Below, piece after piece: positions 1 to 64,000 of a DNA stretch of 64,000 nucleotides. Within the stretch, counting starts at the first letter, position 1, and each line of letters begins with the position of its first letter. This DNA is from an uncultured bacterium (GTDB taxonomy: Bacteria; Verrucomicrobiota; Kiritimatiellia; RFP12; UBA1067), in assembly GCA_902764415.1 (NCBI GenBank), contig CACWVU010000002.1, positions 1-64,000 of the forward strand, in the 5' to 3' direction. Under the pieces are notes generated by a model. That model saw only the letters and a list, made by a program, of their open reading frames with translations. It was not told the origin of the DNA and did not search any database. Both the position numbers and the translations under genes were made by a program.

Positions 1-851
1 AGCTCCTCGAACTGCGGCGCGAGCTCGAACTGCGCGGGCGCGACCTCGTTGTGGCGCGTCTTGGCGGGGATGCCGAGCTTCCAGAGCTCGCGCTCGACGT
101 CGTTCATGAACGAGAGCACGCGGTCCGGGATGGTGCCGAAGTAGTGGTCCTCGAGCTGCTGTCCCTTGGCGGACGGCGCGCCGAAGAGCGTGCGGCCGGT
201 GAGCACGAGGTCGGGGCGCTTCTTCCAGTACTCCTTGTCGACGAGGAAGTACTCCTGCTCCGCCCCGAGCGTGCAGCCGGTGTGCGCCTCGCCGCGGCCG
301 AAGAGCTTCATCAGGCGCTTGAGCGACTTGTCGAGCGCCTGCATCGACCTGAGGAGCGGCGTCTTCTTGTCGAGCGACTCGCCGGTGTAGGCGCAGAAGG
401 CGGTCGGGATGCAGAGCGTCGCGCCGTTCGAGTGGCGCTTGATGAAGGCGGGGCTCGTCGGGTCCCACGCCGTGTAGCCGCGGGCCTCGAAGGTGGAGCG
501 GATGCCGCCCGAGGGGAAGGACGAGGCGTCGGGCTCGCCGACGATGAGGTTCTTGCCGCTGAAGAGCATGATCGGCTCGCCGTCCTTCAGCTCCAGGAAC
601 GAGTCGTGCTTCTCGGCGGTGGAGCCGGTCATCGGCAGGAACCAGTGGGTGTAGTGGGTGGCGCCGCGGTCCATCGCCCAGTGGCGGATGCCGTGCGCGA
701 CCTCGTTCGCGATCGACGGATCGAGCGGCTTGCCTTCGCGAATCGTCGCCTGGAGCTTCTTCGCCGTGTCCTTGCTTAGGTAGGTCTTGATGGCCTCTTC
801 GCCGAATACGTCTTCGCCGAAGTGGGTGGCTTTCTTGGTCTCTTCCGTCAT
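1..851 (-). CDS. glnN: Class III glutamine synthetase (partial, C-terminus outside window)
   Basis: Makes glutamine from glutamate, ammonia and ATP in the cytoplasm. Read leftward, 283 codons are visible and the rest lies beyond the window edge (GSIII proteins are about 700 residues). Seen: [16 protein letters not shown] near the N-terminus, [25 protein letters not shown] and [16 protein letters not shown], a combination typical of GSIII and not of GSI or GSII. The ATG at 851-849 is preceded by an AAAGGA Shine-Dalgarno. It is divergent from gltD-gltB, with which it forms the GS-GOGAT ammonia-assimilation cycle, and has its own sigma-54-type promoter about 60 bp upstream. No defects are seen in the visible part. 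Confidence 0.93.
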
Positions 852-911
852 TGCGTTTTCCTTTCGGTGCCGCCGCGTCACCATGACGTGGCGAGCGAAC
901 GTGTTTTCATT

Positions 912-928
912 AGCACGATCCGTGCCAA
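912..928 (-). promoter_or_regulatory. Sigma-54 (RpoN) promoter for glnN
   Basis: On the minus strand the sequence reads TTGGCACGGATCGTGCT. It matches the -24/-12 consensus TTGGCACG-N4-TTGCT except for one base in the -12 box, and GG and GC are separated by the canonical 12 bp (start to start). The predicted start site near 901 gives a leader of about 50 nt containing the AAAGGA ribosome binding site. Sigma-54 control of glutamine synthetase is well established in other bacteria; its use here is inferred. Confidence 0.8.
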
Positions 929-1148
929 AGCCGAAATGCCGCGGCGCGCGGCCGGATTCTTACGCGCAGCGTCGGATTCTCGGCGAAGCGATTACTGAAA
1001 TCGTAACCGGCACCGGATACAATGGCAAGTCCTGATTGGACTTCCCGGACGGCCGTCAACGCCGCCGTTTATTACATGATTGATACTTTGCGGATGGGCG
1101 AATTACATGGGCTGTAAGAAATTCGGTTTTGCGCGGGGTTGTCAGCCA
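929..1148. promoter_or_regulatory. Intergenic region between two sigma-54 promoters, possible enhancer sites
   Basis: No gene is seen. The stretch separates the -24 boxes of the divergent glnN and gltD promoters, where an NtrC-type activator would be expected to bind. Visible repeats: CGGATTCT at 953-960 and 973-980, exactly 20 bp apart (two helical turns); ATTACATG at 1071-1078 and 1102-1109, 31 bp apart (three turns); and an imperfect palindrome GATTAC-N7-GTAACC at 990-1008. None matches the enterobacterial NtrC site, so an activator site is inference only. Confidence 0.35.
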
Positions 1149-1165
1149 TTGGCACGGGTTGTGCT
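1149..1165 (+). promoter_or_regulatory. Sigma-54 (RpoN) promoter for gltD-gltB
   Basis: TTGGCACGGGTTGTGCT matches TTGGCACG-N4-TTGCT with one mismatch in the -12 box and canonical GG-to-GC spacing. It uses the same GTGCT variant as the divergent glnN promoter. The expected start site is near 1176, only about 4 nt before the gltD ATG at 1180, and no Shine-Dalgarno is visible, so the mRNA would be nearly leaderless. Confidence 0.78.
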
Positions 1166-1179
1166 AAGTTGCACCCAAT

Positions 1180-2538
1180 ATGCAACGGATACACGACATC
1201 TACCGCCCGGCGGAGGAGCGCAAGGCTGACTGGCGCGAAGTCGAGCGCTCGCTTTCGGACGAAGAGCTGAAGGAGCAGACTTCGCGCTGCATGAACTGCG
1301 GCCAGCCGTTCTGCCACGCCTACGGTTGTCCGCTCGGGAACCTTGTGCCGGACCAGAACCGCGCCGTAGCGCAGGGCGACTGGAAGCGGGCATACGACCT
1401 TTTGACGGTGAACTCGGACTTCCCCGAGTTCACCTCGCGCATCTGCCCCGCGCTCTGCGAGGCGAGCTGCGTCCACGGGCTTGACGAGGAGGCGGTGATG
1501 ATCCGCCAGTCGGAGAAGCGCATCATCGAGACCGCGTTTGAGCGCGGCTGGGTGGTGCCGTGTCCGCCGGAAAGGGAAAACGGCAAGTCCGCCGCGGTGA
1601 TTGGCGCGGGGCCGGCGGGGCTTTCCGCGGCAGTTACGCTCCGGCGCCGGGGCTGGGCCGTCACGGTCTACGAGCGCCGCGCCCAGATCGGCGGGCTGCT
1701 CCGCTACGGCATTCCCTGCTTCAAGCTCGACAAGGCGCTCATTGACCGCCGCCGCAAGGTCCTGGAGGCGGAAGGGATAAAGTTCGTGACGGACTGCGAG
1801 GTCGGCCGGGACGTCTCCGCCGAATGGCTGGAGAAGGAGCATGACGCGGTTGTCGTCGCCATCGGCACGCCCGCCGCGCGCGACCTGAAGATCCCCGGGC
1901 GCGAGCTCGAGGGGATCCACCTCGCGCTCGAGCTACTCGAAGGGCAGAACCGTTTTCTCACCGGCGAGCTGCCGGAGCCGCCGATCAGCGCCAAGGGCAG
2001 GGACGTGCTCGTCATCGGCGGCGGCGACACCGGCTCGGACTGCGTCGGCACCGCGATCCGCCACGGCGCGAAGTCGGTGACGCAGATCGAGATCATGCCC
2101 AAGCCGCCGGAGGAGCGCGACGCCTCGACGCCGTGGCCGCTCTGGCCCTACATGCTGCGCACGAGCTCCAGCCACAAGGAGGGCTGCATCCGCCGCTGGA
2201 ACCTCAATTCGCTCCGGTTCGTCGGCGACGGGCGCGTCGCGGGCGTGGAGGTGGAGACGGTCAAGTGGGAGTTCTCGCCCGAGGGCCGTCCGGCGAAGTT
2301 CGCCGCGGTGCCGGGGACTAAGGAGACGATCAAGGCCGACCTCGTGCTGCTCGCCATGGGCTTCACCGGCGTCCCCGCCGACCTGCCGCTCGTCGCGCAG
2401 CTCGGCCTCAAGGAGACGCCGCGCACCGCGCTAATGCCCGACCCGGCGCGGAACATCTTCTGCGTCGGCGACTGCGCCTCGGGCGCGTCGCTCGTCGTTC
2501 GCGCCCTCGCCAGCGGGAAGGCGCTGCCACTTGATTGA
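1180..2538 (+). CDS. gltD: Glutamate synthase small subunit
   Basis: The FAD/NADPH-dependent beta subunit of glutamate synthase, which passes electrons to GltB for converting 2-oxoglutarate and glutamine to two glutamates. The 452 residues show an N-terminal iron-sulfur region with Cys37, Cys40, Cys45 and Cys50, a FAD-binding GAGPAGLS motif near residue 142, the NADPH-binding VIGGGDTGSD and the C-terminal FCVGDCASGASLVVRA. The C-terminus is slightly short, ending soon after that motif. The start at 1180 has no Shine-Dalgarno but lies just downstream of the sigma-54 promoter. gltB follows after 12 nt, the usual pairing, although here the small subunit comes first. Confidence 0.93.
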   Translation: MQRIHDIYRPAEERKADWREVERSLSDEELKEQTSRCMNCGQPFCHAYGCPLGNLVPDQNRAVAQGDWKRAYDLLTVNSDFPEFTSRICPALCEASCVHGLDEEAVMIRQSEKRIIETAFERGWVVPCPPERENGKSAAVIGAGPAGLSAAVTLRRRGWAVTVYERRAQIGGLLRYGIPCFKLDKALIDRRRKVLEAEGIKFVTDCEVGRDVSAEWLEKEHDAVVVAIGTPAARDLKIPGRELEGIHLALELLEGQNRFLTGELPEPPISAKGRDVLVIGGGDTGSDCVGTAIRHGAKSVTQIEIMPKPPEERDASTPWPLWPYMLRTSSSHKEGCIRRWNLNSLRFVGDGRVAGVEVETVKWEFSPEGRPAKFAAVPGTKETIKADLVLLAMGFTGVPADLPLVAQLGLKETPRTALMPDPARNIFCVGDCASGASLVVRALASGKALPLD

Positions 2539-2550
2539 AAGAACCAGACC

Positions 2551-5500
2551 ATGAACGATCAAAGCAGAAAAGACCGACAGCCGGGGCTCTACCGGCGAGA
2601 ATTCGAGCACGACGCGTGCGGCGTCGGCATGGTCGCGAACCTCTCCGGCGAGGCGAGCCACGACATCGTCGAGAAGGGCATGACCATCCTGAAGCGGCTC
2701 ATGCACCGCGGTGCCACCGGCAACGACCCGGAGACCGGCGACGGCGCGGGGCTGCTGATGAAGATCCCCCACGGGTTCTTTAGGAAGGTCATGGAAGAGG
2801 CGTTCAGCCACAAAGGACACAAAGAGCACAAAGAGCGGAATAAAAACTTTTGTGAACTTTGTGATCTTTGTGGCCAAGAAAATGACTTTGGCGTTGCGAT
2901 GATCTTCGGCGGCGAGGGCGAGGAGGCGGAGATCGAGGGCGTGGTCAAGTCCGAGGGATGCAAGGTCCTCGGCTGGCGCGACGTGCCGACCAATCCCGAC
3001 GCCATCGGACGCGACGCAAGAAAGGTGATGCCGAGAATTAGACAATGTTTTATAGCCACAAAGGACACAAAGAGCGCAAAGGAGTCGGGAGGCAAGGAAG
3101 ATTCGGCTTTCGAGCGTAGGCTTTACGTCATTCGACGGCAGATCGAGAAGGCGACGAAGAAGACGTACGTCTGCTCCTGCTCGGCGCGGACGATTGTTTA
3201 CAAGGGGCTGCTGCTGGCGACCCAGATCGAGAGGTTCTACCCCGACCTCTCGGACCCGGACTTCGTCACGCCGTTCGCGATCGTCCACCAGCGGTACTCC
3301 ACGAACACCTTCCCTTCCTGGGAGCTCGCCCATCCGTTTCGCGCCATCGCGCACAACGGCGAGATCAACGCGCTCAAGGGCAACCTCAACGCGCTTGCCG
3401 CGCGCGAGCCGTCGCTCGCCTCGCCGCTCTTCGGCGACGAGCTGAAGAAGCTGCTGCCGGTCGTCCACGCGGGGCAGTCCGACTCCGCCTCGCTCGACAA
3501 CATGTTCGAGCTGCTGGTCGCGGCCGGGCGCGACGCCCCTCACGCGATGATGATGCTCGTTCCCCAGGCGTGGGGCGCGAAGTACCACATGGGCCACGAC
3601 GTGCGCGCCTTCTACGAGTACCACTCCGCGCTGATGGAGCCGTGGGACGGCCCCGCGGCGCTGGCGTTCACCGATGGCAAGGGCCTCGGCGCGACCCTCG
3701 ACCGCAACGGACTCCGTCCCGCGCGATGGACGCTCACCAAGGACGGGCTCTTCGTCCTCGCCTCCGAGACCGGCGTTCTCGACATTCCGGCGGAGTCGGT
3801 CGCCCGCCGCGGCAGAGTGAAGCCGGGGGCGATGCTCTGGCTGGACCTCGAGAGCCACCGGCTCATGGAGGACGCTGAGGTCAAGACGTTCTACGCCCGC
3901 CGCCGCCCCTACCGCCGCTGGGTGGACGAGAACCACATTCCGGTCACCGGCCTCTTCGCGGAGATCGTGCCGTCGAAGGCGCCCGGCGGCGCGGGCGCGC
4001 TCGCCGCGCAGCAGCGGAGCTTCGGATACACGCTGGAGGACGTCGAGCTCATCCTCAGGCCCATGGCCGAGACCGGGCACGAGCCGGTCGGCGCGATGGG
4101 CAACGACGCGGCGCTTGCGTGCCTGCGGCAGGGGCGCTTCCGCCTCTTCGACTGCTTCCACCAGCTCTTCGCGCAGGTCACGAACCCGCCGATCGACCCG
4201 ATCCGCGAGGAGCTCGTGATGTCGATCATGACCTACATCGGCAACCAGGGGAACATCCTAGACGAGACGCCGGAGCACGCGCGGCTCGTCAAGATGACGC
4301 GCCCGGTGCTGACCGACGACGAGATGCGGCGCATCCGGAACATCCCCGACTTCCCGGCGAAGACGCTGTCGCTGTTCTTCGGCGGCTCGCTTGAGGACGC
4401 GCTCAAACGGCTCGCAGCGGACGCGCTCGCGGCGGTGAAGGGCGGCGCGAAGATCATTATTTTGTCGGACAGAGAGAGTTTAGCCACAAAGGACACAGAG
4501 GGGAAAAGAATACCGTCACTGCTTGCAGTCGCGGCAGTCAACAAGTCGCTTGCGGACGCCGGCTTGAGACCGTCCGTCGGCGTCATCGTCGAGTCCGGAG
4601 AGGTGTGCGAGGTGCACCACTTCGCCGTCCTGCTCGGCTTTGGCGCGACGGCGGTCAACCCCTGGCTTGCGCTGGAGACCGTCTCGGAGATCGGCCGGGC
4701 GTGGCTTCCACGTTCCGCCGTCGAGACGACCGCGCTCCACGCGGTGCGTCCGGAGACCGCCCCCTACCTGGCCACCTCCAACTACGTCACGGCGGTGTGC
4801 AAGGGGCTGATGAAGATCATGTCGAAGATGGGCATCTCGACGCTCAGGTCCTACCGCTCGGCGAAGATCTTCGAGGCCGTAGGGCTCGGTCCAAAGCTCA
4901 TGGCGGAGTACTTCGAGGGCGTCGTCTCGCCCGTCGGCGGCCTGGAGCTTGGGGATATCGAGAGACTCGTGGCTCGTGGCTCGTGGTTCGTGTCGGAGAA
5001 TCACGAGCCACGAATCGCGAACCACGAATCACGAAACACGACTCTTTCGCCCGGCGGCGAGTACCGCGCGCGCAAGGGCGGCGAGGAGCACCTCTGGACG
5101 CCTCAGCGTCTCGTCGACTTCCGCGAGGCGGTGCGCAACGACGACTACGCCCGCTTCCACCGCTACACCGACGACCTTGAACGCGCGAGCCGCGTCACGC
5201 TCCGCTCGCAGCTGGAGTTCAAGACGGTGGTTGGTGACGATCCCACGAACCACGAACCACGAACCACGAACCACGACTTCGTCGAGCCCGTCGATTCCAT
5301 CGTGAAGCACTTTGTCGGCGGCGCGATGTCCCTGGGCTCGCTCTCGCCCGAGGCGCACGAGACGATCGCGCTTGCGCTGAACGGGCTCGGCACGATGTCC
5401 AACTCCGGCGAGGGTGGCGAGAACCCCGAGCGCTTCGGCACCGACAAGAACAGCGCGATCAAGCAGGTCGCGTCCGGTCGCTTCGGCGTGACGATCGAGT

Positions 5501-7122
5501 ACCTCCGCAGCGCCAAAGACCTGCAGATCAAGCTCGCCCAGGGCGCGAAGCCGGGCGAGGGCGGGCAGCTACCCGCGCACAAGGTGAACGAGTTCGTCGC
5601 CCGCCTCCGCCACGCGAAGCCGGGCACCCCGCTCATTTCGCCGCCGCCGCACCACGACATCTACTCCATCGAGGACCTTGCGCAGCTCGTCTACGACCTC
5701 AAGTGCGCCAACCCCGCCGCGCGCGTCTCGGTGAAGCTCGTCTCCGAGGCGGGAGTCGGCACGATTGCCGCGGGCGTCGCCAAGGCGCACGCCGACGTGG
5801 TGGTCATCTCCGGCTTCGACGGCGGCACCGGCGCCGCCCCGCTCACCTCGGTGAAGCACACGGGTCTGCCGTGGGAGCCCGGTCTCGCCGAGGCCCATCA
5901 GACGCTGGTCAAGAACAACCTCCGGCACCGCGTGAAGCTGCAGGTCGACGGACAGCTCCGCACCGGCCGCGACATCGTGATTGCCGCGATGTTCGGCGCG
6001 GACGAATTCGCCTTCGGCACCTCGATGCTCGTCTCGCTCGGCTGCATCCAGTGCCGCAACTGCAACCTCAACTGCTGCCCCGTCGGCATCGCGACCCAGA
6101 AGGAGGAGCTGCGCTGCAAGTTCGCCGGCAAGCCCGAGCACCTGCAGCGCTACTTCCGATTCCTCGCCGAGGAGGTGCGCGAGGTGCTCGCCTCGCTCGG
6201 GCTCAAGTCGCTCGCCGAGGCGCGCGGCCGCACCGACCTGCTCCAGGCGAAGGGCGGCGTCAAGTTTGACTTCGTCGACTTGCTTAAGCCAGTGTCGGAT
6301 GTCGAATGTCGGCTGTCGTCGGAAAATCAGCCGTCGATTGAGGCCGAGAACTACGACTTCCGCGAGCTGATCCCGGCCGTGGAGAAGGGCGAGACCGAGC
6401 TGAAGCGCGCGATCGCCAACCGCGACCGATCCGTCGGCGCGGCGCTCTCCGGCTGGCTCGTCGCCCACCGCGACGAACCACGAACCACGAGCCACGAACC
6501 ACGAACCACGAACCACCTAACCATAAACTTCATCGGCGTTGCCGGGCAGTCCTTCGGCGCGTTTCTCGCCAAGGGAGTGGAGTTCAACCTCGTGGGCGAG
6601 GCGAACGACTACGTCGGCAAGTCGCTCTCCGGCGGCGTGATTACCATCAAGGCGCAGGATAACAAGTTTTTCCGTCCCGAGGACAATGTCATCGCCGGCA
6701 ACGTGATCGCCTACGGCGCCACGTCGGGCGCGATCTACGTCAACGGGCAGGCGGGCGAGCGCTTCGGCATCCGCAACTCCGGCGCGACGCTCGTCGCCGA
6801 GGGCGTGGGCGACCACGGCTGCGAGTACATGACCGGCGGCACGGCGGTGGTGCTGGGTCCGGTCGGCGTCAACTTCGCCGCGGGCATGACCGGCGGCGTC
6901 GCCTACGTCTACGACGAGAAGGGCGACATGGACCTCAACTGCAACCTCGACTCCGTCGACCTCTTCCCGGTGGAGGCGGGATCGGCGGACGAGAAGGAGC
7001 TGCTCGCGCTCATCGACGAGCACATCTCGCGCACCGGCTCGCCCAAGGCCAAGCGACTCGTCGCCGGCTGGGCGGACGTACGTCCGTATTTCACGAAAGT
7101 CCTGCCGGCGCACCGCCGGTAG
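2551..7122 (+). CDS. gltB: Glutamate synthase large subunit, with several repeat-derived insertions
   Basis: The amidotransferase/synthase subunit of GOGAT, 1523 residues. Domain order: a 22-residue propeptide ending EFEHDA before catalytic Cys23 (CGVG) of the class II glutaminase; a central domain; the FMN/TIM-barrel synthase domain with GEGGENPERF, GAKPGEGGQLP and SGFDGGTGAAP; a 3Fe-4S cluster segment (GCIQCRNCNLNCCPVGIATQ); and the C-terminal GXG beta-helix (VGKSLSGGVI). All key parts are intact and in frame. The oddity is at least seven short insertions of repeat origin, at about residues 86-109, 168-178, 644-651, 806-831, 898-909, 1248-1261 and 1307-1322. They encode low-complexity peptides such as SHKGHKEHKE and NHEPRTTNH. 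They sit where surface loops are plausible, and the gene looks functional. Confidence 0.95.
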   Translation: MNDQSRKDRQPGLYRREFEHDACGVGMVANLSGEASHDIVEKGMTILKRLMHRGATGNDPETGDGAGLLMKIPHGFFRKVMEEAFSHKGHKEHKERNKNFCELCDLCGQENDFGVAMIFGGEGEEAEIEGVVKSEGCKVLGWRDVPTNPDAIGRDARKVMPRIRQCFIATKDTKSAKESGGKEDSAFERRLYVIRRQIEKATKKTYVCSCSARTIVYKGLLLATQIERFYPDLSDPDFVTPFAIVHQRYSTNTFPSWELAHPFRAIAHNGEINALKGNLNALAAREPSLASPLFGDELKKLLPVVHAGQSDSASLDNMFELLVAAGRDAPHAMMMLVPQAWGAKYHMGHDVRAFYEYHSALMEPWDGPAALAFTDGKGLGATLDRNGLRPARWTLTKDGLFVLASETGVLDIPAESVARRGRVKPGAMLWLDLESHRLMEDAEVKTFYARRRPYRRWVDENHIPVTGLFAEIVPSKAPGGAGALAAQQRSFGYTLEDVELILRPMAETGHEPVGAMGNDAALACLRQGRFRLFDCFHQLFAQVTNPPIDPIREELVMSIMTYIGNQGNILDETPEHARLVKMTRPVLTDDEMRRIRNIPDFPAKTLSLFFGGSLEDALKRLAADALAAVKGGAKIIILSDRESLATKDTEGKRIPSLLAVAAVNKSLADAGLRPSVGVIVESGEVCEVHHFAVLLGFGATAVNPWLALETVSEIGRAWLPRSAVETTALHAVRPETAPYLATSNYVTAVCKGLMKIMSKMGISTLRSYRSAKIFEAVGLGPKLMAEYFEGVVSPVGGLELGDIERLVARGSWFVSENHEPRIANHESRNTTLSPGGEYRARKGGEEHLWTPQRLVDFREAVRNDDYARFHRYTDDLERASRVTLRSQLEFKTVVGDDPTNHEPRTTNHDFVEPVDSIVKHFVGGAMSLGSLSPEAHETIALALNGLGTMSNSGEGGENPERFGTDKNSAIKQVASGRFGVTIEYLRSAKDLQIKLAQGAKPGEGGQLPAHKVNEFVARLRHAKPGTPLISPPPHHDIYSIEDLAQLVYDLKCANPAARVSVKLVSEAGVGTIAAGVAKAHADVVVISGFDGGTGAAPLTSVKHTGLPWEPGLAEAHQTLVKNNLRHRVKLQVDGQLRTGRDIVIAAMFGADEFAFGTSMLVSLGCIQCRNCNLNCCPVGIATQKEELRCKFAGKPEHLQRYFRFLAEEVREVLASLGLKSLAEARGRTDLLQAKGGVKFDFVDLLKPVSDVECRLSSENQPSIEAENYDFRELIPAVEKGETELKRAIANRDRSVGAALSGWLVAHRDEPRTTSHEPRTTNHLTINFIGVAGQSFGAFLAKGVEFNLVGEANDYVGKSLSGGVITIKAQDNKFFRPEDNVIAGNVIAYGATSGAIYVNGQAGERFGIRNSGATLVAEGVGDHGCEYMTGGTAVVLGPVGVNFAAGMTGGVAYVYDEKGDMDLNCNLDSVDLFPVEAGSADEKELLALIDEHISRTGSPKAKRLVAGWADVRPYFTKVLPAHRR
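2807..2876. repeat. Palindromic repeat, CACAAAG family, inside gltB
   Basis: The left arm GCCACAAAGGACACAAAG (2807-2824) and right arm CTTTGTGATCTTTGTGGC (2857-2874) are near-perfect inverted copies, so the element can fold into a long hairpin. It is in frame within gltB and adds roughly residues 86-109. A diverged copy with the same arm design lies at 48987-49026. Confidence 0.85.
3053..3083. repeat. CACAAAG-family repeat fragment inside gltB
   Basis: AGCCACAAAGGACACAAAG followed by AGCGCAAAGG matches the left arm of the palindrome at 2807. It is in frame in gltB, encoding ATKDTKSAKE. No right arm follows. Confidence 0.75.
4482..4503. repeat. CACAAAG-family repeat fragment inside gltB
   Basis: AGCCACAAAGGACACAGAGG, a half copy of the same family, is in frame in gltB and encodes ATKDTEG. 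Confidence 0.7.
4966..5042. repeat. Palindromic repeat, CCACGAA family, inside gltB
   Basis: The left arm is built of CTCGTGG units (4966-4992) and the right arm of CACGAGC/CACGAAC units (5001-5042), making an inverted repeat with a short loop. It is in frame within gltB (residues about 806-831). The CACGAACCACGAA unit recurs at 5244, 6471, 15509, 37149 and 44113. Confidence 0.85.
5244..5276. repeat. CCACGAA-family repeat inside gltB
   Basis: Four consecutive CACGAAC-type 8-mers encode the in-frame peptide TNHEPRTTNHD in gltB. This is a single arm with no opposing arm nearby. Confidence 0.8.
6292..6332. repeat. TGTCGG/ATGTCGAATGTC repeat inside gltB
   Basis: GTGTCGGATGTCGAATGTC followed by GGCTGTCGTCGG is a short direct-repeat tract of different sequence from the other two gltB families. 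It is in frame, encoding VSDVECRLSS, a peptide unlike the rest of GltB. An opposing short arm (CAGCCGTCGATT) follows, suggesting a degenerate hairpin. Confidence 0.6.
6471..6516. repeat. CCACGAA-family repeat inside gltB
   Basis: Five to six CACGAAC/CACGAGC units in direct orientation, in frame in gltB (about residues 1307-1322), lie just before the C-terminal GXG domain. Confidence 0.8.
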
Positions 7123-7138
7123 ATTAGGAAAGGAAGCA

Positions 7139-8686
7139 ATGGAGAAAGTTCGCCAGCGCATCGTCATCTTCGACTACGGCTCGCAGTACACGCACCTCAT
7201 CGCGCGCCGCATCCGCGAGCAGCACGTCTATTCCGAGGTCGTCCCGTTCTCGACGACCGCCGAGAGCCTCCGCGCGGACCTGCCGGCGGGCATAGTCCTT
7301 TCCGGCGGCCCGAACAGCGTATTCGCCGATGGCGCTCCGTCCATCGATCCCGCGGTGTTCGACCTCGGCGTGCCGGTGCTCGGGATCTGCTACGGGATGC
7401 AGATCATGTCCCAGGCGCTCGGCGGCAGGGTCGTGGCCGGCACCGCGCGCGAGTACGGCAAGGCGGAGCTGAAGGCGGACGGCGCGAGCGCGCTCTTCGC
7501 CGGCGTCCCCGAGTCGTCGGTCGTCTGGATGAGCCACGGCGACAGGGTCGAGCGGCTGCCGGAGGGCTTTAGGGCGGCGGCGGTGAGCGCGAACTGCCCG
7601 TTCGCCGCGGCGTGCGACGAGTCGCGCCGGCTCTACGCGCTTCAGTTCCATCCTGAGGTCGTGCACACCCAGTTCGGCGAGCGGATCATCGGCAACTTCC
7701 TCTTCGGAATCTGCGCCTGCCGCCCCGAATGGGACATGGGCAAGTGGATCGAGCGCGCGGTCGAGGACCTGCGCCGGAAGATCGGCGACGAGCACGTCGT
7801 CCTCGGCCTCTCCGGCGGCGTGGACTCCTCGGTCGTCGCCGTGCTGCTCGACCGCGCGATCGGCAAGCGGCTCCACTGCATCTTCGTGGACAACGGGCTC
7901 CTCCGCTACCGCGAGGTCGAGGAGGTGGAGGCGATGTTCGCGGGGAAGCTCGGCCTCGACCTCCACGTCGCCCGCGCGGCGGAGCGGTTCTATTCGGCGC
8001 TGAAGGACGTCGAGGAGCCGGAGGCTAAGCGCAAGGCCATCGGCCGCGAGTTCATCGCCGTCTTCGCCGAGGAGGCGCGCAAGTTCAGCCACTGCCGGTT
8101 CCTCGCGCAGGGCACGATCTACCCCGACGTCATCGAGAGCTCCTGCGCGCCCGGCGGCCCATCGCAGACCATCAAGAGCCACCACAACGTCGGCGGGCTG
8201 CCGCCAGACCTCAAGTTCGAGCTCGTCGAGCCGCTCCGCGACCTCTTCAAGGACGAGGTGCGCGCGGTGGGTCGGCTTCTCGGCATGGATCCCTCGCTCC
8301 TCGACCGCCAGCCGTTTCCCGGTCCTGGGCTCGGCGTGCGCATCCTCGGCGAGGTGACGGGCGAGAAGGTGCGGCTTCTGCAGGAGGCGGACCGCCGCGT
8401 CCAGGAGGAAGTGCGCAAGCTGCCCGGCTATCGGGACATCTGGCAGTCCTTCGCGGTGCTGCTGCCGTGCCGCTCGGTGGGGGTGATGGGCGACCAGCGC
8501 ACCTACGAGTACACCTGCGCGATCCGCTGCGTGAACTCCATCGACGCGATGACGGCGGACTGGGCGCGGCTCCCCTACGAGACGCTGGCGGCGATCTCGA
8601 GCCGGATCATCAACGAGGTGCGCGGCATCAACCGCGTCGTCTACGACATCTCCTCCAAGCCCCCAGCGACAATCGAGTGGGAGTAG
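7139..8686 (+). CDS. guaA: GMP synthase (glutamine-hydrolysing)
   Basis: Converts XMP to GMP with glutamine and ATP, the last step of de novo guanine nucleotide synthesis. Full length at 515 residues. The class I amidotransferase domain has nucleophile Cys84 (LGICYGMQ) and the His171-x-Glu pair (QFHPEV). The ATP pyrophosphatase loop SGGVDSS is at residues 225-231, and the C-terminal dimerisation domain ends KPPATIEWE as usual. The start has a good ribosome binding site (GGAAAGGAAGCA). It lies 16 nt after gltB, so it is probably cotranscribed with the glutamine-using GOGAT genes. Confidence 0.97.
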   Translation: MEKVRQRIVIFDYGSQYTHLIARRIREQHVYSEVVPFSTTAESLRADLPAGIVLSGGPNSVFADGAPSIDPAVFDLGVPVLGICYGMQIMSQALGGRVVAGTAREYGKAELKADGASALFAGVPESSVVWMSHGDRVERLPEGFRAAAVSANCPFAAACDESRRLYALQFHPEVVHTQFGERIIGNFLFGICACRPEWDMGKWIERAVEDLRRKIGDEHVVLGLSGGVDSSVVAVLLDRAIGKRLHCIFVDNGLLRYREVEEVEAMFAGKLGLDLHVARAAERFYSALKDVEEPEAKRKAIGREFIAVFAEEARKFSHCRFLAQGTIYPDVIESSCAPGGPSQTIKSHHNVGGLPPDLKFELVEPLRDLFKDEVRAVGRLLGMDPSLLDRQPFPGPGLGVRILGEVTGEKVRLLQEADRRVQEEVRKLPGYRDIWQSFAVLLPCRSVGVMGDQRTYEYTCAIRCVNSIDAMTADWARLPYETLAAISSRIINEVRGINRVVYDISSKPPATIEWE

Positions 8687-8701
8687 CCCGCGGGCACCCG
8701 C

Positions 8702-8731
8702 TTTACAAGCCAAACTGAAATCTGGTATACT
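8702..8731 (+). promoter_or_regulatory. Sigma-70-type promoter for gpsA
   Basis: TTTACA (8702-8707) and TATACT (8726-8731) are separated by 18 bp, with TGG before the -10 box making it an extended -10. The start site would fall near 8738, about 5 nt before the gpsA ATG, and no Shine-Dalgarno is present. Confidence 0.7.
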
Positions 8732-8742
8732 ACTGCACAGCA

Positions 8743-9729
8743 ATGAAAATCTGTGTAGTTGGAGACGGAGGCTGGGGAACGGCAAACGCGATGCTGCTCT
8801 CCGGGTACGGCCATGACGTGACGCTTTGGGGCGCATTTCCGGACTATATCGAGGAGATGCGCCGGACTCGCCGCAACGAGCGCTACCTTCCCGGGGTGGA
8901 GCTGCCGGCGGCGGTGCGGCTCGAGTCCGACCGCGCCCGCGCCGCGGAAGGGGCCGAGGTGGTGGTGCTTGCGCCGCCTTCGAAGTACTTCGCCAAGGTG
9001 GCCGAGGGCTTCCGCGGGCTGGTGGGGCCGGAGGCGCTGGTGGTCTCGATCACCAAGGGGCTCTGCGAGCGGACCTGCCGGCGGATGACCGAGCTCGGCG
9101 AGGAGACGCTCGGCATTGGGCCGATAGTCGCTCTTGCCGGTCCCTCGCACGCCGAGGAGGTCTCGCGCGGCATCCCGACTGCGGTCGTCGCCGCGTGCAC
9201 CGATCCTGAAAAGGCGCGGCGGGTGCAGGAGATCTGGTCCGGCCCGCGCTTCCGCGTCTACACCTCCGACGACCCGGCCGGGGTCGAGATCGGCGGGGCG
9301 GTGAAGAACGTGCTCGCGATCGCCGTTGGCTGCTCCGACGGCATGGGCTTCGGCGACAACACGCGCGCGGCGCTGATCACGCGCGGCCTGGTGGAGATGA
9401 AGCGCTTCGTGATTGCCTACGGCGGCCGGCGCGAGACCCTCGATGGGCTCGCCGGCGTCGGCGACCTGATCGTGACCTGCACCTCGGTGCATTCGCGCAA
9501 CCACGCGGTCGGAGAGCGCCTTGGGCGCGGCGAGCGGATCGAGGCGATAACCGGCTCCATGCAGATGGTCGCCGAGGGGGTTTGGAACTCGCTGGTGGTG
9601 CACGAGATCGCCACGCGGCTCGGCGTCGAGATGCCGATCTGCGAACTCGTATACCGCGTCTGCCACTGCGGGCTCCCCGCGCGCGACGCGGTGGGGCTCG
9701 TGATGTCCCGTAGCCTGAAGCCGGAGTAG
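8743..9729 (+). CDS. gpsA: Glycerol-3-phosphate dehydrogenase [NAD(P)+]
   Basis: Reduces dihydroxyacetone phosphate to sn-glycerol 3-phosphate for phospholipid synthesis. The 328 residues are the usual length. The N-terminal dinucleotide motif GDGGWGTA is at residues 7-14, the TKG and GPSHAEEV motifs follow, and the catalytic lysine is expected at Lys188 in GGAVKNVLAIAVG. It is probably transcribed from its own promoter with a very short leader. Confidence 0.95.
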   Translation: MKICVVGDGGWGTANAMLLSGYGHDVTLWGAFPDYIEEMRRTRRNERYLPGVELPAAVRLESDRARAAEGAEVVVLAPPSKYFAKVAEGFRGLVGPEALVVSITKGLCERTCRRMTELGEETLGIGPIVALAGPSHAEEVSRGIPTAVVAACTDPEKARRVQEIWSGPRFRVYTSDDPAGVEIGGAVKNVLAIAVGCSDGMGFGDNTRAALITRGLVEMKRFVIAYGGRRETLDGLAGVGDLIVTCTSVHSRNHAVGERLGRGERIEAITGSMQMVAEGVWNSLVVHEIATRLGVEMPICELVYRVCHCGLPARDAVGLVMSRSLKPE

Positions 9730-9743
9730 CGGCCGGTTCCGTG

Positions 9744-9749
9744 TATTCT
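9744..9749 (+). promoter_or_regulatory. Possible -10 element upstream of the RNase gene
   Basis: TATTCT with no clear -35 partner. It would start transcription near 9756, leaving a 25-nt leader containing the GAAAGGA ribosome binding site. Confidence 0.3.
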
Positions 9750-9780
9750 ACTGCCGCTGCAGCGAAAGGATATAAGAAAC

Positions 9781-11334
9781 ATGGCGCTTGACGAGATAGG
9801 CGAGTCGAGGTTTCCGCCGCCGGGGCGGACGCCGCGCGAGGACACCGCGGCGGTGATGAAGTTCTACCGGCTGCCCAAGGCGTTCCCGCCGGCGGCGCTG
9901 GAGGAGGCGCGGCGGATCGCCCGCGGCGCGATTCCGGCGAAGGGCCGGCTCGACCTCCGGAAGAAGTTCATCTTCACCTGCGACCCCGAGTCGGCGCGGG
10001 ACTTCGACGACGCGCTCTCGCTCGAGACCGACCGCCGCGGCAACCGCGTCCTCGGCGTGCACATCGCGGACGTCTCGCACTACGTGAAGCCCGGCTCCGC
10101 GCTCGACCGCGAGGCGTACCGCCGCGGCACCAGCGTCTACCTCTGCGACCGCGTGGTGCCGATGCTCCCCGAGGAGCTCTCCAACGGCGTCTGCTCGCTC
10201 GTGCCTGGCGAGGACCGGCTCGCGTTCTCGGTGTTCATGACCTTCGACCGCTCCGGCGAGATGGTCCGCCGCGAGTTCGCGAAAAGCGTCATCCGCTCCC
10301 GCGCGCGCTTCACCTACGAGCAGGTGATGGCGGTTATCCGCGGCGGCCGCGCGTCCGTTGCCGGCGTCGGCCCCAAGGAGCTCAGGACCGTGCGCGCCAT
10401 CGCCGCGCTCGCGATGGAGCTGCGCGCGCGCCGCTTCGCCGCCGGCGCGCTCGACATCGAGATCCCAGAGGCGGAGGTCGCGCTCGACCGCGACGGCGAG
10501 CTCGAGAGCATCACCGCCCGCCCCTACGACGAGTCGCACCAGATGGTCGAGGAGTGCATGGTCGCCGCGAACGAGGCCGTCGCCAAGGAGCTCTGGACGC
10601 GCGGGATCAGGATCCTCGCGCGCCTCCACGAGCCGCCGGACCCGGAGAAGCTGCTGATGCTGCGCGCGGAGCTCAAGTCCATCGGCGTCAAGGCCGGCAA
10701 CCTCGGCAACCAGAAGGTGATGGCGCAGTTCCTCGCCTCCGTCAAGGGCCACCCGCTCTACCCGACGATCGCGATGATGGTTCTGAGGTCGATGAAGCGC
10801 GCGGTCTACGACGCGTCCACGATCGGCCACTTCGGCCTCGCCAAGCGCTACTACGCCCACTTCACCTCGCCCATCCGCCGCTATCCCGACCTCACGCTCC
10901 ACCGCCAGCTCGCGGCGTGGCTGGAGAAGCGGGACGCCAAGGTGCCGCCGAAGCTGCTCGCGAAGTGGGCAGAGCACTCGAGCGAGCGCGAGGAGATCGC
11001 CGCCGAGGCGGAGCGGGGGCTTCTGGAGATCAAGAAGTACCGCCTGCTCGACGCCCAGCTCTCGACCCGGCAGATCCTCGACTACGACGCCGTCGTCACC
11101 AAGTGCGCGCCGTTCGGCTGCTTCGTGGAGATTCCCGAGCTCGCGGTCTCGGGGCTCGTCCACGTCTCGCTCCTCTCCCGCAAGTTCGTGCGCTTCAACG
11201 AAAGCGACCAGACGCTCTCGGCGCCCGGCGGCGGCAGCTGGCGCGTAGGCGACCGGATGCGCGTCCACGTGGCGCGGGTGGACTTCGACGCGCGGCGGGT
11301 GGACTTCGTCCCCGTCGGCCGCCGGGACAGGTAG
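9781..11334 (+). CDS. rnr: RNase R/RNase II family 3'-5' exoribonuclease, short form
   Basis: Degrades RNA processively from the 3' end. The 517 residues contain the RNB catalytic domain with DPESARDFDDA at residues 68-78, holding the metal-binding aspartates, and a C-terminal S1 domain from about residue 435 (YDAVVTKCAPFGCFVEI). The N-terminal helix-turn-helix and cold-shock domains of typical RNase R (700-800 residues) are absent, so it resembles a minimal RNase II/R. The ribosome binding site GAAAGGA lies upstream. The pseudopilin genes begin 11 nt downstream. Confidence 0.88.
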   Translation: MALDEIGESRFPPPGRTPREDTAAVMKFYRLPKAFPPAALEEARRIARGAIPAKGRLDLRKKFIFTCDPESARDFDDALSLETDRRGNRVLGVHIADVSHYVKPGSALDREAYRRGTSVYLCDRVVPMLPEELSNGVCSLVPGEDRLAFSVFMTFDRSGEMVRREFAKSVIRSRARFTYEQVMAVIRGGRASVAGVGPKELRTVRAIAALAMELRARRFAAGALDIEIPEAEVALDRDGELESITARPYDESHQMVEECMVAANEAVAKELWTRGIRILARLHEPPDPEKLLMLRAELKSIGVKAGNLGNQKVMAQFLASVKGHPLYPTIAMMVLRSMKRAVYDASTIGHFGLAKRYYAHFTSPIRRYPDLTLHRQLAAWLEKRDAKVPPKLLAKWAEHSSEREEIAAEAERGLLEIKKYRLLDAQLSTRQILDYDAVVTKCAPFGCFVEIPELAVSGLVHVSLLSRKFVRFNESDQTLSAPGGGSWRVGDRMRVHVARVDFDARRVDFVPVGRRDR

Positions 11335-11345
11335 GGGAGAACGCC

Positions 11346-12080
11346 ATGCGCCGCGCCTTCACCCTGATCGAGCTTTTGACTGTCGTCGCCATCATGGCGA
11401 CGATGGTCACGGTCGGCGTGGTGAGCCTCAGCTCTTCGCGCGGCTCCACCCGCGTCTTCGCGGCGGTCAGGGACATGATGGCGATGATCCGCCGCGCGCG
11501 GTCGGTGGCGCTCGTCACCCAGAAGCCGGCGCTGGTGATCTACTCCAACGCCATGGTCGGCGACGAGCCGTCCATCAAGGTGGAGATCAAGGGCGAGCGG
11601 CTCTTCTCTTCGAACGAGTCGACGCGCGAGGTGCGGACGCTCGCCGGCGACCTGGTGCCGGCGCCGGAGCCGGCCGGCGCCGAAGGCGGCGGCGAGACGA
11701 TCGAGGACGTCCTCTCGCCCGAGTCGCTCTCCGAGGAGGTCGGGCGCGGGCTGCGCGTCAAGGTGCTCGTCGGCGACGAGGAGCTCGCCTCCTCCGGCGA
11801 GGAGCGCGCCCGCTCGCGGATATCGATCTACTCGACCGCCGACAACGTCTCCCGCACCCTGGTCGCGGAGGATGAGAAGAAGGCGCCCGAGGCGCCGGAG
11901 GGCGACGGCGCCGAGGCCGACGGCCCGGTGAAGGTGGCCTTCGCCGCCAACGGCACCGTGGACCCAGCCCACCGCATCTGGATCTACCCGGACGGCTCCA
12001 CGCCGGAGAAGGGCTACTGCATCGAGGTTGACCGCTTCGGCGAGCCCCGCTGCCGCGAACTGGAGGGAGGAGAGCGTTGA
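11346..12080 (+). CDS. Type II secretion pseudopilin (GspH-like)
   Basis: A prepilin-like protein of 244 residues. The N-terminus RRAFTLIELLTVVAIMATM is a class III signal: a short basic leader, Phe at +1 and Glu at +5, then a hydrophobic helix, to be cut by the prepilin peptidase encoded at 19552. The rest is a periplasmic domain with acidic and Pro/Ala-rich stretches. The start is the ATG directly before this motif, with GGGGAG upstream. It is first of four pseudopilin genes in tight order, and assignment to GspH rests on order and the N-terminus only. Confidence 0.8.
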   Translation: MRRAFTLIELLTVVAIMATMVTVGVVSLSSSRGSTRVFAAVRDMMAMIRRARSVALVTQKPALVIYSNAMVGDEPSIKVEIKGERLFSSNESTREVRTLAGDLVPAPEPAGAEGGGETIEDVLSPESLSEEVGRGLRVKVLVGDEELASSGEERARSRISIYSTADNVSRTLVAEDEKKAPEAPEGDGAEADGPVKVAFAANGTVDPAHRIWIYPDGSTPEKGYCIEVDRFGEPRCRELEGGER

Positions 12081-12535
12081 GGCGCGGTTTCACCCTCCTC
12101 GAAGTGCTGCTCGCCGCGATCATCCTCGGCGTCGGGCTTGCCGGCATCCTCACCTCGATGGTCCAGTCGCAGCGCTTCATGCAGACCATGCCAGACCTCG
12201 TGACCGCCCAGGAGATGATGGACCTCGGCGACATGGCCTATCCGCTCGCCGAGGTGAAGGACGCAACCGACATCAACGTCAGGGAGTGCCGGGTGGACGA
12301 CCTCTGGCGGATCATCGCCGGCGACCACGGCCCGCGCCTCACCCGCGAGCAGAACGAGAAGTACCACGGCTACCGCTGGGAGCGCGAGGACCTCGACGAG
12401 CACGCGTCCGACAAGGACCTGGAGCGCCTCGGCTACCTCCACCGTGTGCGCGTCACCGTCACCTGGGGCGACCGCTTCCGCGGCAAGAAGAACTCGGAAA
12501 GCTACGTCACGCTCTGGCGCGACCCGGAGAAGTGA
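12077..12535 (+). CDS. Type II secretion pseudopilin (GspI-like)
   Basis: A 152-residue prepilin-like protein with the motif RRGFTLLEVLLAAIILGVG. It starts with TTG at 12077, which overlaps the previous stop as TTGA, so translation is probably coupled; the GGAGGAGAG before it is a strong ribosome binding site. The C-terminal part has no motif I recognise. Position and size fit GspI, a minor pseudopilin at the tip complex. Confidence 0.75.
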   Translation: MRRGFTLLEVLLAAIILGVGLAGILTSMVQSQRFMQTMPDLVTAQEMMDLGDMAYPLAEVKDATDINVRECRVDDLWRIIAGDHGPRLTREQNEKYHGYRWEREDLDEHASDKDLERLGYLHRVRVTVTWGDRFRGKKNSESYVTLWRDPEK

Positions 12536-12547
12536 GGATTGCCCAAA

Positions 12548-13450
12548 ATGCGCACGGAAAGACGCCACAGACCAGCCTTCACCCTCGTCGAGCTCATGCT
12601 CGCCGTGGTGCTGCTCGGCGTTATGACCACCATCTCCATCCTCACCTTCCGCGCCGTCACCAACGGCTGGCGCGTCTCGCGCGAGTACATGGACCGCCTC
12701 GAGCGCACCGACTACGCCCTCGACCAGCTCGTCTCCGCGCTCAAGTGCGCCTACTATCCCCATTCCGGATCCCAGAACGGCGAATTCGGCTTCATGCTCA
12801 CGGACAACGGCGACGGCGACTCGCCGCGGGATTCCGACACCATTGAATGGTCGAAGAAGGGAACCGCCCTCATCGGCTCCGACTCCTCCGGCGACGCCGT
12901 CCACCGCCTCCAGCTGATGGTGCTCGAGAAGGGCAGCGACGACTGGGGCGTGAAGATCGAGCGCACCGGGCTCTACGCCCGCGTCAAGCCCCACGCCAAG
13001 GTGATGATCGAGGACGGCTCCACCAAGGACGAGAAGGACTTCGGCTTCGAAAGCGACGAGCGGTATTTCCCGATGCTCGTCGCCGGCGACGTGGACGGAT
13101 TCAACTGCCGCGTCCTCAAGGAGCCGCCGCAGAACGACACCCGCGGCAAGGAGGACAAGTCGGAGTGGGAGGACGAGTTCGCCGAGTCCAACGCCGTCCC
13201 CTACAAGGTGCAGCTCACCTTCTACATCGAGAAGGAGGACCCCGAGTACCGCTCGCGCAAGATCCGCATCCCGCTCCTGCGGACAGTCCGGATGCCCGTC
13301 TACGAGCAGTCTAAGGACGGCGCCGCGCTGCCGGGCGAGGGGGAAGACGGCGGCCGTAGCGCCGGCCCGCGCAGGGTAGGCGGCGGCGGAATCCGCGCGC
13401 CAGGAGGCGGAGGCGGCGCGGCGCCAGGAGGCGGAGGAGGCGGCAGATGA
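12548..13450 (+). CDS. Type II secretion pseudopilin (GspJ-like)
   Basis: A prepilin-like protein of 300 residues starting MRTERRHRPAFTLVELMLAV. The ATG at 12548 is preferred over an in-frame TTG at 12539 because GAGG at 12534-12537 is correctly spaced only for the ATG. After the pilin-like N-terminal helix comes a polar domain. The last 35 residues are almost pure Gly/Pro/Arg/Ala, an unusual low-complexity tail. The gene ends in an ATGA overlap with the next gene. Confidence 0.75.
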   Translation: MRTERRHRPAFTLVELMLAVVLLGVMTTISILTFRAVTNGWRVSREYMDRLERTDYALDQLVSALKCAYYPHSGSQNGEFGFMLTDNGDGDSPRDSDTIEWSKKGTALIGSDSSGDAVHRLQLMVLEKGSDDWGVKIERTGLYARVKPHAKVMIEDGSTKDEKDFGFESDERYFPMLVAGDVDGFNCRVLKEPPQNDTRGKEDKSEWEDEFAESNAVPYKVQLTFYIEKEDPEYRSRKIRIPLLRTVRMPVYEQSKDGAALPGEGEDGGRSAGPRRVGGGGIRAPGGGGGAAPGGGGGGR

Positions 13451-14688
13451 GGCGGGGAAGCGCGCTGCTGATGGCCCTCTGGACGATCATGGTCCTCTCC
13501 GTGATCGTGATTTCGTTCTCCTTCGAGGCGCGGCTCCAGGGCGGCATCAACGTCTACGTCCAGAACAAGAACCGCGTGAAGCGCCTCGTCGAGTCCGGAC
13601 GGATCCTCGGCGAGGCGGTGCTCCTCGGCTACAACGACGCCAAGCAGTGGACCGAGGACGAGGACGAGAAGGAGCTCCTCGAGGACGACCGCTGGTACAG
13701 GGAGAAGCGCGACCTCAAGTACGCCTCGAAGTGCATCGTCGGCCCCATCCTGCTCGACGAGGACGACCCCGACTCCGGCACCGTCGAGGTCGAGATCTCC
13801 ATTTCCGAACACGCCTCCGAGGGCGGCATCAACGTCAACAAGCTCTTCTCCGAGGACCCCAACTACATCACCCGCTGGCAGATCATCCTCGACCGGCTCG
13901 GCGTCTCGCGCGAGGAAGACTTCCGCACCGAGGAAGGCAAGACCATCAACCTCCAGCACCGCGTCATCGCCTGCTGGAACGACTACCGCGACGAGGACGA
14001 CGTCACCACCTCGATCGACGGCAAGGAGTGCGGCGCCGAGAACAAGGAATACGAGGAGTGGTACGACGACCACAAGAAGGAGGTCGCCGAGGAGGACCGC
14101 TTCGGCCCGCTCAACGGCGAGATCACCGACATCAAGGAGCTCTCCCGCGTCCTCTGCTTCCGCGAGTACCCTGCGCTGCTCACCGGCGGCGTGGTGAACC
14201 CCTACGACGACCGCAAGAGCCAGGTCACGGTGAAGGGGCTCCTCAACATGAAGATCCTCTCCGCCACCGGCGACGGCAAGATCAACGTCAACGACTGCAC
14301 CGTCGACCAGCTCCTAACCGTGCCCGGCATCTACGTCGAGGACGAGGTGGACGACGACGACAAGACCGAGAGCCTCGAGGTCGCCGAGGCGATCGTCAAG
14401 TGCCGCTCGATCAAGCCGCAGGAGTACGACGTGCCCGAGGACGGCCGCACCGAGTGGGGCTACGGCGAGTTCACCTCCGACTGGTGGTCGGACATGTGCC
14501 AGCGCGTCTCGGACGAGTTCGATGTCGAGGTCGACCAGGCCGCCCAGAAGTACCTCACCGCCGCGCCGTCCGAGTCCACCGTCTTCAAGATGCGGATTAC
14601 CGCGCGGCTCATGGACATGTCGTACACCGCCGAGTGCGAGTGCTACGTGAAGGACAAGCAGGTCCGCTACGTGAGCTGGAAGGAGTAG
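13447..14688 (+). CDS. gspK: Type II secretion minor pseudopilin GspK
   Basis: A 413-residue protein with the N-terminus RRGSALLMALWTIMVLSVIV, which lacks the usual Glu5, as is typical of GspK. The large periplasmic domain contains SEHASEGGINVNKL, equivalent to the conserved GspK segment after the first helix, and helix-hairpin-helix-like parts (INVNDCTVDQLLTVPGI). GspK caps the pseudopilus tip with the I and J subunits. It is coupled to the preceding gene by ATGA. Confidence 0.8.
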   Translation: MRRGSALLMALWTIMVLSVIVISFSFEARLQGGINVYVQNKNRVKRLVESGRILGEAVLLGYNDAKQWTEDEDEKELLEDDRWYREKRDLKYASKCIVGPILLDEDDPDSGTVEVEISISEHASEGGINVNKLFSEDPNYITRWQIILDRLGVSREEDFRTEEGKTINLQHRVIACWNDYRDEDDVTTSIDGKECGAENKEYEEWYDDHKKEVAEEDRFGPLNGEITDIKELSRVLCFREYPALLTGGVVNPYDDRKSQVTVKGLLNMKILSATGDGKINVNDCTVDQLLTVPGIYVEDEVDDDDKTESLEVAEAIVKCRSIKPQEYDVPEDGRTEWGYGEFTSDWWSDMCQRVSDEFDVEVDQAAQKYLTAAPSESTVFKMRITARLMDMSYTAECECYVKDKQVRYVSWKE

Positions 14689-14693
14689 CCGAA

Positions 14694-15539
14694 GTGACCG
14701 ACGTCGCGGTGATAGTGCTGATCGGGCGCGAGCGCCTGCACATCGCGCGGTGCGTGGAGCGCCTCGCCCCCCTCGCACCGCGGCAGGTCTTCGTCGTCGC
14801 CTCGCAGCCTGACGACGGCGGCGAGGCCCTCGCGCGCGACGCCGCGCGGCGGCTCGGCTGGGCCGTGGACGCGCAGGACCCCGCGCGTCCGTCGCTGGAG
14901 ATCCGCTTCCACGAATGGCCGGGCAATCAGGCGGTCCAGTTCAACTGGGCGCTCGACAACCTGCCGCTCGCGGCGGAATGGGTGCTGCGGCTCGACGCCG
15001 ACGAGTACCTCCTGCCGGAGACCGTCGAGGAGCTCAAGGCGACGCTCCCCGCGACCGACGCCACCTCGCTTGCCTTCCCGCTCTCGCGGTGCATCTTCGG
15101 CGGACCCATCCGCCACGGCATGCCCGAGATTGTGCTCGTGCGCGCATTCCGCCGCGGACTCGGGCGCAGCACCGGCGCGGAGATGGACGAGCGGTTCGTG
15201 ACCACGCGCGGAACCTGCCTGCGGCTGAAGGGCGGGTTCGTGGACGATTCGCTCCTGCCGCTCGCGGACTGGAAGCAGAAGCACCGCGACTACGCGCGGC
15301 GAGAGGCGAGGATGGCCGTCGAGGGGCGCGCCAACGGCAACAAGCGCCTCTACTACCGCCTGCCGCCGTACCTGCGCGCAGTCGCCTATTTTTGCTATCG
15401 CTACTTCCTGCGCCTCGGCTTCCTCGACGGACTCCCCGGCTGGCGCTGGCACTTCTGGCAGGGACTCTGGTACCGCCTCCTCGTCGACCGCGAAATCTCC
15501 CGCCTGAAACGAACCACGAACCACGAACCACGAATATGA
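14694..15539 (+). CDS. Family 2-like glycosyltransferase
   Basis: A 281-residue predicted glycosyltransferase. It starts with GTG at 14694, supported by AAGGAG 8 nt upstream. A GT-A type core is suggested by VTDVAVIVLIGRERL and by RLDADEYLLPE near residue 100, whose DAD is the expected metal/nucleotide-sugar motif. The C-terminal region is basic and aromatic (YRLPPYLRAVAYFCYRYFL), like membrane-associated enzymes of lipopolysaccharide or glycan assembly. The substrate is unknown. The last residues (RTTNHEPRI) and the stop codon come from a CCACGAA-family repeat, so the original C-terminus has been replaced or extended. Confidence 0.7.
   Translation: MTDVAVIVLIGRERLHIARCVERLAPLAPRQVFVVASQPDDGGEALARDAARRLGWAVDAQDPARPSLEIRFHEWPGNQAVQFNWALDNLPLAAEWVLRLDADEYLLPETVEELKATLPATDATSLAFPLSRCIFGGPIRHGMPEIVLVRAFRRGLGRSTGAEMDERFVTTRGTCLRLKGGFVDDSLLPLADWKQKHRDYARREARMAVEGRANGNKRLYYRLPPYLRAVAYFCYRYFLRLGFLDGLPGWRWHFWQGLWYRLLVDREISRLKRTTNHEPRI
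15509..15534. repeat. CCACGAA-family repeat at the glycosyltransferase end / proS promoter
   Basis: Three ACGAACC units encode the end of the glycosyltransferase and directly abut the proS -10 element. The same repeat-promoter arrangement occurs at nhaC (37149). Confidence 0.8.
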
Positions 15540-15545
15540 TATAAT
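15537..15545 (+). promoter_or_regulatory. Extended -10 promoter of proS (leaderless)
   Basis: TGATATAAT followed by ACGCGCC and then the ATG at 15553. The start codon is 7 nt after the -10 box, so the predicted transcript begins at or one base before the A of ATG. No -35 box and no Shine-Dalgarno are visible. Confidence 0.75.
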
Positions 15546-15552
15546 ACGCGCC

Positions 15553-17268
15553 ATGAAATGGTCTAAGCTGATGATACAGACGCTCCGGGAGGACCCGGGC
15601 GACGCCGAAATCGACTCGCACAAGCTCATGGTCCGCGCCGGACTCATGAAGAAAGCCGCCGGCGGCCTCTACACCTACCTGCCGCTCGGCATGCGCGTCC
15701 TCAACAAGGTCCAGCGCATCGTCCGCGAGGAGATGGACCGCGCCGGCGCCCAGGAGATCGTAATGCCGATCCTCCAGCCAGCCGAGCTCTGGAAGACCTC
15801 CGGCCGCTGGGAGTCGATGGGCCCCGGTATGTTCCGCCTCAAGGACCGCGGCGCCCACGACTACGCACTTTCGCCGACCGCCGAGGAGATGGTGACCGAC
15901 CTCGTCAAGGGCGTCGTCAGCTCCTACCGCCAGCTGCCGGTCACGGTCTACCAGATCCAGTGGAAGTTCCGCGACGAGATCCGCCCGCGCTTCGGCCTCA
16001 TGCGCTCGAAGGAGTTCCTGATGAAGGACGCGTATTCCTTTGATGTCTCGCTTGACGCGGCGGACGCGAGCTACATGGCGATGTTCGAGGCGTACAAGCG
16101 CGTCTTCGAGCGCTGCGGCCTCAAGGCGTACCCGGTCGAGGCCGACACCGGCGACATCGGCGGCAAGTTCAGCCACGAGTTCCACGTGCTCGCCGACTCG
16201 GGCGAGGACGGCATCGCCTTCTGCGGCGGCTGCGGCTACGCCGCCAACCTCGAGAAGGCCGAGCGCCGCGTCGCCCCGCGCGCCGACGCTTCCTGCGGCG
16301 AGATGGAGACCATCCCCACGCCCGGCGCCAAGACGATCGACGAGGTCTCGAAGTTCATGGGCGTGCCCGGCTCGGCGTTCGTCAAGTCCCTCGTCTACCT
16401 CGCCGACGGCAGACCGGTCATGGTCTGCGTCCCCGGCGACCGCGACGTCAACGAGGTGAAGCTCCGCCACTTCCTCGACGCCAAGAAGGTGGAACTCGCG
16501 GACTTCGAGACCGTGCTCCGCGCGACCGGCGCGAACGCCGGCTCGGTGGGCCCGGTCAAGCCGGCCGACGCGTCCCTCCGCATCGTCTGCGACCAGGAGC
16601 TCAGGGGCGCGAAGGGCTGCATCGTCGGCGCCAACCGCGACGACCACCACATCAAGAACGTCGATCTCTCCCGCGACGCGAAGATCGCCGACGCCGACTA
16701 CGCCGACCTCGTTGTCGTCCGCGACGGCGACGTCTGCGCCAAGTGCGGCAAGCCGCTCGCCATCCGCCGCGGCATCGAGGTGGGCCACGTCTTCAAGCTC
16801 GGCACCAAGTACACCGACGCGTTCAAGGCCGTCTACAAGAACGACAACCTCGAGGAGCGGACGATGGTGATGGGCTGCTACGGCATCGGCGTCTCGCGCA
16901 CCGTCCAGGCCGTCATCGAGCAGAGCCACGACGCGAACGGCATCGTCTGGCCGGCGTCCGTCTCGCCGTTCCAGGTCTGCATCTGCCTGCTCGACCCGGA
17001 CAACGCGGACGCCGCCCAGGTCGCCGCGAAGCTCGAGTCGGAGCTGGAGGCGAAGGGGATCGACGTCGTCGTCGACGACCGCCAGGAGCGTCCGGGCGTC
17101 AAGTTCAAGGACGCCGACCTCATCGGCTTCACCGTCCGCGTCGTCGTCGGCGCCAAGGGCCTCGCCGCCGGCGGAGTCGAGGTGAAACGCCGGTGCGACG
17201 AGAAGTCCGCCACCCGGGTCGTGCCGCCCGCCGAGGCCGCCGAGGCCGTAGCCTCTTTGCTCGCATGA
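15553..17268 (+). CDS. proS: Prolyl-tRNA synthetase, bacterial type
   Basis: Charges tRNA-Pro with proline. The 571 residues match bacterial-type ProRS with the editing insertion. Class II motifs: motif 1 region PLGMRVLNKVQRIVREEM, motif 2 FRDEIRPRFGLMRSKEFLMK and motif 3 near GCYGIGVSRT. The inserted editing (INS) domain lies between motifs 2 and 3, roughly residues 225-400, and the C-terminal anticodon-binding domain follows. It is translated from a leaderless-type start. The GH16 gene overlaps its stop codon. Confidence 0.96.
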   Translation: MKWSKLMIQTLREDPGDAEIDSHKLMVRAGLMKKAAGGLYTYLPLGMRVLNKVQRIVREEMDRAGAQEIVMPILQPAELWKTSGRWESMGPGMFRLKDRGAHDYALSPTAEEMVTDLVKGVVSSYRQLPVTVYQIQWKFRDEIRPRFGLMRSKEFLMKDAYSFDVSLDAADASYMAMFEAYKRVFERCGLKAYPVEADTGDIGGKFSHEFHVLADSGEDGIAFCGGCGYAANLEKAERRVAPRADASCGEMETIPTPGAKTIDEVSKFMGVPGSAFVKSLVYLADGRPVMVCVPGDRDVNEVKLRHFLDAKKVELADFETVLRATGANAGSVGPVKPADASLRIVCDQELRGAKGCIVGANRDDHHIKNVDLSRDAKIADADYADLVVVRDGDVCAKCGKPLAIRRGIEVGHVFKLGTKYTDAFKAVYKNDNLEERTMVMGCYGIGVSRTVQAVIEQSHDANGIVWPASVSPFQVCICLLDPDNADAAQVAAKLESELEAKGIDVVVDDRQERPGVKFKDADLIGFTVRVVVGAKGLAAGGVEVKRRCDEKSATRVVPPAEAAEAVASLLA

Positions 17269-18077
17269 CCGCCGCGGTCCTGCTGGCCGCCGCCGCGCTG
17301 GCGGCCGCCGCTGCCGCCGGCCCGGCCGGGCGCGGCGCGCCGACATTTGCGGACGAGTTCGACGGCGTCGGGCTCGACGAGCAAGTCTGGAGCGACTGGG
17401 AGGCGTCCTTCCAGGGTCGCCGCGCAGGGTTTCTCTTCGCCCGGGACAATGTCGCGGTCTCCAACGGATGCCTCAACCTTACCGCGCGGCTGCTGCGCGC
17501 GGACGAGAAGACGGTGGAGAATCTCCGCCGCGGCTTCGACACCTACGCCACCGCCTACGTTCGCCGCCGCGAGAAGAGCTTCTACGGCTACTACGAGTGC
17601 CGCGCTCGGACGATGGACTCGAAGGTGTGCAACGCCTTCTGGCTCTACGATCCGCTCTCCGACCAGCCCGAGCGCAAGTTCCGCGTCGGCGACGTCTCGG
17701 AGGAGATCGACATGTTCGAGATCTTCGGCTCGTTGCGCGAATGGTACGGCACGGTCCACTGCCTTAAGACGCCGTATCTCGAGGGAATCGTCCACGGCGG
17801 GGTGGAGAAACTGCCGGAGAAGTCGAAGAAGGTGGCGCTCGATTTCAATCCCGCCGCGGAGTTCCACGTCTATGGCTTCCTCTGGTCCCGCGACCGCCTC
17901 GCCTGGTACATCGACGGCAAGGAGGTCTTTTCGCGCGCGAACGACCGCTTCCACCGTCCGCTCCACGTCACCTTCGACTGCGAGATAATGTACACCTGGG
18001 TTGGCGAGCCCGACCGCGCCCGCCTCCCGCAGGTCTACTCCATCGACTATTTCCGTTACTGGGCCACCTCTGACTGA
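17265..18077 (+). CDS. Secreted GH16-family glycoside hydrolase
   Basis: A 270-residue predicted endo-beta-glucanase/galactanase-type enzyme. The N-terminus TAAVLLAAAALAAAAAAG is an Ala-rich signal peptide. The catalytic motif SEEIDMFEIF fits the GH16 pattern E-x-D-x-x-E, with the nucleophile and acid/base glutamates. FWLYDP and the C-terminal Trp/Tyr-rich strands (EFHVYGFLWSRDRLAWYIDG) are typical of the fold. The substrate cannot be read from sequence alone. The ATG overlaps the proS stop (ATGA), so it is translationally coupled to a housekeeping gene, which is odd for a secreted enzyme. Confidence 0.85.
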   Translation: MTAAVLLAAAALAAAAAAGPAGRGAPTFADEFDGVGLDEQVWSDWEASFQGRRAGFLFARDNVAVSNGCLNLTARLLRADEKTVENLRRGFDTYATAYVRRREKSFYGYYECRARTMDSKVCNAFWLYDPLSDQPERKFRVGDVSEEIDMFEIFGSLREWYGTVHCLKTPYLEGIVHGGVEKLPEKSKKVALDFNPAAEFHVYGFLWSRDRLAWYIDGKEVFSRANDRFHRPLHVTFDCEIMYTWVGEPDRARLPQVYSIDYFRYWATSD

Positions 18078-18092
18078 TGGCACGACCCCTGC
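18078..18092 (+). promoter_or_regulatory. Candidate sigma-54 promoter upstream of gspF
   Basis: TGGCACGACCCCTGC fits TGGCACG-N4-YTGC with the canonical GG/GC spacing. A start near 18104 would give a leader of about 110 nt before gspF. It lies beside a sigma-70-type promoter; whether both are used is unknown. Confidence 0.4.
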
Positions 18093-18145
18093 GAGGTGTC
18101 GAATCATGAGCCACGAACCCGAGCCTCTGGCGGCCGCCCGCGCAT

Positions 18146-18175
18146 TTGACATCCGGGGGGCGGTTTTGGTATCAT
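18146..18175 (+). promoter_or_regulatory. Sigma-70-type promoter for gspF
   Basis: Consensus TTGACA (18146-18151), 18-bp spacer, and TATCAT (18170-18175) preceded by TGG. The start would be near 18182, leaving a 32-nt leader with GAGGAAGCGAAAAGGGGA upstream of the ATG. Confidence 0.75.
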
Positions 18176-18213
18176 ACGCGTCAACAGTCTGAGGAAGCGA
18201 AAAGGGGATAGAG

Positions 18214-19545
18214 ATGGCCACTTTCCAGTATATCGCCAAGGACGCGTCCGGCAACGAGACGCGGGGTACGGTCGAGGCGGGTGATCGCAGTTCCGCGATC
18301 GCCGCCGTCAGGGCGCAGGGGCTGATGCCGACCGCGCTCGGCGAGGTGAAAAGCGCCGCGCCGGCTCCGGCCGCGACGCCGGCGCGCGGCAAGGCGGCGA
18401 AGAAGCCGGCCGCCGGGGGCAAGAAGGGCGGCGGCCTCAACCGCAACATCGAGATCAAGATCAAGCTCCCCAAGTTCCTCCAGGGCCGGATCAAGACCAA
18501 GGTGCTCACCCAGTTCACCCGCCAGCTGGCGACGCTCGTGAACGCCGGCCTCGCGCTGATGCGCGGGCTCGAGGTGCTCAAGCGCCAGATGAAGAACCAG
18601 CAGATGCGCGAGGCGCTCGAAGGCATCTCCGACACCATCGCCGCCGGCGGCACGTTCTCCGAGGCGCTCACCGCCTACCCGAAGATCTTCGACAACCTCT
18701 ACATCAACATGGTCAAGGCCGGCGAGGCAGGCGGCGTGCTGGAGGTGGTGCTGGCGCGTCTCGCCGACTTCGCGGAGAAGTCCGAGAAGATCAAGAACAA
18801 GGTGAAGGGCGCGATGATCTACCCGAGCGTCGTCCTCTTCGCCGCGATCGGCATCACCGCGTTCCTCCTGGTGATGGTGATCCCTAAGTTCAAGCAGGTG
18901 TTCAGCGACATGCTCGGCGGCCAGTCGCTGCCGGCGGTCACGGAGTTCGTGATCCAGGCCTCGGAGTTCGTGCAGCACAACGGCCTCATGATCTTCATCG
19001 CCGCGGTTGCCCTGTTCGTGATCGTGAAGGTGGTCGCCAAGACCGAGGCGGGCGCGTACTTCTTCGATGCGCTCAAGCTCAAGCTGCCAGTCATCGGCAC
19101 CCTTGCCCAGCGCTCGGCGGTGTCGCGCTTCTCGCGCACGCTCGGAACGCTGCTCTCCTCCGGCGTGCCGATCCTCCAGTCGCTCGTCATCACCCGCGAC
19201 ACCACCGGCAACCGCGTCCTCTCCAACGCCATCCAGACGGTGCACGACGCGGTGAAGGAGGGCGAGTCGATGACCCAGCCGCTCTCGCAGTGCTCGGTGT
19301 TCCCGCCGATGGTGATCTCGATGGTCGAGGTCGGCGAGGAGACCGGCGCGCTCGCCGACATGCTCACCCGCATCGCAGACACCTACGACGACGAGGTGGA
19401 CAACGCCGTCGCCGGCATGACCGCCGCGATCGAGCCGGCGCTGATCATCGTGCTCGCGGTGGTGGTCGGCACCATCGTGATTGCGATGTTCCTGCCCATG
19501 GTCAAGATCATCGGCTCGGTGTCGTCCGGCGGCGCCGGGATGTAG
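18214..19545 (+). CDS. gspF: Type II secretion inner-membrane platform protein GspF
   Basis: A 443-residue polytopic platform protein of the type II secretion/type IV pilus machinery. The N-terminal ATFQYIAKDASGNETRGTVEA is typical of GspF/PilC. Two T2SSF domains are visible, one from about residue 105 (LTQFTRQLATLVNAGLAL) and one from about 305 (VSRFSRTLGTLLSSGVPIL). Hydrophobic helices lie near residues 205, 255 and 410. An Ala/Lys/Pro-rich linker (residues 48-75) separates the first segment. The prepilin peptidase gene follows after 6 nt; no GspE or GspD gene is in the window. Confidence 0.92.
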   Translation: MATFQYIAKDASGNETRGTVEAGDRSSAIAAVRAQGLMPTALGEVKSAAPAPAATPARGKAAKKPAAGGKKGGGLNRNIEIKIKLPKFLQGRIKTKVLTQFTRQLATLVNAGLALMRGLEVLKRQMKNQQMREALEGISDTIAAGGTFSEALTAYPKIFDNLYINMVKAGEAGGVLEVVLARLADFAEKSEKIKNKVKGAMIYPSVVLFAAIGITAFLLVMVIPKFKQVFSDMLGGQSLPAVTEFVIQASEFVQHNGLMIFIAAVALFVIVKVVAKTEAGAYFFDALKLKLPVIGTLAQRSAVSRFSRTLGTLLSSGVPILQSLVITRDTTGNRVLSNAIQTVHDAVKEGESMTQPLSQCSVFPPMVISMVEVGEETGALADMLTRIADTYDDEVDNAVAGMTAAIEPALIIVLAVVVGTIVIAMFLPMVKIIGSVSSGGAGM

Positions 19546-19551
19546 GCGGAA

Positions 19552-20382
19552 ATGGACTCCGAGCTAAAGACGATCCTCTGCGTCTTCGCCTTCGGGCTGG
19601 GCGCCTCGATCGCCTCGTTCCTGAACGTCGTCGCCTGGCGCGTCCCGCGCGGCGAGTCGATCGTCCGCCCGCCGTCGCACTGCCCGAAGTGCAATGCGCC
19701 GATCAGGTGGTGGCAGAACATCCCCATCCTCTCGTGGCTCGCCCTGCGCGGCAAGTGCGCCAGCTGCCGTGCGCCGATTTCGCCGCGTTACATCATCGTG
19801 GAGACGATCGGAGGGCTTCTCTTCCTCGCCGTTGCGTGGAAGTTCCTGCCGGTGGTTTCGGCGGTGGTGCTCCTCTGGATCTGGGTCTCGCTGATGCTGG
19901 TTGGTTCGGTGATCGACTTCGACCACAAGCTCCTCCCAGACTTTGTGACCGTCGGCGGCATGGTGCTCGGGCTTGTCTATGCCGTCGCCAAGTCTGCGGT
20001 GAACATGGTCTACGGCGCAGGCCTCGCTGGATGCATGCCGCTCTTCTGGTCGGTGTCCGGACTTGTCTTCGGCTTCGGGTTGCTGATGTTCATCCGCACA
20101 GTCGGCACCAAGGCGTTCAAGCGCGAGGCGATGGGGATGGGTGACGTCTTTTTGATGGGTGCGGTTGGGGCTCTCTTCGGACCGGTGGCTGTCCTCTTCA
20201 CGCTCATCGTCTCGTCCGTCCTCGGCTCGGTGGCGGGGCTCTCGCTCGTTGCGCTTGCGAAGACGAAGTTCGGGCGCTTCCTCGAGATCCCCTACGGTCC
20301 CTACATCTGCGGCGCCTGCCTGGTGTGGATATTCTTCGGCCCTGAGATCGTCAACTGGTATCTCAGCGTCATGGGGTTGTGA
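19552..20382 (+). CDS. pilD: Prepilin peptidase / N-methyltransferase
   Basis: Cleaves and methylates the type IV-like leaders of the pseudopilins encoded 6-8 kb upstream. The 276 residues carry the N-terminal zinc-type cysteines (Cys44, Cys47, Cys69, Cys72), the aspartic protease residue Asp122 in VIDFDHKLLPD, and Asp198 in the GxGD motif GMGDVF. About seven hydrophobic helices are seen. It lies downstream of gspF in one operon and ends before a gene-poor stretch. Confidence 0.93.
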   Translation: MDSELKTILCVFAFGLGASIASFLNVVAWRVPRGESIVRPPSHCPKCNAPIRWWQNIPILSWLALRGKCASCRAPISPRYIIVETIGGLLFLAVAWKFLPVVSAVVLLWIWVSLMLVGSVIDFDHKLLPDFVTVGGMVLGLVYAVAKSAVNMVYGAGLAGCMPLFWSVSGLVFGFGLLMFIRTVGTKAFKREAMGMGDVFLMGAVGALFGPVAVLFTLIVSSVLGSVAGLSLVALAKTKFGRFLEIPYGPYICGACLVWIFFGPEIVNWYLSVMGL

Positions 20383-20616
20383 TCCGCGGCAGTTTCTGCG
20401 GCTTCGGGCTGGGGCGCTCGGCCCGCCGAACGCTCGGCCTCCTAACGTGCCGAGCTCGGGATTCTCGACACTGACCGCAACTCGCTTCCGTTCCGAACGC
20501 GCTTAGGTCTCGAATCACGTCGTCGGGCCGACGCCCCGCCCTCCGCCGCGCCGCAAGTAGCGAATGCTGGGGACCTCGTGGTTTTTGCGCGATCTCCACA
20601 CAACTGCCATAGAATA

Positions 20617-20625
20617 TGGTATAAT
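20617..20625 (+). promoter_or_regulatory. Extended -10 promoter with no assigned gene
   Basis: TGGTATAAT followed by ACGAGC, the same form as the promoters of bamA, nhaC and proS. The start is expected near 20632. No start codon lies at the leaderless distance, so it should drive an untranslated RNA or a short leader. Confidence 0.6.
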
Positions 20626-20631
20626 ACGAGC

Positions 20632-20880
20632 ACTTTCAGCCGCTGACGGGCAGGCGTCTGTGGCTATATCGCGTGAGTGACGAACGCTCTTTCCCAACGG
20701 CGGAGCAAGCCTGCAGAAGTTCCGCCATCGCAGAGCCGCGGAAACGCAACAGACGCTCGCGGCACATCCTCCAAAGTCGGCGTCCAGCCCAAGCATAGTG
20801 CGAAGGTGTCCCGCCGCAAGGAGGAGACGTACGCAACAGTGCGTAAAGTAACTTCAGTGGAAAACCGCTAATTTTTCAGT
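20632..20880 (+). ncRNA. Putative small transcript (unknown)
   Basis: Defined only by the strong extended -10 element before it and the hairpin/T-tract after it. I checked by eye for conserved cores of tmRNA, RNase P RNA and SRP RNA and found none. It could instead be the mRNA of the 64-residue open frame at 20677-20871, or a long leader of the next gene. Confidence 0.25.
20856..20876 (+). terminator. Weak intrinsic terminator
   Basis: AGTGG-AAAA-CCGCT stem-loop (one G-T pair) directly followed by AATTTTT. The stem is short at 5 bp, so termination would be partial. Confidence 0.4.
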
Positions 20881-21049
20881 TTGGAAGTGAAATGCGGGCT
20901 GTGCGTTGCGTGACAATCACGCGGCGCACTTCTTCGTTCATATTTCCAAACAGGCTCTTAGCGGTGCCTCTACTGAGATGTGAATTTCGGGAGTGCGTCG
21001 CTCTTTTGTCGCCGGCGTACAACCAACAATGAGAAAGGAGAAGTGGCAA

Positions 21050-23200
21050 ATGAAATTGACAAATAGCGTTTTGATGGCGGTTGTGTTGATGTCGTTGCTT
21101 CATGCATTTGCTGGTCCATCGGATGAACCGCAAGATATGACGATGCAACGGCATCAAACTCAAGCGTCCTCCAAGTCAACAGCAGCGCGAATCCTTTCTG
21201 GGAAACAGGTAGATTCGTTTGTCGAATTGAATGATGGTGGTACATACAATGTGAACTCGGAGTATATCATCCCCAAGGGTTATGAACTTGTTGTTGGAGA
21301 AGGTGTGACGCTTGTTTTTGCTGACAATATCGGGATGTCTGTTTCTGGCGGCGCCAAACTAACTGTCTCGGGCTCAAGCGGCCGGCCGGCCACTTTCAGG
21401 GGGAAGAGGTCTGGTGTCGGTGTGTGGACTGGCATACGGATGGAAAACAAGGCCAAAGTTGAGATTTGCGGGGCGGTGATTACAGGTGCCAAGATTGGCC
21501 TGAAATCTGCATGGGGGTCAAGCGCGGTCGTTCGCCGCTCATTGTTTGCCCAGAACGAAAAGGGCGTATGTTTTTGGGAAAATAATGGACAGATGGAGGA
21601 CTGTGTCTTGACGAAAAATAGTAAAGATGGGGCACAGGTGCATTATGGACCGTCAATCTTCAACCATTGTACAATATCTGAGAATGGCAAGGGTATTGGC
21701 GGCTGGGGGAGTGCACGATTGATATCGTGTCGACTGGTTGGGAATCTTGAAAATGGCATTGACTGTTCCAATGGGAAAAGTACCGCAACAGAGTGCATTA
21801 TTGAAAACAACAGAGGATTTGATGTTGTTTGCCCCGGTGGTGTCTGGGATTTTGGGAAGAACTACTGGGGCGCTGCCGCTACGCGCAGGCTCAGTCAACA
21901 GGGCGCGTCGGCAAATTTATCAAAGATCAAAGATAAGCTAGATGGGCACGGGGAAGGCATTGTCGATTTAACAGGATTTCTGGTGAAGCCCCCGGAGGAC
22001 TGTGGCGCGCGGGACTACCCAGGGTGCAAGAATGGAAGCTTGAGAGGCGAGAAAGAAGAAGCGGTTGCCAATGAAGAACCCGCCAGCGGAGGTGAAAACG
22101 CAGCGGAAGATGGTAATGAGGATGGCAGTGTGCCGGATCTTGATGCGGGGAGCGGAAGTGTTGATGTAGGCGGTGAGCCTTCGTTTACCAAGCCGACGCC
22201 GGTTCCCGACACGGCGCAGGCGACGAAGGCGGTTAAGATTGTAAAGGAACTTGTCGAGGACGATGTCAAGGCGATGAACGCCGGTAAGTTGGACAAGCAG
22301 AAGTTCGCGATGAAGTTGTTAGAAGACTCCAAGCTGTCTGACAATGTTGCGGTCAAGTTTGTGCTTTTCAGAAATTCCTTCAATTTGCTGCTGAATGTTG
22401 GCGATGTTGCTACGGCGCAGAAGCTCTTCGACGCTGTCTATGTCAAATTTGGCGGTAGGTTCGCGTCGGTGATGGCCAATTTCTCGCGGGATACACTGAA
22501 GAAGATGGCGAACTCTCCAAAGCATGCTGTTGCCGCGAAGCCACTACTGGCACTTATCGAGGAGGCCGAGGAAAGCTGCAAGGCATGCGATGAGGCGGTT
22601 AAGGAGCTGGCGAAACGCCCGTCTGACCAGAAAGCAAGAATGCGGCTGGCGCTTAATGCCATCAAGATTTCAGACTGGGAGCTGGCACTGAAGACATACG
22701 CGAAGAACGACGATGACAAAGGAAGGATCTGTAGCTGGGAGTTGATGGATCCTAAGTCTCGCACGGCCGACTACACTGCGGAGAAAGTTGGAGACTATTG
22801 GTGGGGCTTTGTCGACGGCAAGGACGAGCACCGGCTGCTGTTTAAGTCCACTACTAGGCATGCCGCGTATTGGTATCGCAAGGCTCTTGCCGAAGGGGGA
22901 ATGTCTGAACTGAAGAAGAAGCTTGTCGAGAAGCGCCTGGCCAGCATATCGCGGACTGGAAAGTTGAAAGCCAAGACGGCAGACCAGACTGGCGGCGGTA
23001 AGCCAAAATGCTACAAGTGCAAAGGTCTGGGCACTGTCCAGGTTTTTCGTCTTGAGCCATGTGCGGAGTGTAATGGCAAGGGCGTGATCAAGACTGGATC
23101 CAGATCAGGTTCTGATTGCGCGGCGTGCGGAAGGCGCGGTCGGGTGTCGGTGGAGCGCGACGTCGAGTGCCCAGTCTGCCACGGTAAGGGTAAGCTGTAG
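21050..23200 (+). CDS. Secreted beta-helix protein with C-terminal DnaJ-like zinc fingers
   Basis: I do not recognise this 716-residue protein as a named family. An N-terminal signal peptide (LTNSVLMAVVLMSLLHAFAG) is followed by a right-handed parallel beta-helix (about residues 40-300) with repeated strands such as VEICGAVITGAKIGLKSAWG. An acidic Gly/Ser/Glu linker (about 325-375), a helical region (about 380-645) and four CxxC units from Cys654 onward (CYKC, CAEC, CAAC, CPVC with following Gly-x-Gly) complete it, resembling the DnaJ zinc-binding domain. The ATG at 21050 is chosen because AAAGGAG precedes it and it gives the signal peptide. It is visibly more AT-rich than its neighbours, suggesting acquisition or relaxed codon use. 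Zinc fingers on an exported protein are unusual. Confidence 0.75.
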   Translation: MKLTNSVLMAVVLMSLLHAFAGPSDEPQDMTMQRHQTQASSKSTAARILSGKQVDSFVELNDGGTYNVNSEYIIPKGYELVVGEGVTLVFADNIGMSVSGGAKLTVSGSSGRPATFRGKRSGVGVWTGIRMENKAKVEICGAVITGAKIGLKSAWGSSAVVRRSLFAQNEKGVCFWENNGQMEDCVLTKNSKDGAQVHYGPSIFNHCTISENGKGIGGWGSARLISCRLVGNLENGIDCSNGKSTATECIIENNRGFDVVCPGGVWDFGKNYWGAAATRRLSQQGASANLSKIKDKLDGHGEGIVDLTGFLVKPPEDCGARDYPGCKNGSLRGEKEEAVANEEPASGGENAAEDGNEDGSVPDLDAGSGSVDVGGEPSFTKPTPVPDTAQATKAVKIVKELVEDDVKAMNAGKLDKQKFAMKLLEDSKLSDNVAVKFVLFRNSFNLLLNVGDVATAQKLFDAVYVKFGGRFASVMANFSRDTLKKMANSPKHAVAAKPLLALIEEAEESCKACDEAVKELAKRPSDQKARMRLALNAIKISDWELALKTYAKNDDDKGRICSWELMDPKSRTADYTAEKVGDYWWGFVDGKDEHRLLFKSTTRHAAYWYRKALAEGGMSELKKKLVEKRLASISRTGKLKAKTADQTGGGKPKCYKCKGLGTVQVFRLEPCAECNGKGVIKTGSRSGSDCAACGRRGRVSVERDVECPVCHGKGKL

Positions 23201-23569
23201 GCGGCGGCGTGTAGCTGCCGGCGGAAGATTTCGTTTGCGCCGTAATCTCACCGCAACGGTTGTGTCTATGTTGCGGTGCTTTGCCTTATGAAGCAAGGTG
23301 TGCAAAGCGGGCGGCGAAGCGGGGGAGTGGTGCGAGTGAGTCGACGGGTGCGACTCGCCGTGTGAGTGATCCTGTGCGCAACCAGCGATAGGATTCAGGC
23401 TGCCAGGGTAAACCAGGCTGGTTGTCCTAAGCGTGGAAGGCGACTAAGTCACCCGCGACGAGACCGAGCACTCGCTCCCCGCTGAGCCGCGCCTACGTCA
23501 TTTTTGGTATAATACGCGCCGACGGAGGCTGCGGCGAACCATGCCGCCTTCCGCGGCGTTTAAACAATC
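23201..23569. other. 369-bp gene-free stretch with several hairpins
   Basis: No coding gene is seen. Three perfect hairpins follow each other: GAGTCG/CGACTC (23338-23356), GATCCT/AGGATT (23368-23395) and AACCAG-G-CTGGTT (23411-23423), plus GCTTTGC/GCAAAGC near 23278-23308. It ends with the promoter of the ABC exporter. It could be a structured 3' region or RNA gene, but I recognise no family. Confidence 0.4.
23505..23513 (+). promoter_or_regulatory. Extended -10 promoter of the ABC exporter operon
   Basis: TGGTATAAT followed by ACGCGCC, identical downstream of the -10 box to the proS and nhaC promoters. The start is near 23520, giving a 50-nt leader before the GTG at 23570. Confidence 0.7.
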
Positions 23570-24322
23570 GTGAAAAGTAGCGAAACATCAGATTTGCGTC
23601 CTGCGCTGCGCGCCAGCGCAGTCGGCCACGCGTATGGTTCCGGCACTTCGCGCCGCGAAGTGCTGAAGGGCTTCTCGCTCGAGGTCGCGTCCGGCGAGTT
23701 CGTGGCGCTGATGGGCCCGAGCGGCAGCGGCAAGTCCACCTTCCTCCACCTGGCGGCAGGGCTGCTGGTGCCAGACTCGGGCGAGATCGAGGTCGGCGGC
23801 GAGATGGTCTCGCGGATGGGCGACTCCGCGGCAGCCCGCTTCCGCCGCCGTCGCGAAGGGGTGGTGTTCCAGTCCTTCAACCTCATCGAGTCGATGGACG
23901 TCGAGGCGAACATCGCCCTGCCGGCGCGGCTCGACCACCGCCGCGCCGACGCGTCGCGGGTGGCCGAGCTTGTCTCGCGCCTCGGGCTTGCGGGGCTGGA
24001 GAAGCGCCTCCCCGCCCGGCTTTCCGGCGGCGAGCGCCAGCGCGTCGCCATCGCCCGTGCGCTCTACATGAAGCCGGAGATCGTGCTTGCGGACGAGCCG
24101 ACCGGCAACCTCGACCTCGCCTCCGCCCGCGGCATCTGCGCGCTCCTCGGCGAGCTCAACGCGTCGGAGCGGACGGCCATCCTCGTCGTCACCCACGACC
24201 CCGTGGTCGCCGCGGAGGCCTCGCGCGTGTGCTTCCTGCGGGACGGTGCGGTCGTCGCCTCGTGCGAGACCGGGCACGATCCCGCGGCGGTTTCGTCGAT
24301 GTACCTTAGGCACTGCGGCTGA
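23570..24322 (+). CDS. ABC transporter ATPase, MacB/LolD family
   Basis: A 250-residue ATP-binding subunit. Walker A GPSGSGKST, Q-loop VVFQSFNLI, signature LSGGERQRVAIARAL, Walker B IVLADEPTG and the switch His in VVTHDP are all intact. The VVFQSFNL and TGNLD motifs are typical of the MacB/LolD/FtsE group, which powers mechanotransmission rather than import. It starts with GTG at 23570 with no obvious Shine-Dalgarno. It is followed after 14 nt by its permease. Confidence 0.92.
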   Translation: MKSSETSDLRPALRASAVGHAYGSGTSRREVLKGFSLEVASGEFVALMGPSGSGKSTFLHLAAGLLVPDSGEIEVGGEMVSRMGDSAAARFRRRREGVVFQSFNLIESMDVEANIALPARLDHRRADASRVAELVSRLGLAGLEKRLPARLSGGERQRVAIARALYMKPEIVLADEPTGNLDLASARGICALLGELNASERTAILVVTHDPVVAAEASRVCFLRDGAVVASCETGHDPAAVSSMYLRHCG

Positions 24323-24336
24323 GTGCGGGTGAGCTG

Positions 24337-26670
24337 ATGGGAGTTGTCCTGGAGATTGTCCTCGCCGGACTGAAGAGGGGGAAGGCGCGATTCCTATGCG
24401 CTGTCGTCGGCATCGCCGCGGCGACGGGGTCGATCGTGTTCATGACTTCGCTCGTCGCCACCAACGACGCGCAGGCGCCTTTTGCCGCGCAAGGTGCCGC
24501 GGTTCCCTGGGCGGCGTGGCGGACGCGCGAACTGGTGAAGTGCGGTAAAGTAGACGAGGCCGACCTATCGCTCCGCGCAGTGCCGCTCAGCGTCGACTAC
24601 CGTCCGGGCGGACGCGTCCTGCAGGGTCCGCCGATGCGAGTCCTCCTTGCCGCTGCGCCGGCTCAGAATCCATACGGAGCGGTGAGCCTTGCGGAAGGAC
24701 GCTGGCCGGACGCGTCCGCGTCCGGATGTGAAGTGGTGGCGGTGAGGTCTGCGCTCAGGCGCTTCTCGCGCGAACAAGAACCGGCGCTGGGGAGCGAGGT
24801 GAAGTTCGTCGGCCGCGCGACAACCATGACCGCGAAGGTGGTTGGCTATCTCGACGGCGGACGCCTGCCGCGCGAGTTTCCGAACGTCTTCGCCAACCCG
24901 AGTGCATTTGCCGCCCTCGCCGGCGAGCATCAGGTACGGGTGGAGCTTTTCCGTGACGCCCCCGCGCCAGCCGACGCGCTGACGCCGCGGAGCGAGCAGG
25001 TGGTCGCGGCGTTCCGCGGCGACGAGCAGCGGCGGATGGACTACGCGAAGCCATTGCTGGTGATAGCGGCGTTCCTGACCGCGCTGGCGCTATTGGTCAA
25101 CTCGCTGCTCCTGGCGGTGGAGTCGAACCGTCCCGCGCTCGCGCGCCTGCGCGCCGTCGGCATGACGCGGTCTGGCGTGGTCGCCTGCGTCGGCGCCGAG
25201 GCGGCGTTGACGGTGCTCCACGGCTGGGTGCAGGGCGTATTGGGGGCGGTGGTCGCGCTCCACGTCTACGTGCATTTTGCCGCGGCGGCTTTCCCGTTCG
25301 GCGTCGTCCTTGACTGCGGTAAGATCTTCCTCACGCTTGCGGCCATGCCGTTCGTCGCCGCGCTCGCGCTCGCCGCCGCGCTCGCGCCGGCGCTGCGGGT
25401 GCGGGGGATGGACGCCGCCTGCCGCGTCCCGCGCCGCCGTCGCCGCGGCATGGCGATCGCCTACGGCTGTGGATTCGCCGCGTTCGTGGCGGTGGAGGTG
25501 TGGGGCGCGTCGCTGATGCGCGGCTTCGTGCCGTCGCCGGAGTGGCCGGACGCGATCGTCTCGCTGCTGCCGGGCGGGGTGTCGAGCTTCGAGGTGGAAA
25601 AGCTGCGCGGCATCGAGGGCGTGAAGCGGATTTCCGAGCTGGTGCCGCGGCAGCTGGAGATTGCCGGCGCCAAGCCGCGTCCGGTCATGGGCGGACGCCT
25701 CGCCGCACCGAACGTCCTTTTCCTCGCCGCCGAGTTTTTGCCGGACTTCCGGTTCGTCGAGGGCGACCGCGAAGGTGCGGCGAAGGCGGTGGCGGAGGGC
25801 CGCGCGGTGGTGATCGCCGAGATGCTTTCCCGTGCGCACGGCCTCCATGTCGGCGACGAGCTGAAGGTGGCGGCGGCTGGTCGCCGCGGCGCGCCGGGTC
25901 GCGAGCTCAGGTTTCCGGTCGCCGGGGTGGTGGACCTCAACTGGCACATGGTGACGAGTCGCGGCCTCGTGCGAGGACTCAACGGCGCCTCACCGATGAC
26001 CGACGGCCCGGCGTTCTGCTCCCTGGACACGATGGGCGAGATCGACCCGCGCACCTACATGACCGAGCCGGCGATGTCGGCGCCGATGACCCATCTCTGG
26101 GTGGAGTACGAGCCGGGTTTCCTCGCGCGCCACGGCGTGTTCCCGGCCGGGCGGCTGGTAGAGGCGGAAATCGCGCGGCGGCTGGGAAACCCGGTGCAGG
26201 CGACGGTGCGGCTACATGCGCGGGACGAGATCGCGGACGGGACGCTGGCGCACGGCTCGGACCTGATTGGCCAGGCGGCGCGGGTGCCGTTCGTTTTCCT
26301 CGCCATCCTCGCGATCGGGTTCGTGGCGATGCTCGTAGCCGAGGCGGATGCGCGGAAGGACGAGTTCAAGGCGTTGCGCGCGGCGGGCGCGACGCTCGGG
26401 CAGGTGGCGTGGGCGCTCGCGCTGGCCGCGGTGCGCACGGCGTTCGCCGGAATTGCCGCGGGGCTGCCGCTCGGCGCGGCGTCGGGCTGGTACGCGTCGT
26501 TCGGCACGGCGGGTCACTGGCCGGGGATGCCGCACCATTTCGCGGTTCCGTGGGCGGTGGTCATTGAGGGCGCGGCGGGGGCGGTAGTCTTCGCGCTTGT
26601 AGTCGCGGTTCCGACCGCGGCATGGATAGTAGGCGGCGCGCGGAGGCGCGCGGGAAGGGGGAAGCGATGA
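24337..26670 (+). CDS. FtsX/MacB-like ABC transporter permease
   Basis: A 777-residue membrane partner of the preceding ATPase. A first helix near the N-terminus (FLCAVVGIAAATGSIVFMTSL), a large periplasmic domain, then helices around residues 230-360 (including LLVIAAFLTALALLVNSLLL) form one FtsX unit. A second helix, periplasmic domain and a final set of three helices from about residue 650 form the other, so it is a two-unit permease like LolC/E-type fusions. The cargo is unknown; lipoprotein, lipid or peptide export are possible. The stop overlaps the next ATG. Confidence 0.85.
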   Translation: MGVVLEIVLAGLKRGKARFLCAVVGIAAATGSIVFMTSLVATNDAQAPFAAQGAAVPWAAWRTRELVKCGKVDEADLSLRAVPLSVDYRPGGRVLQGPPMRVLLAAAPAQNPYGAVSLAEGRWPDASASGCEVVAVRSALRRFSREQEPALGSEVKFVGRATTMTAKVVGYLDGGRLPREFPNVFANPSAFAALAGEHQVRVELFRDAPAPADALTPRSEQVVAAFRGDEQRRMDYAKPLLVIAAFLTALALLVNSLLLAVESNRPALARLRAVGMTRSGVVACVGAEAALTVLHGWVQGVLGAVVALHVYVHFAAAAFPFGVVLDCGKIFLTLAAMPFVAALALAAALAPALRVRGMDAACRVPRRRRRGMAIAYGCGFAAFVAVEVWGASLMRGFVPSPEWPDAIVSLLPGGVSSFEVEKLRGIEGVKRISELVPRQLEIAGAKPRPVMGGRLAAPNVLFLAAEFLPDFRFVEGDREGAAKAVAEGRAVVIAEMLSRAHGLHVGDELKVAAAGRRGAPGRELRFPVAGVVDLNWHMVTSRGLVRGLNGASPMTDGPAFCSLDTMGEIDPRTYMTEPAMSAPMTHLWVEYEPGFLARHGVFPAGRLVEAEIARRLGNPVQATVRLHARDEIADGTLAHGSDLIGQAARVPFVFLAILAIGFVAMLVAEADARKDEFKALRAAGATLGQVAWALALAAVRTAFAGIAAGLPLGAASGWYASFGTAGHWPGMPHHFAVPWAVVIEGAAGAVVFALVVAVPTAAWIVGGARRRAGRGKR

Positions 26671-27059
26671 CAATGGCGATGACGATGGACTTGAAGGCGC
26701 TGGCGAAGCTGTTTCTCGACGGCGGGCCGGTGATGTGGCCGATCCTAGGACTTTCGGTGATCGGGCTCGCGATCCTCTTCTGGAAGGCGCTGGAGCTTCG
26801 GGCGGGGCGGCGCAACGCGCGAGGGCTGGTGGTGGTCTCGACCATCATCACCGCCGAGCCGATGCTGGGCATCCTCGGCACGGTGACTGGCATCATCAAG
26901 ACCTTCGGCGCGCTCAACGCGTCGGCGGGCGCGGCGGATCCACTCGCCGCCACGGCCGGCATCGGCGAGGCGCTGATCACCACCGCCGCGGGCCTCGTCG
27001 CCGCGCTGGTGCTCATTTTCCCCTACAACGTCATCTCCGCCAAGGTCGCCGACGACTGA
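26667..27059 (+). CDS. Very short MotA/TolQ/ExbB-type proton channel protein
   Basis: 130 residues from an ATG overlapping the permease stop (ATGA). The conserved core of the ExbB/TolQ family is clear: one helix (VMWPILGLSVIGLAILFW), then TAEPMLGILGTVTGIIKTF and GIGEALITTAAGLVAALVLI, the pore-forming second and third helices. The cytoplasmic loop of about 100 residues normally between helices 1 and 2 is reduced to about 20. No ExbD/TolR gene follows. It may be a degenerate or miniaturised energiser associated with the ABC exporter. Confidence 0.7.
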   Translation: MTMAMTMDLKALAKLFLDGGPVMWPILGLSVIGLAILFWKALELRAGRRNARGLVVVSTIITAEPMLGILGTVTGIIKTFGALNASAGAADPLAATAGIGEALITTAAGLVAALVLIFPYNVISAKVADD

Positions 27060-27083
27060 GCCGCAATTGGCTAATCTGCCTAT

Positions 27084-27113
27084 TTGACAGATTCGGCCGA
27101 AATTTGATATACT
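27084..27113 (+). promoter_or_regulatory. Sigma-70 promoter for tRNA-Val and rpoB
   Basis: Consensus TTGACA (27084-27089), 18-bp spacer, and TATACT (27108-27113) preceded by TGA. The start near 27120 lies 14 nt before tRNA-Val. No other promoter is evident before rpoB, so the tRNA and rpoBC may share it. Confidence 0.8.
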
Positions 27114-27133
27114 CCGCATTTCAAGCACCCCTA

Positions 27134-27210
27134 GGGCGATTAGCTCAGTTGGTTAGAGCACTACCTTCACACGGTAGGGGTCACTGGTCCGAGTCCAGTA
27201 TCGCCCACCA
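27134..27210 (+). tRNA. tRNA-Val (CAC)
   Basis: A 77-nt cloverleaf: acceptor GGGCGAT/ATCGCCC, D-arm AGCTCAGTTGGTTAGAGC, anticodon stem CTACC/GGTAG with loop TTCACAC (anticodon CAC), a T-arm with GGTCCGAGTCC, and encoded CCA. It is upstream of rpoB. Confidence 0.95.
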
Positions 27211-27310
27211 GACGTACAGTTAACAAAGTGGCCGCTTACCACACTTCAGGCGCCTGTTCGGGGTGGAGAAAGCTTCGAAAACACAGCAACAACAAAACAA
27301 GGTAAGCTAC

Positions 27311-31228
<3,918 letters not shown>

Positions 31229-31282
31229 GGAGGACCGTAAGCACGGTACCGCAAAACAACAACCTTCAAAAGAAAGACGGCT

Positions 31283-35629
<4,347 letters not shown>

Positions 35630-35654
35630 TCCGCGGCAAATCGAAAGGAATGAG

Positions 35655-36287
35655 ATGGAAATCGTAATCCTGCTCGGAGCGCCCGGATCCGGCAAGGGGA
35701 CCATCGCCTCGCGTCTCGCGGGCGAGGACCCCTCCGTCCGCCACGTCTCCTCCGGCGACCTCCTCCGCGGCGCCATCGCCGCCGGCACGCCGGCCGGCAT
35801 CGAGGCCAAGGCGTACATGGACAAGGGCCAGCTCGTCCCCGACGCGCTCGTCGTCGCGATGATCGGCGACGTGATCGCCGCCGAGAAGACCGCCGAGACG
35901 ATGCTGCTCGACGGCTTCCCGCGCAACGTCGCCCAGGCCGAGGCGCTCGAGCGCTCCGGCGCGAAGGTGCGCTCCGCCGTGCTGGTGGACGTCCCCGACG
36001 AGATCATTGCCGACCGCATCGCCGGCCGCCGTACCTGCCCGAAGTGCAAGGCCGGCTACCACGTCAAGGCGCTGCCGCCGAAGGTGGAGGGCATCTGCGA
36101 CAAGTGCGGCGCGGCGCTCACGGTGCGCAAGGACGACAACCCCGAGACCGTCAAGGACCGGCTCGTCGTCTACCACCGCGAGACCGAGCCGCTAGTCGCC
36201 TACTACGAGGCGAAAGGTCTCCTCCGCCGCATCGACGGCGACCAGGGCCCGGTGCGCAACGCCGCGGCGTTCAAGGCCGCGATGTAG
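35655..36287 (+). CDS. adk: Adenylate kinase
   Basis: Interconverts AMP+ATP and 2 ADP. The 210 residues have the P-loop GAPGSGKGT at 8-16, the AMP-binding SSGDLLRGAI segment and DGFPRNVAQAEAL. The LID domain carries four cysteines (Cys128, Cys131, Cys148, Cys151), so it is the zinc-binding long form. The ribosome binding site is AAAGGAATGAG. It is followed directly by map, a common pair in translation operons. Confidence 0.96.
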   Translation: MEIVILLGAPGSGKGTIASRLAGEDPSVRHVSSGDLLRGAIAAGTPAGIEAKAYMDKGQLVPDALVVAMIGDVIAAEKTAETMLLDGFPRNVAQAEALERSGAKVRSAVLVDVPDEIIADRIAGRRTCPKCKAGYHVKALPPKVEGICDKCGAALTVRKDDNPETVKDRLVVYHRETEPLVAYYEAKGLLRRIDGDQGPVRNAAAFKAAM

Positions 36288-36291
36288 CGAG

Positions 36292-37062
36292 ATGAAGGTC
36301 GACGTCAAGTCGCGGGCGGAAATCGACCGGATGCGCGAGGCGTGCCGGATGAGCGCGGAGATCCGCGACATCTGCGCCGCCGCCGTCGCGCCCGGCGTCA
36401 CCACCGGAGAGATCGACGCACTTGTCGTCGACTACTGCGAGAAGCACCATGTCAGGGCCGGCTTCTACGATTACCACGGCTATCCCGGCCACCTCTGCGT
36501 CTCGATCAACGACGAGGTGATCCACGGCATCCCCTCGCCGCACCGCGTCATCGTGCCCGGCGACCTCGTCAAGACCGACGTCGGCATCTTCAAGGACGGC
36601 TTCAACGGTGACACCTCGCGCACCGTCGCGGTCGGCGTCACCGACCCCGAGGTGCTACGCCTCGTCGAGACCACCAAGGACTGCCTCAAGGCCGGCATCG
36701 CCGCCTGCGGTCCCGGCGTCCACCTCGGCGACGTCGGCTACGCCATCGAGCAGGTCGCCGTGGCCGCTGGCTTCGGCGTCGTCCGCAACTGGATCGGCCA
36801 CGGCGTCGGCCGCACCATCCACGAGGACCCGGAGGTGCCCAACTACGGCAAGCCCGGCACCAAGCTCGTCCTCCGTCCCGGCATGACCATCGCCATCGAG
36901 CCGATGATCACCATGACCAAGGCTGGCGAGGCGACCGACGTCCTCTCCGACGGCTGGACCGTCGTCACCCGCGACCGCTCGCTTTCCGCCCATTTCGAGC
37001 ATACCGTGGCCATCACCGACGACGGCTGCGAAATCCTCACTTTGCCGGCGGACTATCCCTGA
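36292..37062 (+). CDS. map: Type I methionine aminopeptidase
   Basis: Removes the N-terminal methionine from new proteins. The 256 residues show the pita-bread fold residues: NDEVIHGIP, metal ligands in TDVGIFKDGFNGDTSR, the catalytic His in GHGVGRTIHEDPEVPNYG, and glutamates in AIEPMI and FEHTVAI. It starts 4 nt after adk, so it is certainly cotranscribed. No N-terminal zinc-finger extension is present. Confidence 0.96.
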   Translation: MKVDVKSRAEIDRMREACRMSAEIRDICAAAVAPGVTTGEIDALVVDYCEKHHVRAGFYDYHGYPGHLCVSINDEVIHGIPSPHRVIVPGDLVKTDVGIFKDGFNGDTSRTVAVGVTDPEVLRLVETTKDCLKAGIAACGPGVHLGDVGYAIEQVAVAAGFGVVRNWIGHGVGRTIHEDPEVPNYGKPGTKLVLRPGMTIAIEPMITMTKAGEATDVLSDGWTVVTRDRSLSAHFEHTVAITDDGCEILTLPADYP

Positions 37063-37148
37063 AGTCCTTAGGCCCGAAGGCGCACTGGTCGAATGGCGGC
37101 TGATTGCCTGGGGGCGGATGGTCCGCCGGCTTTTAACCTGCTAACGAG

Positions 37149-37176
37149 CCGCGAATCACGAACCACGAGCCGCGAA
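37149..37176. repeat. CCACGAA-family repeat upstream of nhaC
   Basis: CGCGAATCACGAACCACGAG and a further CCGCGAA unit directly abut the nhaC -10 element, as at proS. Confidence 0.75.
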
Positions 37177-37179
37177 ATA

Positions 37180-37188
37180 TGCTATAAT
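37180..37188 (+). promoter_or_regulatory. Extended -10 promoter of nhaC (leaderless)
   Basis: TGCTATAAT, then ACGCGCC, then the ATG at 37196. The spacing of 7 nt is identical to proS, bamA and the gene at 42561. No Shine-Dalgarno is visible. Confidence 0.75.
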
Positions 37189-37195
37189 ACGCGCC

Positions 37196-39229
37196 ATGAA
37201 GACCTCACTCCTCTCGCTTGCGGCCGCGGCCGCGCTCGTGTTCGGCGCTTTCGCCGACGGTTCCAGCACCGTGTCGGTGGTCGTCGATGACTCCACCAAC
37301 ACGTACAACCTCGCCGCGCTTGCCGACGACGGCGACGTGAAGGGCGCCAAGTCCTACGTCGACGCCTACGCCGACAACGTCTGCTACGACAAGGACTTCA
37401 AGGCCAACGAGGCCGCGGCGCTCGCGACGATCAGGACCGACAAGGAGAGCGGCGTCTCCTTCTACGGCACCTGGTGGGCGATCTTCCCGCCGATCCTCGC
37501 GATCCTCCTCGCGCTGGTGACCAAGGAGGTCTACTCCTCGCTCTTCGTCGGCATCGTAGCCGGCGGCGTCCTCTACTCCGGCTTCTCCTTCGAGGGGACG
37601 CTCGTCCACGTGGCCCAGAAGGGCTTCATCGGCTCGGTGGCCGACCCGTACAACGTGGGCATCCTTCTCTTCCTCGTCCTCCTCGGCGCGCTCGTCGCGA
37701 TGATGAACAAGACCGGCGCCTCGGCGGCGTTCGGCCGCTGGGCCCAGACCCACATCAAGAGCCGCGTCGGCGCCCAGGTCGCGACGATCGTGCTCGGCAT
37801 GCTCATCTTCGTGGACGACTACTTCAACTGCCTTACCGTCGGCAGCGTGATGCGCCCGGTGACCGACGCGAAGAAGGTGTCGCGCGCCAAGCTCTCCTAC
37901 CTCATCGACGCCACCGCCGCGCCGATCTGCATCATCGCGCCGATCTCCAGCTGGGCCGCTGCGGTCGCCGGCTTCGCCAAGGGCGCGGGCGCCGAAAGCG
38001 GCTTCTCGCTCTTCATCAACGCCATTCCCTACAACTACTACGCCATCCTCACAATCCTGGCGATGTTCTTCTTCGCGCTCACTAAGTTTGACTTCGGCCC
38101 CATGAAGCGCCATGAAGCCGCGGTCTCGGAGGGGCTCCCGGACCTCGGGGCGATCGAGGACATGACCGAGCAGCTCGCCAGGAACGACCGCGGCAGGGTG
38201 ATCGACCTGGTCGTGCCGGTCGTGGTGCTCATCGCCTCCTGCATGGTCGGGATGATCTACTCTGGCGGCTACTTCGGCGACGGCAACCCCGGCTTCGTCC
38301 AGGCGTTCTCCGACTCCGACGCGTCCGTCGGCCTCGTCTTCGGCTCCATCGTCGCGATCGTCTTCTCGGTCTTCTTCTTCCTCTGCCGCCGCGTCATTTC
38401 GTTCCGCGACTGCATGGAGGCCTTCCCCGAGGGCTTCAAGGCGATGGTTCCGGCGATCATGATCCTCTGCTGCGCCTGGGCGCTCAAGACGATGACCGAC
38501 TCGCTCGGCGCCAAGATCTTCATCTCCGACCTCATCAACGGGCCGGCCGCCGGGCTCTGGAACTTCCTGCCCGCGATCATCTTCGTGATCGCCATCGTGC
38601 TCGCGTTCTCGACCGGCACCAGCTGGGGCACCTTCGGCATCCTCATCCCGATCGTGCTCGCCGCCGTCCCCGGCTCCTCGATGACGATCGTCGCCGTCTC
38701 CGCCTGCATGGCCGGCGCGGTCTGCGGCGACCACTGCTCGCCGATCTCCGACACGACCATCATGGCCTCCGCCGGCGCCCAGTGCAACCACATCGTGCAC
38801 GTCGGCACCCAGCTCCCGTACGCGCTCGCCGTCGCGGCGGTTTCGTTCGTCGCCTACGTGCTCGCGCCGTTCATCGGCAACGTCTGGCTGTCGCTTGGCG
38901 TCGCCGTGGCGCTGCTCTTCGCGGCGCTCTTCGCGATGAAGGCCGTCCTGCGCGGCCGCGCCGACCTCGGTCCGGTCATGCGCGCCCTCGTCTCCGGCGC
39001 GTCGGAGAAGGCGTTTGCCAAGGTCATGCGCACGATGGGCAAGGAGATCCTCGCCAACGGCAAGGTCGACTTCGAGGAGACCGGCACGCTGCTCTCCTTC
39101 TTCAAGGGCATCGACGGCGAGGCGGCGGCGGAGTTCCGCTCCGCGCTCCTCAAGGTCCGCGAGGACGGCGAGATCTCCGCCGAGGAGTCCGCCAAGCTTG
39201 AGGAAATGATCCGCAAGTTTGTGAAGTAG
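37196..39229 (+). CDS. nhaC: NhaC-family Na+/H+ antiporter with extra terminal domains
   Basis: A predicted cation/proton (or amino-acid-linked) antiporter, 677 residues. It begins with a signal peptide (KTSLLSLAAAAALVFGAF) and about 80 residues of exported domain, unusual for NhaC. The transporter core has many helices and conserved segments such as FVDDYFNCLTVGSVMRPVTD, STGTSWGTFGILIPI and GDHCSPISDTTIMASAGA. The final 85 residues form a soluble helical domain (MRALVSGASEKAFAK to the end) with acidic DGEISAEESAKL, resembling TerB-like helical modules; that resemblance is inference. It is transcribed from a leaderless-type promoter. Confidence 0.82.
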   Translation: MKTSLLSLAAAAALVFGAFADGSSTVSVVVDDSTNTYNLAALADDGDVKGAKSYVDAYADNVCYDKDFKANEAAALATIRTDKESGVSFYGTWWAIFPPILAILLALVTKEVYSSLFVGIVAGGVLYSGFSFEGTLVHVAQKGFIGSVADPYNVGILLFLVLLGALVAMMNKTGASAAFGRWAQTHIKSRVGAQVATIVLGMLIFVDDYFNCLTVGSVMRPVTDAKKVSRAKLSYLIDATAAPICIIAPISSWAAAVAGFAKGAGAESGFSLFINAIPYNYYAILTILAMFFFALTKFDFGPMKRHEAAVSEGLPDLGAIEDMTEQLARNDRGRVIDLVVPVVVLIASCMVGMIYSGGYFGDGNPGFVQAFSDSDASVGLVFGSIVAIVFSVFFFLCRRVISFRDCMEAFPEGFKAMVPAIMILCCAWALKTMTDSLGAKIFISDLINGPAAGLWNFLPAIIFVIAIVLAFSTGTSWGTFGILIPIVLAAVPGSSMTIVAVSACMAGAVCGDHCSPISDTTIMASAGAQCNHIVHVGTQLPYALAVAAVSFVAYVLAPFIGNVWLSLGVAVALLFAALFAMKAVLRGRADLGPVMRALVSGASEKAFAKVMRTMGKEILANGKVDFEETGTLLSFFKGIDGEAAAEFRSALLKVREDGEISAEESAKLEEMIRKFVK

Positions 39230-39239
39230 GTTGCCGCCG

Positions 39240-41582
39240 ATGCCAGCGCATCCATGCACGAAGCGGCTGGCGGCGATGGCCGCCGGCGCGCTTCTGGCGG
39301 CTTCTGCCGCGGCCGCCCAGTACGACGTCGCCGCCTATGTCTGGCCCGCCTACCAGCCCGAGCCCAGGTGGGCCGAGCTGGACATCTTCCCGGAGGGCAT
39401 CGGCGAGTGGCAGAACGTGAAGGAGGCGGTGCCGAAGTGGAAGGGCCACGTCCAGCCGCTCAAGCCGCTCTGGGGCTACGAGAACGAGGCCGACCCGGCG
39501 GTGGTGGCGAGGAAGATCGACGCCGCGGTCGCCCATGGCGTCAACGTCTTCATCTACGACTGGTACTGGTACGGCCACCGCCCGTTCCTCGAAAGCGCCC
39601 TCGACGACGGCTTCCTCGGCGCGCCGAACAACGGCCGGATGCGCTTCTTCCTCATGTGGGCCAACCACCACGTCAACAAGCTCTGGGACAACCGCGTCGC
39701 CGACAAGCACTGGTCGTCGCCGACCTGGCGCGGGTGGGTGTCGCAGGAGGAGTTCAAGGAGCTCACCTGGCGCTGGATCGAGAAGTACTTCCGCCGCGGC
39801 AACTACTACCGCATCGGCGGCCGGCCGGTGCTGATGATCTACGAGCTCAAGACCTTCGTCGACGGAGTGGGCGGGCTCGCCAACGCTATGGAGTCCGTCG
39901 CCTACCTGCGTGACGCCTGCCGCGCCGCCGGCCTCGGCGGCGTCCACCTGATGACCTGCGACTTCGGCGTCAAGCAGGAGTGGGTGCGGGCGCTGGGGGT
40001 GGAGTCCGCCTCGATCTACAATTTCGTCCACTGGTCCAGCCCGTACGGCAACCCCGACTACTCCGCCTGGGCCGAGCGCGGCGCCCAGCGCTTCGTCCAC
40101 GCCAAGGCGCAGCTTGGGGTGCAGTGCTACTTCGCCCACGCCTCGGTCGGGTGGGACACCAATCCGCGCTACCCCGCCGGCTCGGTGCAGCCGACGGTCC
40201 TCGGCTCCTCCCCGGAGAAGTTCGAGGTCGCCCTCCGGCGCGCCAAGGACTGGTGCGACCGCAACACCCCGCCCGGCTGGCCGCACCTCGTCACCGTCAA
40301 CTCCTGGAACGAGTGGACCGAGGGCTCCTACCTCGAGCCCGACGAGCAGTTCGGATACGGCTACCTGGAGGCCGTGCGGCGCGTCTTCGGACCTGGCTCG
40401 CCGCCCGCCGCCGTGCCCGGCATCGTGACGGTTGAGTCGCTGATTGACGAGACCCTCGACCGCGAGGCGGTGACGCGCATGCCGGTGCCCGCGTACGCGC
40501 GCAGCCACTGGGGCGGCGCCGCAGGCGCGTCCGGCACCCTCCGCGCTATCACCAACTCCGCCGGCAGGGTGGAGTACATCGTCGCCGAGGCGAGCGGACC
40601 CGGCGCCGTGGTCGGCGGCTGGTGCGAGGGCACCGGCTTCGAGAAGGCGAGGCTGTACGTTGACGGCTCAGAGCGTCCCGTAGTCGAGGGCTGGGCGTCG
40701 AGCGTCCTCTGCGGCCGCTCGCCGTCCGCGCCGCGGCGCGACGAGGCGCTCTTCGTACCCATCCCGTTCGCCCGGAGCTTCCGCGCCACCGTCGAGGCGT
40801 CCGACATCGGCGAGTTCAAGTACGGGATCGAGGCGCGGGTGTACGCGTGCGGGACAAAGGTGGAGAGCGCGTCCAGGACGGTGCTCGACCGAGCCGCGCG
40901 CGCCTTCGCCTACGCGAGGTCGGTCCTGCCGGCGCGTCCCGGCGGCCACATCGAGAAGTCGCTCGTCTTCGACGGCCGCCTCGAGCCGAAGGCGTCGCGG
41001 ACGCTGCGGTTCGACGGACCCGGGGCGGTCAAGAACATCTCGGCCAAGGCGGTGTTCGCGGAGGGCGCCGCCGGACCGGAGACGGCCGCCGGCGCGTTCG
41101 ACGCCGTCGAGGCGACGATCAGGTTCGACGGCCACGAGACCGTGCGCGCGCCGCTCTCAACGCTTTTCGCGCCGGCCGGACTGCCGTCGGAGCGGTTCCG
41201 CTCCTGGTATGCGCTTTCGGGCGGCGACGGCTACATGGAGTCGTTCTGGGTGATGCCGTTCTCCAACTCCTGCGAAGTCGTCCTCGCCAACCGCTCGTCG
41301 GTCCCGGTCGACGTCTCCCGTTCGCAGATCGCCGTCGACCGCTATGCCTTCGAGCCCGGGAGGAGCATGTACTTCGCGGTTTCGTCGGCGCCGGTCGCGT
41401 CGGGTCCGGTCAGGGTGGCGGGGGTGGCGTCGGCCGGAGGTCCCGCCGGCGCTCCGGTCTTCTGCGGACGCAACCTCGACGCCGCGCTCTTCACTTCGTT
41501 TGCGGCGTCCGACCTCGGAGAGTTCAGCCAGTTCGTGCCCCGCCGCGTCGGCACCACCGTCTTCCACTACTTCCTGCCCTAG
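39240..41582 (+). CDS. Secreted GH99-like (WbsX-type) protein
   Basis: 780 residues from the ATG at 39240 (an in-frame TTG at 39231 is possible). A signal peptide (RLAAMAAGALLAASAAAAQ) precedes a catalytic-type domain to about residue 385 with DVAAYVWPAYQPEPRW, GVNVFIYDWYWYG, MWANHH and SWNEWTEGSYLEPD. These are typical of the WbsX/GH99-like family that acts on complex polysaccharides. The C-terminal half is beta-rich and unrecognised, perhaps carbohydrate binding. It follows nhaC by 10 nt and may be cotranscribed. Confidence 0.8.
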   Translation: MPAHPCTKRLAAMAAGALLAASAAAAQYDVAAYVWPAYQPEPRWAELDIFPEGIGEWQNVKEAVPKWKGHVQPLKPLWGYENEADPAVVARKIDAAVAHGVNVFIYDWYWYGHRPFLESALDDGFLGAPNNGRMRFFLMWANHHVNKLWDNRVADKHWSSPTWRGWVSQEEFKELTWRWIEKYFRRGNYYRIGGRPVLMIYELKTFVDGVGGLANAMESVAYLRDACRAAGLGGVHLMTCDFGVKQEWVRALGVESASIYNFVHWSSPYGNPDYSAWAERGAQRFVHAKAQLGVQCYFAHASVGWDTNPRYPAGSVQPTVLGSSPEKFEVALRRAKDWCDRNTPPGWPHLVTVNSWNEWTEGSYLEPDEQFGYGYLEAVRRVFGPGSPPAAVPGIVTVESLIDETLDREAVTRMPVPAYARSHWGGAAGASGTLRAITNSAGRVEYIVAEASGPGAVVGGWCEGTGFEKARLYVDGSERPVVEGWASSVLCGRSPSAPRRDEALFVPIPFARSFRATVEASDIGEFKYGIEARVYACGTKVESASRTVLDRAARAFAYARSVLPARPGGHIEKSLVFDGRLEPKASRTLRFDGPGAVKNISAKAVFAEGAAGPETAAGAFDAVEATIRFDGHETVRAPLSTLFAPAGLPSERFRSWYALSGGDGYMESFWVMPFSNSCEVVLANRSSVPVDVSRSQIAVDRYAFEPGRSMYFAVSSAPVASGPVRVAGVASAGGPAGAPVFCGRNLDAALFTSFAASDLGEFSQFVPRRVGTTVFHYFLP

Positions 41583-41599
41583 CCCTCGACCTCGAATTT

Positions 41600-41608
41600 T
41601 GGTATAAT
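41600..41608 (+). promoter_or_regulatory. Extended -10 promoter for tRNA-Ile2
   Basis: TGGTATAAT, with a start near 41615, 6 nt before the tRNA. It has the same form as the protein-gene promoters but is followed by ACACACC. Confidence 0.7.
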
Positions 41609-41620
41609 ACACACCTACAC

Positions 41621-41697
41621 GGACCCTTAGCTCAGTCGGTCAGAGCGGGGGACTCATAATCCCTTGGTCGTGGGTTCAAGTCCCGCAGGGTCCACCA
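41621..41697 (+). tRNA. tRNA-Ile2 (CAU anticodon)
   Basis: A 77-nt cloverleaf with acceptor GGACCCT/AGGGTCC, anticodon stem GGGGA/TCCCT with loop CTCATAA (anticodon CAT) and encoded CCA. The body (CTTAGCTCAG, GACTCATAATC, CTTGGTCG) closely resembles bacterial tRNA-Ile2, whose C34 is modified to lysidine by TilS to read AUA; it is less like elongator tRNA-Met. Confidence 0.85.
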
Positions 41698-41729
41698 GTT
41701 TTCCTTGGCCTCGAAAGGGGGGCGCGAAG

Positions 41730-42509
41730 ATGAAGAAGTGGAATGTCGATCGCATCAGGAAGTCAAAGGGCGTGGAGAAGCTCGGCTGCTGCACCGCCTA
41801 CGATGCCTGCTTTGCCCGCCTGGCGGACGAGGCCGGGGTGCCCATCATCCTCGTCGGCGATTCGCTGGGGATGAACACGCTCGGCTACGCGACGACGCTG
41901 CCGGTGGAGATGTCCGACACGCTGGCCGCGGTCGGAGCTGTCTCGCGCGCGGCGAAGGACGCCCTGGTCGTCGGCGACATGCCGTTCGGCTCCTATCAGT
42001 GCGGCGATGACGAGGCGATGCGCAACGCCATAGCGGTCATCAAGGCCGGGGCGGACGCGGTCAAGCTCGAGGGAGGCGCGACGGTGGCGGGTCTGATCAA
42101 GCGGCTGACCTCGGCCGGTATCCCGGTGCTGGCGCATGTCGGGATGACGCCGCAGAGCGTCAACTCCTACGGCGGCTTCAAGAAGCAGGGCAAGACGCGC
42201 GAGGCAGCTGAACAGGTGCTGGCGGACGCTAAGGCAGTTGAGGCGGCTGGAGCCTTCGCGGTGACGCTCGAGTGCATTCCCTCGGAGCTGGCGGCGGAGA
42301 TTACCGCGGCGCTGAAGATCGTAACCGTCGGCATCGGCGCAGGCCCCGTCTGCGACGCGCAGTGGCTGGTGATGCACGACCTCCTCGGGCTTAACGAGAA
42401 GGTCCCGTCGTTTGTGAAGAAGTACGCCGACCTCGCCTCGGTTGTCCGCGGCGCTTTTGCGTCCTATGTCGGCGAAGTAGCCGCCGGCACTTTCCCGCCC
42501 GCAAGCTGA
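41730..42509 (+). CDS. panB: 3-methyl-2-oxobutanoate hydroxymethyltransferase
   Basis: First committed step of pantothenate (CoA) synthesis: transfers a hydroxymethyl group from methylene-THF to 2-oxoisovalerate. The 259 residues from the ATG at 41730 (AAAGGGGGG upstream) contain TAYDACFARLADEAG, VGDSLGMNTLGYATTLPV, the KLEGG motif, HVGMTPQS and the catalytic Glu in LECIP. It sits 33 nt downstream of tRNA-Ile2 and may be read from the same promoter. Confidence 0.95.
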   Translation: MKKWNVDRIRKSKGVEKLGCCTAYDACFARLADEAGVPIILVGDSLGMNTLGYATTLPVEMSDTLAAVGAVSRAAKDALVVGDMPFGSYQCGDDEAMRNAIAVIKAGADAVKLEGGATVAGLIKRLTSAGIPVLAHVGMTPQSVNSYGGFKKQGKTREAAEQVLADAKAVEAAGAFAVTLECIPSELAAEITAALKIVTVGIGAGPVCDAQWLVMHDLLGLNEKVPSFVKKYADLASVVRGAFASYVGEVAAGTFPPAS

Positions 42510-42544
42510 TTTCAACATCGTCCAGTAGTTCTAACCAGCAAATA

Positions 42545-42553
42545 TGGTATAAT
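42545..42553 (+). promoter_or_regulatory. Extended -10 promoter (leaderless) for the gene at 42561
   Basis: TGGTATAAT, then ACGCGGC, then ATG, again with exactly 7 nt between the -10 box and the start codon. Confidence 0.72.
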
Positions 42554-42560
42554 ACGCGGC

Positions 42561-43241
42561 ATGGGGATGAAGCACAGGATTCCGTATGTCGCAGCGCTCG
42601 CGTGTGCGCTGCCATTCCTTGTGGTGGCGGTTGCGATGGCGGTGGCCGATTCCGGACTGGACGGAGGCGCGGCAGAGCTGCGCGAGGGCGCGTTTAGGGT
42701 GCGCTTTCGCGATTGCCCGACCTGCGAGATGCGGATGCGCGTCTCGCCGGAGGCGTCGATAGCCTTCGTCAACACGAGCAGAGTGGGCGCGGCGGACCGT
42801 CCCGCCGTCGCCGCGCGCGCCTTCGCCGTCCTGCGCATGGCCGACGCGGCGCGGCGTGCGCTTGCGGCGGATGGCGGCGCGGTCGGCGAGGATATGTCGG
42901 CGAAGGCGCTTGCGAACTCGGCGCGGCTCTGCGGCGAAGGCGAGGAGCGGTCGCTCGTGCAGAAGGACCCGAAGGCGACCGTGCGTTTCCGCGGGGTGGC
43001 GGGCGCGGGCGGTAAGGCGGTGTTCCTCGTCCTGCGCAACGACGGCGACAAGTCTTTTGAATTCAATATTCCGTTCGTCGCGCTTGGTTTCAGGGAGCGG
43101 GTGGCGGTGTTCGACCTCGTGGAAATGGCGGAGCTGGACCTTGCCGCCGACGCGCTTGGTATGACGGTTCCCGCTGGCGGCGAGCGGCGGTTCCGCATCG
43201 ATGCCTGGCCGGTTGCGGAGAAGGGCGGCGCGAAGCGCTGA
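42561..43241 (+). CDS. Membrane-anchored protein of unknown function
   Basis: 226 residues, not recognised. An N-terminal signal/anchor (YVAALACALPFLVVAVAMAVA) is followed by a mixed alpha/beta region containing a CPTC pair (RFRDCPTCEMRMRV), which could be redox- or metal-active, and a C-terminal beta-rich part (FEFNIPFVALGFRERVAVFD) that looks like a small beta-sandwich. It starts with a leaderless-type promoter and ends 10 nt before an ABC ATPase gene. Confidence 0.6.
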   Translation: MGMKHRIPYVAALACALPFLVVAVAMAVADSGLDGGAAELREGAFRVRFRDCPTCEMRMRVSPEASIAFVNTSRVGAADRPAVAARAFAVLRMADAARRALAADGGAVGEDMSAKALANSARLCGEGEERSLVQKDPKATVRFRGVAGAGGKAVFLVLRNDGDKSFEFNIPFVALGFRERVAVFDLVEMAELDLAADALGMTVPAGGERRFRIDAWPVAEKGGAKR

Positions 43242-43251
43242 GGGGCGTCGC

Positions 43252-44106
43252 ATGCTGGTCGAAGTCGAGGATCTGCGCATCGAGTTCGCGTTCGAGGGAC
43301 GCGTCTCGGTGCCGGTGCGGAAGGTCGGCTTTCGGGTGCCGGAGAACGGACGCGTCGCGCTCGTGGGCGAGTCCGGGTGTGGCAAGTCGCTGACCGCGCT
43401 GGCGCTCGGCGGACTTGTCGACCGCGCGCGCATCACCGGCGAGATCCGCGGTCGTCCGCGGATTGCGTACGTGTTCCAGAATCCGATGCAGTCGCTTGAT
43501 CCGGTGATGAAAGTCGGCGCGCAGATCGAGGAGGGGATGCGCGCAGGTTCGCGTCCCGACCGTCTCCGCCGCGTCGCGGAGCTCATTGAGGCGGTGGGGC
43601 TGCCGCCGGAGTCAGCGAAGAAGCATCCATGCGAGCTTTCCGGCGGCCAGCAGCAGCGGGTGATGATCGCCTCGGCGCTCGCGCAGGATCCGGAGCTGCT
43701 GGTGGCGGACGAGCCGACGACGGCGCTGGACGTGACCACCCAGAAGGAGGTGCTCGACCTCATCGCGCGCATCGCCGACGAGCGGAAGATGGCGGTGCTG
43801 CTCATTACCCACAACCTGGGGCTCGTCTCCGCCTACTCGCGCGAGGTCTACGTGATGTACGCCGGCGAGGTGGTGGAGTCCGGCGCGGTGGCGGAGGTGC
43901 TTGCGCATCCGCGGCACCCGTATACCCAGGGCCTTCTTGCCGCAGTGCCGCGGCTGGACGCGCCGCGGGACGCGCCGCTGGCGGACATCCCCGGCACGGT
44001 GCCGCCGCCGTGGGACTGGCCGAAGGGGTGCGCGTTCCATCCGCGCTGCCCGAAGGCCGTCGCAGCTTGCTCTGCCGACAGCTTCGTTCGATGTCCGCTT
44101 GTCTAA
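43252..44106 (+). CDS. Oligopeptide/dipeptide-type ABC transporter ATPase (orphan)
   Basis: A 284-residue ATP-binding subunit of the DppD/OppD group. Walker A GESGCGKS, Q-loop VFQNPMQSLDP, signature LSGGQQQRVMIASAL, Walker B LLVADEPTTALD, switch His in LLITHN, and the C-terminal oligopeptide-type region HPYTQGLLAAVP with CAFHPRCP. The ATG at 43252 has GAGGGG upstream. No permease, second ATPase or binding-protein gene is nearby, so its partners must lie elsewhere or be lost. Confidence 0.85.
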   Translation: MLVEVEDLRIEFAFEGRVSVPVRKVGFRVPENGRVALVGESGCGKSLTALALGGLVDRARITGEIRGRPRIAYVFQNPMQSLDPVMKVGAQIEEGMRAGSRPDRLRRVAELIEAVGLPPESAKKHPCELSGGQQQRVMIASALAQDPELLVADEPTTALDVTTQKEVLDLIARIADERKMAVLLITHNLGLVSAYSREVYVMYAGEVVESGAVAEVLAHPRHPYTQGLLAAVPRLDAPRDAPLADIPGTVPPPWDWPKGCAFHPRCPKAVAACSADSFVRCPLV

Positions 44107-44112
44107 CCCTGA

Positions 44113-44140
44113 ATTACGAACCACTAATCACAAACCACGA
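44113..44140. repeat. CCACGAA-family repeat directly before the GH88 gene
   Basis: TTACGAACCACTAATCACAA and ACCACGA run right up to the ATG at 44141, replacing the place of a ribosome binding site. It is a degenerate copy of the family seen in gltB. Confidence 0.7.
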
Positions 44141-45385
44141 ATGAAATACACAGCACTGATGATGTTGGCGCTATTTGCCGCGACTGCGACCGCGGCAGAA
44201 GACGTCTTGATTGCCCGCATGCCGGAGATCTTCGCCAAGGCCGCGGAGCACTACCGGGCCCTGGACGCGGCGGCGACGCCGCTCAAGGGAGCTGGAGATG
44301 CGAAGGAGGCGGTGCCGCACGGCGCCAAGCCGCATGGCGATCGCCGGGTTCCGCACGGCTGGAACGCCAAGACCGGCAAGCTCGACATGCGCTCCATCTA
44401 CTGGTGGACCTCGGGGCACTTCCCGGGCTCGCTCTGGTATCTCTACGAGGCGACCGGAGACGAGTTCTTCAAGGATCGGGCGACCGCTTGGACGGAGACG
44501 CTCGCGCCGAATTCCAAGGTGACGGACAACCACGACGTCGGCTTCATCATGTACTGCTCGTACGGCAACGCGCGCCGTCTTCTCAAGACCGACAAGTACG
44601 ACGCGCTGCTCGTCGAGACGGCGGATTCGCTTTCGAAGCGGTTCAACCCCGAGCTTGGCCTCATAAGGAGCTGGGGCGCGCTGAACGAGAAGCGGGAGTT
44701 CCTGGTCATCCCCGACAACATGATGAACCTCGAGCTGCTTGAGTGGGCGGCGAAGGCGAAGGGCGGGGACCGGCGCTTCGACGAAATCGCGCGCTCGCAC
44801 GCCGACACGACGATGAAGCACCATTTCCGTCCCGACGGCGGCGTGTTCCACGTGCTCAACTACGACCAGCGCCCTGGCTTTGTCGGCGTGGTGCAGGAGA
44901 TCCGCCGCGGACAGGGACGCTCCTGCGAGACGGCGTGGAGCCGCGGGCAGAGCTGGGCGATCTACGGCTACTCGATGATGTTCCGCGAGACGGGCGAGAG
45001 ACGCTACCTCGACTTCGCCGCGAAGCTCGCCGACTACGCCATCGGGCATCCGAACATGCCGGCGGACGGCATCCCATACTGGGACTTCGGCGCGCCCGGC
45101 GAGGAGCGCGACAGCTCCGCCGGCGCGGTCATGGCCTCGGCGCTGGTGGAGCTTGCACGCCTCGTCGGCGGCAAGAAGGGCGCAGCCTACCGCGCCTTCG
45201 CGGCGAAGCAGCTTCTCGCGCTCTCGTCGCCGGCGTACTTCTCCGAGGGGGACGAGAACGGACACTGGCTGCTCAAGCACGGCGTCGGGCACAAGCCGGG
45301 CGACAGCGAGATTGACGTGCCGCTCGACTACGGCGACTACTATTTCCTCGAGGCGCTGCTGCGGTACAGGGAGAGCGGGCGATGA
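44141..45385 (+). CDS. GH88 unsaturated glucuronyl hydrolase
   Basis: 414 residues with a signal peptide (KYTALMMLALFAATATA). It is an (alpha/alpha)6-barrel enzyme that removes delta-4,5-unsaturated uronic acid from oligosaccharides made by polysaccharide lyases. TDNHDVGFIMY, WSRGQSWAIYGY, RDSSAGAVMASALVEL and LDYGDYYFLEALLR match GH88. Its product (5-keto-4-deoxyuronate) is the substrate of KduI encoded at 49078. No Shine-Dalgarno is seen because a repeat abuts the start. Its stop overlaps the PTS gene (ATGA). Confidence 0.88.
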   Translation: MKYTALMMLALFAATATAAEDVLIARMPEIFAKAAEHYRALDAAATPLKGAGDAKEAVPHGAKPHGDRRVPHGWNAKTGKLDMRSIYWWTSGHFPGSLWYLYEATGDEFFKDRATAWTETLAPNSKVTDNHDVGFIMYCSYGNARRLLKTDKYDALLVETADSLSKRFNPELGLIRSWGALNEKREFLVIPDNMMNLELLEWAAKAKGGDRRFDEIARSHADTTMKHHFRPDGGVFHVLNYDQRPGFVGVVQEIRRGQGRSCETAWSRGQSWAIYGYSMMFRETGERRYLDFAAKLADYAIGHPNMPADGIPYWDFGAPGEERDSSAGAVMASALVELARLVGGKKGAAYRAFAAKQLLALSSPAYFSEGDENGHWLLKHGVGHKPGDSEIDVPLDYGDYYFLEALLRYRESGR

Positions 45386-46749
45386 AGGAGGCGTTCGCAT
45401 ACATAATAGGGCTCGGCGCGGCGGTGATGATGCCGGTCATCTTCACCGTGCTCGGGGTGCTGATCGGGATCAAGCCCGCCAAGGCGCTGAAGTCGGGGCT
45501 GCTCGTCGGCGTCGGTTTCGTGGGGCTCGGCGTAGTCACGGCGCTCCTCACTACGAGCCTCGGTCCGGCGCTGAAGGGCATGACCGACCTCTACCACCTG
45601 AACCTTCCGTTCTTCGACCTCGGCTGGCCAGCCGCCGCGGCGGTCGCGTACTCCTGCGCGGTCGGCGCGTTCATCATCCCCGTGTGCCTCGGCGTGAACG
45701 TCGTGATGCTGCTGACGAAGACGACGCGCACGGTGAACATCGACCTCTGGAACTACTGGCATTTCGCGTTCCTCGGCGCGATGGTGTTCTTTGCGACCGG
45801 CTCGCTTGGCTGGGCGTTCTACGCGGCGATCGTTCTCTACGTCATTACGCTTTGCATGGCCGACTTCACGGCAAAGGGCTTCCAGGCATACTACAAGGAC
45901 ATGGACGGCATCTCCATTCCCCAGCCGTTCTGCCAGAGCTTCACGCCGTTTGCGGTGGCGATTGGCTGGCTGCTCGACCGCATCCCCGGCTTTTCGAAGC
46001 TCGACATCGACGCGGAGGGGATGAAGCGGAAGTTCGGGCTTCTCGGCGAGCCGCTTTTCCTCGGCCTCGTGATCGGCTGCGCCATCGGTGCGCTCCGGTG
46101 CGACTCCATGAAGGGCGTCGTCGACTCGATACCGCAGATACTGAAGCTCGGCGTGACGGTCGGCGCGGTGATGGAGCTTATCCCGCGCATTACTGGCCTC
46201 TTCATCGAAGGCCTCAAGCCCATCTGCGAGCAGACGAGGAGCTTTGTCGAAAAGCGCTTCTCGGGGCTCAAGGGGCTTTCGATCGGAATGAGTCCGGCGC
46301 TCGTCATCGGACACCCGACCACGCTCGTCGTCTCGATTCTGCTGATTCCGGTGATTCTCTTCCTCTCCGTGTTTCTACCTGGCAACAAGTTCCTGCCGCT
46401 CGCGTCGCTCGCGGGGATGTTCTATCTCTTTCCGTGCGTGTTGCCGATCACGAAGGGCAATGTGCCGAAGACGTTTGTCATCGGACTTGTCGCGCTCGTC
46501 GCGGGACTTTTTTTCGTCACGAACCTCACGCCAGCGTTCACCAAGGCGATTGCGGCGGCGAACTGCGACGGCATCGCCGTGCCAGAGGGCTTCGAGGGCG
46601 GAGCGGCCTTGGATTTCGCGTCCGCGCTGTGGTGCTGGTCGATCTACCATCTCACGGTTACGCTCAAGTGGATTGGCGCCGCTCTCGCCGGGCTTCTTGC
46701 ACTCGGCATGTGCGCAGTGAATTGGCTGAGAATCAGAGGGGCAAAATGA
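45382..46749 (+). CDS. PTS galactitol-type EIIC permease
   Basis: A 455-residue polytopic protein. GLGAAVMMPVIFTVLGVLIG, PAAAAVAYSCAVGAFIIP, FLGEPLFLGLVIG-type segments and ADFTAKGFQAYYKDMDGIS match the galactitol (Gat/Sgc) IIC family. No IIA or IIB gene is adjacent, so it may be a phosphotransfer-independent uronate/oligosaccharide carrier or use partners elsewhere. It is coupled to GH88 by ATGA. Its own stop overlaps the ATG of the first 32-bp repeat. Confidence 0.85.
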   Translation: MKEAFAYIIGLGAAVMMPVIFTVLGVLIGIKPAKALKSGLLVGVGFVGLGVVTALLTTSLGPALKGMTDLYHLNLPFFDLGWPAAAAVAYSCAVGAFIIPVCLGVNVVMLLTKTTRTVNIDLWNYWHFAFLGAMVFFATGSLGWAFYAAIVLYVITLCMADFTAKGFQAYYKDMDGISIPQPFCQSFTPFAVAIGWLLDRIPGFSKLDIDAEGMKRKFGLLGEPLFLGLVIGCAIGALRCDSMKGVVDSIPQILKLGVTVGAVMELIPRITGLFIEGLKPICEQTRSFVEKRFSGLKGLSIGMSPALVIGHPTTLVVSILLIPVILFLSVFLPGNKFLPLASLAGMFYLFPCVLPITKGNVPKTFVIGLVALVAGLFFVTNLTPAFTKAIAAANCDGIAVPEGFEGGAALDFASALWCWSIYHLTVTLKWIGAALAGLLALGMCAVNWLRIRGAK

Positions 46750-46872
46750 CAGCAAGCGTACAACAGCAAGGAGTGGAATGACAGCAAGCGTACAACAGCA
46801 AGGAGTGGAATGACAGCAAGCGTACAACAGTAAGGAGTGGAATGACAGCAAGCGTACAACAGCAAGGAGGCT
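46746..46872 (+). repeat. Four tandem 32-bp repeats carrying SD, ATG and stop
   Basis: ATG ACAGCAAGCGTACAACAG and CAAGGAGTGGA repeat at 46746, 46778, 46810 and 46842 with a period of exactly 32 bp. Each unit ends with AAGGAGTGGA before the next ATG, i.e. a Shine-Dalgarno at proper spacing. Units 1 and 2 encode MTASVQQQGVE with the stop TGA overlapping the next ATG; unit 3 has a C-to-T change giving an earlier TAA; unit 4 opens the transposase frame. Further single copies lie at 46915 (inverted), 47570, 48060 and 49397. Confidence 0.9.
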
Positions 46873-48095
46873 TGCCGCAACGGCCTGACCTTCAACAAGC
46901 CAACGAAGGCGCGGCTTGTTGTCGTACGCTTGCTGTCACTCCAATGCGCCACAAGGGGCTCTTGGGCTGGTGCTATGACTCTCGATGCAACTATATGATA
47001 ACGCTTGTCACCGAGCCGAGGGCCAATGTCTTTGGCATTCTGAGAGAGTGGGGCGTTGAGCGCTCGGAAGAAGGACGTGCCGTCTACGAGTCATGGCAGG
47101 CGATCGAGGCGAAGTTTCCCGGAGTTAGGGCTACTTACAATGCGATAATGCCCGACCACTTCCACGGCATTGTCTACATAACAGAGGAAGGGGCGGCTGT
47201 TCTCGACGAGGTCGTTGCCTTTTTTGCCGGCGAGGTCGAGAGGCGCATCGGCCGCAGTGTATGGAATCCGATTTGGCGCGACTCGGTTTGCCTTGCGAAG
47301 GGGCAGCTTCATAGGCAGATAAGCTATGTCTTGGCAAACGCCAAGCGTCGCTGGATAAAGGAGAACAACCCAGGGCTTTTCAAGAAGGTCATGGGCTTTA
47401 GGCATTGGCGGCTTGGGCGCGCGGGCGAGACGCTGGCTGGCGTTGCCGGCGCCGACAGCTGGGATTTCCGCGCCTTTGCCCGAGATGGCGGCGAGCTCTG
47501 GGATGTCGAGACCGGCGAGGAGATTGCAAAGCCAAAGAAGGGTAATCGGGAGCAGAGGGCGTTTGAAGAACAGCAAGCGTACGACAGCAAGGAAGAACAG
47601 CAGTCGGAGGGAGGCAAGTTGGCCTGGACTGCCGTCGGCAACCCATTTCTGCTGGACGCTCCGCTTCTGGTGAGCGTTAGAATATCGACGGCAACGCCAG
47701 ACGGCAAACTTGCCGAACTCGTCACGAAGCTGGGCGCAAAGGCCGAGCGTGGAGCTGTGCTTGTTAGCCCCTGGATTTCCCCGGGAGAGAAAGCGGTCAA
47801 GGCCGAGGCCATTGCTCGTGGAGGGAGGGTGGTGCAGTTGCTCGCCGAGGGCATGGGTCGCTACTACAAGCCGTGGGGCGGAGATTTCGATTTATGTGCT
47901 GAGGGGCGGCTTCTTCAGCTGTCGCCATTCGCGCCGCGCGAGACTGGCGCAGCTCGCACGAGTTACGGCAAGGCTCGGTTTGAATGGCTTAACCTGGCTT
48001 CAAAGGCGATTGGCGACCTCTCTTCTGGCTTTTCGAGGGCCGACTTGGGCAAGACGAGAACAGCAAGCGTACAACAGCAAGGGGGAGGGCTATGA
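46842..48095 (+). CDS. Y1 (IS200/REP-type) transposase fused to a SLOG/DprA-like domain
   Basis: A 417-residue frame. The N-terminal half is a Y1 HUH nuclease: YMITLVTEPRANVFG strand, IMPDHFHGIVYI with His106-x-His108, and probable nucleophile Tyr162 in ISYVLANAKRRW. This resembles REP-associated transposases that cut palindromic repeats. The C-terminal region from about residue 265 has VSVRISTATPDGKLAELV and LVSPWISPGEKAVKAEAIA, then GGRVVQLL and AEGRLLQLSPF, which resembles the Rossmann-like DprA/SLOG nucleotide-binding fold; that call is tentative. The start at 46842 is provided by repeat unit 4; the ATG at 46944 is an alternative. Its last codons come from a repeat, and its stop overlaps the next start (ATGA). 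The gene splits the uronate operon. Confidence 0.75.
   Translation: MTASVQQQGGLPQRPDLQQANEGAACCRTLAVTPMRHKGLLGWCYDSRCNYMITLVTEPRANVFGILREWGVERSEEGRAVYESWQAIEAKFPGVRATYNAIMPDHFHGIVYITEEGAAVLDEVVAFFAGEVERRIGRSVWNPIWRDSVCLAKGQLHRQISYVLANAKRRWIKENNPGLFKKVMGFRHWRLGRAGETLAGVAGADSWDFRAFARDGGELWDVETGEEIAKPKKGNREQRAFEEQQAYDSKEEQQSEGGKLAWTAVGNPFLLDAPLLVSVRISTATPDGKLAELVTKLGAKAERGAVLVSPWISPGEKAVKAEAIARGGRVVQLLAEGMGRYYKPWGGDFDLCAEGRLLQLSPFAPRETGAARTSYGKARFEWLNLASKAIGDLSSGFSRADLGKTRTASVQQQGGGL
46915..46942 (-). repeat. Inverted copy of the 32-bp repeat
   Basis: CTTGTTGTCGTACGCTTGCT followed by GTCACTCC is the reverse complement of the repeat unit, about 45 nt after the direct copies. Together they can form a long hairpin overlapping the start of the transposase frame, as expected for a REP-type recognition structure. 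Confidence 0.8.
47570..47592 (+). repeat. Repeat unit inside the transposase gene
   Basis: ACAGCAAGCGTACGACAGCA then AGG, one unit in frame between the nuclease and C-terminal domains; it encodes EQQAYDSKE. Confidence 0.75.
48060..48082 (+). repeat. Repeat unit at the transposase end and DUF4861 start
   Basis: ACAGCAAGCGTACAACAGCA followed by AGGGGGAGGGCT and the ATG of the next gene. The repeat supplies the Shine-Dalgarno of DUF4861. Confidence 0.8.
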
Positions 48096-48952
48096 TTGCG
48101 GCAATATTGATAGCGACCACGTGCCTCTGCGGGGAGGCGCCGGAGCGGGCGAACGACTTCTTCTGGGAAAACGACCGCACTGGCTTTCGCGCATACGGGC
48201 CGGGCGATCCGCACAAGTGGAGCGGCATCGACGTCTTCAATAAGGCGACGACAAACAACTTCGTTGTGCATCTCCTGCGTGAGCCGGGGAAACACGGCAA
48301 CTGGCACAAGAACGTGAAGGGCCTTGGCATGGATGACTACGCCGTAGGCCCCGGTCGCGGCGTCGGCGGGGTGGCGTTCAGGAAGGACGGCAAGTGGCTT
48401 TCTGACTACGGCAACTGGGTGGCCTATCGCATCCACACCAACTGCGAGGAGCGCTGCGCCTTCGAGCTCGACTACAAGCTCCCGATTGGCGGCACGATGA
48501 CACTTGGGATTGTCCTGGAGAAAGGACGCTCGTTTTTCACAGAGGCGGTGACGTTTTCAAAGGATGCGCCGATCGAGGGTGTCGAGGTTGGCGTAGGGCT
48601 CGACTTAAGCGCCGAGCGCGAACACGCGGGCGACCTTTTCGTAGACGAAAAGAAGCTCATGGTCTCCCTCTTCGAGAAGCCGCACAACCGCGAGGGCGAG
48701 GAGGGTTCGATGATGAGCGCGATATTCGCGATGCCGGGTATGGGCGGTGTCGCGCTTGCCGACGGCCCCGAAGGCGCAAAGATGATAATGACAGAGCCAT
48801 TGAAACATCACGGTACCGCGCTTCTTGTTTGCGCTGGCGCTGACTGGACCGAGGCCGGCCGGTTCCGCGACGCGAAGGCGTGGCACGCCTACGTGCGCAA
48901 AACGCAAGGGTGGTACGAGAGTGGAAAGACCAAGCTCGCCAGTGGATTTTAG
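48092..48952 (+). CDS. DUF4861-family protein of uronate catabolism
   Basis: A 286-residue protein with a very short hydrophobic N-terminus (MIAAILIATTCLCG). SGIDVFNKATTNNFVVHLL, WVAYRIHTN and the aromatic C-terminal strands match the DUF4861 family, often found with pectin and rhamnogalacturonan degradation genes; its biochemical role is not established. The ATG overlaps the transposase stop, and the strong GGGGGAGGG ribosome binding site comes from the repeat. Before insertion it probably followed the PTS gene directly. Confidence 0.72.
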   Translation: MIAAILIATTCLCGEAPERANDFFWENDRTGFRAYGPGDPHKWSGIDVFNKATTNNFVVHLLREPGKHGNWHKNVKGLGMDDYAVGPGRGVGGVAFRKDGKWLSDYGNWVAYRIHTNCEERCAFELDYKLPIGGTMTLGIVLEKGRSFFTEAVTFSKDAPIEGVEVGVGLDLSAEREHAGDLFVDEKKLMVSLFEKPHNREGEEGSMMSAIFAMPGMGGVALADGPEGAKMIMTEPLKHHGTALLVCAGADWTEAGRFRDAKAWHAYVRKTQGWYESGKTKLASGF

Positions 48953-48986
48953 ATGCAAAATAAAAGAGCAGTTGGAAATGGTGCGG

Positions 48987-49026
48987 GCCACAAGAACCAT
49001 CTTCTGTTTCTCCTGTTCTTTGTGGC
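48987..49026. repeat. CACAAAG-family palindrome upstream of kduI
   Basis: Arms GCCACAAGAAC (48987-48997) and GTTCTTTGTGGC (49015-49026) are inverted, with the same design as the gltB element at 2807. It lies in the DUF4861-kduI gap. Confidence 0.65.
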
Positions 49027-49077
49027 TAAAACAGACTAGACATCTAAGTTAAAACATAAAACGAAAGGAAAAGACAA

Positions 49078-50019
49078 ATGAACATGATTGCGATAATGCT
49101 GGCGACGACGGTAAACTTCACCGTCCAAACCGCGGTTCACCCCGACGACTTCAAGTCGTACGACACGGCGAAGATCAGGAGCCGGTTCGTGATGGAGAAG
49201 GTGATGGCTCCCGACGGGGTCAACCTCACCTACACGATGTACGACCGCCTCGTCTACGGCGGCGCGATGCCGGTGGAGAAGGAGCTCGTGCTTGAGTCGT
49301 TTGAAGAGCTAAAGGCAGATTACTTCCTTGAGAGGAGAGAGCTCGGGGTTGTCAACATTGGTGGTCCTGGAGCGGTGACGATTAAGGAGATTGGAACGAC
49401 AGCAAGCGGACAACAGCAAGTCTTTGACCTCGAGTTCAAGGAGGCGCTCTATGTCGGCTGCGGGAAGAAGGAGGTCAGGTTTGCCTCGAAGGACAAGGCG
49501 AACCCCGCGAAGTTCTACATTAACTCCGCGCCCGCCTACAAGGAGTTCGTCACCCAGCGCATCACGAGCGACCAGAGCTGCAGGAAGCCGGGCTACACGA
49601 TCGGCAACTACATCAAGGCCGGCAAGATGGAGGAGTCGAACGACCGCGTCATCAACCAGCTCATCGTCTATCCTGTCCTTTCAAAGGTTGAGGGCGGCGG
49701 ATGCTGCCAGCTTCAGATGGGCCTCACGGAGCTCAAGCCCGGGAGCGTCTGGAACACGATGCCCCAGCACACGCACAACCGGCGCATGGAGGCGTACTTC
49801 TACTTCAACGTCCCCGAAGGCCAGGCGATCTGCCACCAGATGGGCCGTCCGCAGGAGCAGCGGCTCGTGTGGCTCCACAACGAGCAGGCGATCACCGCGC
49901 CCGAGTGGAGCGTCCATTCCGCCGCGGGAACCTCGAACTACATGTTCATCTGGGGCATGGGCGGCGAGAACCTCAACTACGGCGATATGGATAAAGTTCC
50001 CGTAACGGAAATGAAATAA
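49078..50019 (+). CDS. kduI: 5-dehydro-4-deoxy-D-glucuronate isomerase, with two insertions
   Basis: Converts 5-keto-4-deoxyuronate to 3-deoxy-D-glycero-2,5-hexodiulosonate in pectin/glycosaminoglycan breakdown. 313 residues against about 278 in typical Kdu[44 protein letters not shown] (metal-binding His residues) and [20 protein letters not shown] are intact. The extra length is an N-terminal hydrophobic [13 protein letters not shown] and two repeat insertions: ASGQQQ at about residues 107-114 and VLSKVEGGG at about 197-206. The ribosome binding site is GAAAGGAAAAG. It is followed by kduD after 9 nt. Confidence 0.93.
49397..49420 (+). repeat. 32-bp family repeat unit inside kduI
   Basis: CGACAGCAAGCGGACAACAG then CAAG: the transposase-associated unit with one change, in frame in kduI. 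Confidence 0.75.
49669..49694. repeat. TATCCTGTCCTTTCAAAGGTTGAGG-type repeat inside kduI
   Basis: Contains the palindrome CCTTT-C-AAAGG and encodes the insertion [10 protein letters not shown] in frame, just before the conserved [13 protein letters not shown]. From memory, similar PVLSKVEG peptides occur as repeat insertions in other bacteria. Confidence 0.6.
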
Positions 50020-50028
50020 GGAGGAAAC

Positions 50029-50721
50029 ATGATAACTTACGATCTATCTGGCAGGACGGCGCTGGTGACTGGCTCGAACCGCGGCATCGGCAAGGCGATG
50101 GCCGACGCGCTCGAGGCGGCCGGGGCGCAGGTGGTGCGTACCTCGTCGAAGGACTGCGACCTCTCCGACCGCAAGGCGGTCTATGCGTTCGTCGAGCGCG
50201 TCAAGAAGGATCACCAGATCGACATCCTCGTGAACAACGCGGGGATGATCCTGAGGAAGCCCGCCGCCGAGCATCCGGACGAGTGGTGGGACAAGGTGAT
50301 GTCCGTCAACCTCGACTCGCAGTTCGTCCTCGCGCGCGAGTTCGGCAAGGACATGGTCGCGCGCGGCTGGGGCAAGATCGTGTTCACCTGCTCGCTGCTC
50401 ACCTTCCAGGGCGGGATAACCGTGCCAGGCTACGCCGCGTCGAAGGGCGGCGTCGGGCAGCTCGTGAAGGCGCTTGCGAACGAGTGGGCGCCGAAGGGGG
50501 TGAACGTGAACGGCATCGCGCCCGGCTACATCGCGACGGACAACACCGCCGCGCTCCGGGCCGACCCGGTCCGCTCGCGCCAGATCCTCGAGCGCATTCC
50601 GGCGGGGCGCTGGGGCGAGGCAGCGGACATCGCGGGCGCGTGCGTATTCCTCTGCTCGCCGGCGGCGGCATACGTCCACGGAGCGATCCTGCCGGTCGAC
50701 GGCGGCTGGCTCGCCCGGTAG
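50029..50721 (+). CDS. kduD: 2-deoxy-D-gluconate 3-dehydrogenase (KduD-type SDR)
   Basis: The NAD-dependent short-chain dehydrogenase following KduI; reduces the diketone to 2-keto-3-deoxygluconate. 230 residues with cofactor motif TGSNRGIG at 15-22, NNAG, the catalytic Ser region FTCSLLTFQGG, the YAASK active site and the C-terminal PVDGGWLAR. Slightly shorter than typical KduD (about 250) through small loop deletions. The ribosome binding site is AAGGAGG. Confidence 0.92.
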   Translation: MITYDLSGRTALVTGSNRGIGKAMADALEAAGAQVVRTSSKDCDLSDRKAVYAFVERVKKDHQIDILVNNAGMILRKPAAEHPDEWWDKVMSVNLDSQFVLAREFGKDMVARGWGKIVFTCSLLTFQGGITVPGYAASKGGVGQLVKALANEWAPKGVNVNGIAPGYIATDNTAALRADPVRSRQILERIPAGRWGEAADIAGACVFLCSPAAAYVHGAILPVDGGWLAR

Positions 50722-50749
50722 CCTATGGCCAACGCATGCGTTGGAAGTG

Positions 50750-50836
50750 CTTCAGTAGTCAGCAGCCGGCAGCGCAGCGGCCGGTAAGGAGTCCGCATCC
50801 AACTGGACACTGATTACTGGCTGCTGGTTGCTGAGA
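50750..50836. repeat. Hairpin-forming repeat between kduD and tRNA-Thr
   Basis: CAGTAGTCAGCAGCCGGCAG near 50754 and TTACTGGCTGCTGGTTGCTG near 50813 are imperfect inverted copies, giving a long hairpin of a sequence family different from the others. It may also serve as a terminator-like barrier, although no T-tract follows. Confidence 0.55.
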
Positions 50837-50854
50837 AGCTTCCGCCGCACCCCC

Positions 50855-50884
50855 TTGTCAAGTGGCGGTCATTTTTGTTATACT
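50855..50884 (+). promoter_or_regulatory. Sigma-70 promoter for tRNA-Thr/tuf
   Basis: TTGTCA (50855-50860), 18-bp spacer, and TATACT (50879-50884), followed by ACGCAAG. The start near 50891 lies 18 nt before tRNA-Thr, and the transcript probably continues into tuf. Confidence 0.72.
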
Positions 50885-50908
50885 ACGCAAGTTTTCGTCT
50901 CAAAGGAG

Positions 50909-50984
<76 letters not shown>

Positions 50985-51029
50985 GCGGGACGGAGCAAGA
51001 AGGAAAAAACAACTCACAGGAGCTAAAAA

Positions 51030-52241
<1,212 letters not shown>

Positions 52242-52349
52242 GAGCGAAGGCCTTCTGTGAGATGCCCGTCCGCGAACCCGGCCTGCGGTGGCCGGCCGGG
52301 GGAGCGGGCGAGGCTTGATCCGAAGGTCCGACACTGGAGAGAATAGGAA

Positions 52350-52499
52350 ATGCGCGACCTGGCGATATTGGCGTGCGGCGAGTGCAAGCGCCGCAACTAC
52401 ACGACAACGCGGAACAAGAAGACGACGACCGAACGTCTCGAGAAGGTCAAGTTCTGCAAGTTCTGCCGCAAGCACACGACGCACAAGGAGACGAAGTAG
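52350..52499 (+). CDS. rpmG: Ribosomal protein bL33
   Basis: A 49-residue large-subunit protein. The [16 protein letters not shown] motif near the start and [14 protein letters not shown] at the end give two CxxC pairs, i.e. the zinc-binding form. The ATG at 52350 has AATAGGA upstream. It lies between tuf and tRNA-Trp/secE, its usual place in many bacteria. Confidence 0.93.
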
Positions 52500-52537
52500 C
52501 GTCCGGCGGCTGCCGGGCGCGGCGCTATGATTTCACT

Positions 52538-52611
52538 AGGGTAATAGCACAATGGCAGTGCAGCGGTCTCCAAAACCGCCCATGGGGGTTCGATTCCCTC
52601 TTACCCTGCCA
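52538..52611 (+). tRNA. tRNA-Trp (CCA)
   Basis: A 74-nt cloverleaf: acceptor AGGGTAA/TTACCCT, anticodon stem GCGGT/ACCGC with loop CTCCAAA (anticodon CCA), a T-arm with GGTTCGATTCC and encoded CCA end. It lies 22 nt before secE, a common linkage. Confidence 0.96.
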
Positions 52612-52633
52612 AGAGAGAGATGAGGGCTGCTGA

Positions 52634-52831
52634 ATGCACATCTGGGAGAAGACAAAGGGATATCTGAGCGGCGTCGCCGCAGAGGCGAAGCGCGTGACCT
52701 GGCCTGGAGTTCACGAGCTCTGGGAGTCGACCCTCGTCGTGATTTCGTTCATCTTCATCCTGGCCGCCACCACGCTGGTGTGCGACAAGGTGATCGAGGG
52801 CTTCATCAAGGTGGTGCACGCGGGCGCCTGA
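52634..52831 (+). CDS. secE: Preprotein translocase subunit SecE
   Basis: A small essential Sec translocon subunit, 65 residues, with an amphipathic N-terminal part containing EAKRVTWPGVHEL (the conserved KRVTWP motif) and one membrane helix (LVVISFIFILAATTLVC). It is the single-helix short form. It is followed by nusG after 32 nt. Confidence 0.95.
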   Translation: MHIWEKTKGYLSGVAAEAKRVTWPGVHELWESTLVVISFIFILAATTLVCDKVIEGFIKVVHAGA

Positions 52832-52863
52832 GGGCGCGGCGGATGGAGCCGGAGGATACGGAA

Positions 52864-53472
52864 ATGGAAAAGCAGTGGTTTGTCCTTCACACGCTGACTG
52901 GCCAGGAGAACAAGGCCCAGCGGTCGATCGAAGCCCGGGTCAAGCTCGAGCGGATGGAGGACTTCATCGGCCGTTGCGTGGTCCCCACCGAGAGGGTGAC
53001 CGAGAAGAAGAACGGCCGCAAGCGCACCATCGTCAAGAAGTTCTTCCCCGGCTACTGTCTCTGCGAGCTCGCGCTCTACGACGAGTCGCGGGGCCTGGAC
53101 GAGAACGGGAAGAAGGCGATTTACGAGCGGACGTGGCAGTTCCTGCGCGAGACCCCGGGTGTCATCGGGTTCGTCGGCGGCGACCGCCCGCAGCCGCTCA
53201 AGCAGAGCGAAGTGGACGCGATTCTCCTGGACAAGCCCTCGGGCGGCCAGGGCATCGAGCGTCCGAAGGTTGTTTTCAACGTCGACGAGGCGGTGAAGAT
53301 TGTTGACGGCGCGTTCATGGGTTTGACGGGCCTGGTCAGCGTGGTGGATCCCGATCGGGGCAAACTCAAGGTCGAAGTACAGGTCTTCGGCCGCAAGGTC
53401 CCGGTCGACGTCGAGTACTGGCAGGTGGAGAAGGTCCCGATCGAGGAGACCTTCGAGTCCGCCCGCAAGTAG
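52864..53472 (+). CDS. nusG: Transcription elongation/antitermination factor NusG
   Basis: 202 residues starting MEKQWFVLHTLTGQE; the ATG at 52864 is chosen because GGAGGA lies 7 nt upstream and it fits the family N-terminus. The NGN domain binds RNA polymerase, with FFPGYCLCEL and TPGVIGFVGG as landmarks. The KOW domain (GAFMGLTGLVSVVDPDRGKLKV) follows. It couples transcription with translation or Rho. It is upstream of rplK as usual. Confidence 0.95.
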   Translation: MEKQWFVLHTLTGQENKAQRSIEARVKLERMEDFIGRCVVPTERVTEKKNGRKRTIVKKFFPGYCLCELALYDESRGLDENGKKAIYERTWQFLRETPGVIGFVGGDRPQPLKQSEVDAILLDKPSGGQGIERPKVVFNVDEAVKIVDGAFMGLTGLVSVVDPDRGKLKVEVQVFGRKVPVDVEYWQVEKVPIEETFESARK

Positions 53473-53545
53473 GAGGCAGGTTTTGCGGTCCGCTTGACCG
53501 GGACGGATCCCCGGGAGGAGCCGCACGAAGGAAGGAAAAGGAAAG

Positions 53546-53971
53546 ATGGCGAAGAAAGTCACTGGAGTGGTCAAGCTCCAGATTCCCGCCGGCGCCGCGA
53601 ACCCCGCGCCGCCCGTCGGACCGGCCCTTGGCTCGGCCGGCGTCAACATCATGCAGTTCTGCAAGGAGTTCAACGCCAAGACGGCGAAGGACGCAGGGCT
53701 GGTCATCCCCGTGATCATCACGGTCTACCAGGACCGCAGCTTCTCGCTGCAGTTCAAGTCGCCGCCCGCGTCGGTGCTCCTCAAGAAGGAGGCCGGGCTC
53801 GCCAAGGGCAGCGGCGTACCCAACAAGAACAAGGTCGGCAAGGTCACCAAGGCCCAGCTCCTGAAGATCGTGGAGATGAAGAAGGCCGACCTCAACACCG
53901 AGGACCCGGAGCAGGCCATCAAGATGATCGCCGGCACGGCCCGCAACATGGGAATCGAGGTGGTGGAATGA
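53546..53971 (+). CDS. rplK: Ribosomal protein uL11
   Basis: 141 residues, with [20 protein letters not shown] and the C-terminal rRNA-binding domain ([27 protein letters not shown]) intact. It sits at the GTPase-associated centre and works with EF-Tu, EF-G and L7/L12. The ribosome binding site is GGAAGGAAAAGGAAAG. The stop overlaps the rplA start (ATGA). Confidence 0.97.
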
Positions 53972-54663
53972 GCGCGCACGGCAAGAAGTACTTCAACGCG
54001 GCGAAGAAGGCCCCGAAGAAGCCGGTTTCGGTCGAGGAGGCGGTCAAGTTCGTCAAGGCGAACCCCGGCGCCAAGTTCGACGAGACGGTCGACGTCTACT
54101 TCCGCCTGGGCAAGGACTGCACCAAGGGCGACACCGCGGTCCGCGGCGCCGTCAAGCTTCCGCACGGCTCGGGCAAGGTCGTCAGGGTGGCGGTGTTCGC
54201 CGGCGGCGACCACGCCGAGGAGGCCCGCCAGGCCGGCGCCGACTACGTCGGCCTCGCCGACCTCATCGAGAAGGTGACGAAGGAGGGCTGGTGCGACTTC
54301 GACGTCGCGATCGCGACCGTCGAGGCGATGAAGGACGTGCGCAAGTGCGCCCGCATCCTCGGCCCCCGCGGCCTCATGCCTAACCCCAAGACCGGCACGG
54401 TGACCGACGACACGGCCGCCGCGGTCAAGGAGGCGAAGGGCGGCAAGGTCGACTTCCGCATGGACAAGACCGGCAACCTGGCCGTCGTCGCGGGCAAGCG
54501 CTCGTTCGACGAGGCGAAGCTCGTCGAGAACGTCAATGCGGTCGTCGCCGCGGTCCAGGCCGCCAAGCCTGCCACGGTCAAGGGCGTGTTCATCAAGTCC
54601 ATGAGCATCTCGTCCACGATGGGCGTCGGTGTTCCGGTGGTCGTCGCGGCGGACGCCGAGTAA
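53968..54663 (+). CDS. rplA: Ribosomal protein uL1
   Basis: 231 residues: the L1 stalk protein, and in other bacteria a translational repressor of rpl[41 protein letters not shown] and [10 protein letters not shown] match the family. The ATG at 53968 overlaps the rplK stop, so the two are coupled and made in equal amounts. Confidence 0.97.
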
Positions 54664-54676
54664 GGAGGATGACGAA

Positions 54677-55228
54677 ATGAGAGTCGAAAAGATTGCTATC
54701 CTCGAAGAGGTCGTCGCCCGCGTCAAGGACTCGGACTACTGCTTCATCATCGACCACGGCGGGGTGACCGTCGCCCAGTTCGCGAAGCTCCGCAAGGCGC
54801 TGCGCGCGCTCGACAGCCGCCTCCTGGTCGTGAAGAACACCTTCCTCGCCAAGGTCGCGAAGGAGAAGGGCTGGAGCGAAGAGGTCAATGCGATGCTCAA
54901 GGGCAACTCCGCGGTCGTCACCGGCCACGGCGAGCCCACGGCCGTCGCCAAGGCCATCATGGAGTTCGTCAAGGACTCTAACGGCAAGGCCTCCGTCAAG
55001 GGCGCCGACTACGACAGCAAGATCGTGGACGCCGCGATGGTCGAGGCGCTCTCCAAGGTTCCCGGCAAGAACGAGCTCCGCGCGACGCTGCTCATGCTCC
55101 TCAAGGAGCCGGCGACCCGCCTCGCGCGCGTCCTCGCCGAGAAGGCGAAGAAGGGCGACGCCGCCCCTGCGCCCGCCGAGGAGAAACCGGCCGAGTCCGC
55201 TCCCGCAGAGCCGCCCGCACAGGCATAA
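54677..55228 (+). CDS. rplJ: Ribosomal protein uL10
   Basis: 183 residues. The N-terminal rRNA-binding domain (EDVVAR-like start, FIIDHGGVTVAQFAKLRKAL, VVKNTFLAKVA) is followed by the L12-binding helix and an Ala/Pro/Glu-rich tail (PAPAEEKPAESAPAEPP). The ATG at 54677 has AGGAGG 8 nt upstream. Only 13 nt separate it from rplA, so there is no room for the long autoregulatory L10 leader found in many bacteria. Confidence 0.94.
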   Translation: MRVEKIAILEEVVARVKDSDYCFIIDHGGVTVAQFAKLRKALRALDSRLLVVKNTFLAKVAKEKGWSEEVNAMLKGNSAVVTGHGEPTAVAKAIMEFVKDSNGKASVKGADYDSKIVDAAMVEALSKVPGKNELRATLLMLLKEPATRLARVLAEKAKKGDAAPAPAEEKPAESAPAEPPAQA

Positions 55229-55288
55229 ACCAAGCATTTCCTTCAGATGCAAAACGCTGAAGGTTGAACTAAAAAGGAGAAACAAAAA

Positions 55289-55657
55289 ATGACCAACGAA
55301 GAAATCATCAAGGAGCTCTCGGGCAAGACCGTGCTCGAGATCAACGACCTCGTGAAGGCGCTCGAAGAGGCGTGGGGCGTCAGTGCCGCCGCCGCAGTCG
55401 CAGTCGCCGCCCCCGGAGCCGGCGGTGCCGCCGCTGCCGAGGAGAAGACCGAGTTCGACGTCATCCTCAAGGCCGCCGGCGCGAACAAGATCGCCGTCAT
55501 CAAGGAGATCCGCGCGATCACCGGTCTCGGCCTCAAGGACGCCAAGGACATGGTCGACGGCGCGCCGAAGAAGGTCAAGGAGGCCATCGCCAAGGACGAG
55601 GCCGACAAGATCGCCGAGCAGCTCAAGAAGGCCGGCGCCGAGGTCGAGATCAAGTAA
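55289..55657 (+). CDS. rplL: Ribosomal protein bL12 (L7/L12)
   Basis: 122 residues: the flexible stalk protein that recruits translation factors. An N-terminal dimerisation helix ([19 protein letters not shown]), an Ala-rich hinge, and the C-terminal domain ([40 protein letters not shown]) are present. The ribosome binding site is AAAGGAG. It is the last gene of the operon: a strong terminator follows, and rpoBC is not downstream. Confidence 0.97.
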
Positions 55658-55683
55658 GGTCCCGACACAGACGTCAATGCCAG

Positions 55684-55719
55684 GGAGCCGCGGCACATTG
55701 CCGCGGCTCCTCGATTTTT
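55684..55719 (+). terminator. Strong intrinsic terminator after rplL
   Basis: A perfect 10-bp stem GGAGCCGCGG/CCGCGGCTCC with loop CACATTG, then TCGATTTTT. It separates the ribosomal protein operon from bamA. Confidence 0.92.
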
Positions 55720-55731
55720 CGCCGTCAAATA

Positions 55732-55740
55732 TGGTATAAT
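55732..55740 (+). promoter_or_regulatory. Extended -10 promoter of bamA (leaderless)
   Basis: TGGTATAAT, then ACGCACC, then the ATG at 55748 (7-nt spacing). It lies 15 bp after the rplL terminator, so bamA clearly starts a new transcript. No Shine-Dalgarno is present. Confidence 0.78.
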
Positions 55741-55747
55741 ACGCACC

Positions 55748-58165
55748 ATGAAACATCTTCTACTGTCGGTAGTGTTCCTTGCGGCGTGCGCGCACGCCGC
55801 CAAGGTGTCGGAGGTCAAGGTCAAGGCGCTGGACGGCTTCGGTGGCGACGCGGGGTCGGTGGCGAGTCGCTGCCAGACCAAGGCGGGGGCCGAGTACGAC
55901 CCGGTCACGGTCACGCGCGACGTCAACGCGCTCAAGTCGTCCGGCGAGTTCGAGGAGATCACGGCCGACGCGGTCAAGGGCTTCTCCGGCGACATCGACG
56001 TCGTCTTCTACGTCAAGCGCAAGGTGCGCTTCCAGGCGCCGCTGAAGGTGGACGGCAACGAGTTCTTCAGCGAGTCCAAGGTCGCCAAGGAGGCCGGTCT
56101 CAGCGACGGCGCGCTCTACGGCGAGGCGGACCTCGCCGAGGCGGCCGCGAAGGTGCGCAAGGCCTACCGCAAGAAGAACTTCGCCGACGCCAAGGTCTCG
56201 CCGGTCGTCGAGGTCGTCTCAGCCAACGACGCGAAGATCACCTTCGTCGTCGACGAGGGCGTGCGCCGCAAGGTGCGGGAGTTCGTGTTCGACGGCGCCG
56301 AGCACGCGGTCAAGCCCGGGTTCCTGCGCGCCATCGCGCCCAACCCCGAGTACGACAACGGCGAGTTTCCGGTCGCCGAGCTCAGGGAGGCGATCAGCGA
56401 CTACCCGTGGTGGAACCCGGTCGGCTGGTTCGCCGACGAGCCGGTCTCGCGCGACCAGCTGGCGCAGTGCTGCGACAAGCTCGCCGAGGTCTACCGCAAC
56501 CACGGCTATCTCGACGCCGCGGTGACCGGGCCCGAGGAGGTCGAGGTCGAGGGCGACCTCAAGGACATCGTCTTCAAGGTGAAGGAGGGGCCGCAGTACA
56601 AGGTCGGCCGCGTCTCCGTCGCCGGGCTCACGCGCTACCGCGAGGACGCGGTGATCGCGGCGAGCGACGTGCCCGAGGAGGGCGTGGTCGCCGGCAGGAA
56701 GATGCTCGACGACGCGGCGCAGCGGGTTAAGGTGGCGGTCGGGTCGGGCGACTCCGGCCTTGCCGACACCAGGGTCGAGGCGCGCCACATCCCGTCGGAG
56801 GTGGATCCGTCGACGGTTGACATCGTCTTCCAGGTGACCGAGGGCGTGCCGGTCAGGATCAACGAGGTGAAGATCCGCGGCAACGACTACACCAAGGACA
56901 AGGTGATCCGCCGCGAGATCAGCCTCGGGCCGGGCGACCGCATGCTCGAGGACCACGCGGAGCGCTCCAAGAAGCGCCTCGAGAACCTCGACTACTTCTC
57001 CCGCGTCGGCTACTACCTCGAGAAGACCGACCTCGGCAAGGACGAGAACGGCGCGGAGTACCGCAACCTGGTCTACGAGGTGGAGGAGAAGAACACCGGC
57101 TCGTTCATGGTCGGCATCGGCGCGAGCTCGGTCGACTCGGTCTACGTCTCGGCCGAGGTCAACCAGAACAACTTCGACCTCTTCGCGCCGGGCAAGTTCT
57201 TCCGCGGCGGCGGGCAGAAGGGCCGCGCCTACATCGCCTGGGGCCCGCGCTACCAGAGCGCCGAGCTCGGCATCGTCGAGCCCTACCTCTTCGGGCGGAT
57301 GCTGGAGCTCTCGGTGGACGCCTACCGGCGCATGCGCTGGTACGACGAGTACAACCTCTACCGCAGCGGCGCGAACGCCTCGCTCGCCTACCCGGTCAAG
57401 TTCTGGCCGACCTGGAACCCGTTCGGCCGGCTCGGCATCGGGCTCTCCGGCGAATACATCCAGTTCGACGACGTGGAGTGGGGCTACTTCTACGACAAGT
57501 CCGGCAAGAGGGTCTCGTTCTGGCAGGAGGAGCGCGAGTACGACGATGCGATCGAACCGGTGGTGCACCTCTTCTGGACGCGCGACACCCGCGACAGCTT
57601 CCGCATGCCGACGACCGGATACCGCACCCGCCTCTTCGCCGACGTCGCGCCGGCCGGCGACAACAAGTACTGGCGGCTCGGCCTCAGCCACCGCAGCTAC
57701 TTCCAGACCTGGAAGCGCTACGGCCATGTGTTCATGGTCGGCTTGCGGGCGGAGACGATCGACGCGATCAGCGACGAGGTGCCGATCTACAACCGTATGT
57801 TCCTCGGCGGTCCCAAGTCCATCCGCGGCATCGAGTACCGCAACGTCGCGCCGATGGTGAGCCGCTCGCCATTCGTCGCGTGGGACGCCTCCCCCTGGGG
57901 CGGCCAGTCGCTCTTCTGCATGAACTTCGAGTACACCATCCCGATCGTCAAGATGTTCCGCTTCGCGGTATTCAGCGACCTCGGCGGCGTCGGCGTGGAC
58001 GAGTTCGACTTCAACTTCAGCGACACCTTCGCCTGGACGGTCGGCCTCGGCCTGCGCCTCGACATCCCGATGTTCCCGATCCGCCTCGACTTCGCCACGC
58101 CGGTCAAGAAGCCGGACTGGGCCGAGAAGGAGGCGTTCTCGTTCACCATCGGCTACGATTTCTAA
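55748..58165 (+). CDS. bamA: Outer membrane protein assembly factor BamA
   Basis: Inserts beta-barrel proteins into the outer membrane. 805 residues: signal peptide (KHLLLSVVFLAACAHA), a row of POTRA domains to about residue 425 (one contains VRINEVKIRGNDYTKDKVIR, the clearest POTRA signature), and a C-terminal 16-strand barrel with the conserved substrate-loop motif near SIRGIEYRNVAPM, ending in an aromatic residue (IGYDF). The first POTRA is short. It has its own leaderless promoter and is followed by skp and lpxD, the usual envelope-biogenesis order. Confidence 0.95.
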   Translation: MKHLLLSVVFLAACAHAAKVSEVKVKALDGFGGDAGSVASRCQTKAGAEYDPVTVTRDVNALKSSGEFEEITADAVKGFSGDIDVVFYVKRKVRFQAPLKVDGNEFFSESKVAKEAGLSDGALYGEADLAEAAAKVRKAYRKKNFADAKVSPVVEVVSANDAKITFVVDEGVRRKVREFVFDGAEHAVKPGFLRAIAPNPEYDNGEFPVAELREAISDYPWWNPVGWFADEPVSRDQLAQCCDKLAEVYRNHGYLDAAVTGPEEVEVEGDLKDIVFKVKEGPQYKVGRVSVAGLTRYREDAVIAASDVPEEGVVAGRKMLDDAAQRVKVAVGSGDSGLADTRVEARHIPSEVDPSTVDIVFQVTEGVPVRINEVKIRGNDYTKDKVIRREISLGPGDRMLEDHAERSKKRLENLDYFSRVGYYLEKTDLGKDENGAEYRNLVYEVEEKNTGSFMVGIGASSVDSVYVSAEVNQNNFDLFAPGKFFRGGGQKGRAYIAWGPRYQSAELGIVEPYLFGRMLELSVDAYRRMRWYDEYNLYRSGANASLAYPVKFWPTWNPFGRLGIGLSGEYIQFDDVEWGYFYDKSGKRVSFWQEEREYDDAIEPVVHLFWTRDTRDSFRMPTTGYRTRLFADVAPAGDNKYWRLGLSHRSYFQTWKRYGHVFMVGLRAETIDAISDEVPIYNRMFLGGPKSIRGIEYRNVAPMVSRSPFVAWDASPWGGQSLFCMNFEYTIPIVKMFRFAVFSDLGGVGVDEFDFNFSDTFAWTVGLGLRLDIPMFPIRLDFATPVKKPDWAEKEAFSFTIGYDF

Positions 58166-58179
58166 GACAAGGAGGCATA

Positions 58180-58740
58180 ATGAAGCAACTCATCATCGCC
58201 GCCGCGCTCGCCGCGGCGCTCGCCGCCGGAGCGGAGACAAAGGTCGGCACCGTCGACCTCATGCTGCTCGTGCGCAACCACCCCGACTACGAGCGGAACA
58301 AGACCTTCCTCTCCGACAAGGACAAGGACGGCCAGAAGAAGCTCGACGAAATCAAGAAGGAGGGCGACGAGCTCCAGGACGAGGGCAAGAAGCTCGCCGA
58401 GCAGTTCCGCAATCCGATGCTCGCCGAGAAGGCGAAGGCGGACCTCGAGCGCCAGCTCCTCGACATCCAGCAGCGGCTGGCGAAGATCGAGCAGAGCTAC
58501 CGCGCCGAGGCGATGCGCATCCGCCAGGAGCTGCAGGAGGACGAGGCTCGGATGCTCAAGTCCACCACCACCGACCTGCGCCGCCGCATCGAGAAGTTCG
58601 CCGAGAAGGGCGGCTACGACCTCATCCTCGACAAGAACGCAGCCCCCTACTCGCGCAAGGCCTTCGACGTGACCGACGATCTGCTCAAGGACATGGGCGT
58701 CGAGCCCGCGAACGCGAAGGGCCGCGATGAGGGCAAGTGA
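58180..58740 (+). CDS. skp: Skp/OmpH-family periplasmic chaperone
   Basis: 186 residues: signal peptide (KQLIIAAALAAALAAGAE), then VGTVDLMLLVRNHPDYE and a long charged coiled coil (about residues 45-135, e.g. EQFRNPMLAEKAKADLERQL), ending with GYDLILDKNAAPYSRKAFDVT, typical of the OmpH family. It carries unfolded outer membrane proteins to BamA. The ribosome binding site is AAGGAGG. Its end overlaps lpxD by 14 nt. Confidence 0.9.
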   Translation: MKQLIIAAALAAALAAGAETKVGTVDLMLLVRNHPDYERNKTFLSDKDKDGQKKLDEIKKEGDELQDEGKKLAEQFRNPMLAEKAKADLERQLLDIQQRLAKIEQSYRAEAMRIRQELQEDEARMLKSTTTDLRRRIEKFAEKGGYDLILDKNAAPYSRKAFDVTDDLLKDMGVEPANAKGRDEGK

Positions 58741-59764
58741 GGTCGCCGCCGCCGTCGGCGGCACGCTCGAGGGCGAGGACGTCGACATAACCGCCTGCGC
58801 CGGGCTCGAGGAGGCGCGGAAGGGCGACCTGAGCTTCTGCAAGGACCCGAAGCACGTCGCGCTGGTGGAGGGGACGCTGGCCTCCGCGGTGCTGCTGCCG
58901 CCGGACTGGAGCCGCGGCGCGCCCTGCTCGGTCATCCGCGTGGCCGACCCCGACCACGCCTGCATGGCCGCCGCGAAGCTGCTCGCCGCGCCGGAGCCGA
59001 AGCGCGAGCCCGGCATCCACCCGACCGCGCTCGTCGACCCGTCGGCCAAGATCGGCGCCGGCGTCCACATCGGCCCCTTCACCGTGGTCGAGAAGGGCGC
59101 GGTGATCGGCGACCGCGCCGTCGTCGAGGCCCAGGTGTTCGTCGGCGAAGGCTGCCGCATCGGCTGCGGCACCCACATCTACCCGCAGGTCACGCTCCGC
59201 GAGGGGACGATCGTCGGCGCCGACTGCATCCTCCACTGCGGCGTGCGCCTTGGCGGCGACGGCTACGGCTTCGTCAACATGCGCCGCGAGGACGGATCGA
59301 TCTCCATCGAGAAGATCCCCCAGCTCGGCATCGTGGAGATCGGCGACGGCGTGGAGATCGGCTCCAACACCACCGTCGACCGCGCGCGCATCGGCCGCAC
59401 CTACATCGGTCCCATGACCAAGATCGACAACCTGGTGCAGATCGGCCACAACGTGAAGATCAAGGGATATTCAGGCCTCATCGCCCAGTCGGGCGTGGCC
59501 GGCTCCACCGAGATCGGCTACGGCTGCCTCATCTGGGCGCAGGCAGGCATCTCCGGCCACATCAAGATCGCGGACGGCGTGCAGGTCGGCCCCCAGGCCG
59601 GCGTGCCGCAGTCGCTCGACGGCACCCAGAAGTACGTGATCGGCTCGCCCGCGATGTCGCTCCGGGACGTGGCCGCGATCTCGCTCGCGCCGAAGATGAT
59701 CCAGAAGCTCAGGCTCGAGATTAAGGCGATAAAGGAGGCCTTGGCGGCCGGTCGCCATGGCTGA
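58727..59764 (+). CDS. lpxD: UDP-3-O-acylglucosamine N-acyltransferase
   Basis: Third step of lipid A synthesis. 345 residues: an N-terminal uridine-binding domain, then the left-handed beta-helix with hexapeptide repeats (HPTALVDPSAKIGAGVHIGP and onwards), the catalytic His region QIGHNVKIKGYSGLIAQSG, and a C-terminal helix (KMIQKLRLEIKAIKEAL). It shows that the organism makes lipid A. It overlaps skp upstream and the response regulator gene by 8 nt downstream. Confidence 0.95.
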   Translation: MRASEVAAAVGGTLEGEDVDITACAGLEEARKGDLSFCKDPKHVALVEGTLASAVLLPPDWSRGAPCSVIRVADPDHACMAAAKLLAAPEPKREPGIHPTALVDPSAKIGAGVHIGPFTVVEKGAVIGDRAVVEAQVFVGEGCRIGCGTHIYPQVTLREGTIVGADCILHCGVRLGGDGYGFVNMRREDGSISIEKIPQLGIVEIGDGVEIGSNTTVDRARIGRTYIGPMTKIDNLVQIGHNVKIKGYSGLIAQSGVAGSTEIGYGCLIWAQAGISGHIKIADGVQVGPQAGVPQSLDGTQKYVIGSPAMSLRDVAAISLAPKMIQKLRLEIKAIKEALAAGRHG

Positions 59765-60452
59765 GGTCCTGCTGGTCGAGGACGAGCGCATATTGCGCAC
59801 CCACTATGCCGCCATTTTTGAGCGCGAGGGGTTTTCGGTCCGCGCGGTGAAGGACGGCGAGGCCGCGCTCGCGGCGTTCGCTGGAAAGCGCCCCGACGTC
59901 GCCGTCCTCGACCTCGACCTGCCCAAGGTGAGCGGCTTCCGCGTCTGCGAGGAGTTCCGCCGCGCCGCGCCGGCGATGCCGATTGTCGTACTCACCGCCA
60001 ACGACTCGGACGTCAACGAGGTGCGTTCGCTGGGGCTGGGGGCGGACGACTTCTGCTCCAAGACGGAGCCGGAGAACGTAATCGTCGCGCACATCCGCCG
60101 CGCCGCCGCCCGTGCCGAGTCAACTGCGGCCGCGTCGGCGCCGCCGCCAGACGCGATGCCGGCGGTGGTCAAGCTTGGCCGGACCGAGATTGACACCGCC
60201 ACCCTGGTCGTCGACCGCGGCGACGGCGCCGACCGCCTCACCGGCGGCGAGTGGGAGGTGTTCCGGCAGCTCTGGAAGGCGAACGGACGCCCGCTGAGTC
60301 CCGAGGAGCTGCTCGACGCGCTGCGCGAGCGCGGCGCACCCTGCGACATCTCGGTTCTCTATGTCTACATCTCGGGGCTGCGCCGCAAGCTGGGTTCCGC
60401 CGGGGAGCTAATTACCAGCCAGCGGCGCGTAGGCTACCGGCTCATACGCTGA
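59757..60452 (+). CDS. OmpR-family response regulator (orphan)
   Basis: 231 residues. The receiver domain has the acidic pair VEDE, the phosphoacceptor Asp in VAVLDLDLPKVSG, Thr in IVVLTAND and Lys in FCSKTEPEN (the usual Pro after this Lys is replaced by Thr). An Ala-rich linker precedes a winged-helix DNA-binding domain (LTGGEWEVFRQLW, YVYISGLRRKLG, RVGYRLI). No histidine kinase gene is adjacent. Its start lies inside lpxD, so it is translated with the envelope operon and may respond to envelope state. Confidence 0.9.
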   Translation: MAEVLLVEDERILRTHYAAIFEREGFSVRAVKDGEAALAAFAGKRPDVAVLDLDLPKVSGFRVCEEFRRAAPAMPIVVLTANDSDVNEVRSLGLGADDFCSKTEPENVIVAHIRRAAARAESTAAASAPPPDAMPAVVKLGRTEIDTATLVVDRGDGADRLTGGEWEVFRQLWKANGRPLSPEELLDALRERGAPCDISVLYVYISGLRRKLGSAGELITSQRRVGYRLIR

Positions 60453-60481
60453 AGGCGACAGGTCCGCCGGGGAGGGAAGAT

Positions 60482-62434
60482 ATGGTCACGGCAATCCTTG
60501 CGACAGCGCTTTCGTTCGTCGATCCGATGATCGGCACCGAGGGCACCGGCAGTGAATACGGCGGCATGACGCCGATGACGGGCGTGCCGTTCGGCTCGAT
60601 GCACGTCATTCCGGTGACGCGCACCAACGCAGTCGGCCGCACCTGGTTCAACGCGCTCGACAAGGAGCTCCTCGGCTTCGTCCTGTCGCGCCAGCCAGCC
60701 ATCTGGATGGGCGAGTTCGGTGCGGTGCCGATTTGGCTGGAGAAGCCGCTTCCGATCGAGTCGGTCGACGCGCACCCGTGGCGCACGGTCGTGAAGGCCG
60801 GCGGCAGGACCTACGAACTCGCCGCGCTCTCGCACGCGGCCGTCATCCGCTCCGACGACCCGACCTTGGGCGTGGCGCTCGCGGATGCGGGCTCCACCAG
60901 CGCGCGCACCTGCCGCGTGTCGATGAAGTCCATCCCCAACTTCCGCTGCCACTGGGCGAAGCGCACCGCCGCGCGCGCCGACGGCCGCCGCGAAGTCGCC
61001 GTGGGGGTCTCGCTGATCCGGCCGGAAAACGCGGCCGCGGCGGCCGGATATGCCGCGACGCTGGGGCTGGACGGCTGCGCCGCCGTCGCGCGTCTGGAGT
61101 GGGAGCGGCTCTTCTCGCGGGTGGAGATCGACGCTACGGACCGGGTCAAGCGCATCTTCTACACCGGGCTCTACCACGCGCTCCTCTACCCCCGCAAGCT
61201 CTCGGAGCGGGGCGGCGAGTACTATTCCGCCGTCGACGACAAGGTGCACGTCGGCCCTGGCTACAGCTGCTTCTCGCTCTGGGACACCTACCGCAGCGAG
61301 CATCCGCTGCTGACGCTCATCGCGCCTGACTACGCCGGCGAGATGTACCAGTCGCTCGTCGACATGTACAAGTGGGGCGGGTGGCTGCCGATCTGGCCGA
61401 ACCCCGGCTATACCGGCGTCATGATCGGCGACCCCGCGGCGATCGTCCTTTCCGAGGCGTACGTGAAGGGCGTGAAGGGCTTCGACGCCGAGGCGGCGTT
61501 CGCGGCGTGCCTCAAGAACGCGGACGTTCCGCAGCCCGACGACGCGCAGCGCACCTGGCTGGACGTGGGCAAGGACGAGCCCGGGAGCCCTGAGACGCGC
61601 GGCGGGCTCACCTGGTACCTCTCGCACGGGTACGTCGCGTACGACCAGACGGTGGAGTCGGTCTCGCGGACGCTCGACTACTCGCTCGCGGACGCTTCGA
61701 TCGCGAAGTTCGCGGCGGCGCTGGGCCGGACGGACGAGGCGCGGCGCTTCGCGGCGCGCGCCAAGAACTACACCAACCTCTGGTGCGCGGCGGAGAAGTG
61801 CTTCCTGCCGAAGACGTCCGACGGCAAGTGGGGCGACCCATCCACGTCCACCTGGGAGAACCACCCCTACACCGAGACCAACGAGCGCTCGGCGCGCTGG
61901 TGCGTGCCGCACGACGTCGACGGGCTCGTCGCGCTGATGGGCGGTCCGGACGAGTTCGAGCGCGAGCTCGACAAGTTCTTCGAGACCGACTTCTACAAGA
62001 CCGACACGGTCGGCAACTCGTCCGTCCACGGCAACGAGACCTGCCACCACATCGCCTACCTCTACAACCGCATCGGCAGGTACGACAAGACCTGCCGCCG
62101 CGTCCACGACATCCTCACCCGCTGCTACTCCGACAGCCGCCGCGGCTTCGACGGCAACGAGGACTGCGGGGCGATGAGCTCGTGGTACATCCTCTCCGCG
62201 CTCGGCATCTATCCGCTCGACCCGGCGTCGGGCGAGTACGAGCTCGGCTCTCCGCTCGTGGACCGTGCGCGGATCGACATCGCCGGGCGCAGGCTCGTCA
62301 TCACCGTACGCCGGCACCGTCCCGGCGCCTGGCGGACCGTCCGCGCGTCGTTCAACGGGCGCGAGCTCGCCAACCGCCGCGTCGCCCATGCCGACCTCGC
62401 CGCCGGAGGAGAGCTCGTCTTCGAACAGGAATAG
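60482..62434 (+). CDS. GH92-family alpha-mannosidase
   Basis: A 650-residue calcium-dependent exo-alpha-mannosidase, acting on N-glycan or fungal mannan types in known relatives. FVDPMIGTEGTGSEYGG, SCFSLWDTYRSEHPLLTL, GNETCHHIAYLYN and GNEDCGAMSSWYILSALG are GH92 hallmarks with the catalytic acid Glu. It is about 100 residues shorter than typical GH92, with the N-terminal beta-sandwich reduced. The N-terminus MVTAILATALS is too short for a standard signal peptide. The ATG at 60482 has GGGAGGGAAGA before it. It is separated from the regulator gene by 29 nt. Confidence 0.88.
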   Translation: MVTAILATALSFVDPMIGTEGTGSEYGGMTPMTGVPFGSMHVIPVTRTNAVGRTWFNALDKELLGFVLSRQPAIWMGEFGAVPIWLEKPLPIESVDAHPWRTVVKAGGRTYELAALSHAAVIRSDDPTLGVALADAGSTSARTCRVSMKSIPNFRCHWAKRTAARADGRREVAVGVSLIRPENAAAAAGYAATLGLDGCAAVARLEWERLFSRVEIDATDRVKRIFYTGLYHALLYPRKLSERGGEYYSAVDDKVHVGPGYSCFSLWDTYRSEHPLLTLIAPDYAGEMYQSLVDMYKWGGWLPIWPNPGYTGVMIGDPAAIVLSEAYVKGVKGFDAEAAFAACLKNADVPQPDDAQRTWLDVGKDEPGSPETRGGLTWYLSHGYVAYDQTVESVSRTLDYSLADASIAKFAAALGRTDEARRFAARAKNYTNLWCAAEKCFLPKTSDGKWGDPSTSTWENHPYTETNERSARWCVPHDVDGLVALMGGPDEFERELDKFFETDFYKTDTVGNSSVHGNETCHHIAYLYNRIGRYDKTCRRVHDILTRCYSDSRRGFDGNEDCGAMSSWYILSALGIYPLDPASGEYELGSPLVDRARIDIAGRRLVITVRRHRPGAWRTVRASFNGRELANRRVAHADLAAGGELVFEQE

Positions 62435-62611
62435 GGGCGAGTCGTGTAACTCAATACTTTGTGCACTCCGCGCTGATGCCGACGAAGGCCTTCAAACTGC
62501 GCTGAGCGGCGTGCCCGGCGTCCTTGTCGGCTGATGCTGTCCAGACTTTTCCAAATATGAGCGGATTTTTTCTTTTCACCTTTTCCCGGCGAAGTGGTAA
62601 TAGGATGACGT
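62435..62611. other. Spacer upstream of the sigma-factor ORF
   Basis: No gene is seen. AT-rich towards its end (GCGGATTTTTTCTTTTCACC), possibly carrying a termination or promoter signal, but no clear hairpin or -10 box. Confidence 0.3.
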
Positions 62612-64000
62612 ATGGGCATCATCAAGGAAATGCACGGCGACATCGAGCAGGAGGCAATCCACCTTCTCGCGCGGTATCGTGATGCATTGATGATGGAGGC
62701 GATATCGCTTACCTCGGGCGATATTCATGCCGCCGAAGAGCTGGTTTTGCAGGCTTTTGAGGTTCATCTGTTCAATCGCGAAAGGTATAACTCGTCGAAA
62801 GGGGGACTTTTGCCGTGGCTGAAGGGGATTGTGCGCAAAATACACGGCAAGGCGGTGCGGGACAAGGCCACGCGATCAATTGCCTATCTTTCGCCGGAGG
62901 AACTGGAGGTCTTGAGCGATATCCGTGCTCAGAGCAAGTCCACCAACGAGGAGGTCGAGTCCAATTCCGACGCTGAGATTGTGCGTGATGCGATTGCCAG
63001 ATTGCCTGAAAGTGCGCGTTCGGTAATTGTGCTCCACTATTTTGAATCGCTTTCGATTCGCCAGATTGCGGGAATGCTCTGCAAATCACAAGATTCGGTG
63101 AGAAGCAACCTCTACTACGCGCGCAAGGTTCTTGCGAAACGTCTCGGCAAGATGCTGGGCCGAGCCTCGCTTGCCGTTGGCGCTCTCCTTGTAGGATCCT
63201 CGCTTCTCTACGCCGCCGCCGTAATGACCGGCCTCGTGTTCCCGCTCTTCACGGGGACAGACCCCGCAACTGTCGATCCCGCACCTGTCGTCTCGCAAGC
63301 CAATGGGGACAGACCCCATGTTGATGGGGACAAGGCAGAAGGAGGACAGACCCTGCAAACCATTGGGGGCAGCCCCCAGGCTGATGGGGACAGACACCAG
63401 AAGAATCAGAGCGAAAGTGAGTGTTTAAACGAAAAAACAGAGGAAAATACCATGGATGCTACAACTAATGCCGTCACTTGGGGATCTTCGGTCAAAGCTG
63501 CCGCGGTGAAGACGCTTGCTTCAGTTGCGCTTGCAGTCACGGCCGTGTTCGGTGCCGCTCCAGCTGTTCAAGGCGCTGGGGAGCCGACCATCTCGTTAGA
63601 GGGTGACACGATCACGGTGACGGTTCCCGAGGGAACGGTTGCGACCAATGCGTCGCTCTACCTTTGCTGGGGCGCGCTGGACGCAGGCGAGGCGGTCTCC
63701 GCGTGGAGCCATTCGGTCTGCCTTGCCGACGGCAGCGTAACGGCGACCGGCGGCGTCTGGACCGTCTCGGCCGCGGAGAAAGGCGTTTTCGCCGCAATGC
63801 GCGCGATTGTCGCGGTGACGCGTCCCTACAAGGCGGTTGAATATGTCGAGTCCACGACGGGGGAGGCTGGGCTGGGCGGTGAGGACGTCACCCATAAGAC
63901 GCTGTCGGTATATTCGGGAGTTCGCGCGAGGACCGGCCTGCACGTGAAGACGCGGATGATGTGGCTTGCGTATGCTGACATGGATCTATGCGGCGGACGT
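62612..64000 (+). CDS. Sigma-70-like region fused to a membrane segment and surface domain (partial)
   Basis: An open frame of 463 codons still open at the window end. Residues about 25-95 resemble sigma region 2 (SGDIHAAEELVLQAFEVHLF, PWLKGIVRKIHGKA) and about 130-180 resemble region 4 (ARLPESARSVIVLHYFESLS, IRQIAGMLCKSQDSVRSNLY), as in ECF sigma factors. A membrane helix follows (about 184-210), then a linker full of GGGGACAGACCCC repeats (about 214-265). At Met281 (63452), preceded by AGAGGAAAA, a second signal-like segment (VKTLASVALAVTAVFGAAPA) leads into a beta-rich domain (PTISLEGDTITVTVPEGTVA). Either one fused protein is made, or a second gene starts at 63452 in the same frame with no stop between. 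Confidence 0.7.
   Translation, partial: MGIIKEMHGDIEQEAIHLLARYRDALMMEAISLTSGDIHAAEELVLQAFEVHLFNRERYNSSKGGLLPWLKGIVRKIHGKAVRDKATRSIAYLSPEELEVLSDIRAQSKSTNEEVESNSDAEIVRDAIARLPESARSVIVLHYFESLSIRQIAGMLCKSQDSVRSNLYYARKVLAKRLGKMLGRASLAVGALLVGSSLLYAAAVMTGLVFPLFTGTDPATVDPAPVVSQANGDRPHVDGDKAEGGQTLQTIGGSPQADGDRHQKNQSESECLNEKTEENTMDATTNAVTWGSSVKAAAVKTLASVALAVTAVFGAAPAVQGAGEPTISLEGDTITVTVPEGTVATNASLYLCWGALDAGEAVSAWSHSVCLADGSVTATGGVWTVSAAEKGVFAAMRAIVAVTRPYKAVEYVESTTGEAGLGGEDVTHKTLSVYSGVRARTGLHVKTRMMWLAYADMDLCGGR
63253..63398. repeat. Cluster of GGGGACAGACCCC palindromes
   Basis: Near-identical palindromes at 63253-63265 and 63305-63317, with degenerate copies at 63326-63335, 63341-63355, 63365-63377 (GGGGGCAGCCCCC) and 63386-63398. 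All lie in frame in the sigma-factor ORF, encoding GDRP/GTDP-type peptides. Confidence 0.85.

Follow-up and report, generated by a model that had tools for sequence, protein, structure and literature searches.

The window analysed here, bases 1-64000 of the 100,695-base contig C2 of a 2.6-Mb genome in 74 contigs (designated G000), ends inside a single long open frame on the forward strand. The frame opens at ATG 62612, has no stop up to the end of the window and closes near position 66478 of contig C2 (G000:C2), giving a protein of 1288 aa. Residues 1-180 (62612-63151) are an ECF sigma factor, as shown by matches to TIGR02937 (residues 16-178, E 1.8e-18; 66.7 bits against a cut-off of 42.9) and to the Pfam family Sigma70_r4_2 (E 1.1e-9; 38.3 bits against 25.7), and by a match to the SigW structure (PDB 5wuq, E 5.8e-6). 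Region 2 was not called separately by Pfam in this copy, was just below the cut-off in four paralogues (L011, L012, L014 and L016; L numbers denote individual loci) and was above it in L094, so that a separate region 2 match is neither secured nor excluded for the window copy; binding to RNA polymerase and initiation were not assayed. Comparison with PHROGs returned mostly general sigma families or unassigned groups, and gave no support for a phage origin.

The sigma factor is followed, after a basic flank KRLGKMLGR, by a transmembrane (TM) helix predicted to have its N-terminus inside (63164-63232, residues ~185-207), with a Kyte-Doolittle mean of 2.04 at residue 187; a hydrophobic helix at this position is present in all fused paralogues. 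Residues 208-280 (63233-63451) form a stop-free low-complexity linker containing two exact copies of GGGGACAGACCCC (63253 and 63305) and at least two degenerate ones (63365 and 63386). A second hydrophobic stretch, a Sec-type signal peptide MDATTNAVTWGSSVKAAAVKTLASVALAVTAVFGAAPAVQG, begins at ATG 63452 (63452-63577, residues 281 to ~322, the cleavage point being estimated by eye), and the ATG is preceded by a Shine-Dalgarno (SD) sequence GAGGAAA at 63440-63446 (duplex energy -6.0 kcal/mol). The extracytoplasmic part consists of three related repeats of about 310 aa, the second and third 43% and 36% identical to the first; the first starts at 63596 and runs on past the window end at 64000, and the protein continues outside the window to about 66478, ending in IGSGFLVIVK. 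No domain family was assigned to these repeats and no convincing PDB match was found; structure prediction was not run, as a lone sequence would give a weak model.

A preliminary description made from the sequence alone had reported a sigma region 2/4 pair running without a stop through a membrane helix, a linker made of palindromes, a second signal-like helix and a beta-rich domain. The observation of one uninterrupted frame is confirmed. The linker, however, is made only partly of the repeats, and the motif is an interrupted GGGG/CCCC inverted repeat and not a perfect palindrome. It occurs at 26 exact places in the genome (20 forward and 6 reverse) against 0 for the reversed control, in linkers and just upstream of some fusions, and is possibly a REP-like element.

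Homologues were then sought, as the preliminary description had proposed, to see whether the fusion recurs. A profile of the sigma part found 14 good matches in this genome, all in long open frames, of which 13 have the same plan; the copy on contig C28 is cut by its contig end, while the match on contig C26 (L064) is a different fusion of about 600 aa. This second type of sigma-TM fusion, also seen at L071 (G032:C5) and as frames of ~590-613 aa in many genomes of the genus, has a C-terminal part that by eye resembles terpene-cyclase/prenyltransferase-type repeats, and has no internal signal module and no shared C-terminal tail. In 162 genomes of the order, 109 listed matches, in 26 genomes, include the TM helix; 83 of these lie in frames of 500 aa or more and 17 in frames of 280-499 aa, and the nine shorter ones lie at contig ends by coordinate, three of them having been checked directly. 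The helix-bearing family was not seen outside the order in samples of 146 genomes of the class and 289 of the phylum at strict thresholds. The surface domains differ between copies, being lectin-like (Laminin_G_3, ConA-like), BspA-type leucine-rich (LRR_5), probably beta-helical, or unassigned.

Two alternatives had been offered for the open frame, namely a membrane-tethered sigma factor fused to a surface protein, perhaps a one-piece sensor-regulator, or the removal by repeats of the stop between two genes. This interpretation is partly supported: the first alternative is upheld by the recurrence of the fusion in tens of copies, whereas the sensor-regulator role and proteolytic release remain inference. 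In favour of the second, the window linker contains repeat copies, but fusions with completely different linker sequences are also open, and the same architecture is found in 26 separately assembled genomes, so that accidental stop loss, and equally an assembly or frameshift artefact in this copy, is rejected. Relatives with two separate genes and a stop near 63420 had been named in advance as the finding that would speak against a fusion, and these were looked for. Only one such case was found, at L144 (G479:C1:48500-52000), where a frameshift in the linker, natural or artefactual, ends the sigma frame in an ATGA overlap with the surface start while the surface frame stays open. Unless this is an assembly error, the fusion is not indispensable everywhere.

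In 44 copies compared by anatomy, the linker (mean 69.5 aa) has no stop in the sigma frame, while 26 and 36 copies have stops in the other two forward frames. The joint shuffle expectation is about 1e-44, a figure that overstates independence because the copies are related; moreover, many of the 44 were selected for their long frames, and the frame count is unbiased only for this genome and for the tally of 109 matches. Differences between related copies show little codon-position bias in the linker. In some pairs the linker is more alike, at times far more alike, than the flanking modules (L066/L072: sigma 66%, linker 99.5%, surface domain 81%; L010/L017: 53%, 86% and unrelated; L013/L016: 71%, 79% and unrelated), which suggests recombination between copies through the linker, a likely recombination hub. 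Such mosaics would also suit a surface-variation cassette driven by recombination, in which the sigma part is mainly a leader and not a working regulator. This reading is considered unlikely, since the sigma domains are conserved, with mostly third-position changes in close pairs, and are matched to promoter subgroup, as expected for working sigma factors.

Initiation at 63452 had been put forward beforehand as a point to examine, and it is strongly supported by the conserved SD sequence, although there are no expression data on a second product. In nearly every copy the second helix is preceded by a strong SD sequence and an in-frame ATG, with a mean duplex energy of -6.85 kcal/mol against -2.23 at 359 other in-frame ATGs (p 5e-19) and -3.10 at the sigma start. 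The rule for choosing the internal ATG rewarded a good SD sequence together with the signal peptide and the M-N/K start, which inflates this difference somewhat, but a listing of all candidate ATGs shows that the choice is rarely ambiguous. In one genome, G048, the glycine codon inside the SD sequence is GGA in 11 of 11 cases, against 184 of 1230 (15%) elsewhere, so that the signal is conserved beyond amino-acid need. In addition, a free-standing giant secreted protein at G000:C10 has its own signal peptide at the matching position and is 54-59% identical to the surface module of L012, aligned from just after the signal peptide. The internal ATG is therefore best read as the true start of a secreted protein nested in the longer gene. 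Giant secreted proteins with no sigma part seen, but with the same repeat domain and C-terminal tail (GSVYYIR, GSAYYLR), lie upstream of fusion genes at L014/L123 (G000:C37:1-7194; about 2,400 aa, cut by the contig start) and at L124/L125 (G000:C10:840 to ~11843; about 3,670 aa). Nested initiation is not universal, as L152 (G006) and L147 (G451) join sigma and helix directly to an ectodomain without the internal signal module.

An ECF-type promoter lies directly upstream of the sigma start. In the window copy it comprises a -35 element TTTTCACCTTTTCCCG (62573-62588) and a -10-like element GTGGTAATA (62594-62602), whose GTAATA core lies 16 bases after the CACC core; as the -10 element ends 9 bases before the ATG, it is inferred that a transcript would begin at or within a few bases of ATG 62612 and be almost leaderless. 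Expectation-maximisation motif analysis of 48 upstream regions yielded a shared ECF-like element TTtgAACCTTTTGCC with a log-likelihood of 162, against 70-81 in shuffles, a value inflated somewhat by orthologous pairs. In scans of the 2.6-Mb genome one subgroup pattern, a -35 with its -10, occurs only four times, each time before a fusion gene, and the other occurs with at most one mismatch only four times, again each time before a fusion, with 0 in controls. At two mismatches the second pattern also hits the promoter of the window gene and five places not before known fusions, which were not examined. Promoter type follows sigma subgroup with one intermediate (L016), and the simplest reading is that these sigma factors mainly serve their own genes.

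The last seven residues of the family follow (G/A)(F/T)hhhh(R/K/H), with G or A at -7 in 46 of 53 sequences, a hydrophobic residue or Y at -4 in all 53, and R, K or H at -1 in 46 of 53. Among 299 ORFs in the stretches examined 46 carry this tail, of which 43 are family members and two of the other three are giant surface proteins beside fusions. No Pfam match to a catalogued C-terminal sorting domain was found at E up to 0.1, and the tail has no known reader. It is kept in three minimal proteins with sigma, helix, linker and tail but no surface domain (L074, L079 and L119), and it also ends short fusions of about 325-355 aa (L116, L117, L118, L121 and L080), most of which share a ~100-aa 'DEYQFIVSG' segment across three families (f1, f4 and f6). 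L147 lacks it, and in L146 (G451:C76) the C-terminus (RCPGRASRRRPW) departs from that of its near relative L066 (GGQGFFIRVF), perhaps owing to a frameshift near the end. The presence of the tail on minimal sigma-helix proteins, on anti-sigma fusions and on secreted proteins suggests recognition outside the inner membrane.

In other genomes a split version occurs, in which a stand-alone sigma gene overlaps, usually by ATGA, a gene for a zinc-finger anti-sigma or anti-sigma-like region, helix, linker, internal SD sequence and signal peptide, surface domain and the same tail. This arrangement is that of canonical ECF sigma/zinc-finger membrane anti-sigma operons, whereas in the window type the anti-sigma domain is missing and the sigma itself is the tethered part. 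The split relatives raise the possibility that the fused copies hide a short anti-sigma segment between region 4 and the helix, in the manner of IutY or ECF52, but this seems improbable, since only about 5-15 residues separate the two, too few for a zinc-finger anti-sigma domain, and no such domain was found in Pfam or NCBIfam searches. The nested start shared by most copies, the dedicated promoter, the tail and the split version all lay beyond the preliminary description.

The closest described systems are IutY of Pseudomonas putida (ECF243) and SCO4117 of Streptomyces coelicolor (ECF52). IutY likewise has an N-terminal ECF sigma, one membrane helix and a periplasmic C-terminal part in one chain, and is released by Prc and RseP (PMC5411451, PMC8999054); it carries, however, a cell-surface-signalling anti-sigma domain, for which no Pfam match was found in six full proteins of the present family, and answers to an outer-membrane siderophore receptor, while here the extracytoplasmic part is a large repeat or lectin-like protein, an internal start with signal peptide is present and there are many copies per genome. 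SCO4117 combines sigma, TM helix and an extracellular carbohydrate-binding domain in one chain, with a putative self-promoter (PMC5826349), but has a zinc-finger anti-sigma domain and a proline-rich linker, is the only ECF52 member in S. coelicolor and belongs to a group described as exclusive to Actinobacteria; no nested start is described for it in the text consulted. As the window copy has no assigned domain and only paralogues match Laminin_G_3 or LRR_5, the data do not tell whether it binds carbohydrate. Internal in-frame starts giving two proposed products from one frame are exemplified by cas8b/Cas11b (PMC11899642), although here the internal product is a secreted protein with its own signal peptide, nested in a membrane-tethered transcription factor. 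The family is not regarded as a member of ECF243 or ECF52, from which it differs in lacking a recognisable anti-sigma domain; its exact ECF group in the current classification was not determined, and no description of the family, of a nested secreted product or of such multi-copy expansion was found in the open-access literature searched.

Taken together, the data are best explained, with moderate confidence, by a lineage-restricted family of one-gene regulators. In this view translation from 62612 makes an ECF sigma factor held at the inner membrane by one helix and carrying a large repeat-built surface protein outside, while initiation at 63452 makes the same surface protein alone, with a cleavable signal peptide and probably in larger amount. 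The sigma factor most likely drives its own dedicated promoter (62573-62602), which would make the gene a self-activating cassette. A signal outside the inner membrane, probably the export, binding or assembly state of the surface domain and its tail, is expected to trigger proteolysis by a site-1 and then the site-2 protease, freeing the sigma, which then turns up its own surface protein; autoregulation plus membrane release would make each gene a positive-feedback switch. The fusion, its recurrence, the conserved internal start signals, the near-exclusivity of the promoter and the tail were read from the sequence itself, whereas the dual products, autoregulation, topology, proteolytic release and the nature of the signal are inferred, there being no transcript, ribosome-profiling or protein data, and processing not having been measured. 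A site-2 protease gene is present, but this is weak support, as one was found in 14 of 14 control genomes; the precedent for release is IutY. The second helix makes the topology of the long form uncertain, since its insertion could return the surface domain to the cytoplasm.

A less likely but possible alternative is a purely translational arrangement, in which the surface protein is made solely from the internal start, the long product is a low-level or rapidly cleaved by-product, the open linker merely couples the two, and the sigma is freed by routine cleavage without sensing by the surface domain. The strong internal SD sequence, the little codon-position bias of a linker built partly from dispersed repeats, the separate frames of G479:C1 and the free-standing secreted homologue agree with it. 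On the other hand, a coupling device does not need about 100 in-frame stop-free linkers, and ATGA overlaps would be the norm, as in the split version; minimal sigma-TM-tail proteins and direct sigma-TM-ectodomain fusions without an internal start also exist.

Membrane-tethered sigma factors are known from a few examples, and the present family is an expanded one in which the sigma, its promoter and the probable target protein are one gene, with a second product apparently started inside it. Gene callers would annotate these genes as one odd fusion and miss the secreted product. A further, tentative reading, not excluded but rather unlikely, is that of a new class of self-contained surface-protein switch, yielding from one frame both a membrane-tethered sigma sensor and the secreted protein it senses; with more than ten cassettes per genome and linker-mediated shuffling, cells would choose and remember by positive feedback which surface protein to display, the shared tail reporting export or assembly of the secreted form to the tethered form. 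If the two products and the self-activation are real, the system would allow a direct test of whether an exported protein reports its own export to transcription, and it would be about the smallest possible sigma regulon and a new way for bacteria to choose surface proteins.
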